Virus record (IMG/VR): IMGVR_UViG_3300042503_002394
Location: 1-64,000 of that record
Strand: one strand, 5' to 3'
DNA length: 64,000 nucleotides
DNA from: a virus
Numbering within the stretch: the stretch's first letter is position 1; every line of letters starts with the position of its first letter. Below are positions 1 to 64,000 of the stretch, piece after piece. Made by a program: the position numbers and the translations under genes. The notes below the pieces were generated by a model. The model made no database searches. It saw only the letters and a list, made by a program, of their open reading frames with translations, and had not been told where the DNA came from.

Positions 1-225
1 CCACCAGCTACATTTGAAGAATCTCCATTCGCCATATTAGAATCTCCACCAGCTACATTTGAACCAGCTCCACCCGCTGTATTTAAATATCCACCAGCTA
101 CATTTGAATAATCTCCATTCACTGTATTTAAATATCCACCAGCTACATTTGAAGCAGTTCCATTCACTGTATTATTACTGCCACCAGCTACATTTGAATA
201 ATCTCCAGTCGCTGTATTTAATCGG
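1..225 (-). repeat. Five tandem 45-bp repeats inside a fibre gene
   Basis: Units start at 1, 46, 91, 136 and 181 and each encodes 15 residues on the minus strand, with the core SNVAGG followed by a variable segment and NTV/NTA-NG. The array may continue beyond the left edge. The period is a whole number of codons, so gain or loss of units would keep the frame. The pattern resembles YadA/Hep_Hag head repeats of trimeric adhesins. Confidence 0.9.
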
Positions 226-323
226 CCCAAAGCTATCGAAGCAATACCTGAAGCTTTTGAGTTTTGTCCCGCTGTTAAAGTACCGTTGACTACTAAGTCG
301 TTATATAGTGTTTGTTGACTCAT
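1..323 (-). CDS. Fibre protein with YadA-head-like repeats (partial, 3' end off the window)
   Basis: The reading frame starts at ATG 323-321 and is open to the window edge for about 107 residues. It begins MSQQTLYNDLVVNGTL, a fibre-like N-terminus, followed by SIALGRLNTATGDYSN and repeated SNVAGG units of 15 residues. Similar SxAxG-x-N repeats form left-handed beta-rolls in trimeric adhesins and occur in phage fibres, so I infer a trimeric tail or capsid fibre. The start lies 10 nt after the stop of the upstream fibre gene, which also has such repeats, so the two are probably co-transcribed. No Shine-Dalgarno sequence is evident. The C-terminus is not visible, so receptor-binding or chaperone domains cannot be assessed. 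Confidence 0.8.
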   Translation of the reverse strand, partial: MSQQTLYNDLVVNGTLTAGQNSKASGIASIALGRLNTATGDYSNVAGGSNNTVNGTASNVAGGYLNTVNGDYSNVAGGYLNTAGGAGSNVAGGDSNMANGDSSNVAG

Positions 324-333
324 ATTTTTAAAA

Positions 334-1776
334 TTAATAAGTGTTTACGTCTGCATCTACTGTGAATGAACCAATCTTAAATGTAACGTTTGAAGTTGCT
401 GGCACTGATGCAAATGTACCATATGTTCCTACATTTATAGGTATATTAGAGCTTAAACTGTTTGTCGTTGCGTATCGCATTATATTTGTTTGGTCTAATC
501 TGATAATTTTGTTACTTGTTGAAAGAACTGTAGAAGCAAATGTTATATTCGGTTGACCAGCCAAACTATTCCAAGTAATGCCTTTGAAACCATGAGATTC
601 TAATGTGGTATTTTCTGTCCAACTTAATGCAGCACCTACACCAACATGATTATAATTAACTATTCTAAAGTTAGTAGTAATTAACCTTAGACTCATGCCA
701 GCAGTTGCGTTGTATGTTGCCAAAGTCCAAATATCAGCATTGATTCGAGCAACAGCATCGCTACCAGCATTAGCTGCGCCAGCACCATTAACAAATCTTC
801 CACAATATACAAATGGAATTCTTGCTGTGACATCTGCAGTGCCAGTAATATTAAATACAGTAGCATTTGAAGCAGTAAATGTAGTTGTCATTGCTATAGT
901 TTTAGCATCAACAGACAATACTCCGTTCACAGTATTAAAAAGCGTACCATTAGCGGCATTTGGACCAGTAATACTATTACATTCAAATGCAACAATAGGT
1001 GGTGAAGAAGCATTATTTGAAGTGGGCATTGTTAGTATTCCTGCTGAACCAGTTAATACAAAATCAGCATGTCCTTGAATACGAATCGAATTACCTGTTG
1101 GAAAGGCATTTGTGGCTTGATTAAAAGAAAATCCCGTAACATTATTTCTTATATTAACGGTTGCTCCAGGTTCAAAATATAGGCTTCCTTCATTGTTAAG
1201 ATTGATCTGAGAATTAATTGCATATGTTCCTGCGCGAACATAAATTAAATCACCAGTCGCTGAGGCAGCAGCTGCGCCAGAAATAGTTGTAAATGGTTTT
1301 GACATATCATACCGACTAAGTGAGGTTCTAGTATCTGTACCCACGCTTGGGTCAACATAAAGAGTTTTACTTGTTAAAAATTGTTCAATTTTTACATTAT
1401 TAATATAAACTCCACTAGCAAAATCTAAATGTAATGTATGTTGGCCTTTTGATGCGTGATCTCTATTTTGACCATCAGAAAGAACCATTGCTCCTGAATG
1501 AGTTGCAGAAACAATTGATCTTCTTCCAATTATGTTTGAAAATGGAGCTAACGCTTGATTTGATAATCCACCAAATATATTTGAAAATGCGCCATTTGAA
1601 TAATTTCCTGAACCACCAGCTATAAATGAATAAGATCCTCCGATTTGATTTGCATCGCCACCAGCAATAGAAGAAAATGCCCCAAAATCAAATAAATTTC
1701 TATTTATATTTGTGTTTGCTTGTGAAAGCACAGTATTGATTTGGGACGCAGTATTGCTTAAAATATAGTTTGGCAT
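334..1776 (-). CDS. Tail spike/fibre with YadA-like repeats and a beta-helix-like region
   Basis: 480 residues. After an N-terminal segment (MPNYILSNTASQ) residues about 33-85 hold SSIAGGDANQ, SFIAGGSGNY and SNIFGGLSNQ, which are YadA-head-like repeats. From about residue 140 a motif of the form LYVDPSVGTD...KPFTTISGA...GDLIYVRAGTY appears. This is typical of the first turns of right-handed beta-helix (pectate-lyase-like/DUF1565) spikes. The rest is rich in N, T and S with many short strands. I infer a receptor-binding spike; no catalytic depolymerase residues can be assigned by eye. It lies between other fibre genes and is preceded by an AGTGTAAT box 8 nt before the ATG. Confidence 0.75.
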   Translation of the reverse strand: MPNYILSNTASQINTVLSQANTNINRNLFDFGAFSSIAGGDANQIGGSYSFIAGGSGNYSNGAFSNIFGGLSNQALAPFSNIIGRRSIVSATHSGAMVLSDGQNRDHASKGQHTLHLDFASGVYINNVKIEQFLTSKTLYVDPSVGTDTRTSLSRYDMSKPFTTISGAAAASATGDLIYVRAGTYAINSQINLNNEGSLYFEPGATVNIRNNVTGFSFNQATNAFPTGNSIRIQGHADFVLTGSAGILTMPTSNNASSPPIVAFECNSITGPNAANGTLFNTVNGVLSVDAKTIAMTTTFTASNATVFNITGTADVTARIPFVYCGRFVNGAGAANAGSDAVARINADIWTLATYNATAGMSLRLITTNFRIVNYNHVGVGAALSWTENTTLESHGFKGITWNSLAGQPNITFASTVLSTSNKIIRLDQTNIMRYATTNSLSSNIPINVGTYGTFASVPATSNVTFKIGSFTVDADVNTY

Positions 1777-1784
1777 TTATTTCT

Positions 1785-1792
1785 ATTACACT
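1785..1792 (-). promoter_or_regulatory. Candidate late promoter box (AGTGTAAT), 8 nt before ATG
   Basis: The minus strand reads AGTGTAAT and then 8 nt to the start codon at 1776. It matches the recurring [AT]GTGTA-type box seen before several structural genes in this window, and a TATAAT-like hexamer lies just upstream. Assigned by recurrence and spacing only. Confidence 0.4.
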
Positions 1793-1808
1793 TCTATTAT
1801 AAGATATT

Positions 1809-1985
1809 TTAATTTTTATTCAAGACTTCCATAGCTTCCTCTTCACTTTCAAACCAATACCATCCATCTACTGGATAGTCATATTGATCTTTGTCTTGAG
1901 CTACTAACACGAACCCATTTCCTTCTACTATGTTTGGAGCATATAAAAGTTCCTCATTATCTTTTTTGTAAAATCCTGATGTCAT
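1809..1985 (-). CDS. Small fibre-associated protein, 58 aa
   Basis: Start ATG 1985-1983, stop 1811-1809. The product begins MTSGFYKKDNEELLYAPN and contains YPVDGWYWFESEEEAM. The pattern of an LLYAPN stretch followed by DGWYWF-(D/E)-S-EEA is familiar to me from short proteins next to fibre genes in marine T4-like phages, where the function is unknown. The gene fills the space between the leucine-rich-repeat protein and the spike gene in the same direction. Only 12 nt separate its start from the LRR gene's stop. It is rich in aromatic and acidic residues and has no membrane segment. Confidence 0.75.
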   Translation of the reverse strand: MTSGFYKKDNEELLYAPNIVEGNGFVLVAQDKDQYDYPVDGWYWFESEEEAMEVLNKN

Positions 1986-1997
1986 AAAATTATGCTG

Positions 1998-4304
1998 TTA
2001 AATTACTGCCCAGCCTTTTAATAGGGCTGTTCCAGTTCTTAATTGTCTAAATATTAAACTATTTGCACCCCCCGCAGTCATTTGTCGTGATACTGTGATG
2101 CTTACGTTGGGGTTAATTGATACAACCTGCGTTCTATAGCGTAAAGTACCTGACGGCGTACCAGTCGTAGTTATTGGTAATGCAGGACCACCTAGAGTTG
2201 CCGCTACTTGAAATGTTCCAGCTGTAGCATTGACTACATAATAAATTCTATTAGTAACAATACCAGACGTTGTTACTATAGTTGCAAAAGAAACTTCATC
2301 CCCATTACTTAATCCATGACTTGCAAGGTTGACTAAATCACTAGCGTCTGTGAATGTTACTGCTCTTGTTGATGTAAGAGGGGAACCAGTACCAGTAATT
2401 TGCATACCTACAGCAATACCAGTGGTGTTTGCCATGCTTATTGTTGTGCTACCAACAGTTGTAGTTCCTGTAAGAGTTACAGGTGTCGGCGCTCCCCAAT
2501 TGTTTGTTACTGTTATTGTTTGAGAAGCAGCACCTATTGTATCTAGATAATTGAATATAGATTCTAATTCTTCTTTTGATAATTTACAACCACTATAACT
2601 TATTAAATATTCAGAACCATTCAATGCTGCTCTTGTAAGTGATATACAATTTGCAAAAATACCACTAAACTTTCCTGTAATTGTTCCAGCGCCTGAAATT
2701 AATAACGGTACTGTTGTAAGAGAAGTACAACTACTAAACATACTAACCATATTAGTAACAGCCCCTGTATTAAACAGAGGTACAGTTGTAAGAGAAGAGC
2801 AACCATTAAACATACTATTCATAGTAGTAACAAGCCCTGTATTGAATAACGGTATACTTGTAAGAGAAGGGCAACTACTAAACATACTACTCATATCAGT
2901 AACAGCTGCTGTATTAAAAAGCGGTACGCTTGTAAGAGAAGTACAACTACTAAACATAGAACTCATGAATTGCACAGCCCCTGTATTGAATAGTGGTACA
3001 CTTGTAAGAAAAGAGCAACTACTAAACATACCACTCATAGTAGTAACAGCCCCTGTATTAAACAGAGGTACACTTGTAAGAGAAGAGCAACCACTAAACA
3101 TACCACTCATAGTAGTAACAAGCCCTGTATTAAACAGAGGTACACTTGTAAGAGCAGTGCAATTATAAAACATATTAGTCATATTAGTAACAGCTGCTGT
3201 ATTGAATAGTGGTACAGTTGTAAGTGATCTACAGCTAAAAAACATTCCCTCTGGTGGAAAACTACTTCCCATAGTAGTAACATTTTGTGTGTTAAATAAT
3301 GGTACAGTCTGAAGACGGTAACAAGAGGAAAACATACCACTCATAGTAGTAACAAGCCCTGTATTAAACAGAGGTACACTTGTAAGAGAATAGCAACTAG
3401 CAAACATATTATTCATATTAGTAACAGCTGCTGTATTGAATAGTGGAACACTTGTAAGAGAAGAGCAACTAGCAAACATACTACTCATATTAGTAACAGC
3501 TGCTGTATTAAAAAGCGGTACGCTTGTAATAGACCTGCAACTATTAAACATATTACTCATATTAATAACAGCCCCTGTATTAAACAGTGGTACAGTTGTA
3601 AGAGAAGAGCAATTACTAAACATACTACTCGTATTAGTAACGTTAGTAGTACCGCTGAGGGATACATTTTTTAATGAAGTTAAATTGGCAAATGAATTAG
3701 ATAAGTTAGTTAATAATCCCATATTGACTCCAGTGAAACTAACTAAATTTTTACAAAAAGCCAAAGAAGCGGTTGCATTACCAAGAGTTAAACCTGTTAA
3801 ACTTGGGCAAGATAAAACTATTTCTAATATAGGAGAAGAATCGGGAAATGTAGATCCCGTTAATGCATACTTTTGGTTAAAGTCTACACTTGTTATATTT
3901 TGACCAGCTTGAGGAGTAATGACTACAACTGCCATTTTATAACCATCACTTGTAACGGTGGTATTTAAATCTGGGTCGGTATAAGAGTATTCATGTTGAG
4001 CTTTAACACCAGATGCAATATTTTCTGTTACACCATCACCCCAATCAACTGTATATGCTCCAGATATTGTAAAAGCGAGAAAGTTAGATTGTTGCGGAAA
4101 CACTGGCATCAACAAAGCTATTTTTTGCTCTGAAGATATTATAGTCGGCATTGTTAGCCAATCAGCTGGACGTGTCCAAGTGCTTGATGTTGAGCTAGTA
4201 GGTGATGGTTGTTTAATACGCAGTCGATCAAATCTATCCTTTTTAAAAAAAGAAGACTTACGTGAGACTAACGGTCCAACTTTATTTCCGTAACGAATAC
4301 TCAT
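1998..4304 (-). CDS. BspA-type leucine-rich-repeat virion surface protein
   Basis: 768 residues. Residues about 50-120 (WTRPADWLTMP...YTVDWGDG) resemble the beta-sandwich/PKD-like start found in BspA-type and DUF285 surface proteins. Twelve 23-residue repeats of the form SLTSVPLFNTxxVTxMxxMFxxC follow, plus a degenerate thirteenth. One unit carries a five-residue insertion around FPPEG. A C-terminal part has a module with HGLSNGDEV and YYVVNATAGTFQVA that I associate with phage structural proteins. BspA-family repeats mediate surface binding, so I infer an adhesin-like fibre or decoration protein. AGGATAAG lies about 8 nt before the ATG, one of the better ribosome binding sites here. Confidence 0.8.
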   Translation of the reverse strand: MSIRYGNKVGPLVSRKSSFFKKDRFDRLRIKQPSPTSSTSSTWTRPADWLTMPTIISSEQKIALLMPVFPQQSNFLAFTISGAYTVDWGDGVTENIASGVKAQHEYSYTDPDLNTTVTSDGYKMAVVVITPQAGQNITSVDFNQKYALTGSTFPDSSPILEIVLSCPSLTGLTLGNATASLAFCKNLVSFTGVNMGLLTNLSNSFANLTSLKNVSLSGTTNVTNTSSMFSNCSSLTTVPLFNTGAVINMSNMFNSCRSITSVPLFNTAAVTNMSSMFASCSSLTSVPLFNTAAVTNMNNMFASCYSLTSVPLFNTGLVTTMSGMFSSCYRLQTVPLFNTQNVTTMGSSFPPEGMFFSCRSLTTVPLFNTAAVTNMTNMFYNCTALTSVPLFNTGLVTTMSGMFSGCSSLTSVPLFNTGAVTTMSGMFSSCSFLTSVPLFNTGAVQFMSSMFSSCTSLTSVPLFNTAAVTDMSSMFSSCPSLTSIPLFNTGLVTTMNSMFNGCSSLTTVPLFNTGAVTNMVSMFSSCTSLTTVPLLISGAGTITGKFSGIFANCISLTRAALNGSEYLISYSGCKLSKEELESIFNYLDTIGAASQTITVTNNWGAPTPVTLTGTTTVGSTTISMANTTGIAVGMQITGTGSPLTSTRAVTFTDASDLVNLASHGLSNGDEVSFATIVTTSGIVTNRIYYVVNATAGTFQVAATLGGPALPITTTGTPSGTLRYRTQVVSINPNVSITVSRQMTAGGANSLIFRQLRTGTALLKGWAVI
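2695..3640 (-). repeat. Tandem 69-bp repeats encoding 23-residue BspA-type LRR units
   Basis: On the plus strand a block resembling GTATTAAACAGAGGTACAC...CTTGTAAGAGAAGAGCAAC recurs about every 69 bp, with a final degenerate unit near 2700. Units are very similar but not identical. Each encodes one 23-residue repeat with a conserved VPLFNT core, and the array stays in frame throughout. High unit similarity suggests recent expansion or gene conversion. Confidence 0.9.
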
Positions 4305-4305
4305 A

Positions 4306-4671
4306 TTAACTTATCCTATTTACATAGCCAAAAACATTAATGCCACTCAATACACTAGCATTTCCATATATAGAAGATCCCGTAGTTCCATCTCCTCGTA
4401 AAATTAAACCAGGGCAGATTAATGTATTTCCAGCATAAGCCTCAATAACACCTTCAAACAACACATCTGTTGAAAAATCTGTACCTCCATATAATAAATT
4501 AAACATTATATCTGATGTTGTAGAGTTTGTAGCATACAACCACACTTCATCCATTATGCCTGATGATGCTTGTGTTGTGTGTATTGTTGTAGTGTTAGCA
4601 CCACTGGCAGCTATAACAATAGACTTACCATTTGTGCTTTGTGATAATAATTGCTTTGTATATGTTGCCAT
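4306..4671 (-). CDS. Small virion structural protein, 121 aa
   Basis: The product begins MATYTKQLLSQSTNGKSIVI and has a beta-rich pattern: DEVWLYATNS, NLLYGGTD, ICPGLIL and a terminal INVFGYVNRIS. Proteins of this size ending in NxFGFVNRI-type strands sit next to fibre genes in many marine phages, and I take this as a small virion or fibre-associated protein. It is read just before the LRR protein gene, with only 1 nt between the stop codon and the next ATG. Biochemical role unknown. Confidence 0.6.
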   Translation of the reverse strand: MATYTKQLLSQSTNGKSIVIAASGANTTTIHTTQASSGIMDEVWLYATNSTTSDIMFNLLYGGTDFSTDVLFEGVIEAYAGNTLICPGLILRGDGTTGSSIYGNASVLSGINVFGYVNRIS

Positions 4672-4686
4672 GATTTTATTTATTTT

Positions 4687-5682
4687 TTATAAAAAGATTG
4701 AAAGACCTATGATTGTGTTTGAGTTTTCTACTAAAGAGTTTATTTGAGTTTGTAATTCACCACTTATTCCAGTTACATAAGTTTGAGTAGCATAAGAGGA
4801 TAAATCGACTCCAGTAATAAACCCACTAGGATTAGAATTTGCGTAAAATTGTCCAGTTTGGCTATTTAGTACATAAGATCCTGTCGCACTGTTTAGTGTA
4901 GAAATTTGTGTTTGTAAAACTCCACTTATTCCAGTTACTTCTTCATAAGAAGCAATAGTATCCAAGGTGCTTAAATCACTTGCTCTAGTTGCAATGCCAA
5001 ATTTAAATTTGTCAGAATGATCAAAACCAATAATTGCGCCAGAATCATTAATTCCAGTAAACCCAGATCCAGTAATGAAGAAAATACCACCATCAACTGC
5101 CCCACCAGTTAAGTTAAGTAGTAAATAATTACTTGCTACATTTGTATTAGTTGTATTTATTATTGTTTCAAGACCTGTAACGTATAAATTATTAATATAT
5201 ACTTTATCGTGGAAAGTTTTATCTCCAAGGATTGCTTCCGTACCTGTTGTATTTACATATCTAGACTCAGATTCATTTTTTGTATAATAGTTCCCAGAAA
5301 ATGATAGATCGACTCCAGTAATATAACCTGAAGGATTAGCTCTTGGATAAAAAGAACCTGTTTGATTATTAAGACTAGTGATTTGAGTTTGAAGATTACC
5401 GCTAACCCCAGTTACATAACCAGTTACAGTATAACCACTTGGATTACTAGATGAATAAAACTGTCCAGTTTCACTTGGGCGAACTACATCACCAGTAGTT
5501 AAATTAAAATATTGTCCAGAGTTAAGGTGATAAAATTGATTATTTACACCTCCTTGCAAATTTGATAGATTATTATGATCAACAATCGTTAATCGTTGAG
5601 ATAAAAGCGAAATTGAATTTACTGCGTTTGTTGAAACAGTAATTATATTTCTACCAGTATTTGAATTTACAATTATTGACAT
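4687..5682 (-). CDS. Tail fibre with repeated TGISG-type coiled segments
   Basis: 331 residues. It contains repeated units such as SNPSGYITGVDLS, YVTGISGELQTQINSL and VTGVSGNLQTQITSLN. The LQTQI heptads suggest short trimeric coiled coils between beta segments. Residues about 155-260 (VYINNLYVTG...GGIFFITGSG...GFDHSDKFKFG) form a beta-rich domain of the type found in fibre shafts. The start overlaps the end of the upstream gene by 10 nt, so translation is probably coupled. Inferred to be a long fibre or fibre shaft; the receptor is unknown. Confidence 0.7.
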   Translation of the reverse strand: MSIIVNSNTGRNIITVSTNAVNSISLLSQRLTIVDHNNLSNLQGGVNNQFYHLNSGQYFNLTTGDVVRPSETGQFYSSSNPSGYTVTGYVTGVSGNLQTQITSLNNQTGSFYPRANPSGYITGVDLSFSGNYYTKNESESRYVNTTGTEAILGDKTFHDKVYINNLYVTGLETIINTTNTNVASNYLLLNLTGGAVDGGIFFITGSGFTGINDSGAIIGFDHSDKFKFGIATRASDLSTLDTIASYEEVTGISGVLQTQISTLNSATGSYVLNSQTGQFYANSNPSGFITGVDLSSYATQTYVTGISGELQTQINSLVENSNTIIGLSIFL

Positions 5683-6020
5683 GAAATATTTTCCGTGCTA
5701 GATTCAGATGTTGTTATTGTGCCTTGCATTAATCTTTCTGTAACTCCATTGGTATTTAATATAACATCATAATAACATTCTCCAAATGGTAATTTTTTTG
5801 TACCCTCTTCATTTAAACTAAGTACAACACCACTTGGTAAAACTTCGGAAACACTAAATCCAGTAATTGGAGAAAGACCATAAAATTCAACAATTTCAGA
5901 TTTTACACAAACATTTGAGTTTGTTAAATCAACGAAAGTGCCATCTGTTTTTTGCAAAACTAAAGAAATTGAAAAATCAACACCCTTTTCTATTGTGAGG
6001 TTATAGATTGCTGCTGCCAT
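5673..6020 (-). CDS. Probable fibre/baseplate adaptor protein, 115 aa
   Basis: The sequence (MAAAIYNLTIEKGVDFSIS...TFVDLTNSNVCVKSEIV...SGVVLSLNEEGTKKLPFGECYYDV) follows the pattern of small beta-sandwich proteins in phage fibre clusters, related in style to BppU N-terminal domains: xYNLxIxxGxxF, then a D-L-T-x-x turn and a YxYD-type strand. I infer an attachment or adaptor protein, without specific proof. It overlaps the downstream fibre gene by 10 nt. A box reading AGTGTAAA lies 8 nt before its ATG, inside the 3' end of the upstream gene. Confidence 0.5.
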   Translation of the reverse strand: MAAAIYNLTIEKGVDFSISLVLQKTDGTFVDLTNSNVCVKSEIVEFYGLSPITGFSVSEVLPSGVVLSLNEEGTKKLPFGECYYDVILNTNGVTERLMQGTITTSESSTENISCQ

Positions 6021-6022
6021 TT

Positions 6023-6664
6023 TTAAACTTTACACTCATTTTGACTTATTGAATAAAACCATGCATTACTATCTTCGGTTGTCCATTTATCGTAACTCTC
6101 ACAATTCCAAATTTTAGAATTTCCTTTGTAATCTGGTTTTTCTGGGAACGGTTTTGTTATAAAACTTGGATCTCTCCATTTTAAACGGTTATTAGGTTGT
6201 AAAACAAAACACCCATTATCTAATTCAATAAAATGAGAAGATTTATGCTCAAATGGATCAGCAGCTAAAGTTAAATCTATTCCATGAGAGTAATCTGGAC
6301 CCCATTGGAACGTCCATAAATAAGTGCCACTTTCCCAGTTTCCATTTTTTAATTTTACGTCTACTTTTAAACCAGACAAATAATTAATTGAAATTATTGA
6401 AAAATTGGCAGAAAAACAATTCCAAAGCTGTAAATGATGAAATGGTATTTCTGGTGCATTTTTATCTGTTACGAATGCATGAATTGGAAGTTTATCACGT
6501 AAAACACCATTTTCCATTAAAACTTGAAATAGCATTCCTGAACCACAAACAGATCTTGCGCTAACAATTATACCTCTATCAAATTCACCAAACCCTTTTT
6601 CTAAATCATATTGAAACTCTTTTTTAACCCAAACTTTTATAGGTGGAGTGCTTACCTCATGCAT
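6023..6664 (-). CDS. Conserved-looking phage protein of unknown function, 213 aa
   Basis: I place the start at ATG 6664-6662 (MHEVSTPPIKVWV). The frame stays open upstream to a TTG at 6700, but that codon lies inside a clear terminator hairpin, so the longer form is unlikely. The product is rich in W, F and Y, with motifs such as LQLWNCFSANFS, WTFQWGPDYSHGIDLT and PNNRLKWRDPSF. It has no transmembrane segment and I recognise no family. A TGTGTAAA box lies 7 nt before the chosen ATG, consistent with a nearly leaderless transcript starting just after the terminator. Position suggests a late gene. Confidence 0.7.
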   Translation of the reverse strand: MHEVSTPPIKVWVKKEFQYDLEKGFGEFDRGIIVSARSVCGSGMLFQVLMENGVLRDKLPIHAFVTDKNAPEIPFHHLQLWNCFSANFSIISINYLSGLKVDVKLKNGNWESGTYLWTFQWGPDYSHGIDLTLAADPFEHKSSHFIELDNGCFVLQPNNRLKWRDPSFITKPFPEKPDYKGNSKIWNCESYDKWTTEDSNAWFYSISQNECKV

Positions 6665-6671
6665 AATAAAA

Positions 6672-6679
6672 TTTACACA
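6672..6679 (-). promoter_or_regulatory. Candidate late promoter box (TGTGTAAA), 7 nt before ATG
   Basis: On the minus strand TGTGTAAA follows directly after the T-run of the 6679-6708 terminator and is 7 nt from the ATG at 6664. Placement between a terminator and a start codon favours a promoter function. Same motif as at 58399, 61545 and 23687. Confidence 0.45.
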
Positions 6680-6708
6680 AAAAAACCCCCTTGTTTCCAA
6701 GGAGGTTT
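6679..6708 (-). terminator. Rho-independent terminator after the holin-like gene
   Basis: The minus strand forms an 11-bp stem, AAACCTCCTTG paired with CAAGGGGGTTT (one G-U pair), with a GAAA tetraloop followed by T residues. It lies 20 nt after the stop of the 6728-6934 gene. Confidence 0.9.
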
Positions 6709-6727
6709 AGTTGATATTTAAATTTTA

Positions 6728-6934
6728 TTATTCTCCAGCTTGTTTTGCTTTGCCAACATTAATGGCAAGAATATCTATTACCTTATAAGCTTTAGACAAA
6801 AATGTACCTTTTTTAGGCGTTGGAGTTATTGCAGAAATTGCTGAAGCTGTGGCAATAACTGATGAAATAACACCAAACCAAGGATATTGTTTCATTATTT
6901 CTAATGCTGTTTGAATTATGAGTGAAGTGTTCAT
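6728..6934 (-). CDS. Small membrane protein, holin-like, 68 aa
   Basis: Residues about 17-40 (YPWFGVISSVIATASAISAI) form one hydrophobic stretch, followed by TPTPKKGT and an amphipathic helix with DILAINVGKAK. Short phage proteins with this layout (hydrophobic segment, TPTP turn, then I-D-x-LAxNxGKAK) are often annotated as holins or holin-like, though experimental support is limited. No endolysin gene is adjacent in the window, so a lysis role is an inference. It stands alone between an AGTGTATC box 7 nt upstream and a strong terminator 20 nt downstream, so it can form a monocistronic transcript. Confidence 0.55.
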   Translation of the reverse strand: MNTSLIIQTALEIMKQYPWFGVISSVIATASAISAITPTPKKGTFLSKAYKVIDILAINVGKAKQAGE

Positions 6935-6941
6935 ACCTAAT

Positions 6942-6949
6942 GATACACT
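6942..6949 (-). promoter_or_regulatory. Candidate late promoter box (AGTGTATC), 7 nt before ATG
   Basis: The minus strand reads AGTGTATC, then 7 nt to the ATG at 6934. It is a one-base variant of the recurring box and overlaps the stop region of the upstream 59-aa gene. Confidence 0.35.
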
Positions 6950-7128
6950 TATTTTTTCAAAAATTCATTTTTTTTGATTAACGCTTCATATGCCCCAGTT
7001 CTAATAATTCTTTCTCTTTCGGCCATTGCTTGATCTAAATTATTTAAATTATTTTTTATAAAAAATAATGGTCCATTTTTTTCGAAACGATATTCAATGT
7101 AATATTGACTGTTAAATTTATTTTTCAT
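6949..7128 (-). CDS. Small protein of unknown function, 59 aa
   Basis: ATG 7128-7126, stop 6951-6949. The product begins MKNKFNSQYYIEYRFEK, continues with DQAMAERERIIRTGAYEAL and ends in a lysine-rich tail. Its start overlaps the stop of the HldD-like gene in an ATGA arrangement, which indicates translational coupling. No domain recognised; it is mixed alpha/beta and highly charged, without a membrane segment. Confidence 0.65.
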   Translation of the reverse strand: MKNKFNSQYYIEYRFEKNGPLFFIKNNLNNLDQAMAERERIIRTGAYEALIKKNEFLKK

Positions 7129-7946
7129 AAATTAATTTTAACCCATTCCTCAACGCTTTTCCATTTAAAATCTCCAATATCTTTAATTAATTTATTAGAA
7201 TTAGAACAAGTAAATGTTTGATACTGTTTTTTTAAATCTTCGGGAAAAGGTATTTCGGTAATTTTGCAATTAATTTTATTTTGGATAATTTTAGCAACAT
7301 CTAAAAAAGATATTGGTTTTCCAGTTCCTAAATTCCAAATTCCATTTAAATGTGGACTTTTAAGAAATTTGAGATGCATTTCGCAAATATCATCGACTGA
7401 AACAAAATCTCTTAAATAGAGGTTGCTGTTTTTAAAAATTTTAATTTCACTTGTATCTTTTGCTTGTTTATAGAATTTACTTATTGGACTAGCTTGATCA
7501 CCCTTCTTTTCCTCGTTTTTTCCATAAACATTAAAGTATCTAAATCCTTGATAACCAACTCCATATAAAGATAAAAAATTGTCAAACATATATTTACTAT
7601 ATGCATATGGACTTAGTGGTTTGCAAAATTCATTTTCGCAAAAATTGCTTTCAAGGCCATAAACAGACGCGCTACTTGCATATTGAAATTTTACATTATG
7701 TAATATGCACTGGTTGTATAGCTTGTAAGAAAAATCAAAATTTTGTATTAAAATTTTATTTAAATCTTTTTCCGTTGTGCTTGAATTTGCCCCAAGATGA
7801 ATAACCCAATCATAATTCTTTATATCAGGAAGTTCTTTATTAGATTCAATTAAATCAAATCCATCTACATGGTATCCATTTTTAATTAAAAATGGCATTA
7901 AATTTTGGCCAATAAAACCAAGATGACCAGTAAGTAAAATTCTCAT
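7125..7946 (-). CDS. NAD-dependent epimerase resembling ADP-heptose 6-epimerase (HldD-like)
   Basis: 273 residues, extended short-chain dehydrogenase fold. The nucleotide-binding GHLGFIG lies at residues 7-13 (GxxGxxG) and the catalytic Tyr-x-x-x-Lys pair is Y114 and K118. The stretch FRYFNVYGKNEEKKGDQAS followed by LYLRDFVSVDDIC is the pattern of ADP-L-glycero-D-manno-heptose 6-epimerase, which makes lipopolysaccharide heptose precursors. The family is about 310 residues in bacteria, so this version is short. It may help modify host or virion glycans together with the 22-32 kb cluster. It could also be another sugar epimerase of the family. A sigma70-like promoter with perfect TATAAT lies directly upstream. 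Confidence 0.75.
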   Translation of the reverse strand: MRILLTGHLGFIGQNLMPFLIKNGYHVDGFDLIESNKELPDIKNYDWVIHLGANSSTTEKDLNKILIQNFDFSYKLYNQCILHNVKFQYASSASVYGLESNFCENEFCKPLSPYAYSKYMFDNFLSLYGVGYQGFRYFNVYGKNEEKKGDQASPISKFYKQAKDTSEIKIFKNSNLYLRDFVSVDDICEMHLKFLKSPHLNGIWNLGTGKPISFLDVAKIIQNKINCKITEIPFPEDLKKQYQTFTCSNSNKLIKDIGDFKWKSVEEWVKINL

Positions 7947-7951
7947 GCCAA

Positions 7952-7979
7952 ATTATAGACGCAAGAACAATAAAGTCAA
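7952..7979 (-). promoter_or_regulatory. Sigma70-like promoter, TTGACT-N16-TATAAT
   Basis: On the minus strand TTGACT (7979-7974) is followed by a 16-bp spacer and TATAAT (7957-7952), then only 5 nt to the ATG at 7946. The expected transcription start falls at or next to the start codon, so the mRNA would be leaderless. The -35 hexamer overlaps the stop codon of the upstream gene. Confidence 0.75.
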
Positions 7980-9172
7980 GGACTATAAGCCCAATTCTTA
8001 AGAGAAATATCTCTTTTCGATGGACATTTTTGATCATCTGGGCCATTTACTGGCTCGCCTTGTTCAGCGCCACGCATTCTGGATACAAATGAAATCGTTC
8101 TATTAGCAGAACGAACATCTGCCATTGTCCAATCTTCTTTCTTTTTGGAAAGAAGATTTAAATTACGATTTATCGGTGCGCGTGACAATGAAGCTGCGCG
8201 ACTACAAGCATTCTCACTCCACTTCTTTAAAGAAGAGTAACTCATATTTACTGTGTCGTGATATTTTTTATAAACCTCGTCTATTTTATCTTGTGTTGTT
8301 TTTTTAGCTTGAATCACCATTGATCCAATATGCTCTTCTACAAGATTATTATTATCAATGTCATCGTTCAAAAAATCTAAAATAACATCTTCGTTAAATT
8401 CTGAATCATAAATTGCTGCTAAAATTATATCTAAATCTTGATCTCCAGTGTCTGAATCGATATGCGATTTAGAAAAATAATTAAAGTTATCTTTATATTC
8501 AATATTTTCAATTAAATCAATAATGTACTCTCCATTAATAATTTTTTTATTGATAGAGTACGACACTCTATTTCTTTCAAAAACTTCTTCTTCAAAGAAT
8601 TCATCATCAATGTCGTCTATAAACTCATCAACTTGTTTAGATTGAAGGGAAAGAATAAATTCGTTATCTTTAATTTCATAAGAAAAAACAGATTGATCTA
8701 TTATGTCTTCATCAGCTTTTCTATAAGAGTCTTTGACCTCTTCTCCCTTAGCCATTTTAAGGAACATGTTAACTCTGGCCATTGCTAATTGTTGATTGCT
8801 TGCATTTAAGCGATTAGAATTTGAAAAAGCTCCCATACCTCTCCTATAGACTTTTTTTAATTGAGTCAACGTTATTTTATTATTTGATTTAACGTTATGT
8901 TGCTTGACCTTATTTTTTAATGATTCTATGATCTCATCATTAAATGCAACCGTATTTTCATCAAGATTGGCATTATTAAAGGTATAATCATGGGATTTTT
9001 GCGCAAAAGAAGAAATTTTATTTTCATCTTTGATCAAGGTAATTTCACCATTTCTCTGCTTATATTCTTTAATAATCCAAATTCTTTTTTCGTAAGAATC
9101 TTCTTCTCCAAAAAGAAAATTTGCATTAGAGACGATGCTTTCGTATTTCTTTTGACTGAGAAAAATTAACAT
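7976..9172 (-). CDS. Large protein with two phage-type conserved segments, probably virion-associated
   Basis: 398 residues. Residues about 103-140 read LKKVYRRGMGAFSNSNR...NQQLAMARVNMFLKMAKGE. This pattern (VYxRGxGAF...QWAMARVNxFL) recurs in phage head-associated or prohead-protease-like proteins (DUF5824-type). The C-terminus has SLKKWSENACSRAASLSR, APINRNLNLLSKKK, TISFVSRMRGAEQGEP and CPSKRDISLKNWAYSP, a second conserved phage segment. The middle (about 150-300) is very acidic. I infer a packaging, scaffold or virion-associated role, but none is proven. It is the first gene after a TTGTAA-N16-TATATT promoter and ends inside the promoter of the HldD-like gene. Confidence 0.5.
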   Translation of the reverse strand: MLIFLSQKKYESIVSNANFLFGEEDSYEKRIWIIKEYKQRNGEITLIKDENKISSFAQKSHDYTFNNANLDENTVAFNDEIIESLKNKVKQHNVKSNNKITLTQLKKVYRRGMGAFSNSNRLNASNQQLAMARVNMFLKMAKGEEVKDSYRKADEDIIDQSVFSYEIKDNEFILSLQSKQVDEFIDDIDDEFFEEEVFERNRVSYSINKKIINGEYIIDLIENIEYKDNFNYFSKSHIDSDTGDQDLDIILAAIYDSEFNEDVILDFLNDDIDNNNLVEEHIGSMVIQAKKTTQDKIDEVYKKYHDTVNMSYSSLKKWSENACSRAASLSRAPINRNLNLLSKKKEDWTMADVRSANRTISFVSRMRGAEQGEPVNGPDDQKCPSKRDISLKNWAYSP

Positions 9173-9187
9173 GATTGAATATTTATT

Positions 9188-9215
9188 AATATAAAATATC
9201 TACACTTTTTTACAA
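9188..9215 (-). promoter_or_regulatory. Sigma70-like promoter, TTGTAA-N16-TATATT
   Basis: The minus strand has TTGTAA (9215-9210), a 16-bp spacer and TATATT (9193-9188), 15 nt before the ATG at 9172. The spacer equals that of the other four sigma70-like sites in the window. The region is AT-rich, so chance matching is possible. Confidence 0.5.
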
Positions 9216-9221
9216 AAAAAG

Positions 9222-9404
9222 TTAAGATTCAAATAAATCTTTATAAACTTTGTGTTTTTCTTCTTCTTTCATCTCTGAAAGAATTTTTTCAGCTTCGTTT
9301 TCTGCAATTTTAGAAATAATATTAATTGTTTCAGCGAAAGTGATTGATGAAAATAATTTTTCCGTTATTGCGGATTTGATTTTTAATTCCTGTTCTTCTG
9401 TCAT
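9222..9404 (-). CDS. Small acidic helical protein, 60 aa
   Basis: The product (MTEEQELKIKSAITEKLFSS...ISKIAENEAEKILSEMKEEEKHKVYKDLFES) is almost entirely helical, with E/K-rich amphipathic repeats and no membrane segment. Its start overlaps the end of the upstream 65-aa gene by 4 nt (ATGA). No family recognised. It belongs to a run of three overlapping small genes read leftward from 9761. Confidence 0.6.
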   Translation of the reverse strand: MTEEQELKIKSAITEKLFSSITFAETINIISKIAENEAEKILSEMKEEEKHKVYKDLFES

Positions 9405-9598
9405 TGTTCCTTGCTTTCGTAAATTCTCAAATCAGGTTGATTGGACGATTTGTCCTTTTTATCATTAAGGAAGACAACAATTTTTCTTTTCTTGCCAGAT
9501 TCCTTATCTAGGATCTCGCCGCTGTAAAACGATTGTTTGCCTCCATTTACGCGCCAAAGTGCGCCTAGTTCTCTTTCTTTCCAGTCGTTATTGTTCAT
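9401..9598 (-). CDS. DUF736-like small protein, 65 aa
   Basis: MNNNDWKERELGALWRVN is followed by SFYSGEI, KIVVFLNDKKDK and QPDLRIYESKEQ. The order 'GALW/GxxxSGxI...VVFxNxxK...PDxRIY' matches the short beta-barrel-like proteins grouped with DUF736, common on phages and conjugative elements and of unknown function. It overlaps its downstream neighbour by 4 nt and its upstream neighbour by 11 nt, so these three genes are translationally coupled. Confidence 0.55.
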   Translation of the reverse strand: MNNNDWKERELGALWRVNGGKQSFYSGEILDKESGKKRKIVVFLNDKKDKSSNQPDLRIYESKEQ

Positions 9599-9761
9599 TT
9601 AATTGTAGTTTTAAATTGTGCATGAATGATTGTTTGTCCATGCGACTTAATTTACTATAAGCCTTCTTTAGTCTTCTGTAAAGTCTTTTCTGAATTAAAT
9701 TTGGATTTTTTAAATCTAAATTAATTAATTTTCTAAGTTCCTTTGCTTTAGTAGCTCTCAT
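9588..9761 (-). CDS. Small basic protein, 57 aa
   Basis: ATG 9761-9759, stop 9590-9588. The sequence MRATKAKELRKLINLDL continues with QKRLYRRLKKAYSKLSR and ends in KLQLNEQ. Small RATKAK-LRK proteins with a (R/K)xYRxLKKAY helix are frequent in phage genomes and may bind nucleic acid, but no function is established. It is the first gene of the small overlapping cluster, divergent from the plus-strand gene at 9850. Confidence 0.65.
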   Translation of the reverse strand: MRATKAKELRKLINLDLKNPNLIQKRLYRRLKKAYSKLSRMDKQSFMHNLKLQLNEQ

Positions 9762-9814
9762 TAAAATATGATGAATTTAAATTCAATAAATTCAATAAAA
9801 ATTTTACAAAAAGG

Positions 9815-9842
9815 TTGACTTCAACGATATTTATGGTAATAT
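9815..9842 (+). promoter_or_regulatory. Sigma70-like promoter, TTGACT-N16-TAATAT
   Basis: TTGACT at 9815-9820, 16-bp spacer, TAATAT at 9837-9842, then 7 nt to the ATG at 9850. Predicted transcription start coincides with the start codon. The geometry is identical to the dUTPase promoter. A 9-bp tandem repeat (ATTCAATAA twice, about 9782-9799) lies just upstream. Confidence 0.7.
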
Positions 9843-9849
9843 TCAATTC

Positions 9850-10059
9850 ATGAAGACACTAAATAAGAACCAAATTAGCGCACTTAATGCGATTCGTAAC
9901 TCAAAGGGCCGTTTTTTCGGTCTTTACACAACCCAAGGCCGAGTAATTAATGCTCAATTTATTGGGGAGACAGATAGTTACATTCGTGTTTATGATCGCA
10001 ATGAGCGTGTTGATAGAACTGTAGCAAAGTCTAGTGTTGATCGAGTTACGCTTCGCTAA
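9850..10059 (+). CDS. Small basic protein under its own promoter, 69 aa
   Basis: MKTLNKNQISALNAIRNSKG is followed by beta strands: RFFGLYTTQGRVINAQF, SYIRVYDRN and a closing SSVDRVTLR. The size, basic charge and strand pattern suggest a compact beta-barrel or SH3-like nucleic-acid-binding protein, but I do not recognise a family. It is the only plus-strand gene between 1 and 35.5 kb. It has its own promoter without room for an untranslated leader, and its own terminator. Monocistronic layout and strong signals suggest high early expression, possibly a regulator or host-takeover factor. Confidence 0.75.
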   Translation: MKTLNKNQISALNAIRNSKGRFFGLYTTQGRVINAQFIGETDSYIRVYDRNERVDRTVAKSSVDRVTLR

Positions 10060-10080
10060 TTATAGGTTAGCAATAAAGAA

Positions 10081-10110
10081 AAAGGCTAGTCCAATGGACT
10101 AGCCTTTTTT
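10081..10110. terminator. Bidirectional rho-independent terminator
   Basis: AAAGGCTAGTCC and GGACTAGCCTTT form a perfect stem around an AAT loop, with T-run on the plus strand and A-run (T-run on the minus strand) on the other side. It separates the convergent genes ending at 10059 and 10127 and can serve both. Confidence 0.92.
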
Positions 10111-10126
10111 TTGTTTAAATTCTACC

Positions 10127-12466
10127 TTAATTTAAAATTAAGATAGTATTTCCATTGATAATTTTGCTAGAGATGTCTGGAATTAATTTCGACTCTATTG
10201 CTGAATTTAATTTTTCTATACAGTTATCTTCAGAGTAATTTTTATCAATGAATTCTTTAATAAATTTAAAATTAAAATTTAACTTTATGTCTTTTATGGT
10301 TAAGTTGCTCTGAATTTTTTTCAATCTATTAAACAATATTCTTCTTAGATCTTTTTTCTTTAATGAAGAAAATTGAACTTTTTCTGTTATTAAATCTAAA
10401 ATTTCTTTTTCAATTGTTGGTTCATTAAATTGATTTTTATCAATATTGAATCCCATAGTTTTTACATTAGCTTTGCCACCACATGTTAAGAAGATTTTGC
10501 AATTTGAAAAATCTGCGATATCTCCATTATTCATTTGCAATCGCCCCTCTTTTAATATTTGACAAAACAAACCAAAAGAAGATGGATTGACCTTATCGAA
10601 GTCATCAATAATAATTACGCTGTTAGGATGTATGCAGATTTTTTCAGCTAACGATGTATTATTATTTAAATCAGAAATAATTTTATAAGGCGCAAAAGAA
10701 TCGGAAAATTCTATGCCATTATAACTTATAACATTTGTTCCTATTTTTTGAAGTTCATCTTTAATTAACTGACAAAAAAGAGTTTTACCAACTAATTTAG
10801 GTCCATAAATTAACAAACAATCAGGTTTATTAAAACTTGATTTAGCGCTCAAACTAAGATTTAAAACACTTAACATGTTAAACATGTTTTTAAGTGCGGC
10901 GTTTTGCCCAGCTATATCTTTTTTGATATTACTAAAAATAATTTTATTATTTTCAGTTCGATTCATTGGATTTGTTTTTTTATCAAAAAATGTTTTAAGA
11001 TGATCTAATTTAACATGGGCTTCTGTTTTTACCAACTTCTTCTCCCAAGACTCCATTTTTTCATTCATTTCCTCTATCATTTCTTTTTTGAAATGACCAT
11101 TTTTTTCTACATATTCAATAATTTCTCTTTGTTTGCTTTTAATTGATTCGTCTACTTCCCAGAAATTCACTTTCGCTTGAGCGCCACAATGATCAATAAC
11201 ATCAATTGCTTTGTCTGGATAAAATTTATTTGGAGTAAATCTTTCACAAAAATTAATAACATTTTCAACAAATTCTTCTGAATATTTTACATTATGAAAA
11301 TCTGCGTAATAATCAATTATTTGTGGCAAGATTTCTTTCATTTGAAATTTAGAAGGTTCTTTGACAATAACTCTTTCGAACCTTCTGTCAAGCGCAGAAT
11401 CTTTTTTAATTGTATTTGTATATTCAATAATAGTTGTAGCGCCTATACAGCTAATTGTGCCACGCGCAAGTTCTGGTTTTAAAATGTTTGATGCTTCAAG
11501 AGAGTGGTTTTGGCCTCCACCAGCGCCAACTAAAGTATGAATTTCATCAATAAATAAAATTAAATTACTATATTTTTTTGCCTCCTCAACAAAATCTTGA
11601 AGTCTTTTTTCAAATTGACCACGATATTCTGTTCCAGCAACCATAGCTCCTAAGTTAATTGAGTAAATAACTTTATTTGAAAGCAATTCTGGCGCTTCTC
11701 CTTTAATAATTTTTAATGCAAGACCCTCTACTAGGGATGTTTTTCCAGTTCCAGCTGGACCAACCAAAATAGCATTTGGTTTTTTCTTTCTACATAAAAT
11801 TGTAGCAAGTTCATCTATCTTATTATCAAAATCAATAATTTTATCAAATTTTCCTTCTGCAGCTTTTATATTAAGATTTTCTGCAAATTTTGAAAGAATT
11901 GGGTTTTCAACAAACATATCGATCCAATCGTCCACTTTATCATTTGCATTTTTATCATTTTCTTTGTTTTCTAAAAAATTAGAAAGAATAAAAAAATCTT
12001 TGCAGAAAATTAAAGTTTCTGATAATAAATCATTTATTATTTCATTGTTTAATATTTCTTCACCCCTTTTAATATCAAAAAATTTATATATTGCTTTTGG
12101 AGCAAACTCTTCTGAAAGGAAGCAAATAATTAATGACTCTGGAGATATGTAATCAATATCTAATTGCTCTTCACAAATGTTCTCAGCTAGAATAAAAAAT
12201 CTTTTTAGATCTGGAAGGAAGTGGTCTGATGGCACTTTGCTTTTACCCTTTTTAACAAAAGATAATGCTGTCGATGTAAGTTCAGCGGTGTTTATCTCAC
12301 ATTTTGAAAAAATGTTAAACGAAGATAAATTCATTTTGTTCATAAAACAATAAAAAAACAAATCTAAGTCAATTCCACTTTTATTCAAGCGAACTGACAA
12401 TAACTTACAGTCTTCTATTATTCCTTGTAGATGTGGTGTAAAGGGAAGTTTAATCATTTTTTGCAT
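10127..12466 (-). CDS. ClpA/ClpC-like double AAA+ unfoldase
   Basis: 779 residues. An N-terminal helical region is followed by AAA domain D1 with Walker A GPAGTGKT (236-243), Walker B LILFIDE (302-308), the pore segment AGTEYRGQFEKR and the DRRFERV arginine finger. D2 has Walker A GPKLVGKT (555-562) and Walker B IIIDD near 618-622. At 671-673 the tripeptide MGF stands where ClpA carries its IGL ClpP-docking loop, so binding to host ClpP is possible. The usual FRNRLD arginine-finger motif of D2 is not visible, so D2 may be weak. It overlaps the polymerase gene by 17 nt. Possible roles are targeted proteolysis or remodelling of host or phage proteins. No clpP is present in the window. Confidence 0.85.
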   Translation of the reverse strand: MQKMIKLPFTPHLQGIIEDCKLLSVRLNKSGIDLDLFFYCFMNKMNLSSFNIFSKCEINTAELTSTALSFVKKGKSKVPSDHFLPDLKRFFILAENICEEQLDIDYISPESLIICFLSEEFAPKAIYKFFDIKRGEEILNNEIINDLLSETLIFCKDFFILSNFLENKENDKNANDKVDDWIDMFVENPILSKFAENLNIKAAEGKFDKIIDFDNKIDELATILCRKKKPNAILVGPAGTGKTSLVEGLALKIIKGEAPELLSNKVIYSINLGAMVAGTEYRGQFEKRLQDFVEEAKKYSNLILFIDEIHTLVGAGGGQNHSLEASNILKPELARGTISCIGATTIIEYTNTIKKDSALDRRFERVIVKEPSKFQMKEILPQIIDYYADFHNVKYSEEFVENVINFCERFTPNKFYPDKAIDVIDHCGAQAKVNFWEVDESIKSKQREIIEYVEKNGHFKKEMIEEMNEKMESWEKKLVKTEAHVKLDHLKTFFDKKTNPMNRTENNKIIFSNIKKDIAGQNAALKNMFNMLSVLNLSLSAKSSFNKPDCLLIYGPKLVGKTLFCQLIKDELQKIGTNVISYNGIEFSDSFAPYKIISDLNNNTSLAEKICIHPNSVIIIDDFDKVNPSSFGLFCQILKEGRLQMNNGDIADFSNCKIFLTCGGKANVKTMGFNIDKNQFNEPTIEKEILDLITEKVQFSSLKKKDLRRILFNRLKKIQSNLTIKDIKLNFNFKFIKEFIDKNYSEDNCIEKLNSAIESKLIPDISSKIINGNTILILN

Positions 12467-15017
12467 CTCTTAATTTCATATAAATTTTACTATCAATAAT
12501 TTTAACATTATCTACAAATAGTGTATCAGAACTTTTAGTACCAGACAATATTAAAATATCTCCTTTTTGTATTTTATTGTTTTCTGTAAAATTTGTCAAC
12601 TTTGCTTCTCTTCTGTTGTCCATAAATAAGAATTTTTGATCTGCCTTGTTATCCGATAACATAATCATCATATATTTATTGCCATTTGAGCTAATTCTAG
12701 TAAATGAATCCTTAACTTGACCAACAACTTTGAATTCACTCCTATCTATAAAATCATTAATGCTTTTAATATCATCAAGAGTTCCAAATTCATCTTCAAA
12801 ACATTCTTTTAATTCATGAGAATAACTATAGCCAAGCAAATAGTTTTCATACCACCATTTAGAAAATTTATCATGCTTTTTGTTATGAGAATAAATTTCT
12901 TTATATTTTGAAAAATTATTTTTAAAAGTAATGAATCTTTTTTCAGAAATTACGAGTTTGTTGTCATCTCCAATAATTTTTTTCTCTACAACTTCTGCGA
13001 TAGAAGTTAAAATATCGAAACCAAACCTATCGCCTATTTTTACAAAGTTACGTTTTTCACGCTCTGTCAAAAGATTAAATGCCTGAGCTTCAAGAACAAG
13101 TCTACTTCTATCTGGAGAGGAGTCAGACATCGTACCAGCCTGAATGAGTGCAGATAGTACTGAAATATTTATACCAGCATTTTTTGCCGCAGTAAACACT
13201 TCATATTTATTGTTGAACGATAATCCTCTAAAATCTACTAAAGCTTCTAGAGCTTTTACCGAAACACCTTTAATGCTATTTAAACCATAACGGATATTAT
13301 CTCCCTCAATGGAGAAATTCATCTTAGAGTGTTCTAAAGATGGCGGCAATAATTTTATTCCAAAATTAACTAACTCCTTACTAATGGCCGAAATGTTTTC
13401 CAATGGATCTGGTTCAAATTCTGCGCATTCAAGAATAGAAACGAAAAATTCCTTGGGGTATTTATGTTTAAGGAAAACAGTTTTAGCCGCCAACGTTGCG
13501 TAAGCAAAACTATGAGACTTGTTGAATGAGTAATCGGCAGATGCTTGAAGAGCATTCCAATAGAAGTCACTTATTTTTTCGTCTAAATTTTGCTTTTCAC
13601 CAGCTTTATAAATTTTTTCTTTCCATGCTGGCATATCATCAACTTTTTTCTTACCAACAATTCTTCTTAGAACTTCAGCTTCTTCAAGAGTCAATCCAAA
13701 TACTTTATTAGCAATTTGCATAAGTTGTTCTTGATAAAGAATAACGTTCTTTGACCAAGAAAGAATTTTATCTAAATCATCATGTAAATTTAATTGACTT
13801 GGGTTTTGTTTTTGATCTTTATAAATTGAAACAAATTGTAATGCTCCAGGTCTAGCTAAAGCAATTACATCTGATAGTTCATTTAAATTATCAGGCTTAA
13901 CCTCTTGACATACTTTAAAGTTTGTATCTGCGGAAATTTGGAATAACCCCATTGGGTAGTTAAAATTTTGAAGAACTTCATAAATAAATTCATCATTTGG
14001 GTCAATTTCATTAATATCAATATCAACTTTTGAGCAAGTTTTATGAGCAATAGTCAATGTTCTAAGACCCAGAATATCAAACTTAACCATAAGGTCACTC
14101 ACATCATTCATATCGTAACCAGTTACGATGTCTCCATCTTTTGTTTTTTGAAGAGGTACTACGTCACTAATTTTTTGAGAACAGATTGCAATTCCTGATG
14201 GATGCACTCCAGTATTTTTGTTTAAATTCTCTATTTTAAGAGCGTTCTCAAATGTTTTTTTGTGCTTTTTGATCCATTGATCAAATTTTTCATTTTCAGA
14301 TTTAGCATTAGTTAAACTAAAAACTTTACCATGTACTTTGGGAATCATATCGCTAATCTCATTAGCCTCTTCCTCTTTTGCTTCATCAAAATATTTTGTG
14401 GCTTCTCTAATGCAAAGCTTTGAGCTAAAGGTGTTAAACGTTAGAATTTTTGCTGTTCTGCCAAAATGTTTTTTTTCAATATAATCTATAACTTTTTGTC
14501 TTTGGTCATAAGAGATGTCCGAATCTACGTCTGGAAGTAGACTCCCAACCAAATACTCCTTACCTGATTTATCATAAACTTTTTGTGCGCGAGATTTGGA
14601 AACAAATCTTTCAAAGAAAAGATCATGGGGTATTGGATCAATATTAGTTACGCCAAGCAAATATAAAACAAGACTGCCAGCGGCAGATCCTCTACCAGCT
14701 CCAGTTGGTATGCTATTAGTATGGCAAAAATTTAAAATATCCCAATTTAATAAAATATAATCAGTAAAACCGAGTTCGTCAAATGTATCCAACTCTTGTT
14801 TTGCTCTATCGTAATATTTTTGCTTATTTATTTTTTTAGTTATACCCTTTTCTCTTAGCGCATTTCTAACGAGAGATTTAAGTAGATCAAAGCTAGAGCT
14901 TTCATTATTAAGTGAAGAATCAATCTTTTTTAAGATTGATTCTTCAACAGAGATTTTCGGCAAATCTACACCTACTGGTTCACAATTATCGTAATTATAA
15001 AAGTCTTTAAAAATCAT
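12450..15017 (-). CDS. dnaE: DNA polymerase III alpha subunit core (DnaE-type), lacking PHP
   Basis: 855 residues. The palm carries GAGRGSAAGSL (106-116), PDVDSD (162-167) and VKFDILGLRTL (D314), which hold the three metal-binding aspartates of DnaE enzymes. The fingers region includes EEAEVLRRIVGKKK and FNKSHSFAYATLA, and the C-terminus an OB fold (VGQVKDSFTRISSNG...). The normal N-terminal PHP domain is absent and is encoded separately two genes upstream. The polymerase should therefore be catalytically complete but assembled from subunits. It overlaps the exonuclease gene by 4 nt, and that gene overlaps the PHP gene, so the three are translationally coupled. Standard DnaE is about 1160 residues. 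Confidence 0.93.
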   Translation of the reverse strand: MIFKDFYNYDNCEPVGVDLPKISVEESILKKIDSSLNNESSSFDLLKSLVRNALREKGITKKINKQKYYDRAKQELDTFDELGFTDYILLNWDILNFCHTNSIPTGAGRGSAAGSLVLYLLGVTNIDPIPHDLFFERFVSKSRAQKVYDKSGKEYLVGSLLPDVDSDISYDQRQKVIDYIEKKHFGRTAKILTFNTFSSKLCIREATKYFDEAKEEEANEISDMIPKVHGKVFSLTNAKSENEKFDQWIKKHKKTFENALKIENLNKNTGVHPSGIAICSQKISDVVPLQKTKDGDIVTGYDMNDVSDLMVKFDILGLRTLTIAHKTCSKVDIDINEIDPNDEFIYEVLQNFNYPMGLFQISADTNFKVCQEVKPDNLNELSDVIALARPGALQFVSIYKDQKQNPSQLNLHDDLDKILSWSKNVILYQEQLMQIANKVFGLTLEEAEVLRRIVGKKKVDDMPAWKEKIYKAGEKQNLDEKISDFYWNALQASADYSFNKSHSFAYATLAAKTVFLKHKYPKEFFVSILECAEFEPDPLENISAISKELVNFGIKLLPPSLEHSKMNFSIEGDNIRYGLNSIKGVSVKALEALVDFRGLSFNNKYEVFTAAKNAGINISVLSALIQAGTMSDSSPDRSRLVLEAQAFNLLTEREKRNFVKIGDRFGFDILTSIAEVVEKKIIGDDNKLVISEKRFITFKNNFSKYKEIYSHNKKHDKFSKWWYENYLLGYSYSHELKECFEDEFGTLDDIKSINDFIDRSEFKVVGQVKDSFTRISSNGNKYMMIMLSDNKADQKFLFMDNRREAKLTNFTENNKIQKGDILILSGTKSSDTLFVDNVKIIDSKIYMKLRDAKND

Positions 15018-15628
15018 AGTTCCATATTTTTTTTAATTTCTAAAAATACCTTGAAGCACATTTCACAATCATAAACCGCTTCATGTAATTTATTTTCATC
15101 AAATTCAATTCCAAAAAATTTCAACTGCTGTATTTGGGACACTTTTGATTTTAATGATCTGTCATGCATTATTTTATATTGCCATGACAAAAAATCGCAT
15201 TTAGGCTTATCTAGCTTTTCTCTAAAAGCTTTTCCTAAGCACCTTGTGTCATAAATCCTATTCAAATAAGAATAGTCTGGTTTTTCACCAAGCAATCTTT
15301 GTAGGATTGCTATCATATAAACATCAAAGCCAAGAATATTTTGTCCCACAATTATATAATCATCGTTATATAAATAACTCTTAAATTTTTCCCATACTTC
15401 TTTTGGGTTTTTCTTTTTCTTATTGTAATAGTCGAAATTAAAACCAGTTAATTTAATTACTGTATCATTAAGCTTTAAATCTGGATATGAAATATATTCA
15501 TCATGTTTCTCAATAACGCGATTACCTTGACAAACAATCCAAGCTAGTTGCCAAGGTCTTGATGAAAACAAATTTAACCCTTCGGTTTCTGTATCAAATA
15601 CAATGTATTTCTGATTATATGGAAGCAT
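15014..15628 (-). CDS. dnaQ: DnaQ-like 3'-5' proofreading exonuclease (DEDDh)
   Basis: 204 residues with the full DEDDh set: D12 and E14 in VFDTETEG, D102 in QNILGFDVYM, and H182 with D187 in LHEAVYDCEM. This family removes mispaired 3' ends, and the adjacent polymerase and PHP genes make it the likely proofreading subunit. It overlaps both neighbours (4 and 14 nt). No other domain is present, and a beta-clamp-binding motif is not obvious. Confidence 0.92.
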   Translation of the reverse strand: MLPYNQKYIVFDTETEGLNLFSSRPWQLAWIVCQGNRVIEKHDEYISYPDLKLNDTVIKLTGFNFDYYNKKKKNPKEVWEKFKSYLYNDDYIIVGQNILGFDVYMIAILQRLLGEKPDYSYLNRIYDTRCLGKAFREKLDKPKCDFLSWQYKIMHDRSLKSKVSQIQQLKFFGIEFDENKLHEAVYDCEMCFKVFLEIKKNMEL

Positions 15629-16334
15629 GATTTTCTATATATGATTGCCAACAAAATTCATTTGAACAAAAATGATTTAAATTTGGATTTGAATGACATG
15701 GATTTTTTCCATTTGAACGATTGCAAATTGCCTTGTACATTTGAAAGGCATCGAAGTCATCTCTGTTTTTATAATATATTGATTTTGCAGATTGTACTAG
15801 TTGATTAGATCCATCCAGTGTAATTTTATTAACTTGATTTTTTATAAAAAAGTCAAATGGGTGATGATTATCTTCAACAAGATAAAAATGATCAAACCTT
15901 GATAGTTCTAAATGAGATAATCCAAAATAAAATAAATTATTATAAATATAAGAATCGTAAAATGGGACAGCGATTTTAATATCATTAAAAAATGAATCTT
16001 CCACTTCAGATAAGTTCAAGACGATTTCTTTGTTTTCAAAGGTTTTTGAATAAAGAGCTTTTATATTGTTTATGCCATTATTATTTTTTGCAAAAAATAT
16101 TAATTTACTAGGAAGTTCGGAAAGTGAATTTTGAACAACTGATAATCTTATGCCAAAGATTAGTTTAATATCGAGCTGTTGGGCGAGATTATTAAGACCT
16201 CTAAATCCATAGAAGGAGTCTTCAACAACAACAATTTCTTTAAGATTGTATTCTAATTGAATATCGAATATATCTTTTGGCCGTAATATGGATTTTCCAA
16301 TACTAAAGTGGGTTTTGAAAAGAGGTATCGTCAC
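15615..16334 (-). CDS. Stand-alone PHP-domain-like N-terminal part of DNA polymerase III alpha
   Basis: 239 residues, GTG start. PLFKTHFSIGKSIL, a central IVVVEDSFYGFRGLNNLA, IKLIFGIRLSVV and KLIFFAKNNNGINNIKALYSK match the order of the DnaE PHP domain (HxHS..., TDxxxxxG, GxE, LIxLAKNxxGYxNLxxLxS). The canonical HxH is reduced to KTHFS and other metal ligands appear lost, so I expect a structural rather than phosphoesterase role. The C-terminal 35 residues hold C/H pairs (CNRSNGKNPCHSN and HFCSNEFC) that could bind zinc. It is read first, followed by exonuclease and polymerase. Confidence 0.75.
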   Translation of the reverse strand: MTIPLFKTHFSIGKSILRPKDIFDIQLEYNLKEIVVVEDSFYGFRGLNNLAQQLDIKLIFGIRLSVVQNSLSELPSKLIFFAKNNNGINNIKALYSKTFENKEIVLNLSEVEDSFFNDIKIAVPFYDSYIYNNLFYFGLSHLELSRFDHFYLVEDNHHPFDFFIKNQVNKITLDGSNQLVQSAKSIYYKNRDDFDAFQMYKAICNRSNGKNPCHSNPNLNHFCSNEFCWQSYIENHASI

Positions 16335-16343
16335 TAAAGAAGT

Positions 16344-17390
16344 TTATAACAATTCATTAATATTGTCAAATCTAAAAGCTGGACATCCAGAATATTTTCT
16401 TTTTTCTATAAAAAAACCAACTCCATTTTTTCTTTTTTTATCTAGTTCTTGTTTATCGTAAGAAGAAGAAATAATATTTTTATCTTCATCCAATAATACA
16501 AAATAATCAAATGGAAATTTAAATGGGCAATGCCACATCAAAGTTCCATCTTTTTTTAATTGACCCTTATGTTCAGCTCTTCCACATACAATTCTTCCAC
16601 TAAAACCTTCTTCTTTAGAAGGAAATCCTTTGTTATATGCAAGACCATCAATTGCAGATTTTTCATTAAAATTATTAATTATTGATTGAATTTGCGTCAA
16701 AAAATATTCAAAGCCTTCTAGTTCATCTTCTGATACTTCACTCATTTCTAGAAGACCTTCGTTTTTGCAGTCAAATTTTAAAAACAAAAACTCCATATCT
16801 CTTTTTAGATAATCTGGATATAGATATTTAACCGCAAGACAATACATTAAATTTTGCATATTATCTTCCACTTCTTGTCCGCTAAAAATTTGTTTAGATG
16901 TTTTAAAATCTCTTATTAAAGCTGTTCTCTTTTTCTTGAATAGAAACAACTTATCTATAAAACCAAGAATTCTATAATTCTTTTGATTGTCCTTTACTTC
17001 TATGTCAAAATCTTTTTCACTGATAGACTCGGCTGGTTTGCCGTATTTATTACCAAAAAAATCATAATTAAGACCTTCCATAATCATTTGATTGATTAAT
17101 TCAAGATTATCAAAATCATCAATTTTATTCTTTTTTGCAAAAGACTTAACCATACGATTAATTGGTTTGGATGATGTTATATCTTGGCTCTTAACCAAGG
17201 CATCATAATGATGCTTGTGTCTTGGATCACCAAGAACCTCAAAAACGGCGTGACAGATGCTGCCCCTCAAACTTCCTTCGTTTGTTGTGTCTGGAAGTTT
17301 TAAATGATATTTGCACCAATACTGCCAAGAACATGTTTGCAAGGTTTTAATTCTTGATGCTGAAAGAGGTTTATTTGCTAATTCACTCAT
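16344..17390 (-). CDS. RecB/Cas4-like PD-(D/E)XK nuclease
   Basis: 348 residues. The N-terminus LSASRIKTLQTCSWQYWC is the typical RecB-nuclease entry. Downstream, GSLRGSICHAVFE supplies the motif I histidine, RILGFIDKL the GxID aspartate, IRDFKTSK the D-x-K pair and DNMQNLMYCLA the QxxxY motif. Further cysteines near the C-terminus (VCGRAEH, HCPF, GCPAF) with those at the N-terminus could hold an Fe-S cluster or zinc, as in Cas4 and AddB, but the spacing is not canonical. Located between primase and polymerase genes, it likely processes DNA ends in replication or recombination. It overlaps the primase by 8 nt. Confidence 0.85.
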   Translation of the reverse strand: MSELANKPLSASRIKTLQTCSWQYWCKYHLKLPDTTNEGSLRGSICHAVFEVLGDPRHKHHYDALVKSQDITSSKPINRMVKSFAKKNKIDDFDNLELINQMIMEGLNYDFFGNKYGKPAESISEKDFDIEVKDNQKNYRILGFIDKLFLFKKKRTALIRDFKTSKQIFSGQEVEDNMQNLMYCLAVKYLYPDYLKRDMEFLFLKFDCKNEGLLEMSEVSEDELEGFEYFLTQIQSIINNFNEKSAIDGLAYNKGFPSKEEGFSGRIVCGRAEHKGQLKKDGTLMWHCPFKFPFDYFVLLDEDKNIISSSYDKQELDKKRKNGVGFFIEKRKYSGCPAFRFDNINELL

Positions 17391-18429
17391 AGTTAAATTT
17401 ATAAAGTTTTTTAAGTTTTTTAAGAGAATCAGAAAAAGATTTATTTGTTTTTAATGTAGACTCCATTTTTTCCGCTATTGAAACAACCATTTCAATAGAT
17501 TCTTTATGGCTCATATCATCGACTTTTTTAAGATAAATCTCTAAATCATCTTTTGACATTTGCCCAAAATCATTTAAATCGGGTGGTATAAAATAAACAT
17601 GTTTAAAGTCTATTGTGTCAATAAGTTTAAATACAGACTTAATTGCACCTTCAAAACCACGATTCCTATCAGAAAGATAATCATTGTTAAAACAAACAAT
17701 AATTTTTTTAACTGGCATTAAGCTAAGTTTAGATATGAATTTGGATGAAATGTTTAGGCCGAAACTAACTAAATTATTTTTGACACCTTTGTCAAAAAGC
17801 GACAAAGAATCACCAATTGATTCTACAATAAAAACTTTCTCGGAACCAAAGATTGAGGTTTCACATTCATCAACTGAATAAAATGGATAAAACCAGTCAG
17901 CGACTCTTCCAATATGAAGCCATTTAGGTTTGTTTTCATCTAGATCAATTCTTCTGCCAGAAAAACCATGTATCCTTTTATCCTTATTAAAAATTGGGAA
18001 TATCGTTCTTTGATACATTTTACCAGATGTAGAAAAACCACATTGATATTTTTTAAGAGTTTCAATTGAGATGTTCTTCTCTAGATAAAAATCATAATGC
18101 GGCAAAAGTCTTTGTAGAGATGCTGTTGGATATGTTTTTTCCTCTTTCAATAACTTTTTTTCTTTAATTACATTTACACCCTTTTGTATGTCTTTCAAAT
18201 AACTCTTAATTATATTATTATCATTTGTATTTAATGTACGAGACAACAACGCCTCAAATGGCATAAAAGTACTGTCCTCTACATAGTCTTTCCATACTCC
18301 AGTGTCCTTGTAAATTTGAAGTGCCGTAGTGTTATCTCCAGATCTATATACAGCATTTGTCCTCCAATATTGACCATGGTCTTTTAGATTATATCCTAGG
18401 CTTTCTAAAATTTCTCTATACTTACTCAT
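17383..18429 (-). CDS. DNA primase (DnaG-like TOPRIM)
   Basis: 348 residues. The N-terminal part (YWRTNAVYRSGDNTTALQIY...GVWKDY) resembles the primase zinc-binding region but lacks its cysteines. The catalytic part has IFPIFNKDKRIHGFSGR, the TOPRIM glutamate in VFIVESIGDSLSL, and IIVCFNND...GFEGA in place of the DxD motif, where the first acidic residue is Asn. It overlaps the helicase gene by 4 nt upstream and the nuclease gene downstream. It should prime lagging-strand synthesis with the adjacent DnaB-like helicase. It is about half the length of bacterial DnaG. Confidence 0.82.
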   Translation of the reverse strand: MSKYREILESLGYNLKDHGQYWRTNAVYRSGDNTTALQIYKDTGVWKDYVEDSTFMPFEALLSRTLNTNDNNIIKSYLKDIQKGVNVIKEKKLLKEEKTYPTASLQRLLPHYDFYLEKNISIETLKKYQCGFSTSGKMYQRTIFPIFNKDKRIHGFSGRRIDLDENKPKWLHIGRVADWFYPFYSVDECETSIFGSEKVFIVESIGDSLSLFDKGVKNNLVSFGLNISSKFISKLSLMPVKKIIVCFNNDYLSDRNRGFEGAIKSVFKLIDTIDFKHVYFIPPDLNDFGQMSKDDLEIYLKKVDDMSHKESIEMVVSIAEKMESTLKTNKSFSDSLKKLKKLYKFNYE

Positions 18430-19967
18430 TGTGAAAAAATCATTGGAATGGAGTTATCTTCGTCATCTTCTTCAAGATGAACGTCTTCATTATTCATAGA
18501 ACGAACAATGTCATTCAAGTCGCCTTTTTCTGTGATGCAGAAGTTTTCAAATTCAAGATTAATGAAATTAGATTTTTTACTTCCATCTGGCATTTCAACT
18601 GGATTGATTGCTCTTAATGGATCTTTGCCAAGATGCCTTGCTTTAAGATTGACTAATTTGTGAGAGCCAAATCTATTTCCCTCAGAATGAATTTCTTCAG
18701 CAATCTTTTTACGCAATAAGAAAAGATGAGAGCAAAATTGAGTAATTCCATCAGAGAGAGAAACAACGCTTTCGTCATCGACAATTGAATCAGCACTTCT
18801 GTTGTTTGTGATTCCAAGTCTATTTGATTGAACAGATGTTATCATTGAAACGCATGGTTTGCCATCAAAACAAAGATCCCTATGAATAGTTTGTTTAAAC
18901 TTATGAACCATATAAGAAACTTGTTGCCATCCATCGACTTTACCAATAGATCCGAAATCACTTTTGATATAATCAAAACTAAAAATCAATGGATTACCTC
19001 TACCTATCTTAGAATAATAGAATCTTTTCAAAAGAGATGCCATTTCATCTGGACTCATACCAGCAACATTCTCGTAATAAAATTCCATATTCTTAATTGT
19101 TTTAAAAGTAGACCTCACTTTCGCCACAACCTGTTCAGGAGTCATTCCTTTATAAGAAGATGTTCTCCATTTACCTGTTTGCAAAAGCCAGACTGGTATT
19201 CCAGTCATTGCCGAACATTGACGAAAGATCAATTCTTCTTCACTCATTTCTCCATTGTCAAAATGAAGAACTGGAACATCATGCATTGCAGATACCTTTG
19301 TTGTGTAATCCATACAAAATTGCGTCTTACCAACTCCAGATCGAGCGACAATAACAGTTATGTTTCCAGGCAATAATAAAGATCCATACATATCGTTAAT
19401 TTTATCGTGTGGACCCATAAGTCCAAATGTATCAACTGGATTGTTACCACGTTCTTCGACAACCTCTTCCATAATCTCGAAAAGATTAATTGGGCCAGAT
19501 TCATTTATTTCAAAATCTTTTATACTCTTATTGTAGATTTGGTCTGCCTTTTCTACAATTTCGCTATATTTTAAACTTGGATCTATATTCTTGACAAAAG
19601 ATGCCACATCTTTGCATGTTGCATAAATTTCTCTTCTGGCTGTAAATTTCTTTAATTCACGAACTGATGATTCAAAAACGTCTTCGCTAATTTTAAAAAA
19701 GGCAAGAGAATAAATGTATTCCGAAACATCTATACTATCTGGAAAACTAACCTTTAGTTGATTTATTCTTTGAATGAGAATGGTTTCATCAATCAGTTCT
19801 GCATTGTCCAATGCGTTTTTAAGCAACTTAAATATGGATATATTTACCTTAGAGCTTTCGGTATAAAAATCATTGTCCTTTAAAAATGATGATACTTCAG
19901 CCCATTTTTTAGGATGTTGAATAATTCCGCTTAATACTTTTTTTTCTAATTCGTATGAAAAAATCAT
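18426..19967 (-). CDS. dnaB: Replicative DNA helicase (DnaB-like)
   Basis: 513 residues. The N-terminal helical domain starts EKKVLSGIIQHP, typical of DnaB. The RecA-like domain has Walker A ARSGVGKT, the catalytic-glutamate motif HFDNGEMSEEELIFRQ, Walker B region LIFSFDYIKSD and the downstream motif MITSVQSNR (switch Q). The length fits the family. It is expected to form a hexamer on the lagging strand and interact with the primase encoded by the overlapping next gene. It overlaps the 74-aa gene upstream by 4 nt. Confidence 0.93.
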   Translation of the reverse strand: MIFSYELEKKVLSGIIQHPKKWAEVSSFLKDNDFYTESSKVNISIFKLLKNALDNAELIDETILIQRINQLKVSFPDSIDVSEYIYSLAFFKISEDVFESSVRELKKFTARREIYATCKDVASFVKNIDPSLKYSEIVEKADQIYNKSIKDFEINESGPINLFEIMEEVVEERGNNPVDTFGLMGPHDKINDMYGSLLLPGNITVIVARSGVGKTQFCMDYTTKVSAMHDVPVLHFDNGEMSEEELIFRQCSAMTGIPVWLLQTGKWRTSSYKGMTPEQVVAKVRSTFKTIKNMEFYYENVAGMSPDEMASLLKRFYYSKIGRGNPLIFSFDYIKSDFGSIGKVDGWQQVSYMVHKFKQTIHRDLCFDGKPCVSMITSVQSNRLGITNNRSADSIVDDESVVSLSDGITQFCSHLFLLRKKIAEEIHSEGNRFGSHKLVNLKARHLGKDPLRAINPVEMPDGSKKSNFINLEFENFCITEKGDLNDIVRSMNNEDVHLEEDDEDNSIPMIFSQ

Positions 19968-20188
19968 AGTGATATATTATCTTCGTTGTCTTCAATAAAA
20001 AGTTCAATTGTTTTCTTAAGAGCCATGTTTACACACATGTTATCAAATTTATTTAAAATAGATGGAATGCCATCTGAATTAACATAAGCAAGAATAAAGC
20101 CTTTTGTTCCAGATGATGATGTACCTGTAAGATCATAAAGTTTATGGACTATTGATTCTGGTAATGTAAATGGTTCATTTTCCTTCAT
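19964..20188 (-). CDS. Small protein of unknown function in the replication operon, 74 aa
   Basis: MKENEPFTLPESIVHKLYDLTGTSSSGTKGFILAYVNSDG. The pattern 'IVxKLYDLTG...GFxLxYVNxxG' appears in short proteins next to helicase or RecA genes in other phages, but I know no function for it. It overlaps both neighbouring genes by 4 nt (ATGA), so its expression is tightly coupled to replication. The acidic C-terminus (EDNEDNISL) might mediate protein contact. Confidence 0.65.
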   Translation of the reverse strand: MKENEPFTLPESIVHKLYDLTGTSSSGTKGFILAYVNSDGIPSILNKFDNMCVNMALKKTIELFIEDNEDNISL

Positions 20189-20592
20189 AAGATTTCTAAA
20201 TTCTTTAAGAGTTCCTCGTCTAGTTTATCCGATTCCAATATTCTTACAAGCTTAATATTGTTGACATCGCAAAAAAGTTCCTTTTTTTCATCTCTTTGTA
20301 ATTGGGCTAAAAAATTTTGTCTTGAATTTGAGTGAAAAAATTTATTAAATTTATAATGTTGATTTCCGTCTACTTCAATAGCAATTTTTTTATTTGCATT
20401 ATAAAAATCAATTGTTAATCTTGTGCTAATAACTGGCATTTCTTCAAAAACAATATCTGCAATCCAGTATTTTTTTAATAAATCTTTAACTCTTTTTTGA
20501 ATTTTACTTTTACATGTACTATTCCACTTTATTAAATAACGAGTTGAGTTTTTTAATTTTACTGATTTACCTGATGTCGATAAAAATATCAT
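20185..20592 (-). CDS. PD-(D/E)XK-type small endonuclease, 135 aa
   Basis: The N-terminal third is basic (KSKIQKRVKDLLKKYW). The core RLTIDFYNANKKIAIEVDGNQHY gives D62, E73, D75 and Q78/H79, in the D...ExDGxxH arrangement of very-short-patch-repair-like and DUF559-like nucleases. A following QRDEKKELFCDVNNIKLVRI matches the conserved R-D-x-x-K and final strand of that fold. It sits between RecA and the helicase with 4-nt overlaps on both sides. A role in recombination-dependent replication or host DNA degradation is plausible. Confidence 0.75.
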   Translation of the reverse strand: MIFLSTSGKSVKLKNSTRYLIKWNSTCKSKIQKRVKDLLKKYWIADIVFEEMPVISTRLTIDFYNANKKIAIEVDGNQHYKFNKFFHSNSRQNFLAQLQRDEKKELFCDVNNIKLVRILESDKLDEELLKNLEIL

Positions 20593-21701
20593 TTTGATAG
20601 AAAATTATCTTTAACAAACTTTGCCAATGCAATTGTTACTTCTTCATTTTCTTCAAGAAAATCGTAAATAGATTGCATTCCTTGAAATTTATCTTTAATT
20701 GATAAATTTTGTGATTCCAAATAAGTTTTAACTTCGGGGTCAATAGCAAACCAAGATCCAGATTTTTCTACTAACCCCCACATTGTCATCATTTCGACAA
20801 CCTCTCTCTCAACCCAAATAGACTTACCATTTGAGCGACCATGTTTAATGGGGTATTTTACCACCTGACCAGTTGATTCATTTGTCGATTTGCAGATAAG
20901 AATTTTCGCCATATGGCCAAAAATTTTATTATCGACTCCAATTTGTTGATTTGGTTTTTCAAGAATTTTGTCTGATTTGTTTTGTTTTTGAAATTCAAGA
21001 ATCCAATCTGGATAATGCAATAATGCATTCCCACCACTTGAGTTTGTTTGGTTATTTGGATCTCCTTTAGCATAAGGATTAATGTCAACCTTTGCTCTAA
21101 CTTGAGAGATCATGATACACATATGCCCAAATTTTGACATTCCAAGACTAACTCTTTTAAGAAAATCTGAACTCATTAATGCGCCAGCGGCAACCTTTGC
21201 GGCTTCACTTGTGGATTTTTCTAATTCCGCTTTTGGAAGTAAGCCATCCATGCTATCTACAACAATACAAAACTTTTCTTTATCTGGATTATTCCTAAGC
21301 AAACCTCTTAAAAAATCAAAAACAGTATCGTACACATTGCACTCAAACACCAAACATGTGCCGATAACCCATTCTTCAGCATTAAAAACAAAATTAAGAC
21401 CAGATCTTTCACGGACATCTTTTGAAAGTCTGCCTTCTGCTTTAATGTAAAGACCTTTTGAATCACCAACACTTTTTAACATATTAAGCATGACATGAAG
21501 AGCTTCATTTGTTTTGCCGCCTTCGTTTGCTCCAATAAATCTATGCATTCCACTTCCAAACCCCCCTCCAAGATAAGAGTCTAAAATCATACTACCACTT
21601 GAGACTAAATAGTCTTCTGCGGTATTTTCTAAATTATAATGAAATTCCTTGTTGCTTTTAAGGAATTCTTTCGTGTAGTCTATTGTGTTTATTTTACTCA
21701 T
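20589..21701 (-). CDS. RecA/UvsX-like recombinase
   Basis: 370 residues. Walker A is GANEGGKT, followed by LYIKAEGRL, the Walker B region KFCIVVDSMDGLLPKAE, and CIMISQVRAK with a downstream NSSGGNALLHYPDW L2-like loop. The order fits phage RecA/UvsX strand-exchange proteins. It overlaps the small nuclease downstream by 4 nt and the 126-aa gene upstream by 8 nt. Likely functions are recombination-dependent replication and repair. Confidence 0.9.
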   Translation of the reverse strand: MSKINTIDYTKEFLKSNKEFHYNLENTAEDYLVSSGSMILDSYLGGGFGSGMHRFIGANEGGKTNEALHVMLNMLKSVGDSKGLYIKAEGRLSKDVRERSGLNFVFNAEEWVIGTCLVFECNVYDTVFDFLRGLLRNNPDKEKFCIVVDSMDGLLPKAELEKSTSEAAKVAAGALMSSDFLKRVSLGMSKFGHMCIMISQVRAKVDINPYAKGDPNNQTNSSGGNALLHYPDWILEFQKQNKSDKILEKPNQQIGVDNKIFGHMAKILICKSTNESTGQVVKYPIKHGRSNGKSIWVEREVVEMMTMWGLVEKSGSWFAIDPEVKTYLESQNLSIKDKFQGMQSIYDFLEENEEVTIALAKFVKDNFLSK

Positions 21702-22074
21702 TATCTAAAAATTGTCTTATTGTTCTTTTTTTATTTTGTATAACATCATCTCCAACTTTCTCACCCAAGTCTATTGCACTTTCAATTTTTTTAGGCTTAT
21801 ATTTAAATTCCTTATATTTTAAATCAAGAAATTTAACGCCATCTTTAGTAAGAAACCATTTTATACTTGCCTCCATTTTAAATAATGGTTTAACCTTTGA
21901 AAGGAAATCAACATCATTGTCAAATCTTTCAAAGATTTGAGTGGCAATTTTCATATCTAAAGCAATATTGCTGGATTTTTTATTATCCAGCAATCTTTTA
22001 ACAAATTCCTTTCTCTCCTTAAAAAAGGGTTTAGGAGCTTTTTTGGGCTTAGCTGTTTTTTTACTTTGCGCCAT
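21694..22074 (-). CDS. Basic protein of unknown function, 126 aa
   Basis: I choose ATG 22074-22072 (MAQSKKTAKPKKAPKPFF). The open frame extends further upstream but that would run inside the Gmd gene, while the chosen start overlaps it by only 14 nt and follows AAGAG. The N-terminus is lysine/proline-rich, then helical (ERKEFVKRLLDNKK...IATQIFERF), and ends in KRTIRQFLDNE. Position before RecA suggests a DNA-binding accessory protein, but no family is recognised. Confidence 0.65.
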   Translation of the reverse strand: MAQSKKTAKPKKAPKPFFKERKEFVKRLLDNKKSSNIALDMKIATQIFERFDNDVDFLSKVKPLFKMEASIKWFLTKDGVKFLDLKYKEFKYKPKKIESAIDLGEKVGDDVIQNKKRTIRQFLDNE

Positions 22075-23137
22075 TAAACTCTTTATAATAGAGATTAATG
22101 TCATTGTCAACCATTTTTCTAACCAATTTATCAAAAGACGTTTTGGGCATCCATTTTAATTCTTTCCGAGCTTTCGTGGAATCCCCTAAAAGCAAATCAA
22201 CTTCTGCGGGGCGATAAAATTTTTGATCAATTTGAACTAATTTTAATTCTGGAACACCTGCAAAATCATTTAAGTAATTTGGCAGTAAATATAAAGTATC
22301 TAAGTTTTCGCCAACCCAAATACCATCAATGCCAGCAGCCTTAAAAGCTAACTCCACAAATTCTTTTATTGTGTGAGTTTCATTAGAGGATAGCACATAT
22401 TCTTTAGGTTCGTCTTGATTTAACATTAACCATACACCCTCTACGAAATCAGGACAGTAACTCCAGTCTCTAGCGGAATTAATATTACCCAAGCAAATTG
22501 GATCAAATGAAGTTTTATTTTCAATTGCTTTTTTGATTCTAGCAACGCCTTTTGTAATTTTACGAGTTACAAACTCTTCGCCTCTTCGTTCTGATTCATA
22601 ATTAAAACACCAACACTGAAGAGCAAAAAGATTGTAGCTTTCTCTATAAACTTTGATAATTTGTCTTGCAGCAATCTTAGATGCTCCGTATGGACTTCGT
22701 GCGCGAGCGGGATGCTCTTCATTTTGCGGTATAGTCACAACATCTCCGAACTCTTCGGAAGACCCAAAATTAACATAACGAGTAGATGGAGAATGTTTGC
22801 GTATGGCTTCCAGCTGTCTCAAAACACCCAAGCAATTATACTCAAAATGTTGCTCTGGACAATCCCAACTTGTTCCCACGAAACTATTAGCAGCGCAATT
22901 AATAAAGTAATCTGGTTTATATTTTTCTACAATATTATTTATGGAGTGACTGTCTCCGAGATCCATTAGTTCGAAGATAATTTTTTTATTATCTTTGATC
23001 TTTTTGATGTTTTCTTCATTAGGAACGCTGAGTCTCCTAGTAACACCTATAACGGTAATTCCTTGCGACAAAAGGAATTCCGCAAAAAAAGAACCCATTT
23101 GTCCCGTAACGCCTGTGACTATTGCTGTTTTATTCAT
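22061..23137 (-). CDS. gmd: GDP-mannose 4,6-dehydratase
   Basis: 358 residues. TGVTGQMGSFF at residues 8-18 is the Gmd NADP-binding signature. Other family motifs are NCAANSFVGTSW, RYVNFGSSEEFG, PQNEEHPARARSPYGASK (Y-x-x-x-K), CWCFNYESERRGEEFVTRKIT and NSARDWSYCPDFVEG, together with FYRPAEVDLLLGD. The enzyme converts GDP-mannose to GDP-4-keto-6-deoxymannose, the precursor of fucose, rhamnose and related sugars. No fucose synthase is seen in the window, so the final sugar is unknown. The gene overlaps the HNH endonuclease by 8 nt. Confidence 0.93.
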   Translation of the reverse strand: MNKTAIVTGVTGQMGSFFAEFLLSQGITVIGVTRRLSVPNEENIKKIKDNKKIIFELMDLGDSHSINNIVEKYKPDYFINCAANSFVGTSWDCPEQHFEYNCLGVLRQLEAIRKHSPSTRYVNFGSSEEFGDVVTIPQNEEHPARARSPYGASKIAARQIIKVYRESYNLFALQCWCFNYESERRGEEFVTRKITKGVARIKKAIENKTSFDPICLGNINSARDWSYCPDFVEGVWLMLNQDEPKEYVLSSNETHTIKEFVELAFKAAGIDGIWVGENLDTLYLLPNYLNDFAGVPELKLVQIDQKFYRPAEVDLLLGDSTKARKELKWMPKTSFDKLVRKMVDNDINLYYKEFNGAK

Positions 23138-23678
23138 ATTGAAAATTGTATATTTGTTTAATTAAGTTTAAAAATTCGATATTGTCCATTGACTGTTTTG
23201 CGTAATTGACATCAACATGCAGCCATTGAACATTATCAATAGTATAAGATTTTTTAGGATTGATTCTATCTAAAGATGCAGTTGATTTGTAATCTATACG
23301 GCTATTTGGAAATCTGAGATCAAGCCCAGAAATAGCGCATTTTCTATTTTGCTTTAAAAATAAATTCCAAATGTCTTCAATATTTAAGTTAAAATCTAAG
23401 TTTCTTTTTTTAGCTCCAAGTTTTATTCTATTGAAATGAGTTTGACTAATTTCTCCGAACCCCTTCCATCTAGGACTTTTTGTATTAAAAGCATGTTTCA
23501 GGCATCCACAGCTTTTATAATGCTCGCCAATTAAATTCCATAATTCCACATGAGTAGTGCTGCCACAATGAATGCATTCACATTTAGCAAAAATTCTTTT
23601 TTCTTTTCTCTCCGATCTGCATAGTAATTTCAAGCCACCGAAAACTTTATCAACATTTAATTCTATTGTTTTGCTCAT
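23130..23678 (-). CDS. HNH-type endonuclease, probably homing-like
   Basis: 182 residues. The N-terminal part carries Cys pairs C33, C35, C38, C57 and C59 (CECIHCGS...KSCGCLK), a probable zinc-binding DNA-recognition unit. The C-terminal half has KCAISGL, ASLDRINPKKSY and NVQWLHVDVNYAKQSM, a degenerate HNH nuclease core typical of phage free-standing homing endonucleases. It sits exactly between an intact gmd and a frameshifted gmd-like 5' remnant. This suggests it moved into this locus together with, or next to, a replacement gmd allele. A TGTGTAAT box lies 8 nt before its ATG. Confidence 0.85.
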   Translation of the reverse strand: MSKTIELNVDKVFGGLKLLCRSERKEKRIFAKCECIHCGSTTHVELWNLIGEHYKSCGCLKHAFNTKSPRWKGFGEISQTHFNRIKLGAKKRNLDFNLNIEDIWNLFLKQNRKCAISGLDLRFPNSRIDYKSTASLDRINPKKSYTIDNVQWLHVDVNYAKQSMDNIEFLNLIKQIYNFQYE

Positions 23679-23686
23679 TCTATTTA

Positions 23687-23694
23687 ATTACACA
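23687..23694 (-). promoter_or_regulatory. Candidate promoter box (TGTGTAAT), 8 nt before ATG
   Basis: The minus strand reads TGTGTAAT, then 8 nt to the HNH gene ATG at 23678. Same sequence and spacing as upstream of the tape measure gene. It lies in non-coding DNA just after the gmd-like remnant. Confidence 0.45.
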
Positions 23695-23730
23695 TAGATC
23701 ATGTTGTTTAATAAAATTTTTTATATGTTT

Positions 23731-23797
23731 TTAATAAAAATTAATCATAAAGCTACCATCTTGACCTGTTACACCAGTGATTATTATTTTTTTTCAT
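23731..23797 (-). pseudogene. 5' remnant of a second gmd-like gene
   Basis: The minus strand has an ATG at 23797 overlapping the upstream gene's stop (ATGA), then a run of eight A. In the frame reached by removing one A from that run, the sequence reads KKIIITGVTGQDGSFM, the N-terminal signature of GDP-mannose dehydratase. It stops soon after at TAA (23733-23731). In the ATG frame it gives unrelated residues and a stop. It is thus a truncated and frameshifted gene start. The intact gmd lies 600 bp downstream beyond the HNH gene and has a different sequence. Confidence 0.7.
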
Positions 23798-25155
23798 AAT
23801 TTATTTTTTAAAAAATAATTTAAATCTTCTGGAGTTCCAATTCCCCACATTCCCTCAATGTCGTATGTTTTAATTTTTTTGCCATCGCAAATTGCTTCAT
23901 TAAATACTGGACATACATAAAACTCATTATTAAATCTAATATTTTTAGAAATCATTTGTTCTGCATACTTGACGTAATCACGACCTCGCTTCCAATAATA
24001 AATACCAGCTGTGGCAATATCGCTAATTGGATTTTTTTCTGCTACTTCTGTAACATAGCCATCATCATTAATTTTTGCAAAAGACCATTTGGGATGTGTT
24101 GATTTAAAAGTTACCATTCCAGCATCAACATCTTGCTCTTGCATTTTATACATGAATTCACTAGTATTCCATTCTACATATTGATCAGAATTGGCTATAA
24201 TCAGTGGATTGTCATTATTAATTAAATCTTTTGCCAAAAGGGTTGTGCAACACGCTCCCTCTGTCAAAGCATCAACATCAACAATGTGGCAGTTTTTAGA
24301 TACTAGTGAAAGAAGTGATTTCAAATTATATTTTTCACGATGCTCATGTCGGGCAATAAAAATATGATTTGCATCAAAATTTAAATTATTAACCACAACC
24401 TGAATCATTGGAGACCCATTAATATCAATAAGAGGTTTCGGAAACGTGTATCCAGCTTTTTCGAAACGACTACCAGCACCAGCCATTGGTATTAATACAT
24501 TTAAATTTTTATCTTGCCACGTAGTATTCATTTTATTTGGGTTATTATATAGGAAGTTTTGAATTTTTTCAAGCGTTAAATCTTTAGGGTTTTTTACTCT
24601 CATGGCTGAAGCTCCAGATCTCTGGGCGGCTAATAAACCATATGGAGAATCCTCAACAATTAAAGTATCTTCTGGACATAAACCAAATTCAGACATTGCC
24701 TTCCAATATATCTCAGGATGTGGTTTTGGATTTTTAACATCTTCATTTGATAGTATTAAATCCATATAATTAATTATGCCTATTTTAGATAACATAGAAA
24801 CTACAGATTTTTTAATTGAATTTGAACAACAACCAACTTTATAATTGTTATTTTTTAAAAATTTAAATAAATTAATTAAATTTTGATCTAATTTTAGTTT
24901 ATATATTTCATTCAAAGTAAAATTTTGTTTATCGTTCCATATTGATTCGTAATGTTTTTTATCCAAATTTTTTATGTTTGTCAGAATTTGTAGCTTTTCA
25001 TAAGTCTTTAATCCATCAAAAATAGATAGATGTTCCGATTCTGAAATCACATATTTCTCTCCAATTTTTAAAAGAGCTTTGTTTAAAGATTCAAAATGTA
25101 TTTTTTTTGCATCAACTAATACTCCGTCAAGGTCAAATAAAATTAATTTTTTCAT
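23794..25155 (-). CDS. HAD phosphatase - sugar nucleotidyltransferase fusion
   Basis: 453 residues with two enzymatic halves. Residues 1-200 form a beta-phosphoglucomutase-like HAD hydrolase: FDLDGVLVD (D8, D10), CCSNSIKKS, the lysine in KNPKPHPEIY and VEDSPYGLLAA. Residues about 217-453 form a nucleotidyltransferase with IPMAGAGSRFEKAGYTFPKPL, ANSDQY (D324) and a closing GIGTPEDL. An internal Met209 precedes the second half, suggesting fusion of two genes. The pair could dephosphorylate a sugar bisphosphate and then activate a sugar-1-phosphate, as in heptose or choline-like pathways; the substrate is not readable. It heads towards gmd in the same operon. Confidence 0.85.
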   Translation of the reverse strand: MKKLILFDLDGVLVDAKKIHFESLNKALLKIGEKYVISESEHLSIFDGLKTYEKLQILTNIKNLDKKHYESIWNDKQNFTLNEIYKLKLDQNLINLFKFLKNNNYKVGCCSNSIKKSVVSMLSKIGIINYMDLILSNEDVKNPKPHPEIYWKAMSEFGLCPEDTLIVEDSPYGLLAAQRSGASAMRVKNPKDLTLEKIQNFLYNNPNKMNTTWQDKNLNVLIPMAGAGSRFEKAGYTFPKPLIDINGSPMIQVVVNNLNFDANHIFIARHEHREKYNLKSLLSLVSKNCHIVDVDALTEGACCTTLLAKDLINNDNPLIIANSDQYVEWNTSEFMYKMQEQDVDAGMVTFKSTHPKWSFAKINDDGYVTEVAEKNPISDIATAGIYYWKRGRDYVKYAEQMISKNIRFNNEFYVCPVFNEAICDGKKIKTYDIEGMWGIGTPEDLNYFLKNKL

Positions 25156-25172
25156 TTTATTTTATAATAAAT

Positions 25173-25937
25173 TTAAACGTCTCTTGATAATGAACCAAAA
25201 TAATTGATTAATTGAAATTCAAATTTTTCTAATATGCTATTTCTATGAATTATTATTTCTGGATGAACTAAAATAGACCCCCAAGCTGTTTGCTCATTAA
25301 AACTTTGAAATGTTTCACTTATATTTTTTAAATTAAAAAATGTTTTGCAGTATTTATCATATATATGTGAATTTGAAAATCCAAATATGTCACTTATATC
25401 ACAATCATCTTGTCCCGCTGCATAAAAATAATCTTCTATATTTTCGTAATTAAATTTTGAATATTCATTTTTATCAAAAAGAAAATCTGGTCTAATTCTA
25501 AATACTATATCATATGTAAAATTATTAGCAATTTCAGTATTTTTTTTAAGATTGCAACATTCATTTAATAAAAATAAAGCTCTCATATTGTGAGGTATAT
25601 TCTTATGAGAATATTTATCTCCAAAAAAATCATAATTCGCATCAGCTTTAAATGGATTATTTATTAAATAATTTTCAATTTGATTATAAGAAAAAATACT
25701 TAAGGCTAGTGGATTATAAGTATTCTTTATTAAATCTAAATTAATTTTTTTATTTTTTATTTCTGATCTAGAATGAGCAGAACAGCAATATTTATAATTA
25801 TCAATTTCATCCCATGTAGAGATAAATATATCTACATTACCAATTTTTTCTAAATGTTTTTTAAATTCTAAAAAATTTTCATGAATTTCATCAAATTTTC
25901 TTAAGTGACCAGATATGCAAAAAGCAATTTTTTTCAT
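25173..25937 (-). CDS. Glycosyltransferase-like protein of the glycan cluster
   Basis: 254 residues from ATG 25937 (MKKIAFCISGHLRKF). A GTG further upstream would overlap the preceding gene and is less likely. Motifs AFCISGHLR, NVDIFISTWDE, YDIVFRIRPDFLF and a C-terminal NEQTAWGSI recur in uncharacterised proteins of polysaccharide loci that I believe have a GT-A-like fold. RIRPD may be part of the donor site. Surrounded by glycosyltransferases and methyltransferases. Specificity unknown. Confidence 0.6.
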   Translation of the reverse strand: MKKIAFCISGHLRKFDEIHENFLEFKKHLEKIGNVDIFISTWDEIDNYKYCCSAHSRSEIKNKKINLDLIKNTYNPLALSIFSYNQIENYLINNPFKADANYDFFGDKYSHKNIPHNMRALFLLNECCNLKKNTEIANNFTYDIVFRIRPDFLFDKNEYSKFNYENIEDYFYAAGQDDCDISDIFGFSNSHIYDKYCKTFFNLKNISETFQSFNEQTAWGSILVHPEIIIHRNSILEKFEFQLINYFGSLSRDV

Positions 25938-25948
25938 AATTATTTTTA

Positions 25949-26710
25949 TTAAATCCACCAGTTTAAAACATAGTCTTCTCTTCCTTCATAGTTTGGAAAA
26001 TCTAATTTTTCAATTGGATATTGATTTTTATCTAAATTAGTTAAGGTGTAATCTTTTCTTAAAAAAGTGATCTCTAAAGAATCTGGAAAATCTACATATC
26101 TCGGAGAATGATTATTTGCATGAATATGAATAATATTATAATATTGGCAAATATTTTTAAAGAATTCTTGTTTTATATGTTTATCTTTTTTTATGGATGA
26201 AATTGGTTCTTCTATGGTCCATTTTTCAGGAATCTCTTCAATAAGTCCATGAATTTCAATTGAAATTTGATCAAAGTGCTTGCTTATAAAATCAATATCA
26301 TTATTAATGACTTCATATTCATAACCTTCAATATCCATTTTTAAAATCATGTTTTTTTCATTTTCATGATTATTTTCTTTGATGTGATTTTTGATTAAAC
26401 TTTTAAATAAAAATTCTGACTTAAAAATAAAATTTGGATGATTTACTGGTGGATTATTTATTGATCCATCATACATATAAACATTTTTATTTTGATCAGC
26501 GCAATCTAAATCAAAACGCAATCCTTGTGGATCAGATCCAATACCATACGAATAAACTATATTTGACTTATCAAATAATTCTTGTAAAAAAACATAACTT
26601 CCATCTTTTGATCCACCGTATCTTTTTTTAGTAAAATCACTTAGATATGGATATATTATTTTTTTTAAAAAATTATATTTATTTGGTTCTCTTGAATCAA
26701 AGAATATCAT
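25949..26710 (-). CDS. FkbM/Methyltransf_21-like SAM methyltransferase
   Basis: 253 residues. RYGGSKDGSYVFL and VYSYGIGSDPQGLRFDLDCADQ contain the SAM-binding glycine-rich segment, and ILKMDIEGYEYEVI is the D-IEGxE motif characteristic of FkbM-type methyltransferases. These typically O-methylate sugars. The gene overlaps its upstream neighbour by 14 nt. It is one of three FkbM-like domains in the cluster, indicating heavily methylated glycan products. Confidence 0.8.
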   Translation of the reverse strand: MIFFDSREPNKYNFLKKIIYPYLSDFTKKRYGGSKDGSYVFLQELFDKSNIVYSYGIGSDPQGLRFDLDCADQNKNVYMYDGSINNPPVNHPNFIFKSEFLFKSLIKNHIKENNHENEKNMILKMDIEGYEYEVINNDIDFISKHFDQISIEIHGLIEEIPEKWTIEEPISSIKKDKHIKQEFFKNICQYYNIIHIHANNHSPRYVDFPDSLEITFLRKDYTLTNLDKNQYPIEKLDFPNYEGREDYVLNWWI

Positions 26711-27461
26711 GAATTTTTGGAATTTCCGTGCATGTCATTTTATAGAATTCTTGATTAAATTCAAGTTGATTTTCTTTTTCATTCCATTTGTAAGAACAAA
26801 TGCCATTATATCTTTTAAGTTGATAGTTAACTTTTGCTTTAAGAAATTCTGAATCTCCACACCAAGAATAATGTATTGGATTACATATTTCTTTTGGTAT
26901 TTCTAAAATTGGAAGTTGTTTATAGTCTATTAATTGATTATTAATATTATATGCTATATCATTTTCATAATAAAAATGGCTTATTGTTTTTTTACCATTA
27001 GCATTAACAGCAAATATTCTAGGAGGATTGAATCCTTCTATATATGTTTTTTCTGAAAAAACAAAATTTTTAAAATTTATTTTATATGTGCAGTAATTTT
27101 GATTATTTTTAATAAACTCAATTACATTATTAATTTCTTCTTCAGAATATATTTCATCTTGATCAAGTAACCATATATAATCTATGTCATGAGTTAATAA
27201 ATGATTTAAAGGAGAATTTCTTGAAAATGAATCATTAGATTGTTTTCCCAAACAAATATAATCAATAAAATCTCTATGCTCTGTCAATAATTGTATTGGA
27301 GTTTCTGTGTCATCAACATCCCAACCACATTCAGCATAATCTTGATATTTATAACTTGATACTGCTGTACATGAAATTTCTTTAATATTTTTCCAAGCAG
27401 ATAATACTTTATCAGTATATTGTGGGAAACCATAGAAGTTGCAAAGAAGACCTATTTTCAT
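26697..27461 (-). CDS. Glycosyltransferase (GT2-like, GT-A fold)
   Basis: 254 residues. It begins MKIGLLCNFYGFPQYTDKVL, continues with FIDYICLGKQSND and has YIWLLDQDEIYSEEEI, where DQD is a probable DxD metal site. Later NPPRIFAVNANG and NPIHYSWCGDSEFLKAK resemble acceptor-side motifs of GT2-like enzymes that act as modular 'IWLLDQDE' transferases. Overlaps of 14 and 4 nt with its neighbours place it in one operon. Confidence 0.75.
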   Translation of the reverse strand: MKIGLLCNFYGFPQYTDKVLSAWKNIKEISCTAVSSYKYQDYAECGWDVDDTETPIQLLTEHRDFIDYICLGKQSNDSFSRNSPLNHLLTHDIDYIWLLDQDEIYSEEEINNVIEFIKNNQNYCTYKINFKNFVFSEKTYIEGFNPPRIFAVNANGKKTISHFYYENDIAYNINNQLIDYKQLPILEIPKEICNPIHYSWCGDSEFLKAKVNYQLKRYNGICSYKWNEKENQLEFNQEFYKMTCTEIPKIHDIL

Positions 27462-28114
27462 TTTTTAATATAAGCTACATATAATCCATTCCACCAAGTA
27501 TCAGGATTTCCTGATCCCCAACCACGAACATTATTTAAATTTTCTGTAAATAAATTTTTTTCAAAAAGAATTTTATAATTTAATTTTTTAAAAGCGTTTT
27601 GCGTTGCCTCTCTAATATTTGGGCAATTCCAATCATCAATTATTGTTAAAAATTCATCTGCAAATATATCATTGTAATAAGTATAAGCTCTTTCATGAGA
27701 TTCATAAGAATGATCACCATCATAAAAATAAAAATTTATTTTTTGTTTAATTTGATTTTTTAAATCTATAGACCAACAATCTTGATCGTATAAATCAAAT
27801 TTTTTATTATTTAAAAAATTTGATATATTTATATTAAAATCTTTTCTAAAGTCTCCTTCTATCCAGTTATCTATAACACACGCATATTTGTAATTTATTC
27901 CATATAAAGCATTACAAAAAGAAAGACCTCTTTGAGTTCCAATTTCTAAATAAGAAAGGTCTTCATTAAAAATTTTTGATAAATTATGATGCAAGCATCT
28001 ACCTTTTGACCCAGAAGCGCCTTCTTTCTTAAAAATTTCTATAGGTAGTTGAGAGACATTGTTATCTGCATCGTGTATTGCAACTTTAATTTTATTTATT
28101 ATATTTATTTGCAT
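27458..28114 (-). CDS. Class I SAM-dependent methyltransferase-like protein
   Basis: 218 residues. LSYLEIGTQRGLSFCNAL is a motif I of a Rossmann methyltransferase (ExGxxxGxS). NFYFYDGDHSYESHERAYTYY followed by FLTIIDDW matches the DGDHSYE motif of Methyltransf_24-like enzymes and cephalosporin-hydroxylase relatives. Probably modifies a sugar. It overlaps the neighbouring genes by 4 and 10 nt. Confidence 0.75.
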   Translation of the reverse strand: MQINIINKIKVAIHDADNNVSQLPIEIFKKEGASGSKGRCLHHNLSKIFNEDLSYLEIGTQRGLSFCNALYGINYKYACVIDNWIEGDFRKDFNINISNFLNNKKFDLYDQDCWSIDLKNQIKQKINFYFYDGDHSYESHERAYTYYNDIFADEFLTIIDDWNCPNIREATQNAFKKLNYKILFEKNLFTENLNNVRGWGSGNPDTWWNGLYVAYIKK

Positions 28115-28905
28115 ATTTTATTCCAAAGTTGAAGATTATGTGGAGATACAGACTTTGATGTATAATCTTGTATATTCAAAGAATGAGTATTTGAGTCTCC
28201 TCCTGTTGCCTTTTCCCAAAAGTTTTTCCAAAATTCATTCCTCTTAACTCTTTCATTAAGATCCACATATCCTAAATGATATGTAAATGGTAAACCACTT
28301 TTAAAGTAATTTAATCCATCTAAATTATCTTTAATTTTATTAAGTGGAAAAGTCGGCAAAAGATTTCCATCTTTATCTATCAATTCATCGGTACTTGTTT
28401 TATTGTAATCAGGCAAGCCGTTTTCTTTTAGTCCAAAATTTACTGGACCTCTATTAGCTCCTCTCTTATGAATATACCATTTTTGACCAATATCAATATA
28501 ATTATAGTAATCAGTATGGAGATTAATTACAGGAACAAAAAATGAAAAATAATCATTTTGATTTAACAAGTTTGCACATAATTGTTTTAGTATATCTATA
28601 TTGCCTCCAATTCTTTCATCTAAATTTTGTTGAAAAAGAATATCTCCAGTGCATCTTTGCAATGCTGAATTTTCTAATTTTCCATAAAAAAATGGGTCTG
28701 AATAATCGAAGTTTGTTTCTTCAATTAAAAGATTATATTGTTTTGATTCGGCGTAATTTTTGATTTTTAAAAATGTTTCATCATTACTCTTATTTACAGA
28801 AATCGAAACTTCATCTGCATAGTAAAACCAATTATCTAATGCATCTTCAAAATTAAATCCTTTGCCAATAATGTTGAATGCTGTTGAATATACGCTAATT
28901 TTCAT
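28105..28905 (-). CDS. Glycosyltransferase-like protein
   Basis: 266 residues. MKISVYSTAFNIIGKGF is a GT-A N-terminus, YYADEVSISVNKSNDET the second strand, and GDILFQQNLDERIGG occupies the usual DxD position with DER. The remainder (VPVINLHTD...YIHKRGANRGPVNFG) fits small GT2-like enzymes of phage and bacterial glycan clusters. Donor and acceptor cannot be deduced. It overlaps both neighbours by 4-10 nt. Confidence 0.65.
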   Translation of the reverse strand: MKISVYSTAFNIIGKGFNFEDALDNWFYYADEVSISVNKSNDETFLKIKNYAESKQYNLLIEETNFDYSDPFFYGKLENSALQRCTGDILFQQNLDERIGGNIDILKQLCANLLNQNDYFSFFVPVINLHTDYYNYIDIGQKWYIHKRGANRGPVNFGLKENGLPDYNKTSTDELIDKDGNLLPTFPLNKIKDNLDGLNYFKSGLPFTYHLGYVDLNERVKRNEFWKNFWEKATGGDSNTHSLNIQDYTSKSVSPHNLQLWNKICK

Positions 28906-30365
28906 ATTTTTATAATTAAAGAAAAGTCATGTTTGTCTATTTGATCTCTTGCGCCAAGAAATTCATATCTATACCAGTCGTTGAGTATTTTTTCGCTATT
29001 AATACATTCTTTTAATGTATTTGTTAATCCTATTTCATTAATGCATTTTATTACTGATTTAATATTAAGTGGATCATATCCTAAAGAATGAATTTCATTA
29101 AAAAATTTATATCTAATTTCATATCTTTGATTTATAAAATCAGCATCATGTTCAAAATGCAAAACTAAATGATTGCTTTGTGGAAACAAATAATATTTCA
29201 TAAATGCATTAACCCAATGTAGAGATTCTCTTAATTTAGGACGTAAATTTTCAAAATATGAATCTTTCCAAAATTCTGTTTGAGTTAATTCAATAGGTTT
29301 TTGAGAACCTTTAATTCCTTCATGTGGATTTCCAACAAATTCACTATGTTCATTAAGCCTAAACATAAATCTTTTGCCCCATAAATAAACTCCATCAATA
29401 TGATTATTATTTAATATTTTAGTTAGGTTTCTTAATGAAGATGTAAATTCTGAAGATAATTTTTCTAGAGTATCTATAACAACAAACCAATCTCCTACTC
29501 TCATTGGACCTTGAAATAAACAATGATTCCTGCTAAAATGTAATCTATTGCACCATTTTGTATATATTATTTCTCCATCTCCCTTTACTGATTCTAGATA
29601 TTCAGAACCTTCATCTTTGGGGTAATGAAACGTCCAAATTAATCCATCAAAATCATTTTTAATTGGGTCAATTAATTCTTTTAATTGATCTGAATTTCCT
29701 TCAGATGTTAATCCAGTTAGCCAAAGTTTTTCTTTTTTTAATTCTATTAAAGAGTTGTCTTTATTTATAACATCTTCTAAGCTAAATGGTCTATATGCAG
29801 TTTTTTCATCAGCTTTTCCATAGTTCAGTATATGTTCATCCCAATTATTAAATATAATATTATTTTTTTCAAAATATTCGTAAACATTTAAACTGAAGTT
29901 TTTAGTTTCCTGATCTAGTATTCGATTCTCATGCCATTCTCCCCAGAATTCATTAATCATTGATACGACATCATCTTCTATTAATTTATTTAATATTGCA
30001 TATTCTGCTCCCTCGATATCTAATTTTAAAATTATATAATCAGAAGGATTAAAATTTGATTTAATCCAAGAAGAAAGATCTATTGTTTTAACTTTAATAG
30101 ATTTTTTTTGATCATGATATTCTAATAATGAAGATCCATCTGTTGTATCTGGTGATAAATTAAATGTTTTTTCTCCATTTTCTATCCATACAGCACAATT
30201 ATGAATACTTACCGTATTATCATTTTCATGTATTTTCGTTATTTCTTTTGCAAAATATGGAATTGGTTCAAAAGATATTACTTCGATATCTTCTCCAAAT
30301 TGTTTTTTTGCTCTTAAAATTGATTCGCCACAATGAGCGCCACAGTCTATAAATATTTTTTTCAT
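28902..30365 (-). CDS. FkbM methyltransferase fused to a glycosyltransferase-like domain
   Basis: 487 residues. Residues 1-200 form an FkbM methyltransferase: IFIDCGAHCGESILRAK (SAM loop), VISFEPIP and ILKLDIEGAEYAIL. From about residue 210 a separate domain starts with KLWLTGLTSEGNSDQL and continues with GLIWTFHYP, FQGPMRVGDWFVVIDTLEKL and HWVNAFMKYYLFP, which looks like a GT-A-type transferase. A truncated copy of the start of this second domain lies just upstream as a separate remnant, suggesting the domain once stood alone and was joined by recombination. Overlaps the next gene by 4 nt. Confidence 0.75.
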   Translation of the reverse strand: MKKIFIDCGAHCGESILRAKKQFGEDIEVISFEPIPYFAKEITKIHENDNTVSIHNCAVWIENGEKTFNLSPDTTDGSSLLEYHDQKKSIKVKTIDLSSWIKSNFNPSDYIILKLDIEGAEYAILNKLIEDDVVSMINEFWGEWHENRILDQETKNFSLNVYEYFEKNNIIFNNWDEHILNYGKADEKTAYRPFSLEDVINKDNSLIELKKEKLWLTGLTSEGNSDQLKELIDPIKNDFDGLIWTFHYPKDEGSEYLESVKGDGEIIYTKWCNRLHFSRNHCLFQGPMRVGDWFVVIDTLEKLSSEFTSSLRNLTKILNNNHIDGVYLWGKRFMFRLNEHSEFVGNPHEGIKGSQKPIELTQTEFWKDSYFENLRPKLRESLHWVNAFMKYYLFPQSNHLVLHFEHDADFINQRYEIRYKFFNEIHSLGYDPLNIKSVIKCINEIGLTNTLKECINSEKILNDWYRYEFLGARDQIDKHDFSLIIKI

Positions 30366-30477
30366 CTTTTAATCTTTTTATAAAAACGCCCCACGCTGAA
30401 GTTCTAAATAATTCAAAATTTAAATTTTCTAAATTTCCACTAGATGTTAATCCAGTAAGCCATAGTTTGTTTTGCAT
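30366..30477 (-). pseudogene. Truncated copy of the LWLTGLTS glycosyltransferase domain start
   Basis: ATG 30477 opens a frame beginning MQNKLWLTGLTSSGN, nearly identical in protein and DNA to the interior of the following 487-aa protein (KLWLTGLTSEGN; about 29749-29690). After about 20 residues the similarity ends. The frame runs on (ELFRTSAWGVFIKRLK) and then overlaps the next gene out of frame, with a stop at 30268. I read it as the 5' end of a deleted paralogue. Confidence 0.65.
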
Positions 30478-30531
30478 TTGGACTATTTTATTAAATAAAA
30501 TAAATGTTTTCTATTTTTTATTTAAAAAATT

Positions 30532-31299
30532 TTATTGCCAATAAGTAAAGCTATGTTTTTTTTCTTTTTCTGGTATTTCTCCATCAATCCAACCATTATT
30601 TAGTACAAGCTCCCATTCTTCATCATTAAAATATGGAAAATCAAATTTTTCAGTTGGTTTTTTTATCATCCACAACTCTTTTGTATCTGTTCTGTGTTTC
30701 CACATACTTCCATCAGGATTGCTCCTATGACTCCATTTCCCGTTATTTAAAAATATTGGTATTGTAGAATTAAAATAAACACTTTGGTAAGTTAATTTAT
30801 TTTCAATGATATAATTTTGTATACATTCTTCGGTCCATTTAATTTTATGCCATGGCCCTGGACCTCCAATTGATTTTGGTATTGAATTATAAAATTCAAC
30901 AGAAATAAATTGCGCTCTTTCAGAATATTTACCATGACATTGATCTCCCGCTAAATCAACATAAGAAAATCCTTTCTCTTCTATTAAATCAATAAAAATT
31001 TCAATATGTTCATTATTTAGTTCTGCGGCTAAAATATGATCTGACTGAATATAAAAAGCATATTTACTTTGACATTGAGCAAATAATTGAATTGTTCCTG
31101 CTCCACATCCAACATTTACATCATTTAAAATTAACTTATTAATTAGCCCTTGTTCTTTTAATTTAATTGCGTAATCATGACGACCACCATTTGAAAGAAA
31201 AGTTACACAATGTGGAAAATTGCTATATTGTTTTATGCTATTTAAAAGAAGAGTAGATTCTTCTTCTCTTTCATAGTCTAATATTAAATACTCTATCAT
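30532..31299 (-). CDS. Glycosyltransferase-like protein (GT2-type)
   Basis: 255 residues. It begins MIEYLILDYEREEESTLLLNS, with HCVTFLSNGGRHDYA and LILNDVNVGCGAGTIQLFAQC, then AFYIQSDHILA at the DxD position. The conserved NVGxGxGxxxL pattern matches GT2-like enzymes. The second half (GKWSHRSNPDGSMWKHRTDTKELW) is rich in aromatic and basic residues. Lies 3 nt after the FkbM gene upstream, in the same operon. Confidence 0.7.
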   Translation of the reverse strand: MIEYLILDYEREEESTLLLNSIKQYSNFPHCVTFLSNGGRHDYAIKLKEQGLINKLILNDVNVGCGAGTIQLFAQCQSKYAFYIQSDHILAAELNNEHIEIFIDLIEEKGFSYVDLAGDQCHGKYSERAQFISVEFYNSIPKSIGGPGPWHKIKWTEECIQNYIIENKLTYQSVYFNSTIPIFLNNGKWSHRSNPDGSMWKHRTDTKELWMIKKPTEKFDFPYFNDEEWELVLNNGWIDGEIPEKEKKHSFTYWQ

Positions 31300-31302
31300 A
31301 AA

Positions 31303-31878
31303 TTATGATCTAATAGCAATTATATTGTATCCCTCCTCAGAGAAGGAAAACCCAAATCTAGCTAAATACATCAATAATGCATTCAATCTGTTCCCTGATC
31401 TTACAATTCCATCAGAATGGATGAATTCAAATGTAACTTCTTTAAGAGAGGGGAATTGATCGAAATTAACGCTAAATAAATTTAAAACATCTAAGCCCTC
31501 TGTATCTATAAAAAGATTAGTTGTATCTGAATGATTGATAAGTAATTTCGATAAGCTTATTGTCGGTGATTCTATGGAAACTAAATTATTATGATGCGCG
31601 TGTGCGGAAACAAATTCCGAATTTATACATGTCCAAGCGGAAGTTTCATCTTCTGCTGGAAGATAAAGATTTATTTTTGTTTTTCCAATGTCAATTGGCA
31701 AAACCGCATAATTAAAAAATTCTACGTTTTCAATATTTTTATATGTACTTCGTGCTAATTCTAAACTTTTTTGATTGGCATCAATCAAAATAATTTTTTT
31801 AATTAAATTTTTATTGTTTTCAATAAATTTAAAAACTTCGTCGTTTCCGTGATGGCATCCTATTTGTAATATATTCAT
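31303..31878 (-). CDS. FkbM-type methyltransferase
   Basis: 191 residues. MNILQIGCHHGNDEVF supplies the SAM-binding loop, KIILIDANQKSLELA the acidic residue for the ribose, and TNLFIDTEGLDVLNL the FkbM D-xEGxD motif. A short member of the family. It is the first gene of the glycan operon on this strand and begins immediately after the terminator of hsp20. Its expression therefore depends either on read-through or on a weak local promoter that I could not identify. Confidence 0.8.
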   Translation of the reverse strand: MNILQIGCHHGNDEVFKFIENNKNLIKKIILIDANQKSLELARSTYKNIENVEFFNYAVLPIDIGKTKINLYLPAEDETSAWTCINSEFVSAHAHHNNLVSIESPTISLSKLLINHSDTTNLFIDTEGLDVLNLFSVNFDQFPSLKEVTFEFIHSDGIVRSGNRLNALLMYLARFGFSFSEEGYNIIAIRS

Positions 31879-31910
31879 AAAAAAATCTCTAAGTTAGAAG
31901 CCTAGAGATT
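31879..31910 (-). terminator. Rho-independent terminator after hsp20
   Basis: The minus strand has AATCTCTA, an 11-nt loop, TAGAGATT and a run of seven T. It lies 20 nt after the hsp20 stop and directly abuts the ATG of the FkbM gene at 31878. Confidence 0.85.
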
Positions 31911-31929
31911 CAAATTTATTGAATAAGGA

Positions 31930-32361
31930 CTACTTAACTTTTATAGTTATATCTCTTTTTTGTTCTTTTTCAAGAGGTATTTTAATAGAAAGTAAACCAT
32001 TTTTATATGATGCGTCAATTGCATCTTTATCAACATTATCATGCAAAGTAAATTGCTTTTTAATGCTACGGCGAGATATTTTTTGATGATAAACCTCACC
32101 CTTGTTGGTTTTTTCTTTTGCTAATGCTTCAACTTTTAATGTTTGTCCAGAAACAAATACTTTGATATCTTCTTGTTCTAGCCCAACTAGGGCGAATTCA
32201 AGAATAATATTTCCATCTTTATCCTTATAGATATCATAAGGATCAGAGGTCCAAATATCATTTTCATGATTTGTTTCAAGATAATTAAACATTTTCTTGA
32301 AAATATCCCCTTCAAAAATAAAGGGGGACGATAGGTTATTGTATTTTAATGTCATAGTCAT
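31930..32361 (-). CDS. hsp20: Small heat shock protein (Hsp20/alpha-crystallin)
   Basis: 143 residues. The alpha-crystallin domain spans about 45-140: DIYKDKDGNIILEFALVG, LEQEDIKVFVSGQTLKVEA, HQKISRRSIKKQFTLHDNVD and the signature YKNGLLSIKIP near the end. Hsp20 proteins hold unfolding proteins in solution and are common in T4-like cyanophages and other aquatic phages, where they may help virion assembly or protect replication proteins. The C-terminal I-x-I motif appears as ITIKV. It is followed by its own terminator. Confidence 0.93.
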   Translation of the reverse strand: MTMTLKYNNLSSPFIFEGDIFKKMFNYLETNHENDIWTSDPYDIYKDKDGNIILEFALVGLEQEDIKVFVSGQTLKVEALAKEKTNKGEVYHQKISRRSIKKQFTLHDNVDKDAIDASYKNGLLSIKIPLEKEQKRDITIKVK

Positions 32362-32421
32362 ACTACTTTTTAGTTAGTTTGTTTTTTTAATGCACCCATT
32401 TAGGTATGCAGTAAAAATTTT

Positions 32422-32580
32422 TTATAAAAAGAGTTCTTTTTCAGTTTCTTGATCAAAGAATTCTTTTTTAATTCTACCAATTATAAAATTCAAAGTTTCA
32501 TCTTCTATTTTTTCTCCTTGGTTTTCGTCAAAAAAAACATTAGATTCTTTTACTTCAGAGTCTGTAGGTAGAAAAATCAT
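32422..32580 (-). CDS. Small acidic protein, 52 aa
   Basis: ATG 32580-32578, stop 32424-32422. The product reads MIFLPTDSEVKESNVFF, then ENQGEKIEDETLNFIIGRIKKE and ends in KELFL. Acidic, helical in its second half, no recognised family. It is placed between hsp20 and nrdA in the same direction. A TATATA-like -10 sequence lies about 9 nt upstream of the ATG. Confidence 0.6.
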   Translation of the reverse strand: MIFLPTDSEVKESNVFFDENQGEKIEDETLNFIIGRIKKEFFDQETEKELFL

Positions 32581-32618
32581 TGCTTATGTATATACAAGCA
32601 AAAATTAATTTTGGGAAA

Positions 32619-34283
32619 TTAAGATTCACATGTTGAACATGATAAGATTGATCTACTAAGCTCTTGAGCTGGATTGCTTGAGCGTTGATAATATAATCCT
32701 TTAATTCCTTGCTCCCAAGCAAAGATCATTAATTCATTAACCTCTTTAGGTTTTGTGTTTGGCGGAATCATTAAATTAAGAGATTGTCCTTGATCAATAT
32801 ACTTTTGTCTTTGTGCGGCCTGTATTACAATTTCTTTTTGTGAGATTTCTCCAAAAGTTTTAAAAATATTTTTTTCTTCTGTAGTAAGAAAATCTAAATG
32901 TTGAACAGATCCACCATGGGTAAGAATATCTTTCCATGTATCTTGATCATTTTTACCCTTTTCTTTAAGAAGCTTCTCAAGATATGGATTACGATATGTA
33001 AACTTACCTTTAGCAAGATCTTTAACAAAGTAATTACTATTTAGTGGTTCAATAGATGGTGATACTTGACCAAGAATAAATGAACTGCTGGTAGTAGGTG
33101 CTACTGCAAGAGTGGTTGAATTACGACGACTATATCCCTTTAACATAAATGGCTCTCCAAAGATATCTGCAAGTTCAGATGTAGCTTTATCAGATCTTTC
33201 TCTAATAGTTTTCCAAATTTGACTATTAAGTAATTTAGCATCAATTGATTCAAATGAAATCAATTTTGATTGAAGTAGTGAATGCCACCCAAGAACACCA
33301 ACGCCAAGAGCGCGTTGATTAATAGCAAATTTACGAGGCGCTCGCATAAATTTATCTGTATTTAATCCAGATCCAGTTTTAAGAATAAATTCAGACATTA
33401 CTGCATCAAGGAAGTAAACAAGAGTTTCGACCGCATCTGTTTCAGCAATCTCATCCCATTTTTCAAGATTAAGTGATGAAAGATTACAAACAAATGATTC
33501 ATCTTCTGAATTGGAAAGCATAATTTCATTGCAAAGATTTGAATTATTAATTTTTAATCCTTGATCTTTATACATTTGTGGAGCTTGGTTGTTAGCGTTA
33601 TCAGAGAAAAAGATATAAGGATATCCAGACTCAAAACGCTTTTTAATAACAAGACCCCATATTTTACGAGCCTCTTTATCTCCATTGATCATTTTATTCA
33701 TCCATTCATCAGAAACACAAACCCCGATTGACATCTCTTGAATTTCATGACCTTCACCACGAATTTTAAGAAACTCTTCAATATCTGGATGATCAATTGG
33801 AAGATATGCGGCAAAAGAACCTCTACGAACATTTCCTTGAGAAACAACATTCATTAACTTATCATAAAGCTCCATGAAGTGAACTGAACCAGTAGACTTG
33901 CCACCAGATGAAATCTCTGCGCCTCTGCCACGTAATGCTCCAAAATATGCACTTGTTCCACCTCCGCATTTAGTCATTTGACCCACTTCCGCTATCTTTT
34001 CAAGAATAGAAGACATTTCATCAGCGATAAAACTGCCAAAACAAGAAATTGGCAAACCTCTTTCACGGCCAAAGTTACTCCAGATTGGACTTGATAAAGA
34101 GTAAAAACCTTTGGCCATATAATCATAGAACTTATCTGAAAATCCATGCATGTCACCCAATAAATATTGTGCTTTATCAGCTACATCTTTAATTCTCTGC
34201 TCTGGGGTTTCACCTTCAAGTAGATAACCTCTTTCAAGAAACTTTCTTGAATCTTTATTTAACCAATATATTTCGCTCTTCAT
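32619..34283 (-). CDS. nrdA: Ribonucleotide reductase class I, alpha subunit
   Basis: 554 residues. Family motifs include PISCFGSFIADEM (first redox cysteine), KCGGGTSAYFGALRGRG, SNLCNEI (the active-site N-x-C-x-E), SFVCNLSSLNLEKW (second redox cysteine), APTTSSSFILGQVSPSIEP and a C-terminal CSTC shuttle pair. All catalytic positions are present. The protein is shorter than E. coli NrdA (about 760) because the N-terminal ATP-cone regulatory domain is missing, a frequent feature of phage enzymes that removes dATP feedback inhibition. It lies 3 nt after nrdB. Confidence 0.95.
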   Translation of the reverse strand: MKSEIYWLNKDSRKFLERGYLLEGETPEQRIKDVADKAQYLLGDMHGFSDKFYDYMAKGFYSLSSPIWSNFGRERGLPISCFGSFIADEMSSILEKIAEVGQMTKCGGGTSAYFGALRGRGAEISSGGKSTGSVHFMELYDKLMNVVSQGNVRRGSFAAYLPIDHPDIEEFLKIRGEGHEIQEMSIGVCVSDEWMNKMINGDKEARKIWGLVIKKRFESGYPYIFFSDNANNQAPQMYKDQGLKINNSNLCNEIMLSNSEDESFVCNLSSLNLEKWDEIAETDAVETLVYFLDAVMSEFILKTGSGLNTDKFMRAPRKFAINQRALGVGVLGWHSLLQSKLISFESIDAKLLNSQIWKTIRERSDKATSELADIFGEPFMLKGYSRRNSTTLAVAPTTSSSFILGQVSPSIEPLNSNYFVKDLAKGKFTYRNPYLEKLLKEKGKNDQDTWKDILTHGGSVQHLDFLTTEEKNIFKTFGEISQKEIVIQAAQRQKYIDQGQSLNLMIPPNTKPKEVNELMIFAWEQGIKGLYYQRSSNPAQELSRSILSCSTCES

Positions 34284-34286
34284 AAA

Positions 34287-35258
34287 TTAAAACAAATCGT
34301 CTTCACTGAATGATTGATTCTTCTTGCTGTATTCCACTGGTCTTGAGTGAAAGAAATCAGTCATGTTGTTGCCTAAAAGTTCTTCATCAAACCATGTTGT
34401 AGATGATATAAGATTTTGATCAATTTTAAATACTTTTGGAAAATTAATTTGAGATAAAGATTCATTAATTCTATTTTTAATAAATTCTTTTAAGATATCT
34501 GCGGATAATCCGTCTTGATTAATTTCGTTAATCATCCAATCAACAATTTTTGATTCTGATTTAAAAGCTTCTTCAGCTTCGTGTAGAATCCTTTCCTGGA
34601 GTTCTTCATCAAAAAGCTCTGGATGTTCGTCACGGATAGTATTAATAATTTTAATACCAACTAAAGCATGAATATTCTCTTCGTTGCGAGTATATTTTAC
34701 CTGTTGATCTGTGTCCTTCAGAACATTTTTAAATCTCGCAAACCAGTTAATAACGTAGAACTGTGAAAACAAAGAAACATTTTCAACAAATAACGTAAAT
34801 AGAATCAAAGCATAAAGATATTGTTTCTTAGAGTCTTTATAAAATTTATGGGTATACTTTTTTAGGTATTTTACTCTTCCTTGAATCCATTCAAGTTTAA
34901 GGTTTTCATCAAAAACGTCTTCTAAATCAAGGATGCTAATAAGTCTTTCGTATGCGTTATTATGAATAACTTCGATATTAGCCATTACATAACCAAGATC
35001 TTGAAGAGATGGGTGTGGCAGATTTTCGCCAAGCTTAGCCCAAAATGTTTTTACCGCTACTTCAATTTGACCAATTGCCGATAAAGTACGAATAATTGTT
35101 TCTCTTTCTTGATCTGTTAGTTCTGTTTTAAACTGTTGCATGTCAGCCTTAAATGAAAACTCTTTATCTGTCCAAAAACCATTATGCATAGCCTCGATAA
35201 ATTGTTCTGTCCAAGGATATTTGTTTGGTTTGCGAGAAATTTGCTCTTCGAATATCAT
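34287..35258 (-). CDS. nrdB: Ribonucleotide reductase class I, beta subunit
   Basis: 323 residues. Di-metal ligands are visible in NIEVIHNNAYERL (E-x2-H and the tyrosyl radical Y), FVENVSLFSQF and RNEENIHALVG (E-x2-H). The first ligand position reads GQIEVAVKTFW, i.e. Glu where E. coli NrdB has Asp. The product forms the radical needed by NrdA, encoded 3 nt downstream. It is the first gene of the leftward operon starting in the 35.26-35.52 kb intergenic region. A TGTGTAAA box lies 7 nt before the ATG. Confidence 0.95.
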   Translation of the reverse strand: MIFEEQISRKPNKYPWTEQFIEAMHNGFWTDKEFSFKADMQQFKTELTDQERETIIRTLSAIGQIEVAVKTFWAKLGENLPHPSLQDLGYVMANIEVIHNNAYERLISILDLEDVFDENLKLEWIQGRVKYLKKYTHKFYKDSKKQYLYALILFTLFVENVSLFSQFYVINWFARFKNVLKDTDQQVKYTRNEENIHALVGIKIINTIRDEHPELFDEELQERILHEAEEAFKSESKIVDWMINEINQDGLSADILKEFIKNRINESLSQINFPKVFKIDQNLISSTTWFDEELLGNNMTDFFHSRPVEYSKKNQSFSEDDLF

Positions 35259-35265
35259 AGTTAAT

Positions 35266-35273
35266 TTTACACA
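35266..35273 (-). promoter_or_regulatory. Candidate promoter box (TGTGTAAA), 7 nt before nrdB
   Basis: The minus strand reads TGTGTAAAAT, with 7 nt between the eight-base box and the ATG at 35258. It is an extended -10-like element in true intergenic DNA and has no clear -35 at 16-18 bp. Confidence 0.45.
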
Positions 35274-35483
35274 GTCTATGGGATCATGAATATTTTAGCA
35301 AGCAAATTTTTCTTAAATAATTTTTTTCCCATATTATTACGAACGTAGTGAGTAATAATATTACGTAACCTTTACTCTTTATTCTTTATTCTTTACTTAA
35401 CCTTTACTCTTTTACGAAACCTCAAAAAGCGAACCCTTTACATTATAGGGTTATTTAAAAATCTGTCAAGATAAAAAAAACTA
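35274..35483. other. Intergenic control region: candidate origin or regulatory hub
   Basis: No reading frame of note. It contains a perfect 10-bp inverted repeat ATATTATTAC/GTAATAATAT (35331-35340 and 35352-35361, 11-nt loop), a 15-bp direct repeat, CTTTATT units and a second hairpin AACCCT/AGGGTT (35432-35437 and 35447-35452). It separates divergent operons for NrdB and dUTPase. Such a layout fits a replication origin or an operator cluster; neither is shown. Confidence 0.6.
35366..35412. repeat. 15-bp direct repeat flanking CTTTATT units
   Basis: TAACCTTTACTCTTT occurs at 35366-35380 and 35398-35412, 32 bp apart. Between the copies are further CTTTATT-type units. Three helical turns between copies would place bound proteins on the same face. 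Confidence 0.8.
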
Positions 35484-35511
35484 TTGACAAAAAAAATATT
35501 TTTGTTAAACT
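35484..35511 (+). promoter_or_regulatory. Sigma70-like promoter, TTGACA-N16-TAAACT
   Basis: TTGACA (35484-35489) with a perfect -35, 16-bp spacer, TAAACT (35506-35511), then 7 nt to the dUTPase ATG. The predicted transcript starts at or next to the start codon. Geometry equals that of the 9815-9842 promoter. Confidence 0.7.
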
Positions 35512-35518
35512 AGTTGAT

Positions 35519-36025
35519 ATGTTAGATACTGTGAATGTTTCAAATTTTTACTCTATAATCTCGCCTCAGAATAAAGGAGATTCTGGTTATGATATAATTG
35601 CGAGTTCAGAACCCTCAATTCAAGGAATTGAATTAGATGGTGATGGAAATTATCTTTCGATTGACTTTATTGAATACGAAACAAATTTAATTATTCAGCC
35701 TCAAGAGGGATATCATACATATATCTTTCCAAGGTCTTCGATTTCAAAATATAATCTTGTTTTAGCCAATTCCATTGGTTTAATAGACAACGGCTATCGT
35801 GGGACACTTAAACTTAGATTTAAATATATTGCTCAACCAATTGATTATAAAATTTACGAAAATAATAAGTTATGCATTAACATAAATAAGAACAAAATTT
35901 ACAAAATGAAAGATAAAATAGCGCAATTAGTTTTTGGTGAGAGTATTATACCTATTCTTAAAGAGGTAAATGAATTCCATGATACTGAAAGAAATATTTT
36001 AGGTTTTGGAAGCACTGGCGTATGA
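35519..36025 (+). CDS. dut: dUTP diphosphatase (dUTPase)
   Basis: 168 residues. The five trimeric dUTPase motifs are recognisable: GDSGYDI (motif 1), PRSSISKY (motif 2), ANSIGLIDNGYRG (motif 3), KDKIAQLVF (motif 4) and NILGFGSTG (motif 5). The product hydrolyses dUTP to dUMP, protecting phage DNA from uracil. It is first in a plus-strand operon with dNMP kinase, sigma factor and glycosyltransferase genes, all overlapping by a few nucleotides. Motif 4 is preceded by an unusual insertion (YKIYENNKLCININKNK). Confidence 0.93.
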   Translation: MLDTVNVSNFYSIISPQNKGDSGYDIIASSEPSIQGIELDGDGNYLSIDFIEYETNLIIQPQEGYHTYIFPRSSISKYNLVLANSIGLIDNGYRGTLKLRFKYIAQPIDYKIYENNKLCININKNKIYKMKDKIAQLVFGESIIPILKEVNEFHDTERNILGFGSTGV

Positions 36026-36636
36026 AAGTTATAGCTATATCAGGAATCGCTCGGTCTGGCAAAGATACAATTGCAGATAAACTTTCAGAAGTCATCTCTG
36101 AAATGAACCCTGGCTTAAAAATTTCTAGAGAAAGTTTCGCTTCAATTTTAAAGCAAGAGATGTCTACGTTTATTTACGAAAAATTTAATAAAGACATTTT
36201 TAGCCTAGAAGGACAAGACAAAGAGAATTTAAGACCACTTTTAGTTGCATACGGTTCAGCAAAAAGAAATCTTAGCAATGGTAGATATTTTATAGAAGCA
36301 TTGCAAAAAAAGATTAGTATAGAAAACAATGATTTATGCATCATTTCAGACTTGAGATACGCTGATAAAGATTTTGACGAGCTTCATTGGCTTAAAAATG
36401 AAATGGGCGGTAAATTAATCCATATCAAAAGGTATAGCGTTATAGATAATCAAAAAAAACAAAAAAAGTTTCTTTTGCCGCCAAATGAAGATGAAAAAAG
36501 AAATGATCCAGTTTTAAATAAAAACTCTGATTTCAATATTATTTGGCCATCTGCTAAAAATGATATCGAGTTAAACGAAATGGCTAGAAATTTTTGTGAA
36601 GATTTTTACTATAAAAATATATCATATCTTATCTAA
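36022..36636 (+). CDS. Deoxynucleoside monophosphate kinase-like P-loop kinase
   Basis: 204 residues. The P-loop GIARSGKDT sits at residues 8-16, followed by RESFASILKQE, and ICIISDLRYADKDFDELHWLKN supplies the later acidic/arginine motif of phage dNMP kinases. It likely phosphorylates dNMPs recovered from host DNA degradation, feeding the RNR/dUTPase pathway. The start overlaps the dUTPase stop by 4 nt (ATGA). Confidence 0.8.
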   Translation: MKVIAISGIARSGKDTIADKLSEVISEMNPGLKISRESFASILKQEMSTFIYEKFNKDIFSLEGQDKENLRPLLVAYGSAKRNLSNGRYFIEALQKKISIENNDLCIISDLRYADKDFDELHWLKNEMGGKLIHIKRYSVIDNQKKQKKFLLPPNEDEKRNDPVLNKNSDFNIIWPSAKNDIELNEMARNFCEDFYYKNISYLI

Positions 36637-37226
36637 TGCAACCATCTGATCCATTATTAGCCAATTTAGTAAAAGAGTCCAATGATGAGGGCGCTTTAAA
36701 AGAACTTATTTCTCGTCATTCTGGAATATACCTTGATATGATTAAAAAATTTGGATCTAGATCTTTGAGTAGTAATCAAATAAGTGATATGGTAGAAGAT
36801 AAAAACTATCAAATTTATAAAGCCGCGCTTGAATATGATGAAAGCAAGAGCAAGTTTTCAACCTACCTGGCGCTAAAAACTAAATATCTTTGCTTGACAA
36901 ATAAAACAAACAATAAGAAAAATTCTAATATTGTTAATTTTGATGAAATTGAATTTACTCAAGAATACAAGGGTTTCGACCCAAGTGAAGAATCTTCTAG
37001 AAATGAATCATTTTTAAAAATTTATAATTTAATAAATAACCATTACGATGAAAGAATAAAGATTATATTTAGAGAAAGATATTTTTCAAACATAAATGGA
37101 TCTTTAAAACCATGGAAGCAAATAGCGTCAAAAGTTGGACTGTCAATCCAAGGATGCATCAACATACACAATAAAACAATAAAAGAATTTCAAGAAAAAA
37201 TAACAAATGAACAACTTAATTTTTGA
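36636..37226 (+). CDS. Phage-encoded RNA polymerase sigma factor
   Basis: 196 residues. Region 2-like: ALKELISRHSGIYLDMIKKF, DMVEDKNYQIYKAALEYDESKSKFSTYLALKTKYLC, which matches the sigma70 pattern of 'xxYDxxxxxFxTYLxxxxRxxxxx'. Region 4-like: ERIKIIFRERYFS, then PWKQIASKVGLSIQGCINIHNKTIKEFQ, a helix-turn-helix. There is no region 1.1 or 3. Such small sigma factors redirect host RNA polymerase to phage promoters, often late genes. The TGTGTAAT-type boxes in this window are the natural candidates for its targets. Located in an early-looking operon; starts in a TAATG overlap. Confidence 0.75.
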   Translation: MQPSDPLLANLVKESNDEGALKELISRHSGIYLDMIKKFGSRSLSSNQISDMVEDKNYQIYKAALEYDESKSKFSTYLALKTKYLCLTNKTNNKKNSNIVNFDEIEFTQEYKGFDPSEESSRNESFLKIYNLINNHYDERIKIIFRERYFSNINGSLKPWKQIASKVGLSIQGCINIHNKTIKEFQEKITNEQLNF

Positions 37227-38295
37227 CGGACCAATTAACCAACTCAGTCTTGGTAATGTATCTTATAATTTTCTAAAAGAAATATGGAAAAGAAATGTAA
37301 AAACAAGTATTTTTCCAGTTGGCAACTCGGCTAATTTTGATTCTTTTGATAGAGCTAATCAAGATTTTTTAGAATGGATTAAATTTAATTCTTTTAATAG
37401 GCTAAAAACCTTTAATCATGAAACTCCAGTTTTGAAAAATTGGCATATAAATGGATCTGAATCAAGATTTTCTAAAAGACAATATTTGTATACATTTTAC
37501 GAAGTAGACTCTCCAACAGAAGATGAGATTAATATAGTTTCAAATCAAGAACACGTATTTTTTTCATCATCAGAATCTTGCGATATTTTTAAATCTAAGG
37601 GATGTAATAACGTATCTTATGTACCGCTTGGTTTTGATGAAGATTTTTTTGAAACAAATAAAAGCTATCTTGATAATGGTGTGATTCATTTTGGACTAAT
37701 TGGAAAACTTGAACACAGAAAGAATACGCAAAGAATAATTCAACTTTGGTTAAAGAAGTATGGAGATAATCCAAGATATCAATTAACATGTTTAATCAAT
37801 AATCCGTTTTTTAAACCAGAAGATTTTGCTCAAATTATAAATCAAACCGTTTCTAATAGAAAATGGAAAAATATTAATTTTCTTCCATTTCTTAAAACAA
37901 ATTCTGAAGTTAATGAGTTAATGAATGCTATAGACATTGATTTATCTGGTATATCCAATGGCGAAGGATGGAACTTGCCAGCATTTAACGCCACAGCATT
38001 AGGCAAATGGTCTGTTGTCTCAAATTGCTCTTCTCATAAAGATTGGGCTACAAGAGAAAATTCTATTTTAATTGAAGCTAATAACAAACAACCTTGTTAT
38101 GATAACTTCTTTTTTAGACAAGGAGCGCCATTTAATCAAGGTAATTATTATCTTATAAAAGACGAATCAATTATCGATGGATTTGAAAGAGCTGAAAAAC
38201 TTGCAAAAACAGTAAATGAAGAAGGAAAAAAACTTAAAAATATATTTACTTATTCAAAATCTATAGATAAAATTTTTGAAACTATAAAACAATAA
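37207..38295 (+). CDS. Glycosyltransferase family 4-like (GT-B)
   Basis: 362 residues. NVSYVPLGFDEDFF precedes the second Rossmann domain; IHFGLIGKLEHRKNTQRIIQLW is the glycine-rich start of the donor-binding domain, and DIDLSGISNGEGWNLPAFNATALG carries the E-x7-E-like donor motif of GT4 enzymes. It overlaps the sigma gene by 20 nt. Together with the 42-45 kb genes it shows that glycan functions are spread over both strands. Confidence 0.8.
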   Translation: MNNLIFDGPINQLSLGNVSYNFLKEIWKRNVKTSIFPVGNSANFDSFDRANQDFLEWIKFNSFNRLKTFNHETPVLKNWHINGSESRFSKRQYLYTFYEVDSPTEDEINIVSNQEHVFFSSSESCDIFKSKGCNNVSYVPLGFDEDFFETNKSYLDNGVIHFGLIGKLEHRKNTQRIIQLWLKKYGDNPRYQLTCLINNPFFKPEDFAQIINQTVSNRKWKNINFLPFLKTNSEVNELMNAIDIDLSGISNGEGWNLPAFNATALGKWSVVSNCSSHKDWATRENSILIEANNKQPCYDNFFFRQGAPFNQGNYYLIKDESIIDGFERAEKLAKTVNEEGKKLKNIFTYSKSIDKIFETIKQ

Positions 38296-38675
38296 TGCCT
38301 ACTTATATTTACAAACATCCAAATGATGAAATTTACAAAGAAATCGTTCAGACTATGAATGAAGCTCATGTTTATTTCGAAGATGATGTTGAATGGAAAA
38401 GAGTCTTTACTATACCTCAGGCTTCAATTGACTCTCATGTGGACCCATTTTCATCAAAAGAGTTCGTCGAAAAAACTGGTAAAATGAAAGGCACATATGG
38501 AGATCTAATCGACTACTCTTCAGAAATGTCAAATAAAAGAGAGGAAAAATGTGGCACAGAAGATCCGATAAAAAGAAAATTTTTCAATGAATACAAAAAG
38601 AAAAATAAAGTAAAACACGTACAAGATAAACCAAAAATTATTGAAAATAATAATTTTCGAATAGATTTACCTTGA
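38295..38675 (+). CDS. Small conserved-looking protein with MPTYIY start, 126 aa
   Basis: MPTYIYKHPNDEIYKEIVQTMNEAH recalls the N-terminus of FmdB-like small proteins found in phages, but the CxxC zinc ribbons are absent. The middle contains PFSSKEFVEKTGKMKGTYGDLIDYSSEMSNKRE and the C-terminus is basic (KRKFFNEYKKKNKVKH). Function unknown. It starts in a TAATG overlap with the glycosyltransferase, so it belongs to the same operon. Confidence 0.6.
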   Translation: MPTYIYKHPNDEIYKEIVQTMNEAHVYFEDDVEWKRVFTIPQASIDSHVDPFSSKEFVEKTGKMKGTYGDLIDYSSEMSNKREEKCGTEDPIKRKFFNEYKKKNKVKHVQDKPKIIENNNFRIDLP

Positions 38676-38687
38676 TACATATTTTAT

Positions 38688-39228
38688 TTATACGTATGGA
38701 CCTTTATAATTAACTGGAAGTGGAGTTTTCTTATAATAACCCTTAGGAAAACTTGGTGAATTTCCTTCCCTAAATTGAAGAAATTGATTTAAATTTTTAA
38801 ACGCACTTGGGTCTTTTCGGTAAAAGGATACTATTGAACACCATATCCTCCAAAAAAATGCACAGAATTCCAATGAACTCCTATTTTTAATGGAAGGTCA
38901 CTTATTTCGCTTTTATTTGAAAAGCCTAAATATTCTTTTTTAATGTCAAGTTGTTCGTATGCTAAATTATCTGTAATAAGATTATTATTCGGATAAATAA
39001 ATGACAAGTCTGAAAAATTTGAAGTTGGTTCGACACTAGAATTAATGACTACAAATCCCGTCCCTTATGTTAAGATTACGTTGATTAATCTCCATTTTAC
39101 TTGGAATATACCTTCTTTCTAGTTTAAATCTGTTGCCGCTAATTTCATATGGATAATAATCAACCCAATCAAAAATATTATTATCTGATATATTATACCC
39201 CCCGTTTGCTTTCTGAATCTATTGGCAT
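38688..39228 (-). pseudogene. Decayed virion-type gene with several frameshifts
   Basis: ATG 39228 lies 5 nt after the stop of the 739-aa fibre and reads MPIDSESKRG. At a run of six G (39203-39198) the frame breaks. Dropping one G gives YNISDNNIFDWVDYY...RRYIPSKMEINQRNLNIRDG. A second extra G near 39061-39058 must be dropped to continue as FVVINSSVEP...SFIYPNN...LPLKIGVHWNSVHFFGGYGVQ. A TAG and a lost T then separate the last part, DPSAFKNLNQF...PVNYKGPYV, ending at 38688. The joined reading is a plausible protein of about 180 residues. Either a true pseudogene or clustered sequencing errors. Confidence 0.75.
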
Positions 39229-39233
39229 AGAAA

Positions 39234-41453
39234 TTATCTACATAAAAATACTTTTGTCTGCAAGTTTCCAGATTGATCATAAAAAGAAAATGATTGTTCA
39301 GAATAAGAAACCCCCGTTGGAACAATAAGAAATTGACCACTTACATTTACTGTTGGAATTTTATCAAAATTCTTTTGTCCGCTAATTGTCTGATTGCCAC
39401 TTGTCATTACAAAACTAGCATTGCCACCAATATCAGGAATTGTATAAACTCTACTACCACTAATTAATGGTGCTGAAATATTAATTGCGCTTCCAAATTG
39501 ACCTGTTCTAAAAGATAATTGATTTGTAGTTGATTGAAATACGCCTGTTGCTTGAAATATAGTTGGACTTAAAAAATTCTTAATCCCACTAATTGACTGA
39601 CCTCCTTGAGTCATTACAAATGATGCGTCAATATTAACATCAGGAATCGTGTAAGTTTTACTTCCAATAATTGATGGAGCTGAAATATTAATCAAACTCC
39701 CAGCATTACCAGTTCTAAAGGTTAATTGATTTTGCGTTCTTTGAAATACAGCTCCACTTAAAAAAGTTTTACTTCCACTTATATTTTGACTTCCAGAAGT
39801 ATAAATTACATCGCCAATTATTAAACTTCTTTCGAAAGTTCCAGTATTTGTCACAAGACCATTGTTCCATGAAATTATTGATTGATTATTTAATTTAAAC
39901 AAACCGCTTTTACCATTACCAAACCCAGTTATATTTCCACTTAAAGCTGCTTCAAAATTTCCTTCAGTAGTAATTAAACCGTCTTGCCATTCAATTACTT
40001 GTGAATAACCAAATGAATCTGGTACAGATAAACTGCCATTTGCACCAAATTCTGGGAAACTTGTAATTTGATTATCTCCGCCTAATGTAGAACTCAATAC
40101 GCCATTATCCCATGAAATTATATCATCAATGCTATCAGAACCGCCAAGATCAATTTGTCTTTTTTGCAAAGACCCTATATTACTATTACTAAATCCATCC
40201 CACGCACCATTATTACCAATAAATTTAACCCACCTGCCATTATTGTATAAAAATAAATTATTATCTAAAAATTCAATTTGACCTTTTTCGCCATCATCTT
40301 CGCTATTGACTGGAGAATCATTCGTTCCATTAATAGCGTCTCCATTTTTAATAAAAAGTTTATCTAAAAAAATAGTTTGATTTGCAAAACTTTTTTGTCC
40401 ATTTATAATCTGATCTTCTGTTAATGTGACTATATTTGTAAAATCAACAACGCCAGGACCGCCTACTTCTCCCCAAAAATTAACTGGCCCATAAAAATCT
40501 GTAACTGAATCTTCTTGTAAAAAAAGAGAGCCTCCATTTATCGACAAGGCTCCTCCAGTCATATTTAACGCAAGTCCGCTATTAATATTAATACCTTGAT
40601 TATCAAAAATAATACGATTATTGCCAATATTAAGACTAGCGGAATTAAGATTACCCAGTGTATTAACTACGCCAGAGAAATTAGTGATAGAATTAGAATT
40701 CGTAGAAAATTGTCTTCCATTTTTAATTATTAAATTTGAATTTAAATCTAAATTTCCCGCCATATTTAAATTTCCAGAAAAAATGCCAGAAGCACCTGTC
40801 TGTATAAATAAATTATTATCATTTTTTATTGTTAAACTTGAATTTAAGTCTAAATCACCAAAAAAACCAACGTTGCCAGAAAAAATACCAGAAGAATTTT
40901 GATCTAAATATAGTCCCGCATTATCATTTATTAATAAATCATCGTTTACTACAACATTTCCTGCAATATCTATTCCATTTTCAAAATTTATATACAATTT
41001 ATTTGAAGTGTCCGCGATGATCGTATCATTTGTTATATCTGAAATTATTACAGAGCCACTTATATTTTCATTTATAATAGAGTTTTTACCAGCTAACACT
41101 GTACAAAATCTAGAACCTTTTTCAAAAATAGATCCATCACAGTTTAAATCTAAATTTTGAAAACCAGAAACGTTAGAGTTTATAGAATTAATGATTGCAT
41201 TGCCAGTGCCAATGATTCTATTATTTTGACCGCCCAAAATAACATTTCTAACATCTCCAAATATATTAGAGGAGTCTGTTGTATAAACTTTAGAGCCATT
41301 TAAAGTTAAACCACCAGTAATACTAAAATTTCCAGCTAAACTCCTATTTAAGTTTCCATGAACATAATTTGTACCTTGTTGGAAGAAAATATCTCCACTA
41401 GGACTTGAAAAAGTATGAATTTCAATTTGTTCTGGTTGAATTTTGTTGTACAT
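39234..41453 (-). CDS. Large tail fibre protein
   Basis: 739 residues. The N-terminus MYNKIQPEQIEIHTFSSPSGD looks like a virion-attachment segment. YadA-like NVILGGQNNRI follows, then shaft-like repeats (GDLDLNSSLTIKND..., AGNLDLNSNLIIKNG). Near the C-terminus a segment of about 60 residues (QLTFRTGNAGSLINISAPSI...YTIPD...SFVMTQGGQSISGIKNF) is present twice in tandem. The C-terminus ends in SFYDQSGNLQTKVFLCR. Inferred receptor-binding or structural fibre. It is surrounded by plus-strand early-type genes, an unusual position that suggests a separately acquired module. Confidence 0.75.
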   Translation of the reverse strand: MYNKIQPEQIEIHTFSSPSGDIFFQQGTNYVHGNLNRSLAGNFSITGGLTLNGSKVYTTDSSNIFGDVRNVILGGQNNRIIGTGNAIINSINSNVSGFQNLDLNCDGSIFEKGSRFCTVLAGKNSIINENISGSVIISDITNDTIIADTSNKLYINFENGIDIAGNVVVNDDLLINDNAGLYLDQNSSGIFSGNVGFFGDLDLNSSLTIKNDNNLFIQTGASGIFSGNLNMAGNLDLNSNLIIKNGRQFSTNSNSITNFSGVVNTLGNLNSASLNIGNNRIIFDNQGININSGLALNMTGGALSINGGSLFLQEDSVTDFYGPVNFWGEVGGPGVVDFTNIVTLTEDQIINGQKSFANQTIFLDKLFIKNGDAINGTNDSPVNSEDDGEKGQIEFLDNNLFLYNNGRWVKFIGNNGAWDGFSNSNIGSLQKRQIDLGGSDSIDDIISWDNGVLSSTLGGDNQITSFPEFGANGSLSVPDSFGYSQVIEWQDGLITTEGNFEAALSGNITGFGNGKSGLFKLNNQSIISWNNGLVTNTGTFERSLIIGDVIYTSGSQNISGSKTFLSGAVFQRTQNQLTFRTGNAGSLINISAPSIIGSKTYTIPDVNIDASFVMTQGGQSISGIKNFLSPTIFQATGVFQSTTNQLSFRTGQFGSAINISAPLISGSRVYTIPDIGGNASFVMTSGNQTISGQKNFDKIPTVNVSGQFLIVPTGVSYSEQSFSFYDQSGNLQTKVFLCR

Positions 41454-41463
41454 TCTTTACTAT
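41436..41463 (+). promoter_or_regulatory. Sigma70-like promoter, TTGAAT-N16-TACTAT
   Basis: TTGAAT (41436-41441), 16-bp spacer, TACTAT (41458-41463). It overlaps the divergent fibre start and lies 30 nt before the ATG of the SSB-like gene, leaving a leader of about 23 nt. Confidence 0.5.
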
Positions 41464-41493
41464 AAGTTATCAATAAAAATTACACCATTTCAA

Positions 41494-42078
41494 ATGAAAT
41501 ATACTTTATATAAACCTAATTCAAAAAATACTGGTTCAGCTTTTAGTTTCGAGATTGGAACTTCAAAGAATGGAGAGACCGCACTTTATGTATCAATGAT
41601 CCAACAACATAGTTGGAACGATGTAACAAAAAATGGATCTTTTAAAGAAAATTCTAAAAATCCAGAAAAATCAGCCTCAATTAAAATTTCCGTAACAGAA
41701 GCTGGAGAATTTCTTTCTTCTTTTAAAACCAGAATACCTTACACGGCTTTTCATAAAACAAAAGAGGATAGCACAATAATTAAATTAAATCCATGGGACA
41801 AAGTTAGAAAAATCAAAGAAATGGATGGAGAAAAATCTTATAATTCGCCAGCATTTGGTTTTTCTGTTTCTAGAAATTCAAATCAAAATTTTAAACTTCC
41901 GCTTGAAGCTGGAGAGGTTGAAGTATTAGCGCAGCTTTTAATTGAATACATCAAAACATCTTTTACCTTTTCAAGAAAGCAGGAAAATAATAATCAAAAC
42001 ACATATCAACAAAAGAAACAATACCCATCAAAGCCAAAATCCGAACAAGTTGAATTAGAAGACGATGCCCCATTCTAA
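41494..42078 (+). CDS. Single-stranded-DNA-binding-like protein
   Basis: 194 residues from ATG 41494 (MKYTLYKPNSKNTGSAFSFEIG); a TTG 51 nt upstream opens the same frame but is embedded in the promoter. Beta-rich N-terminal part with ALYVSMIQQHSWN, ASIKISVTEAGEF, TIIKLNPWDKVRKI and FGFSVSRNSNQNFKLPLEAGEVEVLAQLL. The Q/N-rich linker ends in the acidic tail EQVELEDDAPF. An acidic tip with terminal PF is the hallmark of SSBs (DDxxPF), used to contact replication partners. The fold itself is not recognised with certainty. Confidence 0.6.
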   Translation: MKYTLYKPNSKNTGSAFSFEIGTSKNGETALYVSMIQQHSWNDVTKNGSFKENSKNPEKSASIKISVTEAGEFLSSFKTRIPYTAFHKTKEDSTIIKLNPWDKVRKIKEMDGEKSYNSPAFGFSVSRNSNQNFKLPLEAGEVEVLAQLLIEYIKTSFTFSRKQENNNQNTYQQKKQYPSKPKSEQVELEDDAPF

Positions 42079-43798
42079 AATTAAAATTCTTTTTCATTCT
42101 AATTATAGTAGAATGGTAACTGGATTTGGCAAAAATATGCGAAATCTATTACTTGCACTACATAATGATCCAGATATAGAGGTTATTGAAGCTGCTAATG
42201 GTGTTCCATATGGAGCTGATCTTAAAACTCCATGGAAGTGCTACGGAACAGCTCCTTCTGATCCTAATTTAATGAATGAGATAGGAAATGATGGAATGAA
42301 ACAAAGAATGGCTTCATATGGTTATTATTGTATTGATAAAATTATTGAAGAATGTAAGCCAGACATATATTTGGGTATTGAAGATATTTGGGCATTCAAA
42401 GATTTTGAGAAAAAACCATGGTGGAATACTTTGCGCACAATAATTTGGACTACACTTGATAGTGTTCCAATTTTACCAGACGCATTTCATATTGCGCCTA
42501 AATGTGATGAATTTATTGTATGGGCATCTTTTGCAGAACAGGAAATGAAAAAAAATGGTTTTCAAAATGTCAAAACTATTCATGGAGCTATTGATTATTC
42601 AGATTTTAAACCTCTTGCAGAAAGAGATCAAATTAGGTCAAAGTTCAATATAAACGAAGATTTTGTAATTGGCTTTGTTTTTAAAAATCAATTAAGAAAA
42701 TCTGTTCCAAATCTTTTAGATGGATTTAGACTATTTAAAGAAAAGAATCCAAAGTTAAAAACCAAATTACTTCTTCATACAGATTGGTCTGAAGTTAATC
42801 ATGGATGGGATATTCCAAGATATATTAAAGAAAAAAACATAAATGAAGATGATGTTTTAGCTTCTTACATATGTCATCAATGTGGAGAATTCTTTTTACA
42901 CAAATACATTGGAGAAAAGAAAGATTGCCCTTCTTGTGGAGCTAAGGAAAGAGTTCATACAAAAAACAGTGGACTTGGGGTTTCCGAAGATCAATTGAAT
43001 CAAATATATTCTTGCATGGACGTTTATTGTCATCCATTTACAAGTGGTGGTCAAGAGCTTCCAATTCAAGAAGCAAAAGCTGCTGGATTAATTACATTGG
43101 TTACAGAGTATTCGTGCGGAACAGATTCTTGTTATCCTCATCAAGGTGGACTACCCTTAAAGTGGAATGAATACAGAGAACCCCATACTCAATTTATTAA
43201 AGCAACAACCTGTCCACAAGACATTTGCGAAAAACTTGATAAAGTACTCAAAATGAGTTTTGATGAAAAACAATCTTTAATTCAAAATGGTAAAAAAACA
43301 GTTAATGAAAAATTTTCTGTACAAAAAATCAAAAATGATTTAAAGCAAATTTTTGTTGATTTAAAAAATAAAAACAAAGAAATCATTGTTAATGAAGAAG
43401 TCCAAAAACAACAAACAATTTCATTTGAAAGTCTTTTAGATAAAAATCAAGAAGATAGAATTTTAATTGTTATGCCAGAATCTGCTGGAGATGTATTCAT
43501 GTTAACCTCATTGTTGCCATCCATAAAAGAAGCTTACCCAGAAAAAGACCTTTACTTTGCTACTAAAAAAGAGTTTTTCCCTATTTTAGATTTAAATGAA
43601 TTTATATACAAAATCATAGAATACAATCCATTTATGGAAAATCTCGTAATGATGGAAGGAAGATCTGATCATCAAGGATATTTTCAAATATGTTTTCTGC
43701 CACATATTGGTACTCAAAGACAATTAGACTATCTGCATCAGGGAAATAAAGATAAAATTATGTTTGAAATTCATTCAGAAAATTACAATAAATACTAA
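42065..43798 (+). CDS. GT4 glycosyltransferase with zinc ribbon, fused to the N-terminal half of a GT9
   Basis: 577 residues. Residues 1-440 form a GT-B glycosyltransferase: KIKILFHSNYSRMVTGFGKNMR start, FVIGFVFKNQLRKSVPNLLDGF second Rossmann domain, and SGGQELPIQEAKAAG (E-x-x-x-x-E donor site). Between them lies a C4 zinc ribbon, C270-x2-C273 and C288-x2-C291, not normal for GT4. Residues about 463-577 (DRILIVMPESAGDVFMLTSLLPSIKEAYP) match the first Rossmann domain of heptosyltransferase-like GT9 enzymes. The second GT9 half is encoded by the next gene, 1 nt downstream. Overlaps the SSB-like gene by 14 nt. Confidence 0.8.
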   Translation: MPHSKIKILFHSNYSRMVTGFGKNMRNLLLALHNDPDIEVIEAANGVPYGADLKTPWKCYGTAPSDPNLMNEIGNDGMKQRMASYGYYCIDKIIEECKPDIYLGIEDIWAFKDFEKKPWWNTLRTIIWTTLDSVPILPDAFHIAPKCDEFIVWASFAEQEMKKNGFQNVKTIHGAIDYSDFKPLAERDQIRSKFNINEDFVIGFVFKNQLRKSVPNLLDGFRLFKEKNPKLKTKLLLHTDWSEVNHGWDIPRYIKEKNINEDDVLASYICHQCGEFFLHKYIGEKKDCPSCGAKERVHTKNSGLGVSEDQLNQIYSCMDVYCHPFTSGGQELPIQEAKAAGLITLVTEYSCGTDSCYPHQGGLPLKWNEYREPHTQFIKATTCPQDICEKLDKVLKMSFDEKQSLIQNGKKTVNEKFSVQKIKNDLKQIFVDLKNKNKEIIVNEEVQKQQTISFESLLDKNQEDRILIVMPESAGDVFMLTSLLPSIKEAYPEKDLYFATKKEFFPILDLNEFIYKIIEYNPFMENLVMMEGRSDHQGYFQICFLPHIGTQRQLDYLHQGNKDKIMFEIHSENYNKY

Positions 43799-43799
43799 G

Positions 43800-44933
43800 A
43801 TGCATTTAATAGAAAGATATTCATTATCAACTGGATTAAAAATTAATAATCCATCAATTTCAGAACAATTTTTTCCAATCTCTGCTGATAAATTTGTATG
43901 TTTTCATACATCAGCAAAAGATAATTTACGAGATTATGATTATTGGAATGAAGTTAAATTTATTTTAGATCCTATTTTAAATAAATATGGATACAAAACA
44001 ATTCAAATTGGGCTTGAAAAAGATCCAACAATAAATTGCGACATAGATTTAAGAGGTAAAACCTCTATTCGTCAAATGGCATATATTGTAAAAAAATGTA
44101 ATTTATTTCTTGGGGTAGATTCATTCCCAGCTCATTTAGCAGGATTCTTCAAAAGAAAAATGGTTTCAATTTACTCTAATTCTTTTATGGAGTGTGTTAA
44201 GCCTTATTGGGGAGAAAGAGGAGATCAGATTTTAATAGAAACGCATAGAGCTGATAAAGAAAAACCTTCTTTCTCTTTTAATGAAAATCCAAAAACAGTT
44301 AATAGAATAAAACCAGAAGAAATAGCAAGTGCTGGATTAAAACTACTTAATATTCCAAATGAAAAAATCAATTATAAAACAATAAATATTGGAGCAAGAT
44401 ATAAAGATGAATGTTTAGAAATTATTCCATCACAAAAATGCGAAGTAATATGTGATTCTATTAACGTAAGAATGGATCTTTTTCATAATGAGGAAAATTT
44501 ATTCAATATTCTTAAAACAAATAATGCTGAAGTCACTTTAAGCAAACCAATTCATGATGATCTATTATTGTCAAAAAGAATTAAAAATATAAACTATGTC
44601 GCAGAAGAGTTCGATGTGGAATTTGTCAAAAGAATTAAAAAATCTGGAGTTAATCATATATTGCTTTGCACATCGAAAGAAAAACTTTCTGAACAAAGAT
44701 TTAAGTTATTTGATTTTACGGTTAATTTATTTGAATTAAGCGAATTGATTAAAATCAATAGAGAAAAATTGCCAAACTTTGATTTACAAAAAACAAAAAT
44801 TAAATCAAACAAAAAAATACTTTGCGGCAACAAAGTATATGACACTTACTATGATTTTAATGATCGCAAAAATGAAGATGATTTTTTTCTTGACTTAGAT
44901 TGGTATTATCTATATGATGACCAACATGAGTAA
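43800..44933 (+). CDS. C-terminal half of a GT9 (heptosyltransferase-like) enzyme plus extra domain
   Basis: 377 residues from ATG 43800 (MHLIERYSLSTG); a TTG upstream is less likely. KFVCFHTSAKDNLRDYDYW, DIDLRGKTSIRQMAYIVKKCNLFLGVDSFPAHLAGFF is the donor-binding motif of GT9 (D-L-x-G-x-TS...LxxC-xLFLGxDSgxxHxA). The first Rossmann half is at the C-terminus of the preceding 577-aa protein, so the enzyme appears split between two chains. Residues about 220-377 form an extra alpha/beta domain of unknown function. Its end overlaps the next gene. Confidence 0.75.
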   Translation: MHLIERYSLSTGLKINNPSISEQFFPISADKFVCFHTSAKDNLRDYDYWNEVKFILDPILNKYGYKTIQIGLEKDPTINCDIDLRGKTSIRQMAYIVKKCNLFLGVDSFPAHLAGFFKRKMVSIYSNSFMECVKPYWGERGDQILIETHRADKEKPSFSFNENPKTVNRIKPEEIASAGLKLLNIPNEKINYKTINIGARYKDECLEIIPSQKCEVICDSINVRMDLFHNEENLFNILKTNNAEVTLSKPIHDDLLLSKRIKNINYVAEEFDVEFVKRIKKSGVNHILLCTSKEKLSEQRFKLFDFTVNLFELSELIKINREKLPNFDLQKTKIKSNKKILCGNKVYDTYYDFNDRKNEDDFFLDLDWYYLYDDQHE

Positions 44934-45693
44934 ACAAGAAACTTCAATTCCTCCATTCGAAAAATATGTTCGTAATGAGCATGGACTTATTAAATCCGTA
45001 GAATATATTTATTCTGAAGATGGATCTATTGATTGGCGAGCAATGATTAAACCAGAATTCCTTTATCCAAATAAGGGATGGTTTGACATTAGAAATCAAA
45101 GTGTTCCAAATTCAATGGATGGCTTGAATGATAAACAATTGCTTATTATGTTGGGTGGCATCAAGGAATTAGCTAAATTGCGCGGGTTTACTGATGTGGC
45201 ATATCAAGTTTCCCACATTAAAGAAGATTATGTTGTGGCTAAGTGTCAGATTACGTGGATTGGAAACTATGAGACAAATGATAGATCTGTTCTTTTTGAA
45301 GATGTGGCTAATGCCACAGCGAATAATACGGATGATTTTTGTATTAAATTTTTAGAAACTATTGCTTGCAATAGAGCGTTTGTCCGTTGTGTGCGTAACT
45401 TTTTGAATATTCATATTGTTGGTGCAGACGAAATTGATCGCTCTAAAAATAATTTATATTCATCGGAATCTCCAGAAAATGTAGATGACCTTACAGTGCT
45501 AAAGCCAAGTGGTCTTTTAGAAAAAATTGTTTCTGAAAAAGGCATGAAATCGTTTGATGATTTTGTTGTTTGGCTTAGGGATCAATGGACATCTAATTTA
45601 TATAGAAATGAAGATGTAAAAAATTGGGTTCAATATAAAGACATCCCAGCGAAAGAATGTAGAAAATTAATTGTTTTGTTAAAAAAGCATTAA
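44926..45693 (+). CDS. Protein of unknown function, possibly recombination/annealing-related
   Basis: 255 residues from ATG 44926 (MSKQETSIPPFEKYV); an ATG 12 nt upstream is also possible. Features: IDWRAMIKPEFLYPN, LLIMLGGIKELAKLRGF, SVLFEDVANATANNT and FLETIACNRAFVRCVRNFLNIHIVGADEI. The 'ANATxxNT...AxNRAFVRxVRNFL' block is conserved-looking and reminds me of phage single-strand annealing or Rad52-like proteins, but the match is weak. It is last in the SSB-led operon. The stop overlaps the stop of the convergent tail gene at 45690. Confidence 0.5.
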   Translation: MSKQETSIPPFEKYVRNEHGLIKSVEYIYSEDGSIDWRAMIKPEFLYPNKGWFDIRNQSVPNSMDGLNDKQLLIMLGGIKELAKLRGFTDVAYQVSHIKEDYVVAKCQITWIGNYETNDRSVLFEDVANATANNTDDFCIKFLETIACNRAFVRCVRNFLNIHIVGADEIDRSKNNLYSSESPENVDDLTVLKPSGLLEKIVSEKGMKSFDDFVVWLRDQWTSNLYRNEDVKNWVQYKDIPAKECRKLIVLLKKH

Positions 45694-47975
45694 TTAATTT
45701 TTAAGAAATTTTTAGTTCCAGCGCTAAATATCTTACTAACAGCTTGTGTATTTGTAATAGAAATATTTGAATTAGTTAAGAAATTAGATTGATCTGGAGG
45801 TAAGAAAGCTTTGTTGCTTTTACTTATTGTTGTGCTAACACCATCACTAGATACACTTAAAGAAACAGAATCAATGTCAATAGTTATATTATTTGGTATT
45901 TCAAAATCATAATAAGTAACAGAAGATGATTTTATAGCGCTAGGATTCGCTCCATTTAAACTCTTAAAATTTGCTGCAAGAGTTTTTGATTCTGAGTAAG
46001 ATGCATTATAGGATTTTAATTCACTTTTGTTAAAGTCATTTGGTTTTTGAGATTTTATTTGAGAATAAACTTGTTGATAGTCTATTTCTTCTTCTTCTTC
46101 TTCGTCATCACCACTACCATCTTCTTCGTCACCTGGAGGCAAGATATCTATCTTTGCTAATGTTATATGATTTTTTAAATTTTTTAATGCTTTTGAATAT
46201 AATCTTTTTGAACTCTTTAAATTTTTTGTCAAACCAGTTTTTACTGATTCGTCTTGCACACCAATAAATGGATTATTACTATATGTAAAATAATCAACTT
46301 TTTGTGAAAGATCACCAAAATTATCGATAGAATCTTCTGGCACTAATTGTTTTTTTGCTATAGCTATAAAATAATTCGCTCCTTTCCTCATACCAGCATA
46401 ACCAGCCAATGTTGCTACTGTAGGAATAGTAAAACCCTTGCTTTGTAAAAGAGTAACGATATCTGCAAAAAAACCTATTTGACTTATTTTTGTATTACCT
46501 TTATATGGTCCATCAACTGTAACACCATCTGAAGAAATTAATGTTTGATTTTTTGCAAATTTATCGCTATAACCCCTAGAGATAAAAACAGTTCCAAAAG
46601 TGTCATAATATCCTTTCAATAAGGTATAAAGTGGCGTTTCGCTTGCTTTAGCCATAACTTTATCATCCGTATCTAATAAAGGAAAAAAAGAAGCGCTATC
46701 TCCCAATAAACTTCTTGTTTTAGAGGTTTTATATGCATTGGTATCTGTTCCAACAATATTGCTTACTTTTTTTGATGTTTTATTTTTGGGTTTTTGCGGA
46801 TAATAAGTGCCGCCATCAAAAGCTTCATAAAAACAAGAAGAGCAATAAATTAACTTATCAAAACTTGCTGGAGAATTTGCATGTGGAGAGCAAAAAAATG
46901 AATAAAAACTTTCAATAAGAGCTGACGATAAGTCTGATTGTAAACCTGAAAAAAGTTTATCGAAATCTACTCTATTTAGTTGTTTTTTTATTAATTGCGC
47001 ACCACTAGTATAATTTATAGTAGTAGAATTAGAGTAAGAAGACGGTGTAGAAGAAGTGGAGCCATTAAATGATGCAACGATTCTAGGGGTTCTGCCTCCT
47101 TCTGTAAAAGATGCTGATAAAATTTTTGGATTTGTATCGGTTGTTGGATTAGAAATTTGTATTGAATTAGCCTCAGCAGAAGAAATAAATTTTATTGATT
47201 TATTATCAACATACCAATAGTATCCAAAAAATGAAGCGATAGATGATAAGCATGATCTTATTGTCCCAGATGTATCAAATAATATTGAATTACTACTAGG
47301 CGCTCCAGTTATAGTTAATCCAAGAGATCTTAAGGCTGCAAAAAAATCTGAAACTAAATAACCATATTTAAGTGATGCTTTATTTGCATCTAATACTTCG
47401 CCTGATACTTTGACAGCTGCATTAGCATAAGAAAGATCGCTAACAATACTTTTTTTATTATAAGCTAAATATATCTTCTTTGATTCTTCCATCACGCTAT
47501 ATATAGAATAACTTTTTCCAAGAATGATGATTCTATCAGATGACAAAACTTTATTTCCAACTCCAGTAACATTAACAGCTGGTTGTTTTCGTTTTATTTT
47601 ATAAACTCCTGGAAATTCTGAATGCGCATATACTGCTCCATCATAAGATAAATCACTTGTTCCTACTGGAGCAGTAGTACCTCTACATAAGACAACCCAA
47701 GAATCTAAAAATTTTGAAAGTGAATCTATATATTTATAACTTTTTTTAATTCCAAAAGAATCTTTTGTAGTAGTTGTTTCGTCTAAAACAAAATCTTTTA
47801 ATAATTTATCTACCTCAGATTTTGTAAAAGATGACCTTTCTCCAACTTTTCCAATTACAGAACCAAGCGAAGCAGACCCACAAGTAGAGGAGGCGTTTGA
47901 AGTTGTTACTGTGGCGCTATGAGATCCACCACTAGAAGAAAAATTCACCTCAACATTAGTAATAACTTCACTCAT
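45690..47975 (-). CDS. Tail/baseplate structural protein
   Basis: 761 residues. The N-terminus SEVITNVEVNFSSSGG is a beta strand-rich start. In the middle FFAALRSLGLTITGAPSS...CLSSIASFFGYYWYVDNKSIKFISS has the pattern of tail hub proteins, where a 'LxxLAxxFGxxWWVDxxGxIxF' segment occurs. Near residue 615 there is a very acidic low-complexity stretch (DEEDGSGDDEEEEEE). The end returns to beta structure. I infer a baseplate or tail-tip hub. The start overlaps the upstream tail gene by 4 nt. Confidence 0.55.
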   Translation of the reverse strand: MSEVITNVEVNFSSSGGSHSATVTTSNASSTCGSASLGSVIGKVGERSSFTKSEVDKLLKDFVLDETTTTKDSFGIKKSYKYIDSLSKFLDSWVVLCRGTTAPVGTSDLSYDGAVYAHSEFPGVYKIKRKQPAVNVTGVGNKVLSSDRIIILGKSYSIYSVMEESKKIYLAYNKKSIVSDLSYANAAVKVSGEVLDANKASLKYGYLVSDFFAALRSLGLTITGAPSSNSILFDTSGTIRSCLSSIASFFGYYWYVDNKSIKFISSAEANSIQISNPTTDTNPKILSASFTEGGRTPRIVASFNGSTSSTPSSYSNSTTINYTSGAQLIKKQLNRVDFDKLFSGLQSDLSSALIESFYSFFCSPHANSPASFDKLIYCSSCFYEAFDGGTYYPQKPKNKTSKKVSNIVGTDTNAYKTSKTRSLLGDSASFFPLLDTDDKVMAKASETPLYTLLKGYYDTFGTVFISRGYSDKFAKNQTLISSDGVTVDGPYKGNTKISQIGFFADIVTLLQSKGFTIPTVATLAGYAGMRKGANYFIAIAKKQLVPEDSIDNFGDLSQKVDYFTYSNNPFIGVQDESVKTGLTKNLKSSKRLYSKALKNLKNHITLAKIDILPPGDEEDGSGDDEEEEEEIDYQQVYSQIKSQKPNDFNKSELKSYNASYSESKTLAANFKSLNGANPSAIKSSSVTYYDFEIPNNITIDIDSVSLSVSSDGVSTTISKSNKAFLPPDQSNFLTNSNISITNTQAVSKIFSAGTKNFLKIN

Positions 47976-48742
47976 AATAATATAGACTCTAAAGAATAAA
48001 TTTCTGTAAATATTTTTGGTTCCAATCCAGTCACTATAAGAATTACACCTGTATTTAACTCAATCCATACATTTTTTTCTTGCTCCATACCGTTAACATA
48101 CAAATTTGTTTCATTTTCAATAAATCTCACACCATATAAATCTTGCTCACTTTTAACAAATTGTGTTGTTTTTGGTTTTTGTGGAATTCCAAAAATTTTT
48201 CCAGTAATTGCCATTAAATAACTAAACCCAGTATTATTTATTATTAAATAAGAACTAGTTCCAGTATATAACTTTTGTCCATTTAAAAAATAATTTATTT
48301 TACTCAAATCACCCGTAAATGTTGGCATTTTTTGTCTTAAATCATTCATTAAAGAATTTTGAATCGCAGAACTTGAAGTGCCTGTACCAACACATGCTTC
48401 TTGAGTTGGTCTTAAATCAAATATTAATTTTAATTCATTAATATTACTTAAAAAACCATTATCATCAAAATAAATTGTGGAAATTGATTCGCCTGTTTTA
48501 AAATAAAAATCCCCATCTGTTTTATAAATTTTTTCAAATATTGTCTCATTAATAGTTGGAGTTCTTTCAACAACTGTTTGAGAATTAAGTGAAGCGATAA
48601 AATCATGCGTACCAGTTCTATTTACTAATGGTATATTAAAGTTATTTGAATAATAATCTGCAAGTTGATTATTATCTCTATTTATTGAAATTGATTCATA
48701 ACTCAATTCACTTCCAGTTGTTATTTCATAATTATAAATCAT
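47972..48742 (-). CDS. Tail-module protein of unknown function, 256 aa
   Basis: MIYNYEITTGSELSYESISIN, then DFYFKTGESISTIYFD, NYFLNGQKLYTGTSSYLII, YLMAITGKIFGIP and a C-terminal ELNTGVILIVTGLEPKIFTE. Short strands with frequent TG turns are typical of tail and baseplate proteins of this phage. No catalytic motif. Overlaps of 4 nt with both neighbours place it in the tail operon. Confidence 0.55.
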   Translation of the reverse strand: MIYNYEITTGSELSYESISINRDNNQLADYYSNNFNIPLVNRTGTHDFIASLNSQTVVERTPTINETIFEKIYKTDGDFYFKTGESISTIYFDDNGFLSNINELKLIFDLRPTQEACVGTGTSSSAIQNSLMNDLRQKMPTFTGDLSKINYFLNGQKLYTGTSSYLIINNTGFSYLMAITGKIFGIPQKPKTTQFVKSEQDLYGVRFIENETNLYVNGMEQEKNVWIELNTGVILIVTGLEPKIFTEIYSLESILL

Positions 48743-50115
48743 AATCTTTTTTCCAAAAAGTATATGTAGTCTTTCTTGAAAAATTCAATAGACTTTGAAT
48801 CTAATTGAATACCAGATGAGGCTGCACCAGTCTCAAATACCTTTCCAGTTAATGGTGTTTGTACATAACCACTTATTTCACTTGTATTCCCAGTTAATGC
48901 TGTTGTTCCATAAATTGGAACTGTAATGCTATCAAATTTCATTCCAGTCACCTGCGTATAAACTTCGACTTGAATTATACCTCCTTGAAGACCTAATGTA
49001 TCAAACGCATTGTTTCCAGTTGGATCATATTTGCCAAAATTTGGTGGATGCAAATAACCAACTTCTTCTTTGTATGGTAAACCTTGAGCAGAATAACCAG
49101 TAAAATATCTTCCACCTTCAGCTACAGATCTTACTCCGCTAAGAGTTGTTGCGCCCGTTATATAAGGTGTTCCTGTTTGAATTTGTTGATATCCTATGAT
49201 TCCAGTTAAATATCCAGTTACTCCTGTTTTATATATAATTGATGTATTGTATCCAGTTATAGTATTAGACTCGGTTACAATGCCACTACTATAATAATAA
49301 TCTGAAACAAAACCAGAAGATAGATTATATAAAAATTCTTTAGCTAATCTTCCAGAAAAAACGCACATTTCGCCTAAATATCCATCAAATTTTGGTTGCA
49401 AAGGATACTGTAAATTATAATAAGTTGGAGATGTACCCAGATATAATAAATCAGAATTTTTTATATAATTTGCATCAACAATAAAATTCTCAGATTGAAT
49501 ATCTTGGTTTAGTAAATCAAATCTAAAAATTTCAATTTCATTTTCAGAAATAGATAATCCAGCAATATTTTCTTTACTTAATTCAATTGAATTTGCCACA
49601 AAAATATAATCACCGTCTTTACCAAGTGATTGGAAAAATAATTTACCTCTTGAATTTATTCCAAAATTAAAGCCATTTGAATACCTATATTTTGTATTAT
49701 TTATCGTATCCTCAAAAACTCTTAAAGATCCAAATAATATAGAATCTTTGTAAGATTTATTAGAAAAATTAAATAACATAGAACAATCATTAAGATTAAA
49801 ATCTGGTTGACCAGAAATAACTAATGGAAATGATGATAAATCTCCAGATCCATTATTTTTTAAAAATCCAGATTGACCAGTTATATAATAGTTAATAGAA
49901 TTTATTGTATTGATACCAGTATTTTTTAATCCGTAAATTTCAGCGTGATTTTTGTTTGAATTAAATGACGGAAATGTATTTTTTAAATATGGAATATAAT
50001 AAGTGCCACTTTGATATATTGAAACAGAACCTGTATCAAAATCATAATAAATCTTTAATCTTTCATTAGATAAGATGTTTGTATTTAAAATATATGATAA
50101 AGCTTGTTTACTCAT
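48739..50115 (-). CDS. Tail-module protein with LamG-like domain
   Basis: 458 residues. Residues about 90-250 (DCSMLFNFSNKS...GNFGINSRGKLFFQS...GLSISENEIEIFRFD...YNLQYPLQPKFDGYLGEMCVFSGRLAKEF) have the strand order of a concanavalin A/LamG jelly-roll ending in 'GxIGEMxxFxxxL'. Such domains bind glycans. The C-terminal third is rich in TG-type turns (TGYNTS, KTGVTGYLTG, YITGATTLSG). Inferred tail-tip component that may contact surface sugars. 4-nt overlap with the next gene. Confidence 0.6.
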   Translation of the reverse strand: MSKQALSYILNTNILSNERLKIYYDFDTGSVSIYQSGTYYIPYLKNTFPSFNSNKNHAEIYGLKNTGINTINSINYYITGQSGFLKNNGSGDLSSFPLVISGQPDFNLNDCSMLFNFSNKSYKDSILFGSLRVFEDTINNTKYRYSNGFNFGINSRGKLFFQSLGKDGDYIFVANSIELSKENIAGLSISENEIEIFRFDLLNQDIQSENFIVDANYIKNSDLLYLGTSPTYYNLQYPLQPKFDGYLGEMCVFSGRLAKEFLYNLSSGFVSDYYYSSGIVTESNTITGYNTSIIYKTGVTGYLTGIIGYQQIQTGTPYITGATTLSGVRSVAEGGRYFTGYSAQGLPYKEEVGYLHPPNFGKYDPTGNNAFDTLGLQGGIIQVEVYTQVTGMKFDSITVPIYGTTALTGNTSEISGYVQTPLTGKVFETGAASSGIQLDSKSIEFFKKDYIYFLEKRL

Positions 50116-51675
50116 TTAGTAATTTGATGTTATTGTGTAAGATATTTCGCTTTGTCCAACGGTTGATGTTTCATTTATTATTTTGCAATTTTTATTTAAA
50201 TATTCTTTTGCTATATTTTTTAAATTAGGCAAAGAACTTTCTAAATTATTTGCTGTTGCAGTTACACTTAATTCGCCAAGCATTCTATTTGCTACAAGTT
50301 GATTTACTAATCCATTCATTCCATTTTTAAACATTGTGACTGCAACTGGTCTTGTATCAGATATCGATACTTCGCAATCATTTAATTGTCCGTTTGATGG
50401 GTCTATATTATTATTATAACTATACGAATAAGAAATTTTAGTTTCAAATGGGTTTTTATTAATATTTTCCGCGATAGCCTTATTATTTAAATAACTACTC
50501 GATTCATATTGATTATTAGATAATGATATGAATGATGAAAAATGCTCTAATGCAAGTTGATATGGATTAATAGTGGAAATTCTTTGTTGTAATTTTGCAA
50601 ATCTTGCGCTAGATTCTAAACTTCCACCAGTATATATATCATTTGGGCCATTATATTTTAATTCTCCATTAACGGAAACAGTAATTAAATTAGAGTCCTT
50701 GGTCGCACTAATTGAAACGGTATAATTGTTTAGCACATCTTCATTTCTTGTGTCAGTCGCATTAGTGAATTCAAATGAAAAAGAAATTGTATTTGATGCT
50801 TGATTATGGGTATAATTATAAGAACTTGCACCCCTTGAAATGGCATCGTAAATATTATTTTCAAAATTTGATTTTGATTTAATTAATGCGTTTAAAGCGA
50901 ATTCTTTAGCTTTGTTTGAGTCAAATAAATTTTCCGAAACCTGTTCTCCATTAACACTTCCAATAATATCTCCATTTACAGAAATTTTAACAGAATCACC
51001 TTTAGAATATGAAATCTGTACTTTAGGGCTAATAATAGCGTTATTAGAGATAGGATTTTTGCTTACATCAAGTTTCCAATTTCGCGTTAAAGAATAAAAT
51101 CCTCTAAAACGATCATATTGTTCTATTTCTGATCTTAAAAAAGCATTTTGTCCAGAATGAAAAAAACTATAATCTTTAAAAGAATCAAGAGAAGAAGAAA
51201 CAAAATTAATTGCTTGCTCTATTGCAGGTGTACTATCCACCTTTAATCCTACGGCGGAAATAGTGTTTGTTACATTAACAATTCTACCATCTTGTTCAGA
51301 ATATGACCAAGTATTTACTGGGTCTTTAATTCCATAATAATTAGAAAAGCTTGTATATTCGTAAGCCTCTAATTCAATTGAGTAAGGTAAAATTCTACTT
51401 AAATTTGACTCTTGAAAAGAAATGGAGACTGGTTTTACAAAATTAAAACTTTCAGAATCAATTGTTAAATTTTGATATTCAGATAAAAACCCACTAATTA
51501 ATTTTTGTTTTGTTGTATGAATTTTTAATAAATTTTCGCCAGTTATTTTTCCGATTAAAGTAATTTTTTTAGAAAGATGATCCAAAGAACCTTCCATATA
51601 AATAGGGCTATCATCTATCGCCACAAATGGAGATGGTTCTGGTAATGTATAAGATCCATAAGATACTGTGCTCAT
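50116..51675 (-). CDS. Tail-module protein, 519 aa, related in layout to the upstream gene
   Basis: The product has long beta-rich modules with the pattern 'NxISFSFEFTNAT...YTVSISATKDSNLITVSVNGEL'. A similar pattern, 'ITLKMSFTNNPN...SYEVSKQKSGAYYEYQINI', occurs in the 493-aa protein read just before it. Each is preceded by an A/K-rich helix (KAKEFALNALIKSK). I suspect the two derive from one gene, but could not align them fully. Adjacent to the tape measure gene, so probably tail tip or baseplate. 4-nt overlap upstream. Confidence 0.55.
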   Translation of the reverse strand: MSTVSYGSYTLPEPSPFVAIDDSPIYMEGSLDHLSKKITLIGKITGENLLKIHTTKQKLISGFLSEYQNLTIDSESFNFVKPVSISFQESNLSRILPYSIELEAYEYTSFSNYYGIKDPVNTWSYSEQDGRIVNVTNTISAVGLKVDSTPAIEQAINFVSSSLDSFKDYSFFHSGQNAFLRSEIEQYDRFRGFYSLTRNWKLDVSKNPISNNAIISPKVQISYSKGDSVKISVNGDIIGSVNGEQVSENLFDSNKAKEFALNALIKSKSNFENNIYDAISRGASSYNYTHNQASNTISFSFEFTNATDTRNEDVLNNYTVSISATKDSNLITVSVNGELKYNGPNDIYTGGSLESSARFAKLQQRISTINPYQLALEHFSSFISLSNNQYESSSYLNNKAIAENINKNPFETKISYSYSYNNNIDPSNGQLNDCEVSISDTRPVAVTMFKNGMNGLVNQLVANRMLGELSVTATANNLESSLPNLKNIAKEYLNKNCKIINETSTVGQSEISYTITSNY

Positions 51676-53153
51676 GATGTTACATAATTAATTGTGCGAG
51701 TTGTTGTTCCATTTGCTGAATCTATTGAAATCTGATCGGACTCAATATATCCATTTATAATTGGAGCATTATTTAATAAATATGTTTCTCCAAATCTAAG
51801 CCCTTTAGATTTAAAAGGAACCACAACCATTGACAAACTCCCTCTTCCATTGCCCTTGTTATTAGATGTAGCAATTTTTTGATTTAAATCAGCAAGATCA
51901 ATAACTTTTTCAAATACATCTGTTGGATCAGTTGTTGATTTTGTTGTTTTGAATTTTAAAATGCCATTATTAGTATTATAAGAATTATCTGTAGAAAAAA
52001 TAACGTTATCGTTGATTTTACCTTCATGCTTTATAAATGATGTAGATCTTGATTTTTCATATATAGATCCAACAGATGAAAATAAAGAATTTATTTTGCT
52101 GCTATATGTAGATTGAGTTGAAGAATAAATATTTTTTACATTTTGAAATCTAGTTTCAAGATTTTTTCCTTCAGAAATGTAATTTATATTTATTTGATAT
52201 TCATAATACGCCCCGCTTTTTTGTTTAGATACTTCATATGAAATAACACTTTCTTGATTTTTATTTGGATTATTTGTAAATGACATTTTTAATGTAATAA
52301 CACCACTGTCTTTACTAATACCTTTTTCTATCAATATTGGACGACCATATGTTGAGTTTTCTGTTGAAACTATTTCATCTATTTTTAATTTTGCGGCACT
52401 TAAAGCATTTTCCTCAATTGGCTCTTTCAAGGCTTTTATTTGTATGTCGTAAGATTTGTTTTTAAAACCATTATCATCAACACTTGTTGTAAAAGAAGAA
52501 GTGAAAGAAATATTATTCACTATATTCGTAGATGATTGAAAATTTTCTGTAAAAGAAACAGATAAATCTATAAGATTAAAGTTTTCCGTTTTATTTGTTT
52601 TCCAACTTGTTGTATCGGCATTTCCATATTGCGGTCTATTATTAAAATAAAAGTTATTTAAAAATATTTTTGCATTATCTAAAAACTGACTTCCAGCATC
52701 TTGCTTATATTTTATAGAAACACTTCTATCAAAAGAATAACTATCGTCTGAATATGATGAATTTAAATTTTCTTGAAAAGATTCTATCCATTGTGGGCTT
52801 GCAAGACTTTGAGCAAAACTGTTGTTTGAATATGAATTTAATCTTTTAGACTCTTGTATTGCTATTGTCGCAGTTGTTGAACCAGCAAGAGATGTTTCTT
52901 TGAAGGACAAGGATGTTAGTCTTCCATTAAGAAATTCATCTCCTCCAATTCTAGCGACAATATTTTTTCTAGCATATGCGGCCTTCAAAGCTTGTTGCCC
53001 AACAAGTAAAACATTATTTTCTTCAAATTCAACGTCAGAAATATCAACCGTATAACTTGCTAAAACTTCATACCCAAATAAATTAACAGAATCAAAATAG
53101 TTATAATTTATTTGAATTGAAGAATTTGTAACTTTATTTATTAGTAAACTCAT
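51672..53153 (-). CDS. Tail-module protein, 493 aa
   Basis: SLLINKVTNSSIQINYNYFDSVNLFGYEVLASYTVDISD is a beta-rich N-terminus followed by GRLTSLSFKETSLAGSTTATIAIQESKRLN, a segment with the look of distal-tail or hub domain strands. The middle module resembles that of the next gene (see 50116-51675). Read 5 nt after the tape measure gene, the usual position of distal tail (Dit-like) or first tail-tip proteins, but no direct family match. Confidence 0.55.
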   Translation of the reverse strand: MSLLINKVTNSSIQINYNYFDSVNLFGYEVLASYTVDISDVEFEENNVLLVGQQALKAAYARKNIVARIGGDEFLNGRLTSLSFKETSLAGSTTATIAIQESKRLNSYSNNSFAQSLASPQWIESFQENLNSSYSDDSYSFDRSVSIKYKQDAGSQFLDNAKIFLNNFYFNNRPQYGNADTTSWKTNKTENFNLIDLSVSFTENFQSSTNIVNNISFTSSFTTSVDDNGFKNKSYDIQIKALKEPIEENALSAAKLKIDEIVSTENSTYGRPILIEKGISKDSGVITLKMSFTNNPNKNQESVISYEVSKQKSGAYYEYQININYISEGKNLETRFQNVKNIYSSTQSTYSSKINSLFSSVGSIYEKSRSTSFIKHEGKINDNVIFSTDNSYNTNNGILKFKTTKSTTDPTDVFEKVIDLADLNQKIATSNNKGNGRGSLSMVVVPFKSKGLRFGETYLLNNAPIINGYIESDQISIDSANGTTTRTINYVTS

Positions 53154-53158
53154 GATGC

Positions 53159-56100
53159 TTAATTTACTTGACTTAATCTTCTTTCAATATCTAAAAGTCT
53201 TTGATTAATCGTAGTTGATAATCTGTTTAAATTGCTTGTAAATTCTTGGAATCCCTTTACGTTATCACTTGCATTGAATATCGATTCTGATAAAGCTTCC
53301 ATAGCTTTAGGTATTCCAGTTGGTTCAAAATCTTGTGAAAACTTAGCAATCCTTTCGTTAAGATTTTTTAATTCTAGGGAAGTCCTATTCCTTTCATCTT
53401 CCAATTTTTTAACATCATCTTTATTTTCATCTGGTTTGCCAGCAGCAACACCAGTTAAAGCAGCTTGAATAGTTTTTCTTGACTGATCAAATCTTGAACC
53501 TTGCATTTTTTCATCTATGAGTTTTTGTAATGCAGGAACATTTTTAACATCAAGTTTTGCCGCTTGTATAGCTTTTTGTATATTTAACGGTAATTGATTT
53601 GAACCTAATGATTTTAATAACGCATCTTCAATTGCTTTATAATTTATTTGTGATGCAGCAGTACCAGCGGTTAAATTTTGAGTTTCCTTTAAACCAAGCC
53701 CAGAAGATTCGGCTAATTTTCTAGCAGCCTCTTCGCCAAAAATTTCCCTAAATTTAACAAACTGCTCAGAAACTCTATCTATAATTTTAGCAGCCTCCTC
53801 TGGATTTGTTGCTGAAATTTTTGCCGCTTCTGAAAACGCTTTAGAAATTGCAAGAGGATCAATTTTTGGACCTTGTGTTATTGATGATAATTTTTCTGTG
53901 ATTCCAGAAATAGATGATGTTATTTTTGATTGTATTTCTTTATTAGTGGTGATTAATTTGTTTTCTAAGTCTGTTCTTTGATTAATCATTCCTTTCATTG
54001 TCTCAGCAACATTATTTCTAAATGTTTGCGCAGATGAAATTACATTATCTTTAAATTTTTGAGCAGCTTCGCCTTCAAGATTAATATATTTTGACAGTTC
54101 TTGAGTTACTCCTTGAGAGCCTTTTTCCATATAGGCTTTAAATACATCAGCAGAAACTGTACCAGAAATTTCAGCACCCGTTTTACCTGACAATTGCGAT
54201 TGTTTAACCTGGTTCATCATACTAGCAAAATCAGAACTAGCGAAATTTGCCCTAAAATCTACAGCAGATTTAGTGCTTTGAGTTACGCTTTGTTGCGTTT
54301 CAGTTGCTGATGTTACAGCACCTGAATATTTAGATCCTTCTTTCGCTGTAAATCCTCCCGCTATTCCCTCAAGAAATGATTGTTGTTCTAATTTAGTAGA
54401 TACAAGATCTAATGTTTTAGAAAACTTCGCTGCAGACTCCTGTATTTTTTTTGCAAAATCTTCTGTAAAATTAATGTGATCCAAACTATTTTTCGCTCTT
54501 TTTATAGCCTCTATATATTTAAAAGATGCTTCGTTTTTATCTTCTTCTGTAGAAGTTTGCTCTTCGTAAATTTTTTTCAAATTAGATTCTGCGTCCTGTA
54601 ATGGTTTTATAGACATACTTCTATCTTTTAACGCTTTGATTAAATCTTGTTGAGCGGATGCAGCGTCTTTGTTGGTTTCAGAACCAAATGCTTCTTGTCG
54701 GCCCTTCCTTACAGCGGTTAATCCCTTAAGTTTTTTATTAACTTCTTCTTGTATTTTAACACCCTCCTCTTGTTTGTTTTTTACATCTTTATAAGCGTCT
54801 ACTACAGACATTATCACTCCAGCAGCAGCACCTACTGCTACACCATATGGACCAAAAACAGATCCAATTGAAGCAAATTGAGCGGCTGAAGAAGTTATTG
54901 TTTTAGCAGTGCTAGTCATAGCCGAGTCTAATTCTTCTGTTGGGCCGATTAAAGATGGAACAGAGGAAAGAGCCATAGATAACGCAATAGAGGCTCCACT
55001 GAATTTTTCAAGTGAAAATTTAACTTTTCCATCTATGTCGTCAGGTGCTTTAGCTGCATAATTAGGGATAAAACCACGAGCTGCTCCATATAATTTTGGA
55101 TTAGCCCCTTCTTTTCTTGCGCGACTAATTCCTTGAATACCACCAGCTGGTTCATCACGACGATTAGCAACCATTAATCCCATTGGATTCATGGAGTTCT
55201 TTAATGATGAATTTTGGTCTACATAAATTTGCGAAGCTGGAATGCCAGCAGACATTTCGCGGCCAATAGCCTCTTTAAGTGGATCTGCAAAATTAGGAAT
55301 GTATCCAGTCGCTTTATTTTTTTTAGAAATTGATTTGCTAATTGCATCATTAATTTTTGCAGAATATTCTTTCTTAACTTTAGCCGCCATGCTTTCTTTG
55401 TTTGTTTCTGCCGAATATTTGAAATCTGCTAATCCACTAGATACAATTGAATCTTCTCCAAATAGTTTTTTAATAGAATTTATTTGTTTGTCAGTAGCTC
55501 CAGCGGTTCTTACATCAAAATTACCGCCAGAAGCTGGATTTAATGCTTTGTATTGCAAGGTAGAGCTGATTGCAGCTTCAAATAAAGATCCAGAAGCAGA
55601 TCTAATAGCACCTTTAAATCCTTCACCACCCATAACTTCTTTAACGGAATCTGGTTCTGCTGGTTTTAAATCTAACGCTTTTGCTAATACTTGTGATTGA
55701 TTTAAAATGAATTTTCTTGCTAGTTCCTCTATTTCTGTTTCTCCAAAGTTTTTTTCAAAATTTTGCCTAAGTTCATCTGTACCTCCTGCTTTAAAAGCGT
55801 CGAAAACATATTTTAATTTAACGCCAGAATCTTTTAAGTTTTGTGTATAAGTAATGTCTTTTGAATTATCATTAGGCGTTAACATGGTTGGCATTTTAGT
55901 TCCAATTACAGAAGCTACATCAATAACTTTTTTTTGCTTGTCACCAACTTCTAAAGCGTTTTTAAGCTTAGACGCTGGAACTGCATATTGTTGCCCATTA
56001 TATGTAATTACTTGAGATGTTCTTAATTGAGTTTTAGTTGGATCTAATCCACTATTTGGATCTGCCGCTAACTGTCTTAAAATTGCCTGATCTTGCAATA

Positions 56101-58390
56101 ATGGAAGTGTACGATTTTGAAAATTTGGTATAAAGCCTTTGGCCGCATTAATTAAATTAAAATTACGAGATTTTGATTTAACATAACCCATAAAATCAAA
56201 CTGATTTAATGGCGCATAAGTTGTTCCTTTTAATTGTTTTTTACTTCTTAAATCCCCTTCTTCTGCGACCGTTCTTCCAGCTCTTCTAGATAAGATATCA
56301 AGATTTTTTGTATAAAGATAAGACACTTTACCGTCAGAACCATTTACTGCTGAAATTATAGCTTCTAAATTTTTAGATATACCACCTCCTTTTGCACGAG
56401 CAGCTCCAGAAAGAATATCAATTTCGGTGGCATTAGACACATCATCAGCATTAGAAAGAAATTTTCCTGTTCTACCAGCTAATGTCGATTTGCCCGATCC
56501 CGCTGGACCAATAATAAGATTCTTTTTAACTTGAGAAGCAAGAACTGCTTTTAAGGTAGCCCCTTTGTCTGGAGCAATCCTATCGGAATCATATATATAT
56601 TTTGCAAAGTTTGGTATATAACCTTTATTATACATTGGTATAACAGCAGAATCTCCATTTTTTCCGAATTTTGGTATTTCGATTTCTTCATTATTCATGA
56701 TGAACTTTTGTCCACCAATTTTGCCTTTGCTCATTTTAGCCTTAACATTCGGACTTGCTCCTAACATTCGCGCCTGAGCCTCCTCAACCATAAATCCAGC
56801 AGCAAAAGTTTTTTTGCCTTTGCCAGTAAAGCCCTTATCTGGACTGTATCCAACAACACCTCTTTGAGCTGCTGCCGTAGCAATACTTCTTAATAACTGT
56901 TCTTGTTGTCTTAATAAATCATTTTCTGCTTTAATTGCATTAATAACAGCCTGTTCTTTTTGCGCTTGCGTTGCTGTTGAACTAGCTATAATTGCTCTTA
57001 ATTGCTGATCTCTTGACAAAAGACCAACAATTCCACTTTCAATATTTTTAATTTTTTCTGATTCAGAACCGATTTGTAATACAGTTTTAAAACCTTCTTT
57101 TGCAAATTTTGCAACAAGAGAAAATATTTTTAAAAATCCTGTTGTTATAAGAACCAAACCTGGACCAGAAAGAAAGTTTCCAATAGCGTCAAATATTCCT
57201 TGAATAAATTTATTACCCTTTTCTGGATCAAATGCTGTTTCTAAAAAGGATGTAAACTCATTAGCCAAGCTTAAAAGATTTTTTATAATTGGCCCGAACG
57301 TTATTGTCCCAATTTTTTCTGATAAATTTGTTAAACCAACAACTAACGCATTCATTTGAGAGCTGATCATTTCATTTAATGCGGCATTTTTTGTAAACGC
57401 TTCATCCATCGCTGATGCAGATTTGCTTGCCGCTTGAGAAAAAATAGATGTATCCGAACCCAAATCCTTGAGTGCGGCACTAACAATGTTTATTTGATAA
57501 ACGCCACCAGCCAATTCTTTAATTTTATTAGCTACAGTTGGATCGCTTATATTTTCAAGTGATTGAGATAATGCTTGAAGTTTTTGAACGCCACTTTGAG
57601 AAGAATTAATCTCGACACCAAGTTCCCGCAAATCTTCTACAACAGAACCTCTGCCTAATCTAGTAAATATAGATTTTAATGCGTTACCAATAACTGCTCC
57701 ACCACGAGATGTTGTTTGTTCAACAGCAGTAACTATACCTAAAAGTTCATCGAAACTAACTCCAGCATCTTCTGCGGTAGAACCAGCTCTACTAAATGCC
57801 TCAGCCAAATCTTGAGCTGAAACAGCAAACGCTGTATCAACAGCAACAAGTTTGTTGGTTATTTGTTCTGCGGTTAATCCAGCGCTACTAAATCCATTAA
57901 TTGCGGCGGTAAGAGCTTTTACTGATTTAACTGAATCAAGACCAGAAATTCTCGTTAAAACCAATGCAGACTCAAGTCTTTTTGCAGTTTCCTCTGCATT
58001 TAAACCCTGTCTTGCTAATTCTGATGCGGCATCTGCAACAACATTAAAAGATTGTCCAGTAGTTTTTGCAACATCAAAAATTGTATTTCTAAAATCGTTA
58101 AGCTGGGAACCTGTAGATCCAATTATTGTACTTATTTCCGTTAATCTTTTTTCAACATTTATCGTATTAGCAATAAGCCCTTTGAACGCTTGAGAAACTC
58201 CATTTAATATAGAGGTAGTAGCTCCGAAAGCAAATACACGAGCAGTTGAAGCGTCAAGTGATTTTTGAAACTCTGAAGCTTGACCCGTAATCCTTCCTAA
58301 AGCTTGTTGAACCTGTTTTGACGCAGCATTAATGCTTTGGGGATTCAGGGTTAAATTACCTGTAATATTAATACCTGATGTGTTGGCCAT
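53159..58390 (-). CDS. Tail tape measure protein with embedded P-loop and PD-(D/E)XK-like modules
   Basis: 1743 residues. Residues 1-450 follow the TMP_2 pattern (ARVFAFGATTS, FDVAKTTGQSFNVVADAASELARQG, LNAEETAKRL, SFDELLGIVTAVEQTTSRGG). Around 420-440 and 1150-1180 are hydrophobic segments. Between them, four G[YF]IPN[FY] motifs start at 590, 752, 1029 and 1106. The 596-751 segment has Walker A GPAGSGKS (628-635) and KVSYLYTKNLDILSRRAGR, as in P-loop kinases of zeta-toxin type. The 752-1029 segment has E938, D959 and D989-F-K991 spaced as in PD-(D/E)XK nucleases. The rest is helical. Tape measure proteins set tail length and are ejected first. An upstream TGTGTAAT box sits 8 nt before the ATG. 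Confidence 0.9.
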   Translation of the reverse strand: MANTSGINITGNLTLNPQSINAASKQVQQALGRITGQASEFQKSLDASTARVFAFGATTSILNGVSQAFKGLIANTINVEKRLTEISTIIGSTGSQLNDFRNTIFDVAKTTGQSFNVVADAASELARQGLNAEETAKRLESALVLTRISGLDSVKSVKALTAAINGFSSAGLTAEQITNKLVAVDTAFAVSAQDLAEAFSRAGSTAEDAGVSFDELLGIVTAVEQTTSRGGAVIGNALKSIFTRLGRGSVVEDLRELGVEINSSQSGVQKLQALSQSLENISDPTVANKIKELAGGVYQINIVSAALKDLGSDTSIFSQAASKSASAMDEAFTKNAALNEMISSQMNALVVGLTNLSEKIGTITFGPIIKNLLSLANEFTSFLETAFDPEKGNKFIQGIFDAIGNFLSGPGLVLITTGFLKIFSLVAKFAKEGFKTVLQIGSESEKIKNIESGIVGLLSRDQQLRAIIASSTATQAQKEQAVINAIKAENDLLRQQEQLLRSIATAAAQRGVVGYSPDKGFTGKGKKTFAAGFMVEEAQARMLGASPNVKAKMSKGKIGGQKFIMNNEEIEIPKFGKNGDSAVIPMYNKGYIPNFAKYIYDSDRIAPDKGATLKAVLASQVKKNLIIGPAGSGKSTLAGRTGKFLSNADDVSNATEIDILSGAARAKGGGISKNLEAIISAVNGSDGKVSYLYTKNLDILSRRAGRTVAEEGDLRSKKQLKGTTYAPLNQFDFMGYVKSKSRNFNLINAAKGFIPNFQNRTLPLLQDQAILRQLAADPNSGLDPTKTQLRTSQVITYNGQQYAVPASKLKNALEVGDKQKKVIDVASVIGTKMPTMLTPNDNSKDITYTQNLKDSGVKLKYVFDAFKAGGTDELRQNFEKNFGETEIEELARKFILNQSQVLAKALDLKPAEPDSVKEVMGGEGFKGAIRSASGSLFEAAISSTLQYKALNPASGGNFDVRTAGATDKQINSIKKLFGEDSIVSSGLADFKYSAETNKESMAAKVKKEYSAKINDAISKSISKKNKATGYIPNFADPLKEAIGREMSAGIPASQIYVDQNSSLKNSMNPMGLMVANRRDEPAGGIQGISRARKEGANPKLYGAARGFIPNYAAKAPDDIDGKVKFSLEKFSGASIALSMALSSVPSLIGPTEELDSAMTSTAKTITSSAAQFASIGSVFGPYGVAVGAAAGVIMSVVDAYKDVKNKQEEGVKIQEEVNKKLKGLTAVRKGRQEAFGSETNKDAASAQQDLIKALKDRSMSIKPLQDAESNLKKIYEEQTSTEEDKNEASFKYIEAIKRAKNSLDHINFTEDFAKKIQESAAKFSKTLDLVSTKLEQQSFLEGIAGGFTAKEGSKYSGAVTSATETQQSVTQSTKSAVDFRANFASSDFASMMNQVKQSQLSGKTGAEISGTVSADVFKAYMEKGSQGVTQELSKYINLEGEAAQKFKDNVISSAQTFRNNVAETMKGMINQRTDLENKLITTNKEIQSKITSSISGITEKLSSITQGPKIDPLAISKAFSEAAKISATNPEEAAKIIDRVSEQFVKFREIFGEEAARKLAESSGLGLKETQNLTAGTAASQINYKAIEDALLKSLGSNQLPLNIQKAIQAAKLDVKNVPALQKLIDEKMQGSRFDQSRKTIQAALTGVAAGKPDENKDDVKKLEDERNRTSLELKNLNERIAKFSQDFEPTGIPKAMEALSESIFNASDNVKGFQEFTSNLNRLSTTINQRLLDIERRLSQVN

Positions 58391-58398
58391 TTTTATTA

Positions 58399-58406
58399 AT
58401 TACACA
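58399..58406 (-). promoter_or_regulatory. Candidate late promoter box (TGTGTAAT), 8 nt before the tape measure ATG
   Basis: The minus strand reads TGTGTGTAATTA directly after the stop of the upstream gene, with 8 nt from the box to the ATG at 58390. No -35 is evident. Confidence 0.45.
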
Positions 58407-58408
58407 CA

Positions 58409-59290
58409 TCAAGTCAAAAAGTCTTCTGCCTTTAAAGAACCTCCCCTAGCAGCGCTTTTAATTTTTAAATCCTCAACACCATGACTTACATTAGATTTTT
58501 TTGCATCTTCTTTTTCCACATAATCTAATATTTTTATTGGATCTTCTAATATTGAATCAGGGATTGAATAATTTTTAAATTTATTCAATAAAGAGTTGGC
58601 GTAAATTAATATATTTTTTTGATAAATTGTTAAATCAAAACCAGATTTATTAAATATAACATGAGGTTGCCTATAGTGCAAACTCATTAATTCAAAGAAG
58701 GACGGATTATAGGCGCTATAAACAATTATTTCTTTAGAATTTAAATCAGACATTTTATTAAATAATTCAGAATGATAAATAATTGATTCTTCTTCACTAA
58801 CTGGTTCTGTAAAAGATTTATCTTTGAAAAAACAATTTGCTATTAAATTTTTAAATTTTTTATTTTGAGCAAAATTTTCGGCACTAAATTTTACCAAAAG
58901 ATCTTTTTCATTCTTTAATTTTTCTAAATCTTTAGATTTACTTTCGACATTTTGTTTTAAAGAAAGCTTTTGTATCGGATCATTCATCTTTTTTTCGGCT
59001 TCAACAAGCTTGGCCATCATCCATTTTAACGATTTAATCTCTTCTTCTTTATCTATTGTCCAATAACCATTTTTGATCGCAGAATCAATAATTTCTTTTT
59101 CTGTTTTAATGCCAGCTTTTTTTGCTGATCTTAAATAAAAGTCATAAGTTTCTTCTATTAATAGAATTTCACTTAAGGCAAAATGTTTAAAATAAAATTC
59201 GTGGTTTTCAGTATGTATTATACTAAAACCACGAACAATATCAATTAAAGCGGAGTGTGCTTTAGAATTTAACTCATCTTTATTTTTCAT
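58409..59290 (-). CDS. Tail assembly chaperone candidate, downstream member
   Basis: 293 residues from ATG 59290 (MKNKDELNSKAHSALIDIVRG); earlier TTG/ATG codons at 59320 and 59317 lengthen the overlap. The product is helical with a coiled-coil-like centre (EAEKKMNDPIQKLSLKQNVESKSKDLEKLKNEK). Two overlapping genes directly before a tape measure gene are the classic place of tail assembly chaperones (lambda G and GT). Here the overlap is 11 nt and a fusion by frameshift would need +1 or -2. No sequence family recognised; the role is inferred from position. Confidence 0.5.
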   Translation of the reverse strand: MKNKDELNSKAHSALIDIVRGFSIIHTENHEFYFKHFALSEILLIEETYDFYLRSAKKAGIKTEKEIIDSAIKNGYWTIDKEEEIKSLKWMMAKLVEAEKKMNDPIQKLSLKQNVESKSKDLEKLKNEKDLLVKFSAENFAQNKKFKNLIANCFFKDKSFTEPVSEEESIIYHSELFNKMSDLNSKEIIVYSAYNPSFFELMSLHYRQPHVIFNKSGFDLTIYQKNILIYANSLLNKFKNYSIPDSILEDPIKILDYVEKEDAKKSNVSHGVEDLKIKSAARGGSLKAEDFLT

Positions 59291-60173
59291 TTGAGTTATC
59301 TTTTTCGATAACTTCATCAACTTGCTCTTCAGAATCTTGTTTGTTTATTTCGGAATCAGCTTCTATTTTTGCATTGTCTTCAATGAGATTTTCTGAAGAA
59401 TCACCAAACATTTCATTTATCGCTTTTTCAATATCCTCTTGTTTTTCTGCAATCTTATTGTACCATATACTTGCCGTTCTTACTAAAGTATTAAATGATT
59501 GATCGAATATATTTTTTATTTTCAATAAAGATTGATCATCTATGTCTTCTATAGACTCACACAACTCAAGATAAAATCTTCTTTTTTGATCAAAACTATC
59601 TCCTTGAAAAATTGGAAATAATTGTTTTTTAGAATCAACTTCTTCTTCGTAATAAGACAAATTAAAGACGAGCCATTCAATAAGCTTTTGCTCTGCCTTC
59701 GCATCTGCTGTTTGTGAAAACTGAGATCTCATTGATTGTTCGTGTTCAAAAATATCATTTTTTGTACTAACAAAAATTCCTTTTGCTTCTTGTAATTTTT
59801 CTTTTTGCTCTTCTGTTAAATCCGTTGATTCTCCAAAAAATTCAATTGTTCTAGAAGCCTCCATATTATCAATAATGGATTTTTGTAATTTTTCTATTGA
59901 AATTTTTGAAGAAAAACCTCCAATATCGCCCATTTTTTTATTTAACATAGCTTTAGTTAAAAAGCCAGAATTGATATATTCATTGAATTTTTGACCATAA
60001 AAAAACTCAGCCTCTTCTATTGTTGCCATTGAAGGTTTCACGAAAACAACTCGATTTGGAGTACACTCAATTACTTTTTTTGTTGATTCTACGCTACCAT
60101 CTTTAGTTTTTTTTATATATGGTATTGTTTTTTCTACTTTTCTTTCTATCTTAAAGCTGTAAATTTCTTTCAT
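59280..60173 (-). CDS. Tail assembly chaperone candidate, upstream member
   Basis: 297 residues. MKEIYSFKIERKVEKTIPYIKKTKDG, then NRVVFVKPSMATIEEAEFFYGQKFNEYINSGFLTKAMLNKK, a segment like 'xxVxxRxPTxxExxEAxxxYxxxfxexixxGLLTrAML' found in phage tail chaperone or structural proteins. The C-terminus is a long acidic tail (IEADSEINKQDSEEQVDEVIEKDN). Position before the tape measure gene supports a chaperone role. It begins immediately after the stop of the 153-aa gene. Confidence 0.55.
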   Translation of the reverse strand: MKEIYSFKIERKVEKTIPYIKKTKDGSVESTKKVIECTPNRVVFVKPSMATIEEAEFFYGQKFNEYINSGFLTKAMLNKKMGDIGGFSSKISIEKLQKSIIDNMEASRTIEFFGESTDLTEEQKEKLQEAKGIFVSTKNDIFEHEQSMRSQFSQTADAKAEQKLIEWLVFNLSYYEEEVDSKKQLFPIFQGDSFDQKRRFYLELCESIEDIDDQSLLKIKNIFDQSFNTLVRTASIWYNKIAEKQEDIEKAINEMFGDSSENLIEDNAKIEADSEINKQDSEEQVDEVIEKDNSNEK

Positions 60174-60635
60174 TTATGAATTAGTTTTTAATACTATATT
60201 ATCTAAACTTATTAAATAATTTCCATTAAAATCATATAAGTAATAAAGATTTGAGTTTCTTAAGTCCTCAATTAAAACAGATGCTTGAGAGTCGTTTATT
60301 TTATTAAATTCAATTGCATTGATTGGATAAAAAGCATTATATGGTATATTGTTTGAAACAAGGGTATTGTCATAATAATAACTTATCCTACCCTGATCTT
60401 CAAAAAAATACATTTTTATTGAAAATTGTTTTCCGCTATAATATCCTCCAAATAAATTATTATTTTTATCAAATAAATATCCACTATAGCCAGAAAAACT
60501 AACAGATGGTAAAAATAAATTATCACCAGATCTATAACCTAAAGAAAATGAAAAACCTGATTCTGGTGAATTTATTGTAAGCCCTGCATCTATCGCAAAA
60601 CTTTCAAAAGTGCTTATATCTTTATAAACTTTCAT
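60174..60635 (-). CDS. Tail-module protein of unknown function, 153 aa
   Basis: Beta-rich: SGFSFSLGYRSGDNLFLPSVSFSGYSGYLFDKNNNLFGG and FSIKMYFFEDQGRISYYYDNTLVSNNI. No known motif. It is located between the tail tube-like protein and the chaperone-like genes, same direction, 8 nt and 0 nt from its neighbours. Probably a minor virion or assembly component. Confidence 0.5.
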   Translation of the reverse strand: MKVYKDISTFESFAIDAGLTINSPESGFSFSLGYRSGDNLFLPSVSFSGYSGYLFDKNNNLFGGYYSGKQFSIKMYFFEDQGRISYYYDNTLVSNNIPYNAFYPINAIEFNKINDSQASVLIEDLRNSNLYYLYDFNGNYLISLDNIVLKTNS

Positions 60636-60643
60636 AATATTTA

Positions 60644-61537
60644 TTATGTACTTGGCATTAATATCCTTGATATAGAATTTTTATTTAAACTAAATTCATA
60701 ATTAAAATCAATTGTTGCATTATCATCTAATTGTGAATTTTCGGATATGGAAGTAAGAGAACAACCGCTTACAATATATCTTAATATTGGATTACTTAAA
60801 TTTTGATTTAAATTTATTGTAAAGCTTCCTTTATTTAATATTATACTGGACAAATCTATTCCAGTGATTTGATTTTTCATAACAGAAAAATTTAATGTTC
60901 CATTTATTGGAAGCTCTGGATATCTAAATTGTGAAGAAGCGTTGCCAAGGATAGTTATTGCTTTTCTTTTTATTGGAACTTTTAATTCAAAAGATTGTAT
61001 ATTAAAATTATTGCTAGAAATAGACTCTCCAAAATTACCTGAAACCATAATTCTATGAGGTCTAAACGCACAAGCAATATCATTATTTAAATTATTTCTA
61101 GTTAATCGTCCACCTGTATTATAACTTATATCGTTAGCTTCATATTCAACAGAACCAACAACAAAATTATCCAAAGAACCATTTATAGAATAAGATGTTA
61201 AATATGCACCGCTAACAATATTTTCTCCAGCAAAATTTCTGAAACTTAAATTAAAAGTTTCTGTTGATAGTAAACCAGATGTTTGAAATTGATAAAACGG
61301 ATCGCAAACGAATCTATTTGCATTAATTGGTGAATTATTATCAATTAAAATAAAATCTAAACTTACATTAATTTTTTGATTTGGATTTAAAATTCTGTTA
61401 GTTACGCTATATGAACCTAAATCTTGAATTTCAGCAAAATCTTTTGTCTCATTAATTGAAAAAGATTGAACTCCAGTTAATCTTTGATTTTTTATAAAAA
61501 CTTCAGATTCACTTGAATGAATTCTATCTACGCGCAT
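60644..61537 (-). CDS. Tail tube-like protein, second copy
   Basis: 297 residues. IFIKNQ-type start then RLTGVQSFSINETKDFAEIQDLGSYSVTNRI and IQSFELKVPIKRKAITILGN...YPELPINGTLNFSV. The latter aligns with IQSASIEVPLTRTPIERLGN...KPLEFPINVTCSI of the 403-aa protein read just before, so the two share a domain. Tail tube or major tail proteins have this beta layout. It lies after the terminator of the 403-aa gene and has its own TGTGTAAT box, so it may be expressed at a different level. Confidence 0.6.
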   Translation of the reverse strand: MRVDRIHSSESEVFIKNQRLTGVQSFSINETKDFAEIQDLGSYSVTNRILNPNQKINVSLDFILIDNNSPINANRFVCDPFYQFQTSGLLSTETFNLSFRNFAGENIVSGAYLTSYSINGSLDNFVVGSVEYEANDISYNTGGRLTRNNLNNDIACAFRPHRIMVSGNFGESISSNNFNIQSFELKVPIKRKAITILGNASSQFRYPELPINGTLNFSVMKNQITGIDLSSIILNKGSFTINLNQNLSNPILRYIVSGCSLTSISENSQLDDNATIDFNYEFSLNKNSISRILMPST

Positions 61538-61544
61538 ATAAGAT

Positions 61545-61552
61545 ATTACACA
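61545..61552 (-). promoter_or_regulatory. Candidate late promoter box (TGTGTAAT), 7 nt before ATG
   Basis: The minus strand reads TGTGTAATAT, 7 nt from box to ATG at 61537, and sits just after a terminator hairpin, as expected for a new transcription unit. TTGCAA occurs 3 nt upstream of the box and is too close to be a -35. Confidence 0.5.
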
Positions 61553-61563
61553 TTATTGCAAAT

Positions 61564-61601
61564 AATAAAACCTTACCAGGCCAATCTAGTAAGGTTTTAT
61601 T
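61564..61601 (-). terminator. Terminator-like hairpin after the major tail protein gene
   Basis: The minus strand has a perfect 13-bp stem AATAAAACCTTAC/GTAAGGTTTTATT with a 12-nt loop. T-rich sequence follows but no long T-run, so termination may be partial. It lies 25 nt after the stop of the 403-aa gene. Confidence 0.7.
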
Positions 61602-61625
61602 AAATTTTACATTAATTATGAGTCA

Positions 61626-62837
61626 TCAAGCTCCACTTATAAACAAAGGTCTATCAGCATCACTTCCAATAACATTAATTCCACTATAAGCTCCGCTCAT
61701 GAAAAGACCTTCTGTTCTAGAAAGCGCTCCAGCAATTTGAGCGGAAAATACCAAATCAACAGTTTCCGAGTCGTCTAATCCAATCGAAAAGTTTTGAGAA
61801 TCCAAAACAGCATTTTGTAAAATCCATCTCATTGCAGTATTTGCATTGTTGCAACGATCTTTAACATCAATTGTTATATTAGTCGAACCCCCAAACGCAC
61901 AACCTGTAAGAATTCCAGCGATATCTCCTTGAGCGTAATCTGTAACTAATCCATTGATTGAACAAGTTACATTAATTGGAAATTCAAGAGGCTTAGCAAA
62001 TGGTAATTCATTGCCCAATCTTTCAATTGGAGTTCTTGTAAGAGGCACTTCAATACTTGCGCTTTGAATATGCATACCACTTAATATAACACCACCAAGA
62101 TTAGTTACAGTGTTATTGCTAAATAAAACTGAAACGTCTCCAGGTTTTAAAACGTCTGATGCGTACGCATCTCCAGTACTTGGCGCAAGAAGAACGGCTC
62201 TGCCAGTATCTGCTATAGTAGCCAAAGATCTGTTTAAAGAAGGGTTTAAGATTCCAGAACTTCTTCCAGTAGTAAAGGCTACGTTAGAGCACTCGAATTC
62301 TACATCAGCTCTTGGTATTTCGCCAACTGCAAAATTAGCCGTATAGCTTGAAAGGGATGCGTTGCCAAAAGAAATAACGTCATGCAAACCTCTATTTCCA
62401 CTAAAGGTAACGGCATCAAATGCATCAACTCCATCTTGAGTTGTTAATACATAAAGATTTCTTTCTCTTTTTATAATATCTTCTGTTAATTGCCCAGAAA
62501 TAAATTGAGATGTTGGGACAGATGCTCCAGTCATTCCACGAATATTAAGTCCAAGATTATATTCATTTTCACCATTATTCAAATAATATCCTATGGAACA
62601 AGTAGCGCCTATTTCTGACATTCGAACAGCACCGACTCTGTTTAATTGTCCAAATTCACGTATATCCATTCTAGATCCAGCTAAGTCAATATCAAAAGAA
62701 AAGGTATCGACTTTTGATAATTGAGTTGGGGCAAGTCCAGACATGGGTACAGAAGCACCTCCATATGTTGTTGCTAATAGACCTGTTGGTGAAACATAAA
62801 CGGCTTTGGTTTGTGATATTATTCTTGTGCGTGGCAT
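61626..62837 (-). CDS. Probable major tail tube protein
   Basis: 403 residues. MPRTRIISQTKAVYVSPTG, then APTQLSKVDTFSFDIDLAGSRMDIREFGQLNRVG, a pattern of tube proteins that start with 'xxRxQSfsyxxxxxRxxVxEfGqxxxid'. The C-terminal part holds IQSASIEVPLTRTPIERLGNELPFAKPLEFPINVTCSI and FSIGLDDSETVDLVFSAQI, typical of tube monomers. The codon use is less AT-rich than that of neighbours (many GCA, GGT and GTT), as expected for a highly expressed virion protein. Isolated by a terminator-like hairpin downstream. Confidence 0.65.
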   Translation of the reverse strand: MPRTRIISQTKAVYVSPTGLLATTYGGASVPMSGLAPTQLSKVDTFSFDIDLAGSRMDIREFGQLNRVGAVRMSEIGATCSIGYYLNNGENEYNLGLNIRGMTGASVPTSQFISGQLTEDIIKRERNLYVLTTQDGVDAFDAVTFSGNRGLHDVISFGNASLSSYTANFAVGEIPRADVEFECSNVAFTTGRSSGILNPSLNRSLATIADTGRAVLLAPSTGDAYASDVLKPGDVSVLFSNNTVTNLGGVILSGMHIQSASIEVPLTRTPIERLGNELPFAKPLEFPINVTCSINGLVTDYAQGDIAGILTGCAFGGSTNITIDVKDRCNNANTAMRWILQNAVLDSQNFSIGLDDSETVDLVFSAQIAGALSRTEGLFMSGAYSGINVIGSDADRPLFISGA

Positions 62838-62856
62838 AATATTTTATTTTTTACTA

Positions 62857-62864
62857 ATTACACA
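62857..62864 (-). promoter_or_regulatory. TGTGTAAT box, 19 nt before ATG
   Basis: The same eight-base box as before the tape measure gene, but 19 nt from the ATG at 62837. This would leave a leader of about 12 nt. It follows directly after the upstream gene's stop. Confidence 0.4.
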
Positions 62865-62867
62865 AAT

Positions 62868-63746
62868 TTAAATTCTTGGGAATCTATAAGTTGATAAATC
62901 AAAATCTAAAAATCCAATTAAAAAGTTTTTATTTAAATTTTTTCTAACACTTTCTGAAATCACCTTCGATGCTGTTACATTAGTAATTAGTGATTTATTT
63001 TGCGAAATATTTGGTTGAATATTTTTTAAATTTATATATTGATATGGGAATGTTTTCGTTGAGAAGAAGGCTCCATATGGGAATTGTTCATATGGTATGT
63101 GAACAACCATACTTCTAACAGTATCTCTGAAAGCTGATAAGATAGCATCTAGCGTATAATTATCGCTAGTCAAAACTGTAACTCTAATCCTTGTTTGCGT
63201 ATCTTCTTGCCCACCAAAACTAAATTCTTTATTTTCTGCAGATGCAAGAGAAATAAAACATGCTGGTAAAAAATAAGTTTTTTCGTCTAATTTTTCCGTT
63301 TTATTATAAAAATATGGTTTATTTTGACCCAATTCTAAAAAATCTCCATGTAATATAAGCTCCTCTTCATCTTCATTAGTAATATATGTATTTACTTCTT
63401 TTACAGTTGAATTAGACGTAATGGTTAAATTTTTTCCAGAAGCTTCAGGAAGAATTACTCTTCCATTTTCATAATCTATATAAATATTAGATAAATTAGT
63501 ATCTCCAGTAACAAAATTAGAATTAATAAAAATACCTGAGTTAGGATTTTCAATAGAATGTTCCGCAACCAATTGTCTAAATTGACCTTGATATCCGATA
63601 TATCCACTTGGAATATCATGAAAATCTATATACTTATAAGTATTATTTAAATTGGAATTATAAGCCTTGACTTTAGGACCAACTAAATGGTTTTCGAACC
63701 ATAAATAAAAACTTGATAAAATATTATGATCAAATTGTGTTATCAT
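62868..63746 (-). CDS. Tail completion/neck-type protein, 292 aa
   Basis: MITQFDHNILSSFYLWFENHLVG is a helical start, followed by beta-rich segments: GSFI-type NPNSGIFINSNFVTG, GRVILPEASGKNLTI, CFISLASAENKEFSFGGQEDTQTRIRVTVLTSDNYTLDAILSAFRDTVRS. The last part (TRIRVTVLTSDNYxLxxxLsxxRD) resembles phage tail terminator or completion proteins that contain a 'xRVxVxxxdxxxxDalas' strand-helix. Position before tail tube genes supports this. The start overlaps the upstream gene by 4 nt. Confidence 0.5.
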   Translation of the reverse strand: MITQFDHNILSSFYLWFENHLVGPKVKAYNSNLNNTYKYIDFHDIPSGYIGYQGQFRQLVAEHSIENPNSGIFINSNFVTGDTNLSNIYIDYENGRVILPEASGKNLTITSNSTVKEVNTYITNEDEEELILHGDFLELGQNKPYFYNKTEKLDEKTYFLPACFISLASAENKEFSFGGQEDTQTRIRVTVLTSDNYTLDAILSAFRDTVRSMVVHIPYEQFPYGAFFSTKTFPYQYINLKNIQPNISQNKSLITNVTASKVISESVRKNLNKNFLIGFLDFDLSTYRFPRI

Positions 63747-64000
63747 TTAATTTCACTAATTTTATTTTTAAAATCACTCAATATTTTAGATAAATATGGA
63801 GTATTTCTAAGCTTTACACTAGAAGTTCTTTTTTTAACTTGTATACCTGTTCCAGAGTTCGATTCATCAAATCCAACACTTGAATATAAATACCTACCTA
63901 ATCCACTTATTCCCTTTTCTATTCCATCAACCCAGCTTCTGCCCGATAGCCATGGTATTGGTGATGCTGCGTAAATTTGTTCTTTTGTTGGCGCTTTTAT
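63743..64000 (-). CDS. Tail/neck protein (partial, 5' end off the window)
   Basis: 85 residues of C-terminus are visible: IKAPTKEQIYAASPIPWLSG, RSWVDGIEKGISGLGRYLY, SNSGTGIQVKKRTSS and a final KISEIK. The basic, glycine-containing C-terminus with VKxRTxx recalls neck/tail completion (HK97 gp10-like) proteins but the evidence is thin. Stop TGA (63745-63743) overlaps the next ATG. Confidence 0.5.
   Translation of the reverse strand: MKAPTKEQIYAASPIPWLSGRSWVDGIEKGISGLGRYLYSSVGFDESNSGTGIQVKKRTSSVKLRNTPYLSKILSDFKNKISEIK

Follow-up and report, generated by a model that had tools for sequence, protein, structure and literature searches.

Three consecutive genes of an uncultured virus were predicted to encode a DNA polymerase III that is split, in reading order, into a PHP-like domain, a DEDDh exonuclease and a DnaE-like polymerase core. 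The original prediction pointed out that this order recalls the fused layout of PolC, and proposed that the locus may be either a broken fusion or a split that precedes one. This raises the questions of whether the three genes are related to PolC, how the PHP domain came to be separated from the polymerase, and what role it may have as a separate protein.

The replication operon and its three polymerase genes

The window, i.e. the whole stretch of 64,000 nucleotides that we analyzed, belongs to an 85-kb record (G000) of this virus. The three overlapping genes, all on the minus strand, were found at the predicted coordinates and in the predicted order, as confirmed by the ORF table and the overlaps (Table 1); according to the ORF table, the PHP gene starts with a GTG codon. 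They form part of an operon with the order UvsX, DnaB helicase, toprim primase, PD-(D/E)XK nuclease, PHP, exonuclease, polymerase and ClpA-like AAA+ protein. The ATGA overlap between the exonuclease and polymerase genes suggests that their translation is coupled. The ClpA-like gene, whose double AAA+ product would be an unfoldase-like protein within a replication operon, lies downstream of the polymerase gene throughout the lineage described below. No homologue of the sliding clamp (PF02767) was found in the 85-kb record, which may be incomplete; the phage polymerase may therefore use the clamp of its host.

Table 1. Positions of the features discussed; all refer to the window, except the last row, which refers to three related contigs.
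Feature	Position	Strand	Basis
DnaB-like helicase	18426..19967	-	
Toprim primase	17383..18429	-	
PD-(D/E)XK nuclease, upstream of PHP	16344..17390	-	Pfam PDDEXK_1 4.4e-15
PHP domain, free-standing, DnaE-type, ligand-less (predicted)	15615..16334	-	Pfam PHP, AF2 model, ligand alignment, dN/dS
Overlap of PHP stop and exonuclease start, 14 nt	15615..15628	-	sequence
DEDDh 3'-5' exonuclease, predicted proofreader, 204 aa	15014..15628	-	RNase_T, invariant catalytic residues
ATGA overlap of exonuclease stop and polymerase start, 4 nt	15014..15017	-	sequence
PHP-less DnaE-type polymerase (palm, thumb, fingers, HhH, C-terminal region), 855 aa	12450..15017	-	Pfam, invariant aspartates, DnaE structures
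ClpA-like two-domain AAA+ protein	10127..12466	-	start overlaps polymerase end by 17 nt
HNH/homing-endonuclease-like gene in the replication operon	20185..20592	-	
Endonuclease VII-like gene in the replication operon	23130..23678	-	
Gene matching a PHROG annotated ferredoxin	6023..6700	-	E 3.5e-58
Homing-endonuclease-like ORFs between PHP and exonuclease	L001 8596-9390; L016 8354-9376; L019 8489-9403		

The 239-aa product of the first gene matches the Pfam PHP family (PF02811, E 1.3e-7), exceeding its curated cut-off. A search of the PDB with the PHP profile by sequence alone returned nothing meaningful. An AlphaFold2 model of the window protein, built with 16 relatives, reached a pLDDT of 80 and a pTM of 0.81, and its top PDB match in Foldseek was E. 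coli DnaE (2hnh, E 2.9e-10, TM 0.70 on the query). It also aligned with the PHP-epsilon chimeras 4gx8 and 4gx9 with a TM of up to 0.73 (4gx8), and with the DnaE proteins of Taq and M. tuberculosis, the best matches all being DnaE PHP domains; PolC (3f2b) ranked 18th, with a TM of 0.62. Viral matches were mostly phage DnaE-like polymerases. The original prediction was to be abandoned if this protein failed to model as a PHP fold; it does model as one, as its match to the DnaE PHP domains in the PDB shows.

The metal ligands had been described as eroded. Their loss turned out to be complete and lineage-wide: in an alignment with active and inactive PHP domains, the ligand set HHDHEHCDH was absent from all 153 distinct PHP proteins of the lineage, which thus lack the nine residues (HHDHEH[C/H]DH) that bind metal in active PHP exonucleases. 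The window protein has, at these positions, gap, gap, E, D, R, K, F, S and Y, and the single histidine close to its N-terminus is replaced by T, Q, N or S in relatives. The PHP proteins of the lineage carry conserved motifs of their own, such as VPFYDS, and share as little as 24% identity with each other. Judged from its sequence and modelled fold, the 239-aa protein is a catalytically dead PHP domain of the DnaE type.

The second gene encodes a protein matching RNase_T (E 4.8e-15), the only such match in the 85-kb record. Its DEDDh (DnaQ-like) catalytic set is complete, with D12, E14, D102, H182 and D187 invariant across 14 relatives. The protein ends with the exonuclease fold, at 204 aa, and lacks the epsilon-like C-terminal tail that binds PHP, so that the known PHP-epsilon contact cannot simply be transferred to this system. 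The third protein matches DNA_pol3_alpha (6.5e-62), the finger domain (2.6e-33) and HHH_6 (9.6e-16), and its catalytic aspartates D163, D165 and D314 are invariant. When compared with known structures, its profile matched DnaE at 1e-95 to 1e-79, versus 9e-6 over about 85 residues for PolC. An AlphaFold2 model of this chain alone was poor (pLDDT 55). Thus, the identities proposed for the three genes are all upheld by Pfam matches, the AlphaFold2 fold match and the catalytic residues.

We collected related loci by scanning viral contigs, and retained 159 with distinct exonuclease DNA and all three genes. In every one of them the PHP domain is encoded by a separate ORF and the polymerase chain has no N-terminal PHP domain, the feature that characterizes DnaE polymerases of the C family, which extends to the whole lineage the prediction of a polymerase without PHP.

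Relation to PolC and origin of the division

Could the locus be a PolC that broke apart, or a stage in the formation of one? Apart from the gene order, what speaks for this is that the exonuclease profile matches PolC exonucleases (99%); it matches PolC and DnaQ exonucleases in general, as would be expected of any DEDDh exonuclease. The exonuclease tree, which is too weak to name a source, leaves the lineage outside the PolC exonucleases. Moreover, in PolC sequences the exonuclease begins after '...GIEANLIDDG', past the GxE strand and inside PHP, between ligands E5 and H6, and this internal position has also been described in the literature (PMC3919608). The PHP protein of the window is uninterrupted at that site, and the exonuclease gene comes after it. 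The lineage PHP profile matched DnaE PHP domains with a probability of 98% over about 210-221 columns, versus 25% over 75 columns for PolC PHP. Finally, PolC is separated from all other sequences with a support of 100 in the tree of C-family cores, as a remote outgroup. Neither an exonuclease within PHP nor a core of the PolC type was therefore found, and a derivation from, or towards, PolC is very improbable; polymerase profile, tree, insertion site and PHP profile all reject PolC ancestry. It follows that the order PHP, exonuclease, polymerase can arise without PolC, and that the suggested connection does not hold.

The phylogeny that had been proposed as a check was computed as a quick tree of 80 C-family cores, with PolC as the root. 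The split lineage was monophyletic (SH-aLRT 100) and nested within a group of phage DnaE polymerases with fused PHP (support 92), apart from DnaE1, DnaE2 and DnaE3; it thus groups with DnaE-type phage polymerases. A single chain carries both PHP and polymerase in bacteria and in almost every other virus examined. Likewise, all but one of the phage DnaE relatives examined outside the lineage have PHP and polymerase at the start of one frame; in Bacillus phage KLEB27-3, an HNH gene breaks the fused PHP-polymerase gene at a later point. The likely nearest fused relatives are two uncultured contigs, L339 and L344 (support 66-86), the sister relation and exact branching having weak support in this quick tree (66-92). 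Upstream of their fused genes they encode homologues of the primase (E 6e-16 and 3e-19) and of the PD-(D/E)XK nuclease (2e-11 and 1.2e-13) of the window. Their PHP ligands read HHNHEHCDH, and most of the fused phage relatives sampled have intact or nearly intact ligands. No RNase_T gene was present in five of six fused records checked, which include fragments, so that this absence is no proof.

The alignment of the two pieces with fused proteins locates the place of the division. PHP ends just after the motif aligned to 'NFYIRSTEEM' and the polymerase begins just before the 'LPxF' linker, only a short linker helix being missing in between. Because the clade is nested among fused phage polymerases and shares neighbouring genes with L339 and L344, the most likely history is a single division of a fused DnaE within the linker that joins PHP to palm, with the exonuclease gene placed between the pieces. 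Of the two alternatives offered by the original prediction, the broken fusion hence stands, as a divided fused DnaE, and the split that precedes a fusion is disfavored by the tree and by the lack of fused loci: the suggested search of related phages recovered fused versions outside the lineage and none among its 159 loci.

It is possible, though doubtful, that a mobile element such as a free-standing homing endonuclease or a split intein made the split, which would be compatible with the division of a fused DnaE. L001, L016 and L019 have related homing-endonuclease-like ORFs in the gap that separates PHP from the exonuclease, and at least seven relatives have a polymerase gene broken up by apparent split inteins. 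Against this, no intein remnant was found at the end of PHP or at the start of the polymerase, and the gap usually holds the exonuclease gene alone.

The fractured polymerase genes deserve mention in their own right. In L001 (10001-10603 and 10706-13048) the apparent split intein lies between GRG and SAAGSL; its N-half begins C-FVSGQSVKLYNGD and its C-half ends ...NINGAAVHN before the S. As its polymerase gene is fractured in this way, L001 would build its replicase from four ORFs. A second site, between FNK and SHS, is occupied by an apparent split intein in L020 (9989-11773 / 12006-13193) and also in L021, L157, L313, L315, L322 and L328; in these loci, endonuclease ORFs that are Vsr-like, GIY-YIG-like or HNH-like lie between the halves or inside them. 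This second site is presumably close to the split-intein site of cyanobacterial DnaE.

Conservation of the lineage and possible role of the PHP protein

In all 159 loci, PHP, exonuclease and polymerase are separate frames in the same order on one strand. The median intergenic gaps are 22 nt (PHP-exonuclease) and 11 nt (exonuclease-polymerase), and gaps of more than 200 nt occur in 27 and 36 of the 159 loci, respectively, reaching 3.4 kb in the former case. With gaps this large in many loci, the arrangement is not generally a fusion broken by a frameshift. Pairwise distances between the genes are strongly correlated (Mantel r of 0.90 for PHP-polymerase, 0.92 for exonuclease-polymerase and 0.84 for PHP-exonuclease, with none of 999 permutations as high as observed). 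Thus, the distances of the three genes agree, and within the lineage they do not point to genes that were brought together independently. Median dN/dS values of 0.053 (PHP), 0.045 (exonuclease) and 0.049 (polymerase) indicate strong purifying selection, and, being equally low, that the dead PHP is constrained like the polymerase. The chance that the arrangement stems from faulty assembly or a frameshift error, or that it is a pseudogene in decay, is negligible: nothing was found in its favor, the 159 loci are distinct and come from many metagenomes, and all three genes are under purifying selection.

No close homologues were found among cultured phage records, where the best polymerase identity was about 32%; the split lineage is a widespread, uncultured group of bacterial viruses. 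One member, 60% identical, is on a contig labelled Candidatus Lokiarchaeota (L187, 3650-6197); this contig is probably viral and ended up in the bin of an archaeal genome. Three phage-labelled records surfaced whose DnaE groups with bacterial DnaE1, L179 (MT835750), L389 (MT835501) and L394 (OQ572403, 'Pseudomonas phage Y1'); given this grouping, and the near identity of L394 to Pseudomonas DnaE1, they are probably bacterial sequence. Our literature search returned no description of a split between PHP, exonuclease and polymerase, although an earlier mention in surveys of viral replicases is possible. The lineage may therefore represent an apparently undescribed C-family DnaE replicase whose PHP is a separate, dead and conserved gene.

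What could such a PHP protein do? The PHP domain of E. coli Pol III has lost its metals but stabilizes the polymerase, and its surface binds the exonuclease epsilon (PMC3666897, PMC3919608). We consider it probable that PHP and polymerase were divided once, in the ancestor of the lineage, and that PHP now acts in trans as a non-catalytic scaffold in a three-protein core replicase. The three proteins would assemble into this core, in which the PHP protein would stabilize palm and thumb and so complete the polymerase; it may also hold the exonuclease near the primer end. The exonuclease, in turn, would supply the proofreading once given by a metal-binding PHP, and the translational overlaps would help to make the chains together. 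For a more demanding version, an obligate three-subunit replicase in which the dead PHP completes the polymerase in trans and docks the exonuclease, and which some members build from four genes via split inteins, we see the case as evenly balanced.

On the other hand, the detached PHP may have taken on another role, for instance in host takeover, and stay beside the polymerase through synteny alone. The wide gaps after PHP in 27 loci, the lineage-specific motifs such as VPFYDS and the low identity between PHP proteins would fit such a drift. We regard it as unlikely, as order and strand are fixed in all 159 loci, the distances of PHP correlate with those of the polymerase, its dN/dS resembles that of the polymerase, and the polymerase chain itself lacks a PHP domain.

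Loss of PHP ligands often goes together with another proofreader (PMC12926913), and the lineage offers a case in which proofreading was apparently handed from PHP to a DEDDh exonuclease in phages. It should be noted that the idea that every eroded phage PHP adjoins an exonuclease gene fails for the fused phage polymerases L387, L388 and L390, whose PHP is eroded and whose upstream genes are not exonuclease-like; in view of these, the loss of ligands need not go hand in hand with the gain of an exonuclease. The literature describes PHP as strictly conserved among the replicative polymerases of bacteria, even when metal-less, and its non-enzymatic role is still debated (PMC3666897, PMC5636811). 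The lineage amounts to a natural separation-of-function experiment, with a PHP that is cut off and dead, yet selected like the polymerase; since the two are separate proteins, the role of the dead PHP can be tested directly.

Comparison with known replicases

The E. coli-type Pol III core (DnaE1 and DnaQ) combines the same elements, a DnaE-type polymerase, a dead PHP fold and a separate DEDDh exonuclease. The split lineage differs from it in having PHP as a separate gene and an exonuclease without the epsilon C-terminal tail, and, short of a systematic search, neither a clamp-binding motif nor a C-terminal tau-binding domain was obvious. The DnaE1 of Bacteroidetes (PMC3919608) likewise has a DEDDh exonuclease of its own, but fused in front of PHP, with nothing split.

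Among phages, Streptomyces phages Faust and PinkiePie, Moorella phage MTATph1 and the uncultured L339 and L344 belong to the same polymerase clade as the split lineage; however, their PHP and polymerase form one chain, in which the PHP ligands are intact or nearly so. Pbunavirus KPP12 and Luteibacter phage Pluto resemble the lineage in having an exonuclease gene directly upstream of the polymerase and eroded PHP ligands, but their PHP is still fused to the polymerase and they belong to a different branch of the tree. PHP and polymerase are also separate, with several unrelated genes in between, in L336 (2122-3102 and 4881-7622) and in L418 and L419; the only relatives of L336 found were two contigs that apparently stem from a single virus. 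There, the boundary between the two lies about where it does in the split lineage, but all nine ligands are kept (HHDHEHCDH), no exonuclease lies between, and the sequences form a separate branch beside a fused relative. By these sequence features, this is a second, independent split of PHP and polymerase. PolC, finally, shares with the split lineage the coarse order of PHP, DEDDh exonuclease and C-family polymerase, but it is one chain with the exonuclease within PHP, whereas the lineage has a polymerase and a PHP of the DnaE type, encoded by separate genes.

Follow-up and report, generated by a model that had tools for sequence, protein, structure and literature searches.

Enzyme-like modules exchanged between uniform IPNF linkers in phage tape measure proteins

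Tape measure proteins (TMPs) set tail length in phages. The usual view is of a ruler that at most bears an enzyme against the cell wall, as in YomI of SPbeta and in Staphylococcus SPbeta-like phages, where such enzymes act on peptidoglycan. A parallel on the head side of the virion is the MuF toxin, a head protein whose toxin-like domains are exchangeable and in which a single C-terminal domain varies. The MuF polymorphic toxins of temperate phages are credited to Jamet et al. 2017, as cited in PMC7911831. The closest idea to the arrays described here is that of polyvalent proteins, found in phages and conjugative elements, in which many disparate enzymatic domains (GNATs, kinases, zincins, zeta-like kinases) occupy one long polypeptide whose injection alongside the DNA is predicted (Iyer et al. 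2017, PMC5512222); the words 'tape' and 'linker' never occur in that paper. Tme of Streptomyces contractile injection systems (CIS) is related to TMPs, has an active nuclease domain and is loaded in a tail-like particle (PMC11126660). TMPs have also been described as mosaic by sequence, but no genuine recent case was confirmed in them (PMC10684548). Among open-licence PMC papers, we found none on the IPNF motif and none on enzyme-module arrays in TMPs.

We analyzed a window of 64,000 nucleotides (positions 1 to 64,000) from the 85-kb IMG/VR virus record IMGVR_UViG_3300042503_002394. Genes for a ribonucleotide reductase, an ATP-dependent protease, a DNA polymerase and a helicase like DnaB are also present in the window. 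The large minus-strand ORF at 10127-12466 matches the phage ATP-dependent protease family phrog_4871 (8e-113), and a plus-strand gene block at 41443-45693, flanked by minus-strand blocks, includes a glycosyltransferase-like protein (phrog_2170, 1e-24). A first-pass annotation had read the N-terminus of the 1743-aa minus-strand ORF at 53159-58390 as that of a TMP, and this identity was confirmed by PF10145 (E 6.1e-25) and by PHROG tape-measure families (best 5.5e-41). A family search with the C-terminus (aa 1112-1743), which that annotation had also likened to an ordinary TMP, gave no match above threshold, and the tail assignment of the adjoining genes is weak (phrog_290 minor tail, E 0.12). 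The four G[YF]IPN[FY] motifs annotated at aa 590, 752, 1029 and 1106 lie at exactly those positions. A regular-expression scan of all six frames found no further copies in the window, and 2000 shuffles of the protein produced 0 chance matches. The features of the gene, all on the minus strand, are as follows.

53159..58390, minus strand: TMP gene with the module array, 1743 aa (ORF, PF10145 and PHROG matches)
57506..58081, minus strand: PhageMin_Tail / TMP N-terminal domain, aa 104-295 (PF10145)
56606..56623, minus strand: linker motif 1, GYIPNF, aa 590-595, array start (edge of a BLAST block)
56120..56623, minus strand: module C, P-loop kinase-like, aa 590-757 (invariant residues, AF2 model)
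56486..56509, minus strand: Walker A, GPAGSGKS, aa 628-635 (sequence match, conservation)
56120..56137, minus strand: linker motif 2, GFIPNF, aa 752-757 (end of the same BLAST block)
55289..56137, minus strand: module B, nuclease-like, aa 752-1034 (invariant residues, AF2 model)
55577..55579, minus strand: E938, module position E187 (conservation)
55514..55516, minus strand: D959, module position D208 (conservation)
55418..55426, minus strand: D989-F990-K991, module positions 238-240 (conservation)
55289..55306, minus strand: linker motif 3, GYIPNF, aa 1029-1034 (sequence match)
55058..55306, minus strand: module A, 83 aa (aa 1029-1111), the most frequent module, often in last place (73 copies across 72 contigs; alignment)
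55058..55075, minus strand: linker motif 4, GFIPNY, aa 1106-1111, array end (BLAST blocks stop here)
53162..55057, minus strand: C-terminal TMP region past the array, aa 1112-1743

Relatives were gathered from IMG/VR using the whole window protein and each of its segments separately. Because some of the search patterns contained the motif, its presence in those matches is partly by construction. In motif-free searches, the loci lay between IPNF motifs in long ORFs in 6 of 6 cases for the K module and in 5 of 7 for module C sought by its P-loop alone, the two exceptions being TMPs with another linker. Single-linkage clustering with the motifs left on the segments chained families together and was replaced by a procedure in which TMPs were cut at the motif, the motifs trimmed off and the segments clustered. 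Among 78 non-redundant IMG/VR TMPs, this yielded 47 architectures (module orders) built from 29 module families, each shared by two or more of these TMPs, together with 29 singletons. Every one of the 61 complete TMPs has its first motif within aa 534-653. The number of modules ranges from 1 to 8, with 2-4 in most TMPs and 8 in some, and TMP length varies with array content from 1743 to 4350 aa. The commonest large modules are the nuclease-like B (43 contigs) and D (15 contigs). A tblastn search of the cultured phages in INPHARED with modules A, B and C and two long arrays (L037, L075) found none of them; INPHARED held no isolate with an IPNF array, and all IPNF-array data come from uncultured viruses. 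Four TMPs with module A (L093-L096) are on contigs binned into metagenome-assembled genomes (MAGs) named Halobacteriovorax (two contigs), Flavobacteriaceae and Verrucomicrobiales; these bins are possible host hints, given that viral contigs may be mis-binned.

A likeness to polyvalent proteins, several disparate enzyme domains in one polypeptide, is clear in relatives with GNAT, HAD-like and P-loop modules; the window array shows only P-loop and nuclease-like signatures. What differs from polyvalent proteins is that a TMP is the carrier and that every module is bounded by the same linker, at which cassettes are exchanged. Tme has one C-terminal EndA-type domain and belongs to a bacterial CIS, whereas here several central modules of many families reside in phage TMPs. 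The likeness to MuF toxins lies in a virion protein with exchangeable toxin-like domains, although here the protein belongs to the tail and has 1-8 internal modules, set off by identical linkers. TMPs that carry cell-wall enzymes likewise combine a TMP with enzymatic domains, and INPHARED TMP matches include some annotated as transglycosylase or lysostaphin-like, but the modules described here resemble cytosolic enzymes. The TMP of one relative (L002, 6944-15562) has a phage lysozyme domain as well (PF00959, 9e-19), in its C-terminal part and outside the IPNF array.

The first-pass annotation had proposed asking whether segments between motifs are swapped while the flanks are conserved, and module orders, blocks of DNA identity, near-isogenic pairs and conflicting trees all indicate that they are. 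The order is C-B-A in the window, B-C-A in L001 and L002, B-C-I-A in L006 and B-P-c32-A-C-c30-A in L049. Between the window protein and those of L001 and L002, the N-terminal region is 43-45% identical, compared to 92% for C and 93-94% for A. At the DNA level, the N-terminal region and flank are ~64% identical, while the P-loop module forms a 92% block that runs from motif to motif, with edges at gene nt 1764/1768 (1768 being the first base of motif 1) and 2271 (the last base of motif 2). The corresponding A-module block extends from gene nt 3091 to 3331-3335, i.e., motifs 3 and 4. L049 has the nearest backbone to the window (79%), yet its C is only 39% identical. Consistent with this conflict, the C tree rejects a grouping of the window with L049 (p_AU 2.4e-26), and the backbone tree rejects a grouping of the window with L001, L002 and L006 (p_AU 8e-16).

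Closely related phages gave the same picture. L002 and L016 share 98.6% identity along 6.9 kb of upstream sequence, up to the end of a motif, then carry B-C and D-E-P, respectively, and regain 96-99% identity (aligned blocks) from the motif preceding A. L016 and L018 (97.9% identical) differ by a swap of P and U, while the differences between L080 and L087 are insertions of one C and one T module, each flanked by two linkers. L040, L041 and L048 have upstream flanks that are 96-97% identical and arrays that differ. Among alignments of at least 80% identity, 380 of 504 alignment ends within arrays fell in a motif (all pairs), compared to 51 expected if ends were uniform; because alignment ends are non-independent events, we use this ratio rather than a p-value as evidence. 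Modules are gained, lost, reordered and exchanged whole by recombination with edges at the linker, and the exchange is precise and recent. These near-isogenic swaps supply the recent TMP mosaicism that the study of phage protein mosaicism (PMC10684548) could not confirm.

Over 337 copies, the linker consensus is A-[AS]-x-G-[FY]-[IV]-P-N-[FY]-A. Codon entropy in the motif is close to that elsewhere in the same genes (1.89 and 1.84 bits for G, 1.68 and 1.57 for P, 0.84 and 0.80 for N, 0.72 and 0.81 for F), and 320 linker copies comprise 186 distinct 18-mers. This background-like codon use and diversity ruled out the motif as a DNA recombination or recognition site, and because its codons vary like background, we conclude that the linker is conserved as protein; short homology at the linker DNA may help recombination. 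Both the linker and the modules are maintained by selection on the protein, with dN/dS of 0.09-0.12 for module A and 0.16-0.19 for module C (purifying selection). In AlphaFold models, pLDDT falls below 50 over the linker that closes C and the one that opens B, consistent with a linker that is flexible at module ends. The motifs are domain boundaries that enclose swappable modules, in line with the earlier suggestion that they could be domain linkers, and the linker may serve as a processing site or a flexible hinge. The first linkers in L001, L002 and L034 read GEYI[IV]PNF or SEYVVNNY. These resemble 'GEYVVN', a phrase frequent in TMPs; an origin of the IPNF linker from that TMP repeat is possible.

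Module C contains GPAGSGKS at aa 628 and LSRRAGR at aa 700, as annotated, and thus has the Walker A plus the basic lid residues of zeta-toxin and small P-loop kinases. Across 17 C modules, down to 27% identity, D14, P40, G42, G44, K45, T47, R114 and R117 are invariant. The AF2 model (pLDDT 76.6) is an alpha/beta P-loop domain, not a coiled coil. Among the Foldseek matches listed, zeta1 toxin 6epi had the highest probability (0.92, E 0.029), with adenylate/NMP, guanylate and gluconate kinases scoring near it and none significant; Pfam gave no zeta family match. The Walker A and the basic residues are conserved and the predicted architecture is alpha/beta, but with so weak a fold match the likeness to zeta toxins proposed at first is weakly supported.

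In module B, E938, D959 and D989-x-K991 (x being F) are likewise at the positions first assigned, and they are conserved in homologues, as is the Walker A of module C. Neither outcome that the first-pass annotation named as refuting its reading, coiled coil alone or unconserved residues of these kinds, was observed. Among 36 B modules with 17-46% identity to the window, G183, D208 and K240 are invariant, D or E occupies position 238 in 36 of 36, and E187 is kept in 34 of 36, so that the E...D...(D/E)xK active-site pattern of PD-(D/E)XK nucleases is conserved. Profile-profile comparison links eight families (B, M, D, Q, R, S, K and c31), with best pairs at 83-98%, and E/D/[DE]xK align in the inspected pairs of these families. 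Naming B from its structure failed, as its model had no significant Foldseek match in PDB or BFVD. In the AF2 model (pLDDT 80), which departs from the alpha-beta-beta-beta-alpha-beta core of PD-(D/E)XK enzymes, a helix separates the D strand from the DxK strand. The residue pattern behind the initial PD-(D/E)XK assignment is thus conserved, but the fold lacks Foldseek support in those databases; because of this and the extra helix, we call B nuclease-like and keep it out of the superfamily.

Enzyme signatures were also found among other modules of the relatives. Module N is a GNAT by Pfam (PF00583, 7.2e-7, 29.9 bits against a cutoff of 20.7), and L065 has a PcfJ-like stretch (Pfam, 3.2e-7). 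Module H keeps HAD motifs I-IV (DxDxT, T/S, K, D), with D15, D17, T19, T61, K113 and D126 invariant in 6 members; the member scanned had no Pfam match, and no PDB sequence match was found. HExxH is present in one module family, and module I, judged by eye alone, looks like a protein kinase (G-x-G, VKK, HGxNY, DxG). Most module families matched no known domain. PADLOC and PHROGs gave no confident match to module representatives, and a PDB sequence search with B, E, D, H and I profiles returned nothing convincing.

Collectively, these findings suggest that a tail protein may bring a payload of variable composition into the bacterium. We consider it probable that the TMP is a modular effector-delivery polyprotein with interchangeable cassettes, in which delivery and catalysis are the inferred parts. 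A fixed N-terminal TMP domain is followed, at about aa 545-650, by an array of small, mostly globular, putatively enzymatic modules, each with the same presumably flexible linker on both sides. The TMP would leave the tail with or ahead of the DNA, carrying P-loop kinase-like, nuclease-like, acetyltransferase and HAD-like modules that could reach the periplasm or cytoplasm, where they would probably blunt host defences or take over host functions in the infected cell. Fast module turnover may reflect an arms race with host defence. Precedents for delivery are the lambda TMP, which becomes labelled at the inner membrane in the course of injection (PMC13190303), and the TMP-related CIS effector Tme, whose nuclease is functional (PMC11126660). 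Against this reading, a tail tube would have little room for several copies of folded modules of 170-280 aa unless they were unfolded or staggered there. The fold matches of B and C, none of them significant, the many module families that matched no known domain and the origin of all arrays in uncultured viruses also weigh against it. A bolder version, which is possible but which we lean slightly against, is a standardised cassette platform that carries effector enzymes in any combination, with a universal linker cut in the host to free the enzymes at DNA entry and used across lineages as a payload-exchange interface.

Alternatively, the modules could be inert structural spacers that tune tail length or lumen packing, and their swaps ordinary mosaicism that is tolerated since nothing but length and linkers counts. 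Modules do sit in a tail-length protein whose size follows array content, and most families have no known enzyme match, but we judge this unlikely: catalytic-type residues stay invariant while the remainder diverges to 17-46% identity, GNAT, HAD-like and HExxH signatures are present, modules are under strong purifying selection, and array length differs greatly between near-isogenic phages. The modules could instead act in the virion-producing cell, in late takeover, superinfection exclusion or assembly, if the linker were cleaved to release them ahead of tail assembly or in the course of it. A linker that is predicted to be disordered at module ends and is conserved as protein is what a cleavage site would look like, and a published proposal has injected multidomain polyproteins being processed (PMC5512222). 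Fusion to a virion protein would nonetheless be a costly route to acting in the producer cell, and a dedicated protease gene was not identified, which makes this quite unlikely.

It is more improbable still that the nuclease-like modules are selfish, cutting rival TMP genes to spread their own cassette like homing endonucleases while other modules hitch-hike. These are the commonest large modules, exchange is precise and recent, and nuclease genes are reported at boundaries of genetic exchange in phages (PMC10448857). However, P-loop, HAD, GNAT and A modules with differing neighbours are also exchanged, and the diversity of linker 18-mers argues against a conserved recognition sequence. Walker A-like strings are common in large proteins, which could favour an ordinary TMP with chance motif matches, but no such matches are expected from the shuffles, and conserved residues and cassette exchange recur in dozens of independent contigs. 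Motif-edged blocks, the excess of alignment ends, tree conflict and near-isogenic swaps refute that explanation, to which we give virtually no credence. If effector delivery by modular TMPs is correct, a large unread set of phage counter-defence and takeover functions would lie inside a tail protein, and TMP cargo and the passage of globular cargo through the tail would become directly testable. The fixed insertion point and fixed array edges offer a natural experiment on the carrying capacity of a tail protein.

The array principle may not be confined to the IPNF linker, as suggested by two marine TMPs with an apparent [IVL]QKFAGGG linker. These proteins (L179:1423-6393 and L180:1426-6471) have a C-type P-loop module, and their segments are apparently split by [IVL]QKFA[GA]GGK. 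Both also hold further FE..D..[DE]xK-like segments. In the cultured-phage records inspected, matches to L179 involved only the general TMP repeat DTVPAMLTPGEF and not the modules. In the L180 TMP, a repeat that begins RADQLRIGDVLSSGET occurs as three tandem copies that are almost identical.
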